Source: Corallococcus terminator (lineage in GTDB: Bacteria > Myxococcota > Myxococcia > Myxococcales > Myxococcaceae). Taken from it: a stretch of 32,443 bases of DNA. The position numbers and the translations under genes are program-made. The stretch lies in the NCBI RefSeq assembly GCF_003611635.1, contig NZ_RAVZ01000070.1, positions 1-32,443 of the forward strand. Reading direction: 5' to 3'. Under the pieces are notes generated by a model that was not told the DNA's origin, searched no databases, and saw only the letters and a program-made list of their open reading frames with translations. Below, in pieces: positions 1 through 32,443 of the stretch (position 1 is the first letter of the stretch; every line of letters starts with the position of its first letter).

Positions 1-10
1 CGCCTATATA

Positions 11-27
11 GGGGGCCCGCCGCCCCC
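11..27 (+). terminator. GC-rich hairpin upstream of atpG
   Basis: GGGGGC at 11-16 pairs with GCCCCC at 22-27 around a 5-base loop, shortly before atpG. It has no T-run. It could be a weak terminator or an RNA-processing or attenuating hairpin behind the gene to the left (probably atpA, outside the window). It is the first of several hairpins that separate the ATP synthase genes here. Confidence 0.35.
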
Positions 28-94
28 ATTCCGGCCAGCCCGGGCCGTCCACGAGGGTGCGCGCCGCACGTCGTCCCAGAGGAGTTTCCGGTCC

Positions 95-994
95 ATGGCG
101 TCCCTTCGAGACATCCGCAAGCGCATCCGCTCGGTGAAGAACACGCGGCAGATCACCAAGGCGATGAAGATGGTCTCCGCCGCGAAGCTGCGAAAGGCGC
201 AGGAAGCCATCCTCGCCGCGCGCCCCTACGCGCAGACCCTGGACCAGATCATCTCCGAGCTGGCCGTGCGCTCCGCCGACCAGGAGCTGGCGCACCCGCT
301 GCTGGCCTCCCGCCCGGTCCGCCGCGTGGAGCTGCTGCTGCTCACGTCCGACCGTGGCCTCGCCGGCGGCTTCAACTCCAACGTCATCCGCCGCGCCAAC
401 CGCTTCCTGTACGAGAACACCAACCTCCAGGTGCGCGTCTCGACGGTGGGCCGCAAGGGCAACGACTTCTTCCGCAACCGCGGCCAGTCCATCCGCAAGG
501 ACTTCGCCGGCCTGTACGCGGGGCTCAACTACCGCTCCGCCGCCAACGTCGCCGAGGAGCTGACGGCCGCGTTCCTCAATGACGAAGTAGACGCCGTCTA
601 CGTCGTCTACAACGAGTTCGTCTCCGCCATGACCCAGAACGTCATCGTGGCCCAACTGCTGCCCCTGCAGCCGGCCGCGACGAAGGCCACCACCCCGGCT
701 CCCACGCCGGAGACGGTCGCCGCCGCGCCCGCGATGGTGGACTTCAAGTACGAGCCCTCCCGTCAGGCCGTGCTGGACCGGCTGGTGCCCCAGGCCGTCA
801 ACATCAAGGTCTACCGGGCGCTGCTGGAGAGCGTGGCCAGCGAGCAGGGCGCGCGCATGAGCGCCATGGAGAACGCGACCAACAACGCCACGGACATGAT
901 CTCCAGCTACACCCTGCTCTACAACCGCACCCGTCAGGCGGTCATCACCAAGGAGCTGATGGAGATCGTCTCCGGCGCCGAGGCCCTCAAGTAG
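95..994 (+). CDS. atpG: ATP synthase F1 gamma subunit
   Basis: This is the central-stalk gamma subunit of the F1Fo ATP synthase. It couples rotation of the membrane c-ring to catalysis in the alpha3beta3 head, on the cytoplasmic face of the inner membrane. The 299-residue product starts with the family N-terminal helix ([24 protein letters not shown] region) and ends with the matching C-terminal helix ([21 protein letters not shown]), the two halves of the rotor coiled coil. An Ala/Pro/Thr-rich insert near residues 190-215 makes it slightly longer than the usual 285-290. The ATG at 95 follows AGGAG at 80-84. A long hairpin lies 30 bases after the stop, so gamma may be transcribed partly apart from beta. 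The assignment is secure. Confidence 0.98.
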
Positions 995-1027
995 TCCGCC
1001 TCCCCGTTCCGATCCGTTGGACCCCAC

Positions 1028-1070
1028 AAGGGCCCCGCTCGCGCCTCCCATGGCGCGGGTCGGGCCCTTT
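1028..1070 (+). terminator. Strong stem-loop after atpG
   Basis: AAGGGCCC (1028-1035) pairs with GGGCCCTT (1062-1069). The stem continues through one C-C mismatch and G-T wobbles to GCGCC (1041-1045) paired with GGCGC (1052-1056), around a 6-base loop. The total is about 18 stacked pairs, followed by TTTGTCGTT. This has the shape of an intrinsic terminator or attenuator for atpG. Confidence 0.7.
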
Positions 1071-1203
1071 GTCGTTCCTCCTGCCCGGAAGGCAGGCGGG
1101 GAAGAAGGTTTCGACGGGGGACTGGCGTCGGGGACACCGCTCCGCTAAGCGGGACTTACGCGCGCGGACCCGGGAGGCTTGACCCTGCCGGGGGGCCCCC
1201 GGT

Positions 1204-1230
1204 AAAGGGGGCGCGCCCACCCCTTTTCTT
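1204..1230 (+). terminator. Second terminator-like hairpin before atpD
   Basis: AAAGGGG (1204-1210) pairs with CCCCTTT (1220-1226) around a 9-base GC loop and is followed by TTCTT, 67 bases before the atpD start. It may act with the upstream stem-loop as a terminator or attenuator, or as a leader structure of atpD mRNA. Confidence 0.5.
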
Positions 1231-1246
1231 GGGGTCGATTTCCTGA

Positions 1247-2743
<1,497 letters not shown>

Positions 2744-2763
2744 GCGCTGACCCGGGCCACCCC

Positions 2764-3312
2764 ATGCGCCTGACCGCCGCGCTCGCCCTGATGCTCTGCT
2801 GTGTCGCGCCCTCCGCCCTGGCGGAGGAGCGTGGCAGCCGGGCGCGGGTGAGCGCGAACGGGCTCTACAGCGTGCGCACGGTGGACACGGGCGTGGGCAC
2901 CTGCCGGCTGGAGATGCTCAAGGAGAACGGGCCCCTCTGGTCGGCGGACGTGTGCGTGGGGACGGTGGACGACCTGTACTTCGCGTCCAATGACGGGGAG
3001 AAGGTCTGGGTGCTCTACCCGCTGGTGGAGAAGGGCAAGCCGCCCGCCGGCAAGAAGAAGCGGGGCGCGGGCCTGTCCTGGGCGCGGGTGATGGTGGCGG
3101 CCCAGTTCGACCGCGCCGGTCAGAAGCTCCAGGAGAAGCGGCTGACGGAGATGATGACGACGAAGCAGCTCTCCGAGGTGCGGCAGATGACGCACCACCT
3201 GAAGTGGCTGGAAGGCACGCTGGGCATCCCGGGCAAGGGCCCCCGCCTGACGGACGCCGGGGTGTTGGAGTTCGAGCCGGTGGGCGTGAAGACCCAGCGG
3301 CTGACTTTCTGA
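2764..3312 (+). CDS. Exported protein of unknown function between atpD and atpC
   Basis: The 182-residue product begins with a classical Sec signal peptide (MRLTAALALMLCCVAPSALA, cleavage probably before EE). The mature part of about 162 residues is therefore expected in the periplasm or envelope. It has two cysteines (GTCRLEM and ADVCVG), which could form a disulfide, a Pro/Lys-rich stretch (PPAGKKKRG), and no transmembrane helix or lipobox. I do not recognise a family. It sits 20 bases after atpD and 21 bases before atpC, in the same direction, where beta and epsilon are normally adjacent. Its start has only a weak ribosome-binding site, so translation may depend on coupling to atpD. A role in the ATP synthase is not shown by the sequence; hitch-hiking on strong expression is equally possible. 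Confidence 0.85.
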   Translation: MRLTAALALMLCCVAPSALAEERGSRARVSANGLYSVRTVDTGVGTCRLEMLKENGPLWSADVCVGTVDDLYFASNDGEKVWVLYPLVEKGKPPAGKKKRGAGLSWARVMVAAQFDRAGQKLQEKRLTEMMTTKQLSEVRQMTHHLKWLEGTLGIPGKGPRLTDAGVLEFEPVGVKTQRLTF

Positions 3313-3333
3313 TGCGGTAGCACGAGGACGTTC

Positions 3334-3738
3334 ATGGCCAAGCTGACTGTCGAGATCGTCACCCCCGAGAAGCGCATCCTGACCGTGCAGGCCGACGAGG
3401 CCATCGTGCCGGGCGGCGAGGGCCTGTTCGGCGTGCGGCCGGGCCACACGCCGTTCCTGTCGCTGGTGGAGCCGGGCACGCTGACCCTCATCGAGGGTGG
3501 CCGTCAGGACCGGTACTTCATCGCCGGCGGCTTCGTGGAGGTGAGCAACGACAAGGTGCTGGTGCTGGCGGACGCCGCCGAGCACATCACCGGCATCGAC
3601 GTCGCGGGCGCCCGTCGCCGTCTGGCGGAGTCCGAGGCGCGCCTCAAGGACCTCAACAGCGCGGACGCGCGCTACGCGCTGGAGCAGGCCTCCGTGCGCC
3701 GCGAGGCCGCGCGCATCACCGCCAGCGAGAACCGCTAA
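3334..3738 (+). CDS. atpC: ATP synthase F1 epsilon subunit
   Basis: Epsilon is a central-stalk subunit that binds gamma and the c-ring and can restrain ATP hydrolysis. The 134 residues contain the N-terminal beta-sandwich (KLTVEIVTPEKRIL to about residue 85, including PGGEGLFGVRPGHTP) and a C-terminal helical hairpin rich in Ala/Arg/Glu (GARRRLAESEARLKDL onward). The ATG at 3334 is preceded by GAGG. It closes the atp cluster; a strong terminator hairpin lies downstream. The assignment is secure. Confidence 0.97.
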   Translation: MAKLTVEIVTPEKRILTVQADEAIVPGGEGLFGVRPGHTPFLSLVEPGTLTLIEGGRQDRYFIAGGFVEVSNDKVLVLADAAEHITGIDVAGARRRLAESEARLKDLNSADARYALEQASVRREAARITASENR

Positions 3739-3793
3739 AGACGTTCCGCCGCGCCCTGCTTGTAGGGCGCGTGAAGCACCTGGTTTGAACGCG

Positions 3794-3847
3794 AAGAGGG
3801 TGGAGCACCGAAGCCCCGTGACACCGGGGGACGGCGCTTCACCCTTT
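3794..3847 (+). terminator. Terminator of the atp cluster
   Basis: AGGGTGGAGC (3797-3806) pairs with GCTTCACCCT (3836-3845) with one G-T wobble. Inside it, CCG pairs with CGG and CCCCG with CGGGG, and TTT follows. It lies 58 bases after the atpC stop and before the next gene, so it is the expected end of the atp transcript. Confidence 0.8.
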
Positions 3848-3885
3848 CTGCGTTTCTGGTGCCGGGCGCATGATGCGGGCCCGCC

Positions 3886-4155
3886 ATGAGCCCTCCTGTC
3901 GCCCCCGTCCTGGAGCTGTTCCACCGCATCGCGGATCCACCGTCCGCGACCGCGCGCCTCTTCGTCACCGACCACGCGCTGGAAGACCGCGTGCGCTTCC
4001 GCAACCTCACCTACGCGGAGGTGGAGGCGGACTGGCGCGAGCGCGGGGGCCACACGTCCCCGGCGCTCTGGGACGGCACGCGGCTGTACCAGGGCGCGGA
4101 GGCGGTGGTGGCGCGGCTGCTCGCGGTGGTCAACCTGGGCCGCGACGATTCGTGA
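3886..4155 (+). CDS. Small thioredoxin-fold-like protein without cysteines
   Basis: The 89-residue protein has the order of a glutaredoxin/GST N-terminal domain: strand VLELFHR, helix SATARLFVTDHALE, strand VRFRNL, helix YAEVEADWRER, then a cis-Pro-like TSPALWDGTRLYQG segment, and a final helix AEAVVARLLAVVN. It contains no cysteine, so it cannot do dithiol redox chemistry. A binding or glutathione-type role would be needed; this is inference from pattern only. The ATG at 3886 directly follows the atp terminator region and no strong ribosome-binding site is seen. The overlapping frame from 3870 is Arg/Gly-rich nonsense and is rejected. Confidence 0.7.
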   Translation: MSPPVAPVLELFHRIADPPSATARLFVTDHALEDRVRFRNLTYAEVEADWRERGGHTSPALWDGTRLYQGAEAVVARLLAVVNLGRDDS

Positions 4156-4607
4156 GCGCGTTCGCGCGGACGATTCGTGCGCGCGGTGCTGATCGACGCG
4201 AAGTCGCTCGCGTCAAGGTGAACACCTGAGCCCGTGGGCGCTTCACGCGCACGGCGCCTTGCGCACCCACGCGCGGCCACCCGTGCGTCCCTTTCGGTTC
4301 ATGCGCAGCATCCGGAGTTGGACACGGAAGGGGGCTCGCGTACGTCATCGGGGGCACCTGCTTGCTGAAACGCGGCGGGATGCGATAGCTACCGCGCCCC
4401 CGGTTGCGCCGCGTTGACGGCGGAGGAGGCAGAAAGTGTCGACGCGCGCGGTGCAATTCGGCGGGAGGCTTCCTGTCCATCGCTTCACCGAACCCGCTTC
4501 GTGCACGTCAAGGCCCCATGATGAAAACGCTGTCGCTTCGCGCGCCCTCGCAGCGTTCATCTCGGTGCTCGTCCTTGCCTGAGGCTCGGGTAATCTCCGC
4601 CCCTCCG
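4156..4607. other. 452-base non-coding stretch
   Basis: No convincing gene is seen. A near-perfect 16-base direct repeat, ACGATTCGTGAGCGCG (4145-4160) and ACGATTCGTGCGCGCG (4170-4185), straddles the end of the preceding gene. At 4521 an ATGAAAACGCTG run begins what looks like a signal peptide, but it would need a one-base frameshift and stops almost at once. An in-frame upstream start for the next gene exists at 4518, with AAGG four bases before it. Confidence 0.5.
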
Positions 4608-5639
4608 ATGCCGCTGACCCCCGCAGATCGCCAGGACCGGTTTCATGCGGCGTTTCTGGGGCTCGCCATCGGCGACGCGCTCGGCTTTCCGCTCCGGGGC
4701 GTTCCTCCGGCCAGCCTGTCGCGCCTGCCCGGGCTCGCGGAGGACTTCGCGCCCCGCCCGCGCGGCAAGTTCGCCAAGGGCCAGTTCAGCGACGACACGC
4801 AGCTTCTGCTCGCCGCCGCGGAGAGCGTCATCCGCGAGGGCAAGGTGGATGGCCGCAGCGCCGCGGCGCACCTGGCGTGGCTGTGGCAGGAGGGCATCAT
4901 CCTCCAGCCGCCGCGCAGCCTCTCCGAATCGCTCCAGCGGCTCGCGGGTGGTACGCCGTGGATGAGCGCGGGCGCGCCGCTGGGCACGCGCTGCCCGTCC
5001 GTGCTGAGCCGCGCGCTGGTGGTGGGCCTGTTCGAGAGCGGCCAGCGCGCGCGCCTGCCGCACGACGCGGGCGTGCTCACGGTCATCACGCACAAGGACC
5101 CCATCTGCGCGGCCGCCGCGGCCGCGTTCGCGCAGGCGGTGGCGCTGGGCATGGAGGAGGAGGCCCTCACGCCTTCGGCCTTCTGTGACGCCCTGGCGCT
5201 GGCCGCTGCGGTGCACGACAAGGCGCTGGCGGAGGAGATCCGCCACCTGCCGCGCCTGCTCACCTGGGACACCACGCGCGCGCTCAACCAGCTTCGCAAG
5301 GTGGGCGTGCCCCCCAGCGAACTGAAGGGCGTGGACGGCCTGCCGGCCCACGTGGTGCCGGTGCTGCTCACCTCGCTGTACGCGACGCTGAAGGTGCCGC
5401 ACGACTTCCGCGAGGCCGTCGTCCTCACGCTGCGCTGCGGTGGCGAGGCGGACGTGGCCGCGGCCCTCACCGGGGCGCTGCTGGGTGCGCACCTGGGCAC
5501 GCGCGCGCTGCCGGCCCGCCTGCGCAAGCAGGTGCTGTACGCGGAGAACCTGGTGGACACCGCGGACCGGCTGTTCCGGGCCCGCCAGGTGCGCGAGACG
5601 CTGGCCACGGCGATCGCCCACCAGAAGACCCGCCGCTAG
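4608..5639 (+). CDS. ADP-ribosylglycohydrolase family protein
   Basis: The family removes ADP-ribose from modified proteins or small molecules (DraG/ARH type) using two metal ions. From the ATG at 4608 the product is 343 residues. GDALG lies at 22-26, the N-terminal metal motif SDDTQ at 61-65 (usually TDDT), and the C-terminal motif GGEAD at 278-282, where most members have GGDTD, followed by the expected Ala/Gly-rich ALTGALLGAHLG. The Ser and Glu changes are conservative but touch metal ligands, so activity may be retained or altered. The longer in-frame extension (to 4518 or 4404) is low-complexity and not family-like; 4518 has a better ribosome-binding site, so the start is uncertain. The substrate cannot be inferred from the neighbours. 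Confidence 0.9.
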   Translation: MPLTPADRQDRFHAAFLGLAIGDALGFPLRGVPPASLSRLPGLAEDFAPRPRGKFAKGQFSDDTQLLLAAAESVIREGKVDGRSAAAHLAWLWQEGIILQPPRSLSESLQRLAGGTPWMSAGAPLGTRCPSVLSRALVVGLFESGQRARLPHDAGVLTVITHKDPICAAAAAAFAQAVALGMEEEALTPSAFCDALALAAAVHDKALAEEIRHLPRLLTWDTTRALNQLRKVGVPPSELKGVDGLPAHVVPVLLTSLYATLKVPHDFREAVVLTLRCGGEADVAAALTGALLGAHLGTRALPARLRKQVLYAENLVDTADRLFRARQVRETLATAIAHQKTRR

Positions 5640-5649
5640 CGTCCGTCCC

Positions 5650-5688
5650 GTGCCTGGAAGCCCGCTCCTCCCTTCCGGGCGGGGGCAC
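5650..5688 (+). terminator. Possible terminator after the glycohydrolase gene
   Basis: GTGCC (5650-5654) and GCCCG (5660-5664) pair with GGCAC (5684-5688) and CGGGC (5676-5680), leaving a small internal loop and an 11-base apical loop. It sits 11 bases after the stop. There is no T-run, so this is tentative. Confidence 0.4.
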
Positions 5689-5839
5689 CAGGCAGGCAGA
5701 CGAACGAAGGTGGGGTGTGCGTCGGGACTTCTCCCGCCCACCCTTCCTGACCACCTTGTGGGCAGAACAGGGGCGGACGGGACGCCGATCAGGCGTCCGC
5801 TGCTGTCTTTCCCTGGGCCCACCAAGTGGAGGCACGGTC

Positions 5840-6244
5840 GTGGACCTCGAATCGGAACGTCTGGAGCGCACCCAGTTGGAGACGCTCTCCACCTCGGAGC
5901 TCATCCGGCATGCCCTGTCGGAAACCCGCCTGCTCGTGAAGGCGGAGGTGATGCACGCGAAGAAGGAGCTGAAGCAGGAGCTCCGGGCCGCCAAGACCGC
6001 GGGCATCCTCCTGGGAGCCGGGGCCGTGCTGGCCCTCACGTCGCTGGCGGTGCTCTTCGTCGCCCTGGGCCTGGCCATCCCCGTGGTCGCCGCCCTGGGC
6101 GTGGCCATCGTGGGCGTGGTGCTGCTGGCGGTGGCGGGCCTGCTGCTGTTCCTGGGCTCCAAGCGGGTGCCCAAGCAGGCGATGCCCCACACCCAGGAGC
6201 GTCTGAAGGCGGACTTCAGGCTGACACGGGAGACGCTGCAATGA
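5840..6244 (+). CDS. Holin-X-like (phage holin superfamily III) membrane protein
   Basis: The 134-residue protein has an amphipathic N-terminal region (about 1-50, Glu/Lys/Arg-rich: LIRHALSETRLLVKAEV) and two hydrophobic helices at about 53-78 and 81-105, then a basic tail. This matches the actinobacterial/proteobacterial 'holin-X' family, which is common on chromosomes and is not evidence of a phage. The start chosen is GTG at 5840, with GGAGG seven bases upstream (5828-5832); the upstream extension is not membrane-like. Its stop overlaps the next start (ATGA at 6241-6244), so the two are translationally coupled. The likely role is inner-membrane or envelope-stress related, by family association only. 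Confidence 0.85.
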   Translation: MDLESERLERTQLETLSTSELIRHALSETRLLVKAEVMHAKKELKQELRAAKTAGILLGAGAVLALTSLAVLFVALGLAIPVVAALGVAIVGVVLLAVAGLLLFLGSKRVPKQAMPHTQERLKADFRLTRETLQ

Positions 6245-6738
6245 GCCAGGCACCCGAATCCGACATCCAGGTCGCCGACCACGCCATCACCCGCCGCATG
6301 GGCGACCGGGAGCAGGTGGAGCAGACCGCGGACCGCATCCGCGACGAGCTGCTGCTGACGCTGGAGGAGCTGGACCGCCGGCGCCACCGCGCCACCGACG
6401 TGCGCTACCACCTGAACCAGAACCGCGACCTGCTCGTCACCGTGGGCGCCGCCGCGCTGGTGGTGGTGGGCGCGGGCGTGGGGTTCGCCATCTACCGCGC
6501 CCGGCACCATGACGACCGCGTGCGCCGCCAGCGCCGCCAGGCCCTGTCGCGGGCGTGGGAGCATCCGGAGCGGGTGGCCACCAGCGTGGAGGACAAGCCC
6601 CTGGGGGCGGAGCTGGGACGCAAGCTGGTGATGATCTTCGCCACCACGCTCGCCACCGCCGTGGCCCGCAACTCCATGCAGTCCCTGGTGCCCTCCCGGG
6701 CCATCGCCAAGGTGCCTGCGGACGCTGATAAGAAATAG
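6241..6738 (+). CDS. DUF3618-like membrane protein
   Basis: The 165-residue protein has a charged N-terminal helix (REQVEQTADRIRDELLLTLEELDRRR, about 23-48) typical of DUF3618/YqjD-like proteins. One transmembrane segment follows at about 65-84 (LLVTVGAAALVVVGAGVGFAI), then a basic stretch and a second weakly hydrophobic region near 128-145. It is coupled by ATGA overlap to the holin-X-like gene, the usual partner of this family. cydA begins 33 bases later, so both may sit upstream of the oxidase on one transcript. Function is unknown; membrane anchoring is supported by the sequence. Confidence 0.85.
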   Translation: MSQAPESDIQVADHAITRRMGDREQVEQTADRIRDELLLTLEELDRRRHRATDVRYHLNQNRDLLVTVGAAALVVVGAGVGFAIYRARHHDDRVRRQRRQALSRAWEHPERVATSVEDKPLGAELGRKLVMIFATTLATAVARNSMQSLVPSRAIAKVPADADKK

Positions 6739-6741
6739 TGA

Positions 6742-6760
6742 ATGCGCAGAATGCGCGCAT
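6742..6760 (+). other. Small hairpin before cydA
   Basis: ATGCGC (6742-6747) pairs with GCGCAT (6755-6760) around a 7-base loop, 11 bases before the cydA ATG. It could shape ribosome access, because cydA has no clear ribosome-binding site, or it may be a weak terminator. Confidence 0.3.
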
Positions 6761-6771
6761 AAAGCAGACTG

Positions 6772-8106
6772 ATGTTCATGACGGACCTGCTCTATGCGCG
6801 TGCGCAGATGGGGCTGTCGCTCGCGTTCCACATCGTGTTCGCGGCGGCCGGCGTGGCGTTGCCGGTGCTGATGGTGCTGAGCGACTGGAAGCACCGGCGG
6901 ACGGGGGACAACGACTACCGCAAGCTCAGCGAGAAGCTGGCCAAGGGCACCGCCATCCTGTTCGCGGTGGGCGCGGTGAGCGGCACGGTGCTGTCGTTCG
7001 AACTGGGACTGCTGTGGCCTGAGTTCATGGGCCGCTACGGGGAAGTGATTGGCCTGCCCTTCAGTCTGGAGGGCGTGGCCTTCTTCACCGAGGCCATCTT
7101 CCTGGGCATCTACCTGTACGGCCGCGAGCGGGTGTCGCCGAACCTGCACCTGTTCAGCGGCGTGATGGTGGCGGTGAGCGGCGCGGCCAGCGCGTTCTTC
7201 GTCACGCTGGTGAACACGTTCATGAACAACCCGTCCGGCTTCACGGCCACGCCCGCGGGGCCCGTGGACGTGCAGCCGCTGGTGGCGATGTTCAGCCCCG
7301 GCTGGCAGTACCAGACGGCGCACGTGCTGCTCTCCTGCTACCAGGCCAGCGCGTTCGCCATGGCGGGCATCCACGCCTTCATCCTGCTCAAGCACCCGGG
7401 GGCGGCCTTCCACAAGAAGGCGCTGTCCGTCGCGCTGCCGCTCGCGTGTATCACCGCGCTCCTGCAACCGCTGGTGGGGGACCTGTCCGCCAAGCACGTG
7501 GCGAAGGCGCAGCCGGTGAAGCTGGCCGCGATGGAGGGGCACTTCCACACGGAGGTGGGCGCCCCGCTGCTGCTGGGAGGCCTGCCGGACGTGGAGACGC
7601 GCACCGTCCCGGGCTCCATCGGCGTGCCCAAGGGGCTCTCCATCCTGGCGTTCGGGGATCCGGACGCGGAGGTGAAGGGGCTGAACGAATTCCCGCGTGA
7701 CACCTGGCCGCCGGTGGCGAAGGTGCACGTGGCCTTCCAGGTGATGGTGGGTACGGGCAGCCTGATGGCGCTGCTCGCGCTGGTGACGCTGTGGCGCAGG
7801 TGGCGGGGCCGCGAGTGGCCGCACGGGCGGGGGCTGATGCGGGCGTGGCTGTTCGCGGGGCCGCTGGGGCTGGTGGCGCTGGAGGCGGGGTGGCTCGTCA
7901 CCGAGTGGGGCCGGCAGCCATGGATCGTCCGCGGCGTGATGCGCACCAGTGAAGCGGTGACGCCGGTGCCGCACCTGGCCGCGCCGTTCTTCACCTTCAC
8001 GGCGGTGTACCTGTTCCTCGGGGTGACGGTGCTCTTCGTGCTCTGGCGGCAGGTGGCGGGCACGCTGCCCGGCGCGGCGGACGGGAAGGTGGCCCATGGC
8101 CACTGA
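6772..8106 (+). CDS. cydA: Cytochrome bd-type quinol oxidase subunit I (short Q-loop)
   Basis: Subunit I carries hemes b558, b595 and d and oxidises quinol while reducing O2 to water in the inner membrane. The key residues line up with E. coli CydA: H20 (E. coli H19, in SLAFHIVFA), E100 and E108 (SLEGVAFFTEA), H184 (TAHVLLSCY) and M325 (FQVMVGTGSLM). The protein has 444 residues rather than about 520; the deficit lies between H184 and M325, so this is the short Q-loop class that includes cyanide-insensitive oxidases (CioA). WGRQPWIV near residue 380 fits the same class. An alternative start is the ATG at 6778. cydB follows after 44 bases. Microaerobic or respiratory-inhibitor tolerance is the usual role. 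Confidence 0.97.
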   Translation: MFMTDLLYARAQMGLSLAFHIVFAAAGVALPVLMVLSDWKHRRTGDNDYRKLSEKLAKGTAILFAVGAVSGTVLSFELGLLWPEFMGRYGEVIGLPFSLEGVAFFTEAIFLGIYLYGRERVSPNLHLFSGVMVAVSGAASAFFVTLVNTFMNNPSGFTATPAGPVDVQPLVAMFSPGWQYQTAHVLLSCYQASAFAMAGIHAFILLKHPGAAFHKKALSVALPLACITALLQPLVGDLSAKHVAKAQPVKLAAMEGHFHTEVGAPLLLGGLPDVETRTVPGSIGVPKGLSILAFGDPDAEVKGLNEFPRDTWPPVAKVHVAFQVMVGTGSLMALLALVTLWRRWRGREWPHGRGLMRAWLFAGPLGLVALEAGWLVTEWGRQPWIVRGVMRTSEAVTPVPHLAAPFFTFTAVYLFLGVTVLFVLWRQVAGTLPGAADGKVAHGH

Positions 8107-8150
8107 GCTGGAGTTCGAGGTGCCCGGAGCGGCGGGAAGCGAGGTGGCCC

Positions 8151-9185
8151 ATGCCGATTGAAGAGGTGCTGGGGTTCGCGGTGGCGGGCACGTTCGTGCT
8201 GTACGCACTCCTGGGCGGAGCGGACTTCGGCGGCGGGGTGTGGGACCTGCTGGCGCTGGGGCCACGCAAGGCGGAGCAGCGGGCGCTCATCGCCCGCGCC
8301 ATCGGGCCGGTGTGGGAGGTGAACCATGTCTGGCTCATCGTCGGACTGGTGCTGCTGTTCAGCGGCTTTCCGCGCGCCTTCGCGGCGCTGAGCGTGGCGC
8401 TGCACGTGCCCCTGACGCTGCTGGTGCTGGGCATCGTGTTCCGGGGGACGGCATTCACCTTCCGGGCCTACGACACGCGAGGCGACGCGGTGGAGCGGCG
8501 GTGGGGCGTGGTCTTCAGCGTGGCGAGCGTGGTCGCACCGCTGCTGTTGGGCATGTGCGTGGGCGCGGTGGCCAGCGACGCCATCCGCATGCAGGGGCAC
8601 GCGGTGGTGAGCGGCTTCTTCGCGTCGTGGCTGTCCCCCTTCGCGGTGTCGGTGGGCGTGCTGACGCTGGGGCTCTTCGCGTTCCTGGCGGCGGTGTACC
8701 TCACGCACGAGGCGCACACGCCCCAACTGGCGGAGGACTTCCGGCGCCGGGCGTTGGTGACGGGCGGGCTCCTGTTCCCGCTGGCCCTGGCGGTGCTGCT
8801 GCTGTCGAAAGAAGGCGCGCCCCGGGTGTGGACCGGGCTGTCGCAGACGCCATTCGCGCTGGCGCTGCACGTGGGCACGGCGGTGGCGGCGGTGGTGGCC
8901 TTCGCGCTCCTGTGGACGCGGCGCTTCCGGGCCGCGCGGGTGGCGGCGGCCACGCAAGCGGGGCTCATCGTGCTGGGGTGGGCGGTGTCCCAGGCGCCGT
9001 ACCTCGTGTACCCGGGCTTGACGTTGCGAAGCGCGGCGGCGTCGCCGGTGGTGATGCGGCTGTTGCTGGTCGCGCTCGCGGTGGGGGCGGTGACGGTGGT
9101 GCCGTCGATGGTGCTCCTGTTCCGCGTCTTCCGGCCCCAGCCTCCGGGGACCGCGTCCGGAGCTCAGGAGACGACGGCTACTTGA
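8151..9185 (+). CDS. cydB: Cytochrome bd-type quinol oxidase subunit II
   Basis: Subunit II is the structural partner of CydA in the bd oxidase complex. The 344-residue protein is strongly hydrophobic, with eight or nine membrane segments, and has the family start (EEVLGFAVAGTFVLYALLGGADFGGGVWDLL) and the PVWEVNHVWLIVGLVLLF segment of helix 2. The ATG at 8151 follows GAGG (8141-8144). It is the last gene of the plus-strand run and its stop overlaps the stop of the convergent WGR-like gene by 8 bases. No cydC/cydD transporter or small CydX-like gene is visible next to it. Confidence 0.97.
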   Translation: MPIEEVLGFAVAGTFVLYALLGGADFGGGVWDLLALGPRKAEQRALIARAIGPVWEVNHVWLIVGLVLLFSGFPRAFAALSVALHVPLTLLVLGIVFRGTAFTFRAYDTRGDAVERRWGVVFSVASVVAPLLLGMCVGAVASDAIRMQGHAVVSGFFASWLSPFAVSVGVLTLGLFAFLAAVYLTHEAHTPQLAEDFRRRALVTGGLLFPLALAVLLLSKEGAPRVWTGLSQTPFALALHVGTAVAAVVAFALLWTRRFRAARVAAATQAGLIVLGWAVSQAPYLVYPGLTLRSAAASPVVMRLLLVALAVGAVTVVPSMVLLFRVFRPQPPGTASGAQETTAT

Positions 9186-9702
9186 GCACGGGGAAGAGGG
9201 GCGGGTGGACGACGCGGGGCTTCTCGTCGCCCTGGGACACGAGGACGCGGGCGCCTTCGAGCAGGTCCTCGGCGTCCAGTGCCTCCACCACGGTGCGCGC
9301 GGCCATCTCCGGATCCATCACGCGGCAGTGCACGCGCATGAAGCCGCCTTCCGTCTCGCCGCCCTCCACCTCACCGTTGCCCGTCCAGCCGAGCGCGTCC
9401 GTGAGCAGCTCCTCCACGGCGTTGCGCTGCTCGAAGTCGTGGCCGCTGCCCTTGCCCTGCACGGCGTACTCCACCAGGAGCACGGCCATGGCCTCGGGCT
9501 CGGGCTCGTCGTAGCCGGCGTCTACCAGGGACTCGGCTTCCTGGGCGATGACCATGTCGGGGTCCTCGTCGGGAGGCACGGGGACGGCCTTCTGTTCGCC
9601 GCCATCGCCCACGGGGCCCCAGTGCACGGTGACGACGCCCTCGTGCTCCCAGGCCTCCCAGTAGCGCAGGGTGTCGCCGTCCTTCTTGTAGAGCTTCAGC
9701 AA
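9178..9702 (-). CDS. Small protein with a WGR-like N-terminus
   Basis: The 174-residue soluble acidic protein starts with LYKKDGDTLRYWEAWEHEG then VVTVHWGPVGDGGE. This follows the WGR-domain pattern (aromatic-rich strand, then W-G-x-x-G at W28-G32). The remainder (about 45-174) is Glu/Asp-rich, with a region on a mid-sequence Trp (LGWTGNGEVEGGETEGG), and I do not recognise it. The start is TTG at 9702, supported by GAGG eight bases upstream; the ATG just upstream is out of frame. It lies 51 bases downstream of a short-chain dehydrogenase gene and may share its transcript. WGR domains occur in DNA/ADP-ribose-related proteins, but no other such domain is seen, so function stays open. Confidence 0.8.
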   Translation of the reverse strand: MLKLYKKDGDTLRYWEAWEHEGVVTVHWGPVGDGGEQKAVPVPPDEDPDMVIAQEAESLVDAGYDEPEPEAMAVLLVEYAVQGKGSGHDFEQRNAVEELLTDALGWTGNGEVEGGETEGGFMRVHCRVMDPEMAARTVVEALDAEDLLEGARVLVSQGDEKPRVVHPPLFPVLK

Positions 9703-9753
9703 GCCAGTGGCCTCATGCGCGCGGACTCTACCGTCAGGCGGCCCTGGCGCGTC

Positions 9754-10524
9754 CTAGAAGGCACGGCCCTGGCCCCCATCCACGGGGAGGGTGGAGCCGG
9801 TGACCCACTTCGCCCGCTCGGAGCACAGGAAGGCGACCACGTCCGCCACCTCCTCCGGCGTGCCGAAGCGGCCCCAGGGAATCTGCTCGCGCACCATGCG
9901 GGCCACGGCTTCGGGGTCCAATTGCTGGCGTTTGTCCCAGCTCCCCCCGGGGAAGAAGATGGAGCCGGGGGCGACGGCGTTGACGCGGATGCGGTGGGGG
10001 GCCAGGTCCACCGCCATCTCCTTGGTCAGCGCGATGAGGGCCGCCTTGGCCGCGCTGTAGGGCGCGCTGGTGGCGTACTCGCGGCCGAAGATGGAGCTCA
10101 GGTGGACGATGCTGCCGCCCCCGCGCGCGCGCATCACCGTCAGTGCGCGCTGGCTGCACCACACGGCGGACATCAGGTTGCGCTGGAGCACGTCCGCCCA
10201 TTGTTCGGAGCTGGCCGCGTCGAAGGCGCCCGCGCCGCCGCTGCCGCCCACGTTGTTGACCAGGATGTCCAGCGAGCCAAAGGCGCGCACCGCCGCGTCC
10301 ACCGCGGACTGGGCCCCCTCGGGGGTCGCCACGTCCGCGACCACCGTGGCCACCTGCGCGCCCTCGGAGCGCAGCGCCTTGGCGACCGCCTCCACGGGCT
10401 CCAGGTTCCGAGCGCACACGCACACCCGGGCGCCCTCGCGCGACAACACCGTGGCGATGGCCCGTCCGATGCCCCGGCTGCTGCCGGTGACGAGTGCGGT
10501 TTTTCCCGTGATTCCGAGTTCCAT
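9754..10524 (-). CDS. Short-chain dehydrogenase/reductase (FabG-like SDR)
   Basis: This is an NAD(P)-dependent oxidoreductase of the classical SDR family, 256 residues long. TGSSRGIG (13-20) is the cofactor-binding glycine motif. NNVG (90-93) replaces the usual NNAG, N116 sits in the fourth active-site position, S143/S144 precede the catalytic Y156-x3-K160 (YSAAK), and the end PVDGGQG is typical. An Arg after GSS (R17) suggests NADPH preference. The start at 10524 (MELGITGKTALVTG) has AAGGGG upstream; the longer frame to 10563 is not family-like. The substrate is unknown; resemblance is to 3-oxoacyl-ACP reductase-like and xenobiotic SDRs, and the gene is not in a fatty-acid cluster. Confidence 0.95.
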   Translation of the reverse strand: MELGITGKTALVTGSSRGIGRAIATVLSREGARVCVCARNLEPVEAVAKALRSEGAQVATVVADVATPEGAQSAVDAAVRAFGSLDILVNNVGGSGGAGAFDAASSEQWADVLQRNLMSAVWCSQRALTVMRARGGGSIVHLSSIFGREYATSAPYSAAKAALIALTKEMAVDLAPHRIRVNAVAPGSIFFPGGSWDKRQQLDPEAVARMVREQIPWGRFGTPEEVADVVAFLCSERAKWVTGSTLPVDGGQGRAF

Positions 10525-10601
10525 GGAGCCCCTTCTACCGCTGGAGCGGGGCGCATGGGGCACGGGTTTACGGGGGGCGGTCGAGATCCGAACGGAAGGG
10601 A

Positions 10602-11192
10602 TTAGAGGCGCTCGAAGAGGTCCAGGCGCCAGGTGCCGTCCATCTCTCCGCGCAGGTGGCGCAGGGACTTGGGGGAGAGGCGGCGGAAGGAGTCATGCAC
10701 GTCGTGGCCGTTGAGGCGCATGTCGCGGCTCTGGCCGGTCCAGTGGATGAGGCACAGGTGCCCGCCCGGCTCCAGGTGTTCGAGGATGCGCTGCTGCGCG
10801 CGCTCCAATTCCTGCGGGCTCCAATGGCAGGCGCGTTCGGACACGAGGGTGAGGTCGAATCGTTGGTCTGGGTATTCGTCCGGCACGGCCATCACCTGGA
10901 AGCGCACGTGGGGCAGGTGGCGACAGCGGTGGATGGCGCGGGCCTGGGCCAGCCGGGACACCTCCACGGAGAGCAGGGCGTCACATCTCGCCTGGAGCTT
11001 CTCGGTGAGAACGCCGATGGCGCCGCCAATCTCGAAGGCGGAGCGGTAGCGGGCGCGGGGCAGCGCATCCAGGGTGACCGCGTCACGGCTGCGCACGGAG
11101 CCGAGCGCGTCGAAGCGCCACGGGTCTTCTGTCTCCTGGAGTGATGGGGCGGCGGGCGGGACGAGGAGGGGCGCGGACCGCGACGTCTTCAT
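10602..11192 (-). CDS. NodS-like SAM-dependent methyltransferase
   Basis: The 196-residue class I methyltransferase resembles the NodS family. Motif I is FEIGGAIGVLTEKL (53-66), the acidic residue after strand 2 is E77 in SVEVSRLA, and FDLTLVSE (112-119) is the post-motif strand. HVRFQVMAVPDEYPDQRFD is the NodS-like segment between them. Many relatives have C-S-I-G where this one has G-A-I-G. The start chosen is ATG at 11192 (MKTSRSAP); the upstream extension is disordered. The methyl acceptor is unknown. The gene is 76 bases upstream of the SDR start and in the same direction. Confidence 0.9.
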   Translation of the reverse strand: MKTSRSAPLLVPPAAPSLQETEDPWRFDALGSVRSRDAVTLDALPRARYRSAFEIGGAIGVLTEKLQARCDALLSVEVSRLAQARAIHRCRHLPHVRFQVMAVPDEYPDQRFDLTLVSERACHWSPQELERAQQRILEHLEPGGHLCLIHWTGQSRDMRLNGHDVHDSFRRLSPKSLRHLRGEMDGTWRLDLFERL

Positions 11193-11355
11193 CAGGGGGG
11201 CTCCGGTGGATCGCGAACCCGGAGGATGGGGACGTCGCGGGCCTGCTACATCCCGTCCGTGGAGGCCCGGGGATGTGTCGGCCGTGCACACCGGTGCGAG
11301 GCTTCATCCGCTGGAGGACGGCCCGGGACTCCAGGGCAGGCGGGACGTCAGGAGG

Positions 11356-12255
11356 TCAGCGATCAGGCCAGGAGTCCGGCTGGCAGGACCAGGGAAGCGT
11401 CTCCTTGCGGCGATCGCAGTGGTAGCCCTCGGCGCACGGATTGGGTCCGTTCGGGTCGCAGGCCTGGAGGCAGTGATAGCGGTCGCAGACCTTGCCCTCC
11501 GCGCAGGTGGGGTTGGGGCTCTTGTCGGAACAGCGCTCGACGCACTCCGCCCAGACCTTGCCGGGGAATCGCGCATCTGGGGAGACTTGGCATTTGCGTC
11601 CCTCGGGACAGGGCGTCTCCAGGCAATTGGGGCCGTAGATCTTCGCGCAGGTGGAGGTCCCACCCTCAGAGGAGATGCAGTGTTGGCCGTCGGGACATCC
11701 CCGTGTCTCGCACGTGGGCAGGCACGAAGGCCCCGGATTCACATCCGCGCAGAAGAACCCTTCTGGACAGGTATTGGGTTCGTTGAGCGTGCAGGCGCGG
11801 GCACAGAAACCACCCTCGCCCGAGCAGCGAAGGTCCGCGGTGCAAGCAGACTGCGAGTTCCTGGGGAGGTCCCAGCAATGCTCCCCCTCCAGGCGCGGTC
11901 CGATGGGGGCACAGAGTTTGACCCGTGGCCCTCCATTGATGGTGCTCAGCGTGCTGCACCGCTGTCCCTCGGGACACTGCACGTCGGTCATGCAGTTGCT
12001 GTCAGTGCAGTAGTGTCCGAACCGGACGTCGAAGAAGCAGCCCAGCGGGTGCTCACAGTCGCTCTGCTTCGAGCAGGAGCGGTGGTACGTCAGCAGTCGC
12101 GTGTGGTCCTCGATGCCGAGGATGGGGATGAGCCGTGCCTGCCCTGGTACCTCAAGGGTGTCTGACTCCCTCAGTCGCCCCAGGACGAAGAGAAGCGGGG
12201 TGATCAACGCGAGGCAGCCGAGAAGGCTCACCAGTGCCTGCCACGTTCGCGTCAT
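11356..12255 (-). CDS. Cys-rich membrane-anchored protein with CPEGxxC modules
   Basis: The 299-residue protein has one N-terminal hydrophobic anchor (about 7-26, LVSLLGCLALITPLLFVLG) and an exported Cys-rich region. That region contains repeated short modules of the form C-P/A-E/D-G-x-x-C: CPEGQRC, CPEGFFC, CPDGQHC, CPEGRKC, CAEGKVC and CAEGYHC, plus related CEHPLGC and CSGEGGFC. They resemble EGF/Dickkopf-type disulfide modules found in many myxobacterial surface proteins. No catalytic motif is visible. The start at 12255 is fixed by an ATGA overlap with the upstream lipoprotein gene, giving MTRTWQAL. LLGC could be read as a lipobox, but hydrophobic sequence continues after it, so a membrane anchor is more likely. 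Confidence 0.85.
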   Translation of the reverse strand: MTRTWQALVSLLGCLALITPLLFVLGRLRESDTLEVPGQARLIPILGIEDHTRLLTYHRSCSKQSDCEHPLGCFFDVRFGHYCTDSNCMTDVQCPEGQRCSTLSTINGGPRVKLCAPIGPRLEGEHCWDLPRNSQSACTADLRCSGEGGFCARACTLNEPNTCPEGFFCADVNPGPSCLPTCETRGCPDGQHCISSEGGTSTCAKIYGPNCLETPCPEGRKCQVSPDARFPGKVWAECVERCSDKSPNPTCAEGKVCDRYHCLQACDPNGPNPCAEGYHCDRRKETLPWSCQPDSWPDR

Positions 12256-12506
12256 TCGCATGCCTCGATGCACTCGTCACTCTGCTCGCGCCCGTTGGAG
12301 CAATAACGCCTGAAGGCATCTGAAGCGCAGCCCTCCTCCGGTACCTGCTCTTCCGCATCCCGATGCACCGCCCGGTCCGCGAGTCCTCCCCGCCGGTGCA
12401 CCTCCGGACACGCGCTCAAGCAGCCCATGACGCACAGCCACACTCCCACGGAATGCGCGCGCGCCCAGCTCAATCCCTGCACAGCCCCGGCGAGGCCCTG
12501 TCCCAT
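12252..12506 (-). CDS. Small Cys-rich lipoprotein coupled to the Cys-rich anchored protein
   Basis: The 84-residue product begins with a signal containing Arg/His and a hydrophobic stretch (SVGVWLCVMGCLSAC). It ends in a lipobox-like LSAC, so lipidation is likely. The mature part of about 50 residues carries four cysteines in EGCASDAFRRYC and DECIEACE, probably two disulfides. Its stop overlaps the next start (ATGA, 12252-12255), so the two are translated together and may act as a pair on the cell surface. The start is uncertain: ATG codons at 12506, 12545 and 12560 are in frame. The latter two fall inside a hairpin just after pgi, which favours 12506. I do not recognise a family. Confidence 0.65.
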   Translation of the reverse strand: MGQGLAGAVQGLSWARAHSVGVWLCVMGCLSACPEVHRRGGLADRAVHRDAEEQVPEEGCASDAFRRYCSNGREQSDECIEACE

Positions 12507-12543
12507 GACGGCCCAGGCTATCCGCCGCCCGGGCCCGTCAAGC

Positions 12544-12561
12544 ATTGCCCCGCCGGGCAAT
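12544..12561 (-). terminator. Hairpin after pgi
   Basis: ATTGCCC (12544-12550) and GGGCAAT (12555-12561) form a perfect 7-bp stem with a 4-base loop, beginning 11 bases beyond the pgi stop. There is no T-run on the minus strand, so it may be a weak terminator or a processing site. Confidence 0.45.
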
Positions 12562-12572
12562 CACAGTGTCCG

Positions 12573-14162
12573 CTACCCCGCCTGGAAACGGGCTTCCGCG
12601 GGGCGCTCGCCACCAGAGCGCTTCACGCCGTGGTCACCGTTGGCGGCCAGGTGCTCCAGCAGCTTGAACACCGTCTCCGCCTCGTCCGCGGCGCCGATGT
12701 CCTGGGCCAACTGATCCGCCGAGCGCGCCTCCGCCTTCGCCGACTGCAACTTCGTCAGCAGCTTGCCCTGCAACTCCAGCACGCGGCCCGCGGCCTTCTT
12801 GCCCGCCTCCACGCCCGGCTGGTGATAGGCATTGATGTTCACGAGGCTGGCGTAGAGCCCCACCGCCCGCTCGTACAAGGCAATCAACGCTCCCACCGTG
12901 CGCGCGCTCACGTCCTGCACGGTGAGCGTCATCGACTCGCGGCCCTTCTCGAACAGCGCCCGGCGCGTGCCCAGGAAGAAGCCCAGCAGGTAGTCGCCGC
13001 TGGTGTTGTCACCCTCCACCGCCATGGACTTGCCGTCGCGGTCCTTCAGCACCTCCACGAAGGTGACGAAGAAGTTGTTCACGCCCTCGCGAAGCTGCTG
13101 CACGTACGCGTGCTGGTCCGTGGAGCCCTTGTTGCCGTAGACGGCGATGCCCTGGTTCACCACCTTGCCGTCCAGGCTCAATTCCTTGCCCAGCGACTCC
13201 ATCACGAGCTGCTGGAGGTACTTGGACATCAGCATCAGCCGGTCCTTGTACGGCAGGATGACCATGTCCTTGGTGCCCTTGCCGCCGCCCGCGTGGAACC
13301 ACATCAGCGCGAGCAGCGCCGCCGGGTTCTTCGCCACGTCGTGCACCCGCGTCACCGCGTCCATGTCCTTCGCGCCCGCGAGGAAGCCCTCCACGTCCAG
13401 CCCCTGCAACCGCGCCGGCACCAGGCCCACCGCCGACATGATGGACGTGCGGCCGCCAACCCAGTCCCACATGGGGAAGGTGCGCAGCCAGTGGTGCTTC
13501 TTCGCGTACTGGTCCAACTCGCTGCCGTCGCCCGTCACCGCGACCGCGTGCGCGCCGAAGTCCAGGCCGCGCTGCTGGTACGCGCGCTCCGTCTCCAGCA
13601 TGCCGTTGCGCGTCTCCTTGGTGCCGCCCGACTTGCTGATGACCACCGTGAGCGTCTCCGACAGCCGCTCACCCAGGGCCCCCAGCGTCCGGTCCATCCC
13701 GTCCGGGTCCGTGTTGTCCAGGAAATGCACCTGCATCGGGTCCCGGTGCGAACCCAGCGCGTCCGCGACCAACTGCGGCCCCAGCGCCGACCCGCCAATG
13801 CCCACCAGCAGCACCTGCGTGAACTTCGCCGCCTTCGCGGGCTTCACCTTGCCCGCGTGCACGTCCCGCGCGAACGCCGCCACCGCGTCCTGCATGGCGG
13901 TGATGTCGGTCTTCAGCCCGGCTTCCGGCGACAGCTCCGGCGCGCGCAGCCAGTAGTGGCCCACGCGGCGCTTCTCGTCCGGGTTCGCGATGGCGCCCTT
14001 CTCCAGCGCATCCATGGCCTGGAACGCCGCGTCCGTGCGCGCGCGCATCCCGTCCAGGAAGTCCGCGCCGAAGTTCATGCGGGAGATGTCCAGCGTGAGC
14101 CCCACCGAGGGGACGACGCACAGGTGCCGCTGGTACCGCTCCCACAACTCGCGCTCCGTCAT
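12573..14162 (-). CDS. pgi: Glucose-6-phosphate isomerase
   Basis: This enzyme interconverts glucose 6-phosphate and fructose 6-phosphate in glycolysis and gluconeogenesis. The 529-residue cytoplasmic enzyme has two SIS domains. [10 protein letters not shown] (strand and loop of SIS 1), SKSGGTKET (sugar-phosphate binding), the catalytic base region with E322 (VMESLGKE), H351 (STDQHAYVQ) and K455 in GVEAGKK are all in place. The ATG at 14162 follows AAGGAG with good spacing. It stands alone: the upstream neighbour (a hydroxylase) ends 170 bases before it and the downstream gene is a small lipoprotein. Confidence 0.98.
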
Positions 14163-14332
14163 GACCCGACTCCTTGCTTGGGAGAGGCGCCCGCCTTCAC
14201 GCGCGGGGCCTGGAAATCATCACCTCCCACCGTAGCAAGGCCCGCACGGCACGGACGCAACGATGTCGTGCTCCACGTTGCCTGGACGTCGCTTCGCTTG
14301 CGCCCCCTGTCGTCCGGGAGGCGCTTGCGCAC

Positions 14333-15232
14333 TCAAGGCGCCGGGTGCGCCGCTTCCACGGGCGGAGGGGCCTCCGGGGGCAATGCCCCCTGGGGCTTCC
14401 ATGCCGGGTTGCGGAAGACATACGACAGCCGCTGGCTCAGGGGCCCCGGCCGGGCGGCGTCCCGGACGATGTTGCCGTACTCGTGGAACGCGATGCGCAC
14501 CGGGTTGTACGTGGTGAGGTTCTTCACCAGCCCGTAGATGGGGCGCTCGACCTCCGGGGTGAAGGTGCCGAAGAGCCGGTCCCAGATGATCAGGATGCCC
14601 GCGTAGTTCGTGTCCAGGTAGACGGTGTTGGACGCGTGGTGCGCGCGGTGGTGCGAGGGCGTGTTGAACAGCCACTCGAACGGACGCGGCATCCGGTGGA
14701 TGGCCTCCGTGTGGATCCAATACTGGTACAGCAGGCTCACGGCCTGCTGCGTGACGATCATCGCCGGGGAGAAGCCCATCAGCGCGAGCGGCGCCCAGAA
14801 CACCCAGCCCGTCATCGGCGTCCACGTCTGCCGCAGCGCCGTGGACAGGTTGTAGTGCTGGCTGGAGTGGTGCACCACGTGCGAGGCCCAGAAGAAGCGG
14901 CTCTCATGATGGACGCGGTGGAAGGCGTAGTAGCAGAGGTCCTCCAGGAAGAAGAGCAGCACCCAGGCCACCAGTCCGGAGCCCATGCGCAGCGGCGTCA
15001 GGTGGTAGAGCGCCGCGTAGCCCGCGAAGGCCACGCCCTTCCAGCCCACGCCCACCACCACGCTGCCCAGGCCCATGGAGAGGCTGGCCACCGTGTCCTT
15101 CCAGGTGTGGCCCTTGACGCTGTCGCCCCCTTCGGCGCGCAGCTTCTTCACCCACAGGGCCTCGGCGATGACGGTGAGGACGAACACCGGGATGGCCGGG
15201 GTGATGAGGTCGGGGATGTGCGCCGTGTCCAT
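14333..15232 (-). CDS. Sterol desaturase / fatty acid hydroxylase family protein
   Basis: This is a membrane di-iron enzyme family that hydroxylates or desaturates lipids. The 299 residues hold several hydrophobic segments and the three expected histidine boxes: HRVHH (105-109), HVVHH (118-122) and HHRAHH (194-199). Other conserved histidines are at about 174 and 179. Spacing and length fit bacterial members; the C-terminus is Pro/Ala-rich and variable. It starts 26 bases after the TetR gene and is probably the target operon of that repressor. The substrate is unknown; sterols, carotenoids, ornithine lipids or fatty acids are all possible for the family. Confidence 0.95.
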   Translation of the reverse strand: MDTAHIPDLITPAIPVFVLTVIAEALWVKKLRAEGGDSVKGHTWKDTVASLSMGLGSVVVGVGWKGVAFAGYAALYHLTPLRMGSGLVAWVLLFFLEDLCYYAFHRVHHESRFFWASHVVHHSSQHYNLSTALRQTWTPMTGWVFWAPLALMGFSPAMIVTQQAVSLLYQYWIHTEAIHRMPRPFEWLFNTPSHHRAHHASNTVYLDTNYAGILIIWDRLFGTFTPEVERPIYGLVKNLTTYNPVRIAFHEYGNIVRDAARPGPLSQRLSYVFRNPAWKPQGALPPEAPPPVEAAHPAP

Positions 15233-15258
15233 GAAAGACCTCCTGCTGTTTCAACCGC

Positions 15259-15927
15259 TCAGGCTTTGGGGGCGAAGGCGACGCGCATGAAGCGCGCCAG
15301 GGTGTCCAGCATGCGGCGGTGCGCCGGGTCCGACGGGCGGGCCGCGCCGCCCACCGCCGCGCCCTGAACCGCGTCCAGGGCCAGCTCCACCACGTCGTCG
15401 AAGTCCGGGTGCGTGGCGGCCACGTCCGGGAACAATTCACGCGCCACGTGGTGCAGGTTCCTGCGGTGCGGCCCGTCCACCGCGGCCAGCGCCCGCTGCA
15501 ACTCCGGGTCGGTGCGCGCCGCGACGTACAGCTCGATGGCCGCCTGCAATTCCGGCCGCTGGTAGACGGCCCACAACATGTCCACCGCCGCGCCCACCCG
15601 GTCCTTGCCGGAGGGCCGCGCGCCCACGCCCGCCAGGAAGTCCTGGATGATGCGCGGGAAGAGGTGCTCCACCGCCACCGCGAGCAATTCCTCCTTCGTG
15701 TCGAAGTGCGTGAAGAGCGCCCCTTGGGACACGCCCGCCCGCTTCGCCACCGCCACCGTCGTCAGCCGCGCGTAGCCCTGCTCCACCAGCGTCTCCAGGG
15801 TCGCGTCCAGCAGCTTGCGCCGCGTCGTCTCCCGGCGCTCCGCCTGCGTACGGCGCACCCCCGGCACGGCGCGGACGACGGCCGTCCTGGGAGCGGGCCT
15901 GGAGCGGGGGGCGGACTTCGGGGGCAT
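15259..15927 (-). CDS. TetR/AcrR family repressor
   Basis: The 222-residue regulator has a basic disordered N-terminus (1-30). The TetR helix-turn-helix follows at about 32-78 (AERRETTRRKLLDATLETL, then TTVAVAKRAGVSQGALFTHF with the recognition helix at 68-76). The C-terminal ligand domain has no clear signature. The start is ATG at 15927 (MPPKSAPRS); the ORF upstream runs through the operator and is not coding. The perfect palindrome at 15954-15971 lies 27 bases upstream of the start, so self-repression is expected, with the lipid hydroxylase downstream on the same transcript. The inducer is probably a lipid or hydrophobic compound (inference from the partner). Confidence 0.95.
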   Translation of the reverse strand: MPPKSAPRSRPAPRTAVVRAVPGVRRTQAERRETTRRKLLDATLETLVEQGYARLTTVAVAKRAGVSQGALFTHFDTKEELLAVAVEHLFPRIIQDFLAGVGARPSGKDRVGAAVDMLWAVYQRPELQAAIELYVAARTDPELQRALAAVDGPHRRNLHHVARELFPDVAATHPDFDDVVELALDAVQGAAVGGAARPSDPAHRRMLDTLARFMRVAFAPKA

Positions 15928-15953
15928 ACGGTGAAGGATAGTCCGCAACTTAA

Positions 15954-15971
15954 AAAGTGACCAGTCACTTT
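15954..15971 (-). promoter_or_regulatory. Operator of the TetR-hydroxylase operon
   Basis: AAAGTGAC and GTCACTTT are perfect inverted 8-base arms separated by two bases (CA). On the minus strand TGGTCA (possible -35) lies in this site, and TATCCT lies 17 bases downstream of it as a possible -10. Position, size and neighbour make it the likely TetR binding site. Confidence 0.75.
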
Positions 15972-16329
15972 GTGTGACGGGGCTTCCACGTGTCGGATGC
16001 CGCACGGGGGCTTGTCGCTGATCCACGCGGGCGGGGTGTTCCAGGCCTGCTGGCTGGGCGGGGGAGCGTTCGAGCGTCTGTCTTTGCGACCGTCATGCTG
16101 GCAGGGATTGGGGCGGGACCCTTCCAGAGGGCCCGGGCCCGCCAACCGGGCAGGCGACGAGGCAGGCGCTCCCATGCTTCAGGCCGGTTTCTCCTCTGTG
16201 ATGTGGTCAAGGGTCGGCCCCTTGAGACGGAGCGGGGCGCAGCTCGGCTGCTAGTGATCCGTTCGGGATTGAGCGAAAATCGGTGGGAAATACCGCAAGC
16301 CCTTGCACCGGTTGTCCGCCCGCCCCGAT
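15972..16329. other. Intergenic region between TetR and M23 peptidase genes
   Basis: About 360 bases without a convincing gene; plus-strand ORFs here are Arg/Gly-rich and overlap the peptidase in another frame. It holds a perfect 7-bp hairpin, TCAAGGG (16207-16213) with CCCTTGA (16219-16225). An AT-richer stretch at about 16264-16295 (TTGAGC with TACCGC 16 bases on) is the best promoter candidate for the peptidase. Confidence 0.45.
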
Positions 16330-17130
16330 ATGACCATTACCGCTCTTCTCGTCGGCTCCCTCCTCGCTTCGGCTCCCTCCGTCCCCCCCAAGGCCCAGGC
16401 CGCCTCGAATGTCGTCGCCGAGGTGGCTGTGCCCTTCGCGTGTGGTCGCATCTACACGGTGAGTCAGGGCCACGAAACGGGCAGTCACCAGCACAACGAC
16501 ACGTTCGCGTGGGATTTCCGGATGCCGGAAGGCACGCCCATCGTGGCGGCGCATGACGGGACCGTCCGCATGGCGCGTGGCGACAGCAAGCAGGGCGGAT
16601 GTGGCGAGCAGTTCGCGCCGCTGGCCAACTATGTCGTCATCTCCCACGGCGACGGGCTGGAGACGCAGTACCTGCACTTCAGCGCCGTGGTGGTGAAGCC
16701 CGGTGAGCGCGTGAAGGAGGGCCAGCTCATCGGCTTCTCCGGCGCGACGGGCTGGGCGTGCGGCGCGCACCTGCACTTCAAGGTCGCCAAGGAGCAGGGC
16801 TCCGGGTGGAACAACCCCTCCGTGCCCGCGCGCATCGTGGGCTTCGGGGATCCGGTGCGCGACACGCTGGTGTCGGCGCCGTTGTGCAAGGACTCCGCTC
16901 AGCCGATGATGGCGTCCAACGGGGGCGTCCACACGCCGGGCCAGGCGGTGGTGTCCATGTCACCGCCCGTCGCGGGTTCGATCCAGGATGCGTCGCGCGG
17001 CCTGCCGCCCGGGGCCAAGGCCATTCTCGACGGCCTCTCCCAGCCTCCCGCCCAGGGCGGCGAGGGACTCGACAAAGCGAGCCCGTCCCGCTCTCCCAGC
17101 ATGGCGAGCGGCTCCGACGAGACTCGCTGA
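16330..17130 (+). CDS. Secreted M23-family metallopeptidase
   Basis: M23 (LytM) endopeptidases cut peptidoglycan cross-links or Gly-rich peptides using zinc. The 266-residue product has a signal peptide (MTITALLVGSLLASAPSVPP, cleavage near AQA-A). The LytM zinc residues are H53-x3-D57 (HQHND) and H147-x-H149 (HLHF), with H116 in between (YLHFS). Four cysteines lie in the mature domain. From residue about 205 the tail is Pro/Ser/Gly-rich and disordered, and its last roughly 56 codons overlap the end of the opposite-strand GTPase gene. The start is ATG at 16330; an upstream TTG at 16303 would add residues before the signal peptide. Secreted lysis of prey or self-wall remodelling are both plausible. 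Confidence 0.93.
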   Translation: MTITALLVGSLLASAPSVPPKAQAASNVVAEVAVPFACGRIYTVSQGHETGSHQHNDTFAWDFRMPEGTPIVAAHDGTVRMARGDSKQGGCGEQFAPLANYVVISHGDGLETQYLHFSAVVVKPGERVKEGQLIGFSGATGWACGAHLHFKVAKEQGSGWNNPSVPARIVGFGDPVRDTLVSAPLCKDSAQPMMASNGGVHTPGQAVVSMSPPVAGSIQDASRGLPPGAKAILDGLSQPPAQGGEGLDKASPSRSPSMASGSDETR

Positions 17131-18741
17131 CGCGATCAGCGCTCCGGCGCCCGCGAGCAGTCCGAAGAAGGCCCCCGCGTTGAGGAAGTACTCCAACGGC
17201 AACAGGGGGCCTTCCACGTAGCCCCGCACCACGCGGTACCCGACGTGCCCCAGCAGCGCGAGCAGGGGCAGGTTGATGAGCGGCAACACCAGCCACCGGG
17301 CCGTGCGCCACCAGCGGGCCACGGCCTCCGCGACGGCGGTGGAGGCCGTGTAGCGCCAGGCCCCCGCGCGGGCCAGGCGCAGTTCCGAAAGCATCGTCTC
17401 CACGTCCGGCACGCCCAGGGTCTCCGCTTCCAGCCCCTGCGCGCGCGCCACGCTGCGCGCTTCGGCCAGGGCGGTGCGTGCGGCGGACTCGGCGAGGAAG
17501 TCGTCCTCGAAGGGCTCCACCACCGCGACCTCCGCGGCGCGTGCGCGCGTGCGGTCCCTCACGGCGTCCACCACCGTGGAGGCCGCCGCCACCGCGAGCC
17601 CCGCGGGCAGGCTGCGCCGGGCCACCAGCGCGCCGGCGCCCATGCCGGAAGCGCCCCACAACGACAGTCGCAGCCCCCACGCGGCGGGCCCCCAGAAGCG
17701 GCCCGCGGCCTGACGGCGCACCTCGGAAGCAAGGTGCCCGTGGGCCAGGCCCAGCCGCGCGTCGAAGTCGCCCTGAAGTGCTTCCGCCGCGCGCGCGAGG
17801 CCCGCGTCGAGCGCGGTGCGCGTCCTGCCGAGCAGCGCGTCCGTTTCCGTGAGGGCGGTCTGCACGGTGGAGGAGAACTCCTCCAGGGCGCCCAGGGCGT
17901 TGGTGTGGCGCACGCGCGCGGCGACGGCCTGGGTGGCGAGTCCCCGCAGGTGGAAGAGGAGCGGGCCGAACTCACCGGACACGTCCTGACCGTCCTTCGC
18001 GGCGCGGGCGCTGATGGCGAAGACGGGGACATCCTCGGCGGCGAGCCCATGGTGCTGGGTGGCGACGCGGCGGATTTGGGACTTCAGCGCCTCGCGTGAT
18101 TCGGCGGAGAGCTCGTCGGCGAAGTTGAGGATGAAGACGAGCGCGCGGCGGCGGGCGAACTCGTTGAGGAACTCCACCTGGGAGGCCTCCGCGACGCTGC
18201 CCCGGTGCATGACGACAAGGGCCACGTCGGCCTTGTCCAGCGCGGCGCGGGCGACATCGCGGTGCGTGGTGGCCACGCTGTTGAGGTCCGGCGTGTCGAT
18301 GAAGACCTGTCCGCTCCACAGGCCCTGGGGGCCGGGCGTGTAGCGCACGACGCGCGCGCCGGTGCGGGACAGCTCCTCCACGGGCGTGCCTTCGGGCGCG
18401 AAGAGGGTGGACGCGGTGCTGGTGGGACGGTCCACGCCCTCGCGTGACAGGGACTGCCCCGCGAGCGCGTTGAGCAGGGTGGACTTGCCCGCGCCGGTGG
18501 CGCCGACGAGCGCGACGATGAGCGGTGCGTCCCGGCGGGCGACGCCACGGGCGTAGTCCTCCAGCAGGCGCTCCAGGCGCGGGCCGTGCGGTTGGAGCGC
18601 GGGCAGCGACAGCGCGTCGGTGAGCAGCGGGCGGAGGGCGTCGGGGTCGGGAAGGCGGGTGTCGTCCACGGAGGGCGCAGCGTGGCGTGACCGGGGCGCG
18701 CTGGCTACCGCGATGAAGGGGGACGGTGCGCCAGCGTGCAT
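16960..18741 (-). CDS. Dynamin-like membrane GTPase
   Basis: The 593-residue protein has a GTPase domain: P-loop GATGAGKS (80-87), G3 DTPDLNS (149-155), and a G4 of NFAD (206-209) rather than the common NKxD. A long helical region follows (about 260-470, with coiled-coil character). Two transmembrane segments lie at about 483-505 and 521-543, and a basic amphipathic tail ends the protein. The layout (GTPase, helical stalk, membrane hairpin) is that of bacterial dynamin-like or YfjP-type GTPases, which work in membrane remodelling or repair. The start at 18741 is the only upstream ATG. The gene is convergent with and overlaps the M23 gene by 171 bases, over the tail region only. Confidence 0.88.
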   Translation of the reverse strand: MHAGAPSPFIAVASAPRSRHAAPSVDDTRLPDPDALRPLLTDALSLPALQPHGPRLERLLEDYARGVARRDAPLIVALVGATGAGKSTLLNALAGQSLSREGVDRPTSTASTLFAPEGTPVEELSRTGARVVRYTPGPQGLWSGQVFIDTPDLNSVATTHRDVARAALDKADVALVVMHRGSVAEASQVEFLNEFARRRALVFILNFADELSAESREALKSQIRRVATQHHGLAAEDVPVFAISARAAKDGQDVSGEFGPLLFHLRGLATQAVAARVRHTNALGALEEFSSTVQTALTETDALLGRTRTALDAGLARAAEALQGDFDARLGLAHGHLASEVRRQAAGRFWGPAAWGLRLSLWGASGMGAGALVARRSLPAGLAVAAASTVVDAVRDRTRARAAEVAVVEPFEDDFLAESAARTALAEARSVARAQGLEAETLGVPDVETMLSELRLARAGAWRYTASTAVAEAVARWWRTARWLVLPLINLPLLALLGHVGYRVVRGYVEGPLLPLEYFLNAGAFFGLLAGAGALIASASLVGAARHAGRAGRARFVESLAALGGRLGEAVENGLGPGRQAARRILDRTRDGR

Positions 18742-18931
18742 TCTTCCGGGGCGTGGGCGTGCCCCGCCAGACGCCTCTCGGGTGATTCGACGCCGCTCCT
18801 GGACGAGGTGTTCACATCGAAGGGCGGGTCATTCAGGTGTCTGGTGGAAGCCAATGCAGTCGTACGTATGTCGCGGGTCATTGATAGACGTAAGGGCCGT
18901 GTACCCCCGGGGAGGGATGGACAGGCAATGT

Positions 18932-18946
18932 GGCTGACTGTCAGCC
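18932..18946. promoter_or_regulatory. 15-base palindrome upstream of lipoprotein operon
   Basis: GGCTGAC-T-GTCAGCC is a perfect inverted repeat, located 48 bases before the lipoprotein start at 18995 in a 253-base divergent region shared with the GTPase gene. It could be an operator. TTGAAA follows directly at 18947-18952, but no well-spaced -10 is visible. Confidence 0.45.
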
Positions 18947-18994
18947 TTGAAATCACTTCGGTATGGAATGAACGCGTCGTGAGTGGAGCGTCAG

Positions 18995-19525
18995 GTGAGG
19001 GTGTTTCGACTCATGGTCTGGGCGATGACCTTCGGATGTGCTGCCACCACGCCCGAGCCTCGGGCGCAGGAACGTGGCACTCCGGTCCATGCGGATGCTG
19101 CCTGCAAGGAATTGCCCTCCGTCGAAGCCTGCCAGGAGACGGCGGAGTCCATCCAGGACGACCGGTTGCGCGCGTGTGTCGCGCAGCAGTGTTCCCGGAT
19201 CCAGGTGCGATGCAATGCGATGACGGAAGCTCTGTGCGCAGCACACGACCGGCGTCGGCCTTCGGGCCGGAAGGTGCTCGGCATCTCGAGCATCGGTTCC
19301 TGCGAGGCCCCGAACCGGCTCATCGTCTGGTGTTCGCGCCAGTTCAAGGATCCCCGGCGTGCGGCGCGCTGCGCGGAGGATGCGTTCGTCCATGAACTCG
19401 CCCATTCCTGCGGCTTCCGTCACGATGAGGACGCCTTGCAGGAAGGACAGATGCACGACCTGGGTGTGCCAGGGCACGATGGTTCCTTGAGAAACTGCCC
19501 GGTCCAGGAAGGAGGCTCGCGATGA
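18995..19525 (+). CDS. Lipoprotein with HExxHxxGxxH zinc-peptidase motif
   Basis: The 176-residue product, read from the GTG at 18995, has a short lipoprotein signal (MRVFRLMVWAMTFGC, lipidated C15). The mature part is Cys-rich (about 14 cysteines) and carries HELAHSCGFRH at 133-143, an exact HExxHxxGxxH metzincin-type zinc motif (H133, H137, H143, catalytic E134). M153 lies ten residues later and could form a Met-turn (MHD). It is much shorter than typical metzincins and the rest is not recognisable, so activity is uncertain. GGAG upstream (18985-18988) supports this start over GTG 18983. Its stop overlaps the next gene (ATGA). Confidence 0.8.
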   Translation: MRVFRLMVWAMTFGCAATTPEPRAQERGTPVHADAACKELPSVEACQETAESIQDDRLRACVAQQCSRIQVRCNAMTEALCAAHDRRRPSGRKVLGISSIGSCEAPNRLIVWCSRQFKDPRRAARCAEDAFVHELAHSCGFRHDEDALQEGQMHDLGVPGHDGSLRNCPVQEGGSR

Positions 19526-20067
19526 AGGCGTGGACCCTCATGGTGTCAGGGACCGGCGTGCTCCTGCTGGCAAGCGCCTGCGCACGCTTCCAGAAGCCAC
19601 TCCCGCCTTCAGAGCCGCCCCTCCTGGCCTTGGAGCACGTCCTCTATGACGGGCACACTGTCTCCGGACGGGCCCTCATTGGCGCGCGAAGTCCCACCAT
19701 CCTCGACCGACGCCTCATCGAGAATGTCTCCCTGGGCGTCGACCGCGTCACCGACTGCGCGACTGGCGCGGCGTTCCCCACGCTGGTCGCGGACGTCCTC
19801 CCCGAGCCCGCGGACCGCGACGACCTGATGACCTTGAATGAGGGGGAATGGTTCGGCAGGGACGTCTCCTTCGTCGTCTTCGCGGAGCCGTTCACCCCAC
19901 CCGAAGGGCCCGCGTGCATCGAGCTGACCCTGTCACTCCAACTGACCGGCTCGAGGCCGGTCGCCTTGCGCCTCAAGGCCGAGCGTGCCGCCGAGGCGCA
20001 GGGGAAGGACGGTGGTGCGGCCATGCCTGGCGGGGAAGGTGTCCCACCGCCACGCCAGGAGCCCTGA
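19522..20067 (+). CDS. Lipoprotein of unknown function
   Basis: The 181-residue product has a clear lipoprotein signal (MKAWTLMVSGTGVLLLASAC, lipidated C20). The mature region is rich in Pro/Val/Leu and beta-strand-like, with one conserved-looking Cys (TDCATGAAF) and a Pro/Gly-rich end. I do not recognise a family. It starts on the ATGA overlap with the metzincin-motif lipoprotein and is followed by the TonB-C lipoprotein 65 bases on, so the three are probably one operon. Confidence 0.8.
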   Translation: MKAWTLMVSGTGVLLLASACARFQKPLPPSEPPLLALEHVLYDGHTVSGRALIGARSPTILDRRLIENVSLGVDRVTDCATGAAFPTLVADVLPEPADRDDLMTLNEGEWFGRDVSFVVFAEPFTPPEGPACIELTLSLQLTGSRPVALRLKAERAAEAQGKDGGAAMPGGEGVPPPRQEP

Positions 20068-20132
20068 GCCCCCAAGGACAGTGGGTGATGCGCCAGCGTG
20101 CATCACCGAGCCCTGGTAGCGTGCGCCGGGAC

Positions 20133-20903
20133 ATGAATGCCTGTGCATCCCGAGTCATCCGTCTGTCGTTGCTGCTGATGCTCCCGTGGACGGGGGGCGG
20201 CTGCGCCTCCATCGCCGCGAGCGTGCGAGGGCCCGAAGGCGAAATCACCGAGAAGGCCCGGCGGCTCTGCGAACTCGGTCTGCTGTCCAGGCCCGACCTG
20301 TCCCTCTTCCCGGCGGACATGCGTCCTGAGGACTCCATCCGGCCCGAGGATCTGGCCTACCTCCAGGCCCATCCGGAGTTTCCACCGTCCTCGCCGCCTC
20401 CGTCCCAGCCCCTGCGCTGCGAGCTCAAGAGCCCTCCCAACACCGATGACGGTTTCGCCACCGTGCAGGTGAAGCTCCGGCCCGGAGCGGAAGCCGACGG
20501 GCCCACCGCGGAGTTCCCCGTGAACTTCGTGCGGACGTCGGCGGGGTGGCGTCTGGCCTACTGGTTCGCGGAGGAGGGGGCGGTCTCTCCTCAGATGGCC
20601 GCCGCGCAGGTGCCCTTCTTCTCCGAGCCCATGACCAAGCCGAAGAAGCTGTCGGGTGAGGACCTCTCCTATACGCAGGAGGCCGTCGAGAAGCGCATCC
20701 AGGGGCACATGGCCATCCGCTGCGTCATCACCCGCGAAGGAAGCGTCATCAACTGCCACTCCCTGAAGAGCCTGCCCCTCATGACCCCGGTGGCCCTCAA
20801 GATGCTCTGGGGCAGCCGCTTCGCGCCCGCGACCCTCGACGGCAAGCCCATCGCCGTGCGGTACATGTTCCACTTCAAGCTGAAGACCACCTTCCGCCCG
20901 TGA
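20133..20903 (+). CDS. Lipoprotein with C-terminal TonB-like domain
   Basis: The 256-residue protein begins with a lipoprotein signal (MNACASRVIRLSLLL..., lipidated C24 in GGGC). A variable region (25-170) ends in a segment that looks like a small beta domain (RPGAEADGPTAEFPVNF, WRLAYWF). The last roughly 79 residues (178-256) follow the TonB C-terminal domain pattern: strand IRCVITREGSVINCHSL, then helix LMTPVALKMLWGSRFAPATLDGKPI, then a final strand. TonB-C domains bind TonB-dependent outer-membrane receptors; a lipidated version lacks the usual N-terminal inner-membrane helix. An alternative start is the ATG at 20088. It closes the three-lipoprotein run before a terminator. Confidence 0.85.
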   Translation: MNACASRVIRLSLLLMLPWTGGGCASIAASVRGPEGEITEKARRLCELGLLSRPDLSLFPADMRPEDSIRPEDLAYLQAHPEFPPSSPPPSQPLRCELKSPPNTDDGFATVQVKLRPGAEADGPTAEFPVNFVRTSAGWRLAYWFAEEGAVSPQMAAAQVPFFSEPMTKPKKLSGEDLSYTQEAVEKRIQGHMAIRCVITREGSVINCHSLKSLPLMTPVALKMLWGSRFAPATLDGKPIAVRYMFHFKLKTTFRP

Positions 20904-20922
20904 CGGGCCCGGGCCCCTGAAA

Positions 20923-20967
20923 ACAGGACGCCGGGCGGAAGCACGGTGGCCTCCGCCCGGCGTCTGT
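20923..20967. terminator. Bidirectional terminator between lipoprotein and di-heme genes
   Basis: ACAGGACGCCGGGCGGA (20923-20939) pairs with TCCGCCCGGCGTCTGT (20952-20967), about 16 bp with one bulged G, around a 12-base loop. On the minus strand it is followed by TGTTTTC, the better terminator side, which serves the di-heme gene. It also lies 19 bases after the lipoprotein stop on the plus strand. Confidence 0.85.
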
Positions 20968-20985
20968 CTTCTGAACTGGAAGCGA

Positions 20986-23253
<2,268 letters not shown>

Positions 23254-23421
23254 GGATGGGGACTCCAGTGGGGTGGAATGGAGCGTGGGACGGCGAGCGC
23301 TGCGAAGGGGACTTCGTAGCTTGTCCGAAGAAAGTCGGGATTCATTCCCGCCGCAAGGTGGGAGCCCGGAGAATTCAACTAAGGCGTGATAACTGATAAA
23401 TAAGCGAAAATGATGTATTCC

Positions 23422-23460
23422 TTGACGCGCCGTGTTGTCCTGGGTTGACGCGTCGTGTTG
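23422..23460 (+). repeat. Direct repeats upstream of 2OG oxygenase
   Basis: TTGACGCGCCGTGTTG (23422-23437) and TTGACGCGTCGTGTTG (23445-23460) are 16-base direct repeats with one difference, 23 bases apart. Each starts with a TTGACG box. They sit in the AT-richer divergent region between the di-heme and oxygenase genes and may be activator sites or -35 elements. Confidence 0.5.
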
Positions 23461-23529
23461 ATAGGGATTGCCGCGCTGCGGCGGGGGTGGTGTGCACGGG
23501 CGCGAGCCGGGTGGGTAGACTCCGGGGCC

Positions 23530-24180
23530 ATGCGCTTCCAGCCACCGTGGGGTGGGGCCTTCCGGCTCGACACCTTCTTCCACCGCACTCCCGAGGCCCT
23601 GCCCGAGGAGACGATGGCCTCCATCCGTGCAGCCATCCTGGGCTCGTCGCTCCTGGGGGAGTCGAACCTGTCGGACCAGTTCTCCGGCACGTACGGCTTT
23701 TCGCTGACGTTCCGCCGGGAGGCCCTTCCGGACGTGACGCGGCGCTTTCCCGCGTTCGCGCCGTACCTGGCGAAGACGCTGCTGCCGGAGTGCAACGCCT
23801 TCCTGCTCAACCCGCTGCTGGTGGGAGAGGGCCGGGGGGTCTCCGCGCACATCGACCGGAGTCTTGAATTCTACGGTCCCAGTATCGGGTGCCCGGTGGC
23901 GGTGAGCGTGCTGTATGTCCAGGTTCCGAAGGAACTCCGGGGCGGGGCGCTGCGGCTGTACCACCGGGGAGGTCGGGTGGCGGAACTGACGCCGCAGGAG
24001 CGCGCGCTGGTGATGTTCCGGGGTGACCTGATGCATGAGGTGGAGGCCATCTCCTCCGGCGCGAAGGGGCTGGAGGATTCGCGCATCAGCCTGGTGGTGG
24101 AGCAGTACCGGGCACCGGAGGCGGAGCTCTCCCGCGTGCCCCGGTTCGAGCTGCGCACGCGCTCGGGGGCCCAGGCGTGA
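23530..24180 (+). CDS. 2OG-Fe(II) oxygenase (prolyl-4-hydroxylase-like)
   Basis: The family uses 2-oxoglutarate, O2 and Fe(II) to hydroxylate substrates. The 216-residue enzyme shows the facial triad H107-x-D109 (SAHIDRS) and H169 (DLMHEVE), and R185 (SRISLVV) as the 2-oxoglutarate ligand. GGALRLYHRGG precedes the distal histidine as in the prolyl-hydroxylase-like double-stranded beta-helix. The start is ATG at 23530 (MRFQPPWGGAF); the upstream frame is Arg-rich and not family-like. Its stop overlaps the next GTG start (GTGA). The substrate is unknown. Confidence 0.9.
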   Translation: MRFQPPWGGAFRLDTFFHRTPEALPEETMASIRAAILGSSLLGESNLSDQFSGTYGFSLTFRREALPDVTRRFPAFAPYLAKTLLPECNAFLLNPLLVGEGRGVSAHIDRSLEFYGPSIGCPVAVSVLYVQVPKELRGGALRLYHRGGRVAELTPQERALVMFRGDLMHEVEAISSGAKGLEDSRISLVVEQYRAPEAELSRVPRFELRTRSGAQA

Positions 24181-24839
24181 GCGACCTTCTTCTGGAGTGG
24201 ACGCTGCCGGTGTCTCCGGAGGCGGTGTTCCCCGCGTTCGACCAACCCTCGCTCATCCGCCGCTGGTTCGGCGCGCCGCCGGGCTGTCACCGCACGCACG
24301 CGCCGGATCCCGGCGCCCTGGGACAGCCCTACCGGGTGATGCTGCGTGACGCCCTGGGTCGTGCGTTCGCGCAGGTGGGCTGCCTCGTGGAGGCCGAGCC
24401 GCCAAGGTCGTTGGCGCTTGAAATGGATTGGGAGGGCGGGCCGGTGCCGTCAGGACGCACCCGGGCGGAGTTGACCTTCCACCCCACCGACGATGGGGGC
24501 ACGCGGGTCCAGGTGCGTCAGGGGCCGTTCGTGGAGGACGCGGCCCGCGACGCGCACCGGGCCTACTGGGAGGCGTGCCTGGGGCGGCTTTCGCGCGTGG
24601 TGACGGGCGAAGCGGTGCCGTGCTTCGAGGAGTTCTGGGAGGAGTCGCGCGGCTACGTGGGGCCGCTGGGCGCGGCGGCGTACGCGGTGCTGGCGGGCCT
24701 GCGCGAGGCGGGCGCGCCCCCGGAGGCGGTGTCCCAGGTGGAGGACGTGCTCTACACGCACCTGACGCGACTGCGCGAGGACACTGCGGAGGTGCTGGGC
24801 GCGGTGCTCCAGTCGCGGGTGGAGGGCGGCGCGAGCTGA
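24177..24839 (+). CDS. SRPBCC (AHSA1-like) domain protein
   Basis: The 220-residue protein begins with an SRPBCC/START-type domain (about 1-145). Strand LLEWTLPVSPEAVFPAF and the helix with RRWFGAPPG are AHSA1-like, and RAELTFHPTDDGGTRVQVRQGPF gives the central strands. The C-terminal part (about 145-220) is helical with no clear match (YVGPLGAAAYAVLAGLREAG). Such domains bind hydrophobic ligands. Translation starts at GTG overlapping the oxygenase stop, so the two are made together; a ligand or carrier role for the oxygenase substrate is inference. Confidence 0.85.
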   Translation: MSDLLLEWTLPVSPEAVFPAFDQPSLIRRWFGAPPGCHRTHAPDPGALGQPYRVMLRDALGRAFAQVGCLVEAEPPRSLALEMDWEGGPVPSGRTRAELTFHPTDDGGTRVQVRQGPFVEDAARDAHRAYWEACLGRLSRVVTGEAVPCFEEFWEESRGYVGPLGAAAYAVLAGLREAGAPPEAVSQVEDVLYTHLTRLREDTAEVLGAVLQSRVEGGAS

Positions 24840-24854
24840 CGGTGCGCGCGGTGG

Positions 24855-26753
24855 TTACGGCGGGCAGGGCGTCTGGCTGTCGTTGCCAATGATGCTGAGC
24901 TCGAAGGGCGAACCGGAGTAGGCGAGGTCCGCCAGTTGTTGCACGCGGCAGGTGGGCAGCAGGGGGTTGTTCTCCACGGAGAACCCCTGCTCCACCGCGA
25001 GCAGCGACTCCAGGCCCAGGCCGGTGAGGCTGGGGTTGTCCGTGAGCTTGAGGAACTGGAGGTAGCGCAGGTCGCTGAGTCGGGACAGCTCCAGCAGGTC
25101 CCGGTTGTAGCGGACTGACAGGCGCTCCAGTCGCATCAGGGATCCGAAGCCGCCCAGGTCGGTGAGCATCGGGTTGCTCTCCACGGTGAGGATCTGGACG
25201 GAGTCCAGCTTCGGCAGGTCCGCCACCTTGCGCAGCAGGGCGTTGTTGCTCAGCCAGAACGACTCCGACACGGTCCGCAGCTCGGGCATGCCGCCCGCGG
25301 ACTCCAGCGAGGCGTTGTCCCCGATGAGCACCGAGCCCACGCGGACGAGCCGGGGGAAGCCCGCCGTCGTCTTGAGCGCCGCGTTCTTGATGATGGAGAC
25401 GGAGGCCGCGCTCTGGAGGCTGTTCAATCCCTGCAGGCTGGTCAGCGCCGCGTTGTTGAAGATGGACAGGTGTTCGACGGTGCGCAGCGAGGACAGCCCG
25501 GAGAGCGACTCCAGCGCCGCGCCATGGGCCACCGAGGCGCTGTAGGTGGATTCGAGCAGGGGCAGGTCCAGGCCGCGCAGCCGCGGATTCGACTGCACGT
25601 TCAATCCAAGAGAGAGGCTGGTGACGTAGGGGAACTCGAAGGTCTCCACCAGGGCGTTGTCCGACACGGTGAGCTCACCGTTGGGCGCGAGCGCACGCAG
25701 TCCTGCGAGCGAGGCAAGCTGGGGATGGTCCCTCACCACCAGCGCCCGGTCCACGTAGACCTGGTGCCCGTCCGGGTCGCCGAGGGTGGCCGTGGTGAGC
25801 CCCGCGTTGAGCTCCATCCACACATCCCGGGCGAAGCGCAGTCCGGGCAGGTCGACGCGGTCCAACTGGGGGTTGGTCTGGATGGACAGGGAGCCCACGA
25901 CGACGGACAGCTCCGGCAGGATGAGCTCCGACAAGGTCGCGCTGTTGATGATCAGATCGCCGTTCACGCGGGTGACGCCCTGGAGGGCCGCGAGGTCCGA
26001 CGCGTCGCGCACCACGTAGGTGCCCTCATGGACGCGCGTGGGCCGGCACAAGATGAGGGAGATGGTGGGCTCCGTGGCGATGTCCTGCTGCCCGTTGCCA
26101 TTCAGGTCGCCAAAGGCGGACACCCGCGTGCCCGGTCTTCCGCAGGTGCCTCCCGCCGGCTCGGGCTGGACCTGGGGATGGATCCGCGAACTGTCCAGGT
26201 CGCAGAAGTAATGGGAGGCCTGGACCTCGGAGGTGTCGAGCACGCCGTTGTTGTCCACGTCCTCGCCCGCTTCCAGCACACCCCCCTTGAGCGACGGGCA
26301 GGCGGCTGTGTCCGTCACGGCGTGGATGCGCGAGCGCACGGGCGCGGTGCTCAGGCACGCATGGACCTCGCGGGTGACCTCGTCGTCGTCCAGCGTGGTG
26401 TTGCCGTTCGAATCGAGGCCCACCCGTGTCACCTGCCCGCCCTCCGGACACTCGGTGCCGGGAGCGAGCCACGCGGTCCGGACCACCACCTGCGGGGTCG
26501 TGGGGTTGGCGGTGGGCGCCCGGTCGCAGGCGTACTCGGTGGAGGTGACCTCGTCGGCCCCTAGCGCTCCGTCCTCGTTCAGGTCGAGCCCCGTCTGGAG
26601 GGCCTGGCCTCCATGGGGACACGCGGCGCCCGGCGGCTCCGGGAGGATGCGCGAGCGGGCAGGGTGCTGCGGGGCGAACGCGGAGAAGTCGAGCGGAGCG
26701 CAGCCTCCCGCCAGCAGGGGGAGGGCCACCCAGATGCTCCATGTCCACCGCAT
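24855..26753 (-). CDS. Lipoprotein with acidic Cys modules and leucine-rich (receptor-L-like) domain
   Basis: The 632-residue protein has a lipoprotein signal (MRWTWSIWVALPLLAGGC, lipidated C18). Four modules of about 45 residues follow (about 33-237), of the form C-x-GG...G-D-x-N-x-x-G...E-V...C (DUF7151-like). Their acidic loops, such as GLDLNEDGALGADEV and DVDNNGVLDTSEV, look calcium-binding. The C-terminal part (about 240-625) is a leucine-rich beta-helix of receptor-L-domain type, with repeated LxxL...NxxL units. No enzyme motif is seen; binding or adhesion is likely. The start at 26753 follows AGGAGA. It is divergent from the MarR gene; the shared region holds the MarR operators. Confidence 0.9.
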   Translation of the reverse strand: MRWTWSIWVALPLLAGGCAPLDFSAFAPQHPARSRILPEPPGAACPHGGQALQTGLDLNEDGALGADEVTSTEYACDRAPTANPTTPQVVVRTAWLAPGTECPEGGQVTRVGLDSNGNTTLDDDEVTREVHACLSTAPVRSRIHAVTDTAACPSLKGGVLEAGEDVDNNGVLDTSEVQASHYFCDLDSSRIHPQVQPEPAGGTCGRPGTRVSAFGDLNGNGQQDIATEPTISLILCRPTRVHEGTYVVRDASDLAALQGVTRVNGDLIINSATLSELILPELSVVVGSLSIQTNPQLDRVDLPGLRFARDVWMELNAGLTTATLGDPDGHQVYVDRALVVRDHPQLASLAGLRALAPNGELTVSDNALVETFEFPYVTSLSLGLNVQSNPRLRGLDLPLLESTYSASVAHGAALESLSGLSSLRTVEHLSIFNNAALTSLQGLNSLQSAASVSIIKNAALKTTAGFPRLVRVGSVLIGDNASLESAGGMPELRTVSESFWLSNNALLRKVADLPKLDSVQILTVESNPMLTDLGGFGSLMRLERLSVRYNRDLLELSRLSDLRYLQFLKLTDNPSLTGLGLESLLAVEQGFSVENNPLLPTCRVQQLADLAYSGSPFELSIIGNDSQTPCPP

Positions 26754-26877
26754 GCGTCACGTCTCCTGAGGGCCTGGCTCGCTCGCAACGCCGCGACGAT
26801 ACCGGGCCCGGTCCTTGTCATACGAGGGCAGGGGTTATTTCGGGTCGTCGGCGTCCCCATCCGACAGGCGAACAGTT

Positions 26878-26910
26878 GACAGGTTCCTGTCGAATTGACA
26901 GGATCCTGTC
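26878..26910 (+). promoter_or_regulatory. Tandem operators of the MarR-VOC operon
   Basis: GACAGG-TT-CCTGTC (26878-26891) and the perfect palindrome GACAGGATCCTGTC (26897-26910) lie 19 bases apart, centre to centre. The second ends one base before the MarR ATG and covers its AGGA ribosome-binding site. TTGACA occurs at both left edges (26876 and 26895), so binding would block promoter and translation start. A third GACAGG half-site lies at 26863-26868. Confidence 0.85.
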
Positions 26911-26911
26911 C

Positions 26912-27385
26912 ATGTCGTCACTTCAAAAGGAAGCCGCCGCCTTCACCGACCTCATCCTGGAGGTGTTCCAGTTGAACGGACTGCTGCTCCAGGCCGGAGA
27001 CCGGCTGAGTGCTCCGGCGGGACTGACGAGCGCGCGCTGGCAGGTGTTGGGCGTCATCGACCACGGGCCCGCCACGGTGGCGGCGGTGGCGCGCACCATG
27101 GGGCTTGCCCGGCAGAGCGTGCAGCAGACGGCGGATGCGCTCGTGGATGACGGCTTCGTGGCCTACGTCGACAACCCCCATCACCAGCGCGCGAAGCTGC
27201 TCTCGCTGACGACGGCGGGCCGTCGCGCCCTGCGCAAGGTGGAGGCCGCGCATGCCGCGTGGGCGAACCGGCTGGGGGCAAGCCTTGCTCCGGGGCTGCT
27301 GGCCGCGGCGCTCGAAGGTGTGCGCGCAGCGCGACTGCGGCTCGAAAAGGACCTCACCCCGGAGGAGGGCGCCCGTGAAACATGA
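26912..27385 (+). CDS. MarR family transcriptional regulator
   Basis: The 157-residue winged-helix regulator begins MSSLQKEAAAFTDL. The winged HTH lies at about 41-105 (SARWQVLGVIDHGPATVAAVARTMGLARQSVQQTADALVDDGFVAYVDNPHHQRAKLLSLT), with the recognition helix near LARQSVQQTADAL. MarR proteins respond to small phenolic, oxidant or xenobiotic ligands. The start is ATG at 26912, because the upstream part of the ORF spans the operator region. It overlaps the downstream VOC gene by 11 bases and is likely its repressor. Confidence 0.93.
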   Translation: MSSLQKEAAAFTDLILEVFQLNGLLLQAGDRLSAPAGLTSARWQVLGVIDHGPATVAAVARTMGLARQSVQQTADALVDDGFVAYVDNPHHQRAKLLSLTTAGRRALRKVEAAHAAWANRLGASLAPGLLAAALEGVRAARLRLEKDLTPEEGARET

Positions 27386-28082
27386 CTCCTGTATTCCATT
27401 GCTCCCGTGCGTCGCCATTGAGCCGACGTTGGAGTTCTACCGCCTCCTGGGCTTCGAGGTGACGTACCAGCAGCGCAACCCGAATCCCTACGCGGCCACC
27501 CGGCGCGGCGGTGCCCACCTGCACTTCTTCGGGCTGAAGGGACTGGATCCCCAGACGGCCTTCAGCAGTTGCCTGGTCATCGTGGAGGAGGTGGAGGCGC
27601 TGCACGCGACCTTCGCGGAGGCGCTGCGAAAGGCCTACGGCCGGATTCCCCTCAAGGGTCTGCCGCGCGTGACGCGCATGAAGAAGGGGCAGACGCGTTT
27701 CACCGTCGTGGACCCGTCGGGCAACTCGGTGATGTTCATCCGGCGCGATGAGTCTTCGGGCCATGGAGACGAGGAGGCACAGCCGGTGTCGCTCCTGGCC
27801 AAGGCGCTGAAGACGGCCCGCCGCCTGCGGGACTTCAAGAACGACGACGTCGCGGCGGCGAAGGTCCTGGAGGTCGCGCTGAAGAAGGCGGACGCCGGAA
27901 CGGTGGAGGAGCGGGGCCAGGCGCTCGCGGCGCGGGCCGAACTGGCCGTGGCCCTGGGGGATGTGCCCCGCGCCCGGGAGCTGGCGCGGGACATCGATGC
28001 CCTCGCGCTTCCGGCGTCAGCGCGTGAGGCGCTCCGGGCGGAGCTGGACGCCATCGCGCCGCTCGCCCGGACGCAGGAGTAG
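27375..28082 (+). CDS. VOC protein (glyoxalase/bleomycin-resistance type) with helical extension
   Basis: The 235-residue product, from the GTG at 27375 (GGAGGAGGG upstream), starts with a VOC domain at 2-125. It has the bleomycin-resistance-type pattern (SCIPLLPCVAIEPTLEFYRLLGFEV..., HLHFFGLKGLDPQTAFSSC, and TVVDPSGNSVMFIR). Residues 140-235 form a helical, Ala/Glu/Arg-rich extension, TPR-like in appearance, which most VOC proteins lack. The gene overlaps the MarR stop, so it is the prime target of that regulator. Drug or electrophile binding, or enzymatic detoxification, are the likely roles; the ligand is unknown. Confidence 0.9.
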   Translation: MKHDSCIPLLPCVAIEPTLEFYRLLGFEVTYQQRNPNPYAATRRGGAHLHFFGLKGLDPQTAFSSCLVIVEEVEALHATFAEALRKAYGRIPLKGLPRVTRMKKGQTRFTVVDPSGNSVMFIRRDESSGHGDEEAQPVSLLAKALKTARRLRDFKNDDVAAAKVLEVALKKADAGTVEERGQALAARAELAVALGDVPRARELARDIDALALPASAREALRAELDAIAPLARTQE

Positions 28083-28090
28083 CAGGCCGC

Positions 28091-29698
28091 TCAGGACGCC
28101 ATCGCCTCCGGAGTGGCGTGGGCGTCCTCCAGGGGGACGTGGGCCTCCGCGTCCTTGGTCTTCGCGATGCGCTCATCCAGCTCCGCGCACAGGTGTTCGA
28201 AGACCTCCTTGTTGAGCGTGCCCTTCTGGTAGGCGTCGAAGAGGGCGTCCTTCTCCACGATGAGGACGCGGCGGGCGGCCTCCTGGTGCTCCTCCTCGTG
28301 GAAGCGCGTGGACTGCTGCTTGAGCGCGGCGAGCTCCTGCTCCACCGCCAGGGCCTTCTCCTGGTATTCGCGCTCCATGGGCTCCAGCACGTCCACGGGG
28401 ATTTCGCGCGAGCGGCGCATGGCCTCCAGCGAAGCGATGGCGGCGTGGATGGCGCCCAGTCGGCCGCGGGCCAGCTCGTACTTCTCCTGGTAGATGTCCT
28501 TGATGCCGGTGATGCCCAGGCGCTTGAGGAGCGGGGCGACGGTGAGGCCCTGGAAGATGATGGAGAGCACCACCACGCCGAACGTCATGTTCACCAGCAT
28601 CTCCCGGTGGGCGAAGTCCGCCGGAAGACCGAGCACCAGCACCATGGACACCGCGCCCCGCAGGCCGCTCCAGGTGAGCACCGCGCTCCAGCTCCACGGC
28701 AGCCGCTCCGACGTGAAGCGCAGCAGGCCGGACACGCCGTAGACGACCACCGCGCGGCCCACGACCACCGCGCCGTACGCGAGCAGGATGGGCTGCCACG
28801 ACGCCAGCAGCGACGTGAGCTGCACCTCCAGGCCGATGAGCAGGAACACCACCGAGTTGAGCGCGAACGCCAGGTACTCCCAGAAGCTCTCCACCGCGAC
28901 GCGCGTGGTGGGGCTCATGCTCAGCCGGGCCGCCCAGTTGCCGCACAGCATGCCGGCCACCACCGTGGCGATAACGCCCGAGTAGTGGAAGTGTTCGGCC
29001 ACCACGAAGGAACCGTACGCGGCGATCATGGTGAGGGTGATCTCCACCATCGCGTCGTCCACGCGCTGCATGACCTGCGCGACCACGAAGCCCACCGCCG
29101 CGCCGATGACGACGCCCATGCCGGCGATCTTGATGAAGTCCCAGGTCGCCCCGCCCACGGTGAACTTCTCCCCGTTGGCCACGCTCACGACGAGCATGAA
29201 CAGCACCACGGCGGTGCCGTCATTGAGCAGGCTTTCGCCCTCCACCAGGATGGCCAGTCGCTTGGGCGCGCCCAGCGCCTTGAACAGGCCCACCACCGCG
29301 ATGGGGTCCGTGGACACGATGAGCGACGCGAACACCATCGCGTGGATGAGGCCGAAGCCCTCCAGGTAGTTCATCCCCTTCATCGCCGGCGACAGCAGCA
29401 GCGCCGTGAGTCCCATGGACGCCACCACGCCGGGAATCGCCAGCGAGGTGATGGTCAGCTTGTTCTTCCAGAACTTGCGGAAGTCGACGTGGAAGGCCGC
29501 CTCGAACAGCAGGCCCGGCAGCAACACGGCGAACAGCAATTCCTTCGTCAGGTGCGGCGGCTCGAAGATGTGCACCACGCCCAGGCCGAGGCCCGCCAGC
29601 ACCAGCGCCACCGTGTACGGAAACTTGAAGTAGCGCGCCGCGATCGCCACCGCGGTCGCGATGGAGAAGAGCAGCACGAAGGCCGATTCAAAGTGCAT
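28091..29698 (-). CDS. CPA1-family Na+/H+ antiporter
   Basis: This inner-membrane exchanger controls pH and Na+ (or K+). The 535-residue protein has a hydrophobic N-terminal domain of about 10-12 helices (1-390) with the CPA1 markers STDPIAVV (129-136) and EGESLLNDGTA (153-163, containing the key acidic residues), and SGLRGAVSMVL. A cytoplasmic C-terminal tail of about 140 residues, rich in Glu/Lys/Gln, is coiled-coil-like and probably regulatory. The start is ATG at 29698. It is divergent from the guanidino-enzyme gene across 315 bases. Confidence 0.95.
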   Translation of the reverse strand: MHFESAFVLLFSIATAVAIAARYFKFPYTVALVLAGLGLGVVHIFEPPHLTKELLFAVLLPGLLFEAAFHVDFRKFWKNKLTITSLAIPGVVASMGLTALLLSPAMKGMNYLEGFGLIHAMVFASLIVSTDPIAVVGLFKALGAPKRLAILVEGESLLNDGTAVVLFMLVVSVANGEKFTVGGATWDFIKIAGMGVVIGAAVGFVVAQVMQRVDDAMVEITLTMIAAYGSFVVAEHFHYSGVIATVVAGMLCGNWAARLSMSPTTRVAVESFWEYLAFALNSVVFLLIGLEVQLTSLLASWQPILLAYGAVVVGRAVVVYGVSGLLRFTSERLPWSWSAVLTWSGLRGAVSMVLVLGLPADFAHREMLVNMTFGVVVLSIIFQGLTVAPLLKRLGITGIKDIYQEKYELARGRLGAIHAAIASLEAMRRSREIPVDVLEPMEREYQEKALAVEQELAALKQQSTRFHEEEHQEAARRVLIVEKDALFDAYQKGTLNKEVFEHLCAELDERIAKTKDAEAHVPLEDAHATPEAMAS

Positions 29699-30013
29699 GA
29701 AGCCCCAACCCGTTTGTGCTCAAAAAGCGCGCAGACTACCCCGCGCACTGGGCGCGTGAGGAGCCCCCACGGGTGAAAAACGAGAGGGCGGCCGAGCGGG
29801 CCCCGGGGTGGTCCGCACCCTGGACGCGAGATGCGAGACAGGGACGGCGGCTGCCATCCATGGACGGTGCGAGGCCCCCCGCCGCCCTGTCTGTGCCTCG
29901 CGCCGCGGAGGGCCCCGTGCATTGTGGAGCGCTGGACGGCCGGGCGTCGGACGGCCGGACGTCGCGAGGAGGATGCGTTGTGACGCTCCCGTCCGACGGC
30001 TAGAAGCCAGAGG
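29699..30013. other. Divergent region with a large stem-loop
   Basis: These 315 bases have no convincing gene (the ORF at 29716-30003 is Arg/Pro-rich). A long stem, GACAGGGACGGCGG (29837-29850) with CCGCCGCCCTGTC (29879-29891), one bulged A, is extended by GCGAG/CTCGC (29826-29830 and 29897-29901). A 15-base tandem repeat, GGACGGCCGGGCGTC then GGACGGCCGGACGTC (29934-29963), follows. It may be a structured 5' leader of the downstream gene or a terminator; no promoter could be picked confidently. Confidence 0.5.
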
Positions 30014-30916
30014 ATGATGGACCTCTTCCTGATGTCTCCTCCGGGGCGGAGCTGGGCCCTGCGAGGCCGCGCGAACTTCCGCAGCCGCGAGGCCGCGCCG
30101 GCGGATGCACGTGGCGCGAGGCGGGAATGGCTGACGCTGGCGCGGCACATCGAGGCGCGCGGAGGCACGGTGGTGGCGCTGCCTTCGCCCTCGGACGTGC
30201 TGACGGGCATGCCCTATTCGGCCGAGTGCGGTCAGGTGGTGGCCCGCGAAGGGCAGGCCCCGTTGTTCCTCCTGCCCCGGATGATGAGCGCGCACCGCTT
30301 CGCGGAACGCGACCACTGGGCGCCGCTGGCCCGGCGCATGGGCATGGAGGTGGTGGAGCCGGGCCCGGGCGTCTGGGAGGCGCACGGGGACGTGGCGACG
30401 TTCGACGGCGTGACGCTGCTGTTCTGGGGCGGTCGCACCACGTGGGAGGGATTGGAGGCCGCGGCGCGACACTTCCCCGGCGAGGTGCTGCGCTTGCAGG
30501 TGCGCGAGCCCGCGTTCCACGGGAACATGGCGGTGCTGCCGCTGCCCGCGGTGGACCGGTTGCTGGTGTGTCCGGACGTGATGGCGCCGGAGTCGGTGGC
30601 GCTCCTGGAGCAGCGCTTCGGCGAGAACCGGCTGGTGCGGGTGACGGAGGCGGACATCCGCCGTTATGCGACCAACGGGCTGCCCCTGGGCAGGGATCTG
30701 CTCGCGCCCACGGTGATGCCCCCGCACGTGGTGGACCTGGTGCAGGGGTTGGGCATGCGCGTGGTGCCCATGCCGATGCCGGAGTTGACGGAGAAGGGCG
30801 GCGGCTCGTCGCGGTGTCTGGTGTCGCGCGCGTCGGTGGATGCGGGCCGCATCCAGCTTCCCGCCGAGTACCGGTTGGACGCCGTGGCGAAGGACATCGA
30901 AGCCGATGGCGGGTGA
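30014..30916 (+). CDS. Guanidino-group-modifying enzyme (DDAH/amidinotransferase-like)
   Basis: The 300-residue protein has the pentein beta/alpha-propeller pattern of dimethylargininases, amidinotransferases and arginine deiminases. Catalytic Cys268 lies in GGGSSRCLVS. H169 lies in FHGNMAVLPL (the usual HLDT-type site), and HGD at 124-126 plus E70 in YSAECGQ are in the positions of the substrate-binding acids. The reaction (hydrolysis of methylarginine or arginine, or amidino transfer) cannot be told from sequence alone. The start is one of two adjacent ATGs, 30014 or 30017, because AGAGG at 30009-30013 sits too close to the first. It overlaps the next gene by 11 bases. Confidence 0.88.
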   Translation: MMDLFLMSPPGRSWALRGRANFRSREAAPADARGARREWLTLARHIEARGGTVVALPSPSDVLTGMPYSAECGQVVAREGQAPLFLLPRMMSAHRFAERDHWAPLARRMGMEVVEPGPGVWEAHGDVATFDGVTLLFWGGRTTWEGLEAAARHFPGEVLRLQVREPAFHGNMAVLPLPAVDRLLVCPDVMAPESVALLEQRFGENRLVRVTEADIRRYATNGLPLGRDLLAPTVMPPHVVDLVQGLGMRVVPMPMPELTEKGGGSSRCLVSRASVDAGRIQLPAEYRLDAVAKDIEADGG

Positions 30917-31697
30917 ACTCGCGCCGCTGGCCCAGGCCTTCTTCGCGGCGAACCCGGAGCTGTCATTGCAGGCGCTGGGCTCCGGCGTGCACGTGCCATC
31001 GTTGGACCTGGCACCCGCCGGCATCCCGGTGACGCACCTGCTGGCCGAGCACAACGCGGAGCTGGCGCGGCAGTACCTCACGCTCAACCAGCTCGCCTTC
31101 GGTGGCATCGGCGTGCCGCGCTGGGTGCTGTCGGATTTGTACCTGCTGCCCGGCGCCATCGGATTGCTGCGCTGTCCCGCGCGGCTGTTGAAGGCGCCCG
31201 CGCGCGAGCGATTGCTGCTGGCGGACGAGGAGCTGGCCATCGGCGCGGCCTGCTACGTGGCGCCGTCGCTGACGCCGGGCCTGTTCGTGGGCGTGTCGCT
31301 GTTCAGCTTCCTGCCGGGGCGGGGCGCGTCGTCCTGGGTGAAGACGCTCACGCTGGGCATGGTGCGAGCGAAGCGGCTGCGCGGCGTCACCCAGTGGGAC
31401 AACCCCGCGGTGCGCGTGCACACGCGACTGGGGCCCATGCGGCTCGTTGGACGTGTACCCGGTGGACACGACTACGACGAGCGCACCTTCGTCTATGAGA
31501 CCGACCTCGGCGACGAGGCTCGCGTCGCCCAGGCGATGTCGCGCGGCGAGGAGCAGGCTCCCGCCACGCGCATCCCCGTCACGGACCTGGCGGCGCTGGG
31601 CTCACTGCTGGACCGCGCGGAAGCGGGGGCCCGGTTGGAGCTCGTGCCTCCCGGCCAGGACGCGGGCCACGTGCTGGTGCGCGAGCTGCACGGTTAG
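30906..31697 (+). CDS. Unknown protein coupled to the guanidino enzyme
   Basis: The 263-residue soluble protein starts at an ATG (MAGELAPLAQAFF) 11 bases before the stop of the upstream enzyme, so the pair is translationally coupled. It has no signal peptide; a Leu-rich middle part (WVLSDLYLLPGAIGLLRCPARLLK), a region with GVSLFSFLPGRGASSWVK, and an acidic stretch DYDERTFVYETDLGDEARV. I do not recognise a family. Its stop overlaps the convergent gene by three bases. A partner or processing role for the enzyme is inference from the coupling only. Confidence 0.85.
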   Translation: MAGELAPLAQAFFAANPELSLQALGSGVHVPSLDLAPAGIPVTHLLAEHNAELARQYLTLNQLAFGGIGVPRWVLSDLYLLPGAIGLLRCPARLLKAPARERLLLADEELAIGAACYVAPSLTPGLFVGVSLFSFLPGRGASSWVKTLTLGMVRAKRLRGVTQWDNPAVRVHTRLGPMRLVGRVPGGHDYDERTFVYETDLGDEARVAQAMSRGEEQAPATRIPVTDLAALGSLLDRAEAGARLELVPPGQDAGHVLVRELHG

Positions 31698-32350
31698 GCC
31701 GGGGCCGGGGCGCTCGGGAATTCGTCGTCCTGTTCCAGGGCCTTGCGCAGGGCGCTGGCGCCGTCTTTGACGATGGGCGCGCCGTGCGCGAAGCAGACGG
31801 TTTCGATGGGCAGGTGGTCCAGGATTCGCTGGATGCTGGAGCGGGTGCGCAGGGGTTCGTCCTGGTATTCGCCGGGGACGAAGCCGGGCGTGCCCCTGCC
31901 TTTGCGCGACAGCAGGTCGGAGATGAAGATGACCGCGTGCGGGCTCTTCTGCATCCAGAGCGTGTACATGGCCTCGGTGGGGCCGGGCGTCTGGAAGGTG
32001 TTGAGGCCGCCGGGCAGCGTGTGGCCGGCCACGTATTCGAAGTCTGGCTTCTCCTCCAGGCCCTGGGCGCCTTCCGGAGCCCAGACGGGGATGCCGAACG
32101 CCTTGCGCATTCGCCACGCGGAGCGCTGGTGATTGCCCGCGGTGATGACGATGGCTTCGAGGTTGCCCAGCTTGCGCAGGGCCTTCTCGTCGATGGGCAA
32201 CGGGTCGATGAGGGTGACGGTGCCGTCCTCATCCACCACCGCGTACGCGTCGCTGCGAATGCCGCCGAGCCGGTCATCCTCGACCGTCCAGTGATGCACT
32301 CCCGGGACGACCTCATCCGTCTTCTTCGCCTGGGCCTTGGGCTCACTCAT
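31694..32350 (-). CDS. Metallo-beta-lactamase-fold protein with degenerate metal site
   Basis: The 218-residue protein (start ATG 32350, MSEPKAQAKKTD) has the MBL fold order: strands AYAVVDEDGTVTLIDPLPID, then LEAIVITAGNHQRSAWRMRKAFGIPVWAPEGA, FISDLL with D145, and VCFAHGAPI with H189. The family HxHxDH zinc motif is replaced by TAGNHQRS (70-77; only H74 remains). TPGPTEAM replaces the usual PGH-type loop. Several zinc ligands are therefore missing and zinc hydrolysis is unlikely in the usual form. It may bind metal differently or act as a binding protein. The upstream GTG at 32368 is less likely as a start. Confidence 0.85.
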   Translation of the reverse strand: MSEPKAQAKKTDEVVPGVHHWTVEDDRLGGIRSDAYAVVDEDGTVTLIDPLPIDEKALRKLGNLEAIVITAGNHQRSAWRMRKAFGIPVWAPEGAQGLEEKPDFEYVAGHTLPGGLNTFQTPGPTEAMYTLWMQKSPHAVIFISDLLSRKGRGTPGFVPGEYQDEPLRTRSSIQRILDHLPIETVCFAHGAPIVKDGASALRKALEQDDEFPSAPAPA

Positions 32351-32443
32351 GCGGGCAAATCTAGGCACCGATGACGGGATGACACGGGCGCCCGCCCCTC
32401 TGCCCGCATGAGTGAGCCCAAGGCCCAGGCGAAGAAGACGGAT
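32315..32443. repeat. 43-base perfect inverted repeat at window end
   Basis: Bases 32401-32443 (the last of the window) are the exact reverse complement of 32315-32357, which is the first 12 codons of the MBL-fold gene plus 7 bases upstream. The 43-base spacer is 32358-32400. The right arm reads MSEPKAQAKKTD on the plus strand. It may continue beyond the window. It may be a true inverted duplication or a fold-back artefact at the end of the assembled sequence. Confidence 0.9.

Follow-up and report, generated by a model that had tools for sequence, protein, structure and literature searches.

In Escherichia coli, the MarR operator is present twice in marO, at the promoter from which MarR itself is expressed, and the second copy lies near the start codon. 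E. coli MarR is reported to bind and repress marO (PMC7355843). CrtR of Corynebacterium glutamicum is a MarR-type regulator, described as negatively autoregulated and transcribed as a leaderless mRNA (PMC5401885). CvkR, a MerR-type repressor of cyanobacterial CRISPR-associated transposons, is likewise reported to be made from leaderless mRNA and to have a widely conserved operator; few leaderless mRNAs are known in cyanobacteria, 51 being cited for Synechocystis 6803 (PMC9938897). Reports of -10 elements next to genes exist for Deinococcus-Thermus (PMC12340547).

The window, the whole stretch of 32,443 nucleotides analysed here, is from Corallococcus terminator (NZ_RAVZ01000070.1). It contains a marR gene, preceded by two palindromes and overlapped by a VOC gene. 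The preferred reading, to which a probability of about 0.75 is given on sequence comparison, is that the palindromes would be operators of the adjacent MarR, fused with the promoter and autorepressing, with marR leaderless and the VOC gene co-controlled.

Putative operators in the window

Two palindromes on the + strand, the putative operators, precede marR. The upstream operator, O1, is TTGACAGGTTCCTGTCGA (26876..26893) and contains the palindrome TTGACAGGTTCCTGTC (26876-26891); TTGACA (26876-26881), which forms the left arm, is put forward as the -35 box. The downstream operator, O2, is TTGACAGGATCCTGTC (26895..26910). It lies over the proposed -10, CAGGAT (26899..26904, + strand), which is separated from TTGACA by 17 nt and from ATG by 7 nt. 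The palindrome cores, GACAGGTTCCTGTC (26878-26891) and GACAGGATCCTGTC (26897-26910), are 19 bp apart from start to start. TT precedes both cores, so that TTGACA opens each site. One base (26911) separates O2 from the ATG at 26912. Two GACAGG/CCTGTC palindromes 19 bp apart, with TTGACA boxes within them and an end one base before the MarR ATG, are thus present as the earlier note described. Its span of 26863-26912 opens with a lone half-site, GACAGG (26863-26868), which was considered as a third site and rejected because it lies outside the conserved unit, whose first base is the initial T of TTGACA.

The pattern GACAGG-N(0-10)-CCTGTC has 2 matches in the window, with 0.10 expected and 0 of 100 shuffles containing two. 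A chance origin of the pair is unlikely. TTGACAGGNNCCTGTC occurs in the 10.35-Mb genome assembly at the window's two places only, with no third exact copy. With two mismatches allowed, the motif core occurs at 879 places per strand, fewer than the 1166 of the reversed control, and these relaxed matches were therefore left unused. A consensus promoter scan of the window found no promoter, and no Rfam match to a structured RNA was found within 26600-28200.

Genes of the locus

The marR gene (26912..27385, + strand), with a proposed transcription start that coincides with 26912 or lies close to it, encodes a protein of 157 aa (P0001). Its match to PF12802 MarR_2, at 50.9 bits over a curated cut-off of 27, identifies a MarR winged-helix domain. 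The AlphaFold model, of the monomer, has a pLDDT of 92.3 and the fold with terminal dimerisation helices; the top 50 PDB matches listed in a search with it are all MarR-type.

The VOC gene (27375..28082, + strand) encodes a protein of 235 aa (P0002) with a bleomycin-binding-protein-like domain and, in the model, an extra helical C-terminal domain beyond the VOC domain. Its GTG at 27375 precedes the end of the marR stop at 27385, which bears out the overlap of 11 bases noted earlier. Its Shine-Dalgarno, GGAGGAGG (27361..27368, + strand), lies inside the end of marR and pairs with the anti-Shine-Dalgarno at -12.6 kcal/mol. P0002 belongs to the VOC-fold superfamily (PF00903 Glyoxalase, 24.4 bits, cut-off 20.6). 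It matches the bleomycin-binding protein 1ewj by profile (E 1e-13) and also in the fold search. Against the curated NCBIfam bleomycin-binding family it reaches 32.9 bits for BLMT, below the cut-off of 210, and is therefore called bleomycin-binding-like only. Judged from the profile and fold match, the likeliest job of the protein is the sequestering of a small toxic molecule.

A lipoprotein-like gene (24855-26753, - strand; DUF7151 and leucine-rich-repeat-like matches) is divergent from marR. In the window, L003 and L004 it lies between a 220-aa ORF and marR; in L005-L007 marR has the 220-aa ORF as its immediate upstream neighbour, so the lipoprotein gene has been gained or lost here.

Geometry of the proposed promoter in related loci

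A genome-contig scan found 49 loci that encode a relative of the MarR, in Myxococcota, Actinomycetota, Cyanobacteriota, Bacillota and Chloroflexota. Two fragments (L050, L051) were dropped; the remaining 47 and the window make up the 48 loci compared, which are related and not independent. The protein alignment was made also without L039 (cut off by the contig) and L049 (short frame), and the other 45 MarR relatives are 46-91% identical to the window protein. In seven loci (L012, L026, L032, L036, L037, L041, L042) the in-frame start used is 3-9 nt off the alignment-extrapolated place, because no start codon is found there.

The distance from the first base of O1 to the marR start codon is 35-38 nt in 48/48 loci (33-41 nt upstream examined): 36 nt in 26 loci, 37 in 13, 38 in 5 and 35 in 4. 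TTGACA is exact at the O1 position in 47/48. When the search was run without a distance limit, O1 was the best match, at the same spacing, in 46/48; a copy next to the start outscored it in L020 and L035. Conservation opens abruptly at the first T of TTGACA, with 1.7-2.0 bits in the TTGACAG and CTGTC columns and <0.5 bits in each of the 30 columns before TTGACA. The O1 consensus is TTGACAGGnnCCTGTCAA. A conserved coding extension upstream of ATG is ruled out, since spacings of 35, 36, 37 and 38 nt shift the frame. With the start codon held at 35-38 nt from TTGACA, there is scarcely space for a leader.

At a spacer of 16-19 from TTGACA and a distance of 5-9 nt to the start, a hexamer [TC]AnnnT is present in 41/48 loci: 20/24 with O2 (shuffle mean 3.2, maximum 9) and 21/24 without O2 (shuffle mean 2.3, maximum 7). 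Near-consensus forms are TAAAAT, CATAAT, TATGCT and TAGAAT; the window's CAGGAT is weak, with 3/6 consensus letters. The commonest start distance is 36 nt at a spacer of 17, 37 nt at 18 and 38 nt at 19. A longer spacer is paired with a later start, and the start codon therefore follows the -10. In two motif-found Chloroflexota genomes TATACT and TATGCT precede a MarR relative of 42-43% identity, which starts 35 nt from TTGACA.

The second palindrome, O2, scores at least 9 of 14 in 24/48 loci and is poor or absent in 24/48; two sites are therefore not essential. The base that ends the O2 centre, and would also end the -10, is T in 15/18 compared loci and in 9/9 of the closest; the equivalent O1 base is T in 6/18 and 4/9. 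Among 18 further Myxococcota marR promoters this T is kept in 9, seven more being outside this count. This arrangement makes it probable that the -35 box is formed by the left arm of O1 and that O2 spans the -10 and the start-codon region.

The plasmid search matched 47 records, all of <60% identity. Twelve of these 47 records with MarR relatives were examined and the 11 with an annotated start scored; L197, a record without annotation, was left out of scoring. A TTGACA...TGTCAA-like palindrome lies 35-37 nt before the start in 5/11 (L188, L192, L194, L196, L198); in the other 6/11 the best match is at a different distance or poor. The 35-37 nt geometry is hence not general in the wider family. 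Divergent neighbours of plasmid-borne MarR relatives are annotated as VOC family (L191, L193) or as antibiotic biosynthesis monooxygenase (L188, L194, L196, L198).

Distribution of the operator and its proposed regulator

In a motif-first search TTGACAGGNNCCTGTC was found in 25/195 Myxococcota genomes. This MarR is beside the motif in 20/25 (19 of the 24 genomes L067-L090, and the window), VOC alone in 2/25 (L084, L087) and neither gene in 3/25 (L067, L083, L088). A protein search of 189 Myxococcota genomes gave 41 with a MarR match at E <=1e-25 and 40 at <=1e-48, these 40 with one copy per genome. They include 24 of the 25 motif genomes; the motif genome G061 has no MarR match even at 1e-10. 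Every one of the 40 close copies, window included, has a site of 11-16 of 16 letters, 35-37 nt away in 33 and 17 nt away in 7, where O2 exceeds O1. Two distant homologues (43-47%, L166, L167) have a site score of 8. The comparison ties the operator to this MarR, in a set that shares many species with the 48 loci, so that the two sets are not independent.

Outside Myxococcota the motif is present in 1/396 Actinomycetota and 1/244 Cyanobacteriota genomes sampled, in both cases the seed genome, and in 2/299 Bacillota, of which one is the seed and the other has two sites and no MarR/VOC match there. A looser pattern is present in 6/251 Chloroflexota: the seed, two genomes with a MarR relative, and three in which other genes lie near a similar palindrome. 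Of the inner branches of the family tree 19/52 are well supported, and the tree does not settle horizontal transfer. No phage match was found in the search for mobile carriage. Two viral contigs with the exact motif have no MarR/VOC match in the stretches examined.

Some sites stand in other contexts. In L151 and L154 (G113, G129; Myxococcus-group) the operator context is TTGACA-17-TTAGCT, with no gene identified downstream; this operator is possibly a further target of the regulator. In L155 (G061) TTGACAGGCACCTGTC, with TATAGG 17 nt on, precedes a gene for a 451-464-aa protein. In Chloroflexota L115, L117, L119 and L120, TTGACAG....CTGTCAA lies 22-40 nt before a gene for a conserved protein of ~400 aa, which appears to be another family that has a similar palindrome.

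Genes proposed to be under the operator

A VOC homologue follows marR in 36/48 loci, window included. Three cyanobacteria have a shorter protein there; the one scanned (L018) is of the Glyoxalase superfamily. DUF6022 is encoded right after marR in two Paenibacillus and one Chloroflexota (L024, L040, L048); no paper naming DUF6022 was found in the literature searched.

Of 20 chosen Myxococcota genomes searched for the VOC, 17 have a match; in 2 it adjoins marR. Eleven Myxococcus genomes with this MarR have the VOC gene unlinked from marR, and an operator lies <=250 nt upstream of it in 11/11, two of which had already been found by the motif search. These operators score 13-15 of 16 letters, where the background does not exceed 10-11. 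At 10/11 of the unlinked promoters TTGACA is followed at 17 nt by a CAnnnT hexamer, and in L177 and L180 VOC itself shows the 35-36 nt spacing. Four Myxococcota genomes without this MarR have a VOC homologue, 45-48% identical, without the operator (9 of 16), the greater divergence of these VOCs being a confounder. Chloroflexota G213 has a second site 165 nt before a short VOC gene. On comparison of linked and unlinked copies, the bleomycin-binding-like VOC gene is the conserved putative target.

Proposed mechanism and alternative explanations

O1 would supply the -35 box, and the -10, CAGGAT in the window, would lie 17 nt on, inside O2. Transcription would begin at the A of ATG or within a base or two of it, and the marR message would have neither leader nor Shine-Dalgarno. 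Binding of a MarR dimer to O1, aided by a second dimer at O2, would obstruct RNA polymerase and so repress marR. Release of MarR by a ligand would turn on both marR and the VOC gene that overlaps it, the latter translated from its own strong Shine-Dalgarno; its product would probably sequester a small toxic molecule.

An unlikely alternative keeps the same operators and autorepression, places the mRNA start further upstream and takes AGGA in O2 (26900-26903) as the Shine-Dalgarno. AGGA stands 8 nt before ATG, a usable distance in the window, whose -10 is weak, yet its pairing in the window is no stronger than -4.1 kcal/mol. Over the 48 loci pairing before marR has a mean of -1.6 kcal/mol and is -6 or lower in 1/48, versus a mean of -8.0 kcal/mol, and -6 or lower in 25/37, before the partner gene. 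Where O2 is missing, no such element is present and the 35-38 nt are kept all the same; other Corallococcus have AGGT in place of AGGA, and nothing upstream of TTGACA is conserved.

The arrangement expected of a leaderless gene is found: a -10 ~7 nt before the start in 41/48 loci, that of the window being weak, and no Shine-Dalgarno in 47/48. Spacing, -10 and Shine-Dalgarno contrast together strongly suggest a transcript that begins at the marR start codon; from the geometry and the missing Shine-Dalgarno, marR is probably translated from leaderless mRNA.

A two-way switch, controlling the divergent lipoprotein as well, is very improbable. In the window 158 bp separate the lipoprotein start from that of marR, which would suit it, but the gene adjoins marR in 2/47 related loci, and on its strand the operator arms read TCGACA and TGGACA, with no -10 seen and no -35/-10 pair on reading or in the promoter scan. 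No more credible is that the sites serve a different regulator and are next to marR for an unrelated reason. The three motif genomes with the site away from this MarR and the VOC, G061 without this MarR altogether, and the Chloroflexota palindrome before a gene of ~400 aa of a different kind are in its favour; it accords poorly with this MarR being carried by 24/25 motif Myxococcota genomes and with the site at 40/40 close MarR copies, against a score of 8 in the distant homologues. The compact switch of the earlier note stands in part: the operator over TTGACA up to the start codon and the operon with VOC are upheld by comparison. Cover of the MarR ribosome-binding site is not supported, given the weak pairing before marR and the small room for a leader, nor is an effect on the lipoprotein, given its rarity as a neighbour and the missing -10.

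Significance and comparison with known systems

The operator is specific enough for target genes to be found from sequence alone. A small regulon is defined, MarR with a bleomycin-binding-like VOC or DUF6022, of which no description was found in the literature searched; a search there with the operator sequence strings found no related paper. The switch is a candidate self-repressed leaderless gene conserved across distant phyla, cyanobacteria included. There is an even chance that operator, -35, -10, transcription start and start codon form one unit, a self-contained cassette of 36-38 bp. Without leader or Shine-Dalgarno, such a cassette would work unchanged in very different hosts and could explain the same repressor and operator scattered over at least 5 phyla; its exchangeable cargo would be the bleomycin-binding-like VOC, the short VOC or DUF6022.

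An autorepressing MarR switch is ordinary in kind; here operator, promoter, transcription start and start codon appear compressed into one block, which is met again in at least five phyla. The locus resembles E. coli MarR/marO in its MarR protein and two operator copies at its own promoter. Unlike in marO, the spacing of the copies is 19 bp, the putative -35 box is formed by the left arm of O1 and marR is leaderless by prediction; the target is the VOC gene, that of marO being marA. The VOC protein resembles bleomycin-binding proteins (BLMT of Tn5, 1ewj) in profile and fold match over residues 3-125, and differs in its <=28% identity in the fold search, scores below NCBIfam cut-offs and extra helical C-terminal domain. 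With CrtR, as reported, the locus shares MarR-type autorepression and a leaderless transcript, both predicted here; the CrtR target is a divergent carotenoid operon, TTAA and AAATTT are discussed as motif, and the crtR promoter, unlike the present one, is described as not easily recognised (PMC5401885). With CvkR it shares a repressor made from leaderless mRNA, as predicted here, and a widely conserved operator, and differs in protein family, cargo and operator from those reported (PMC9938897). Since CrtR and CvkR are leaderless repressors already described in these reports, the switch in the window would be a variant and not a new kind.
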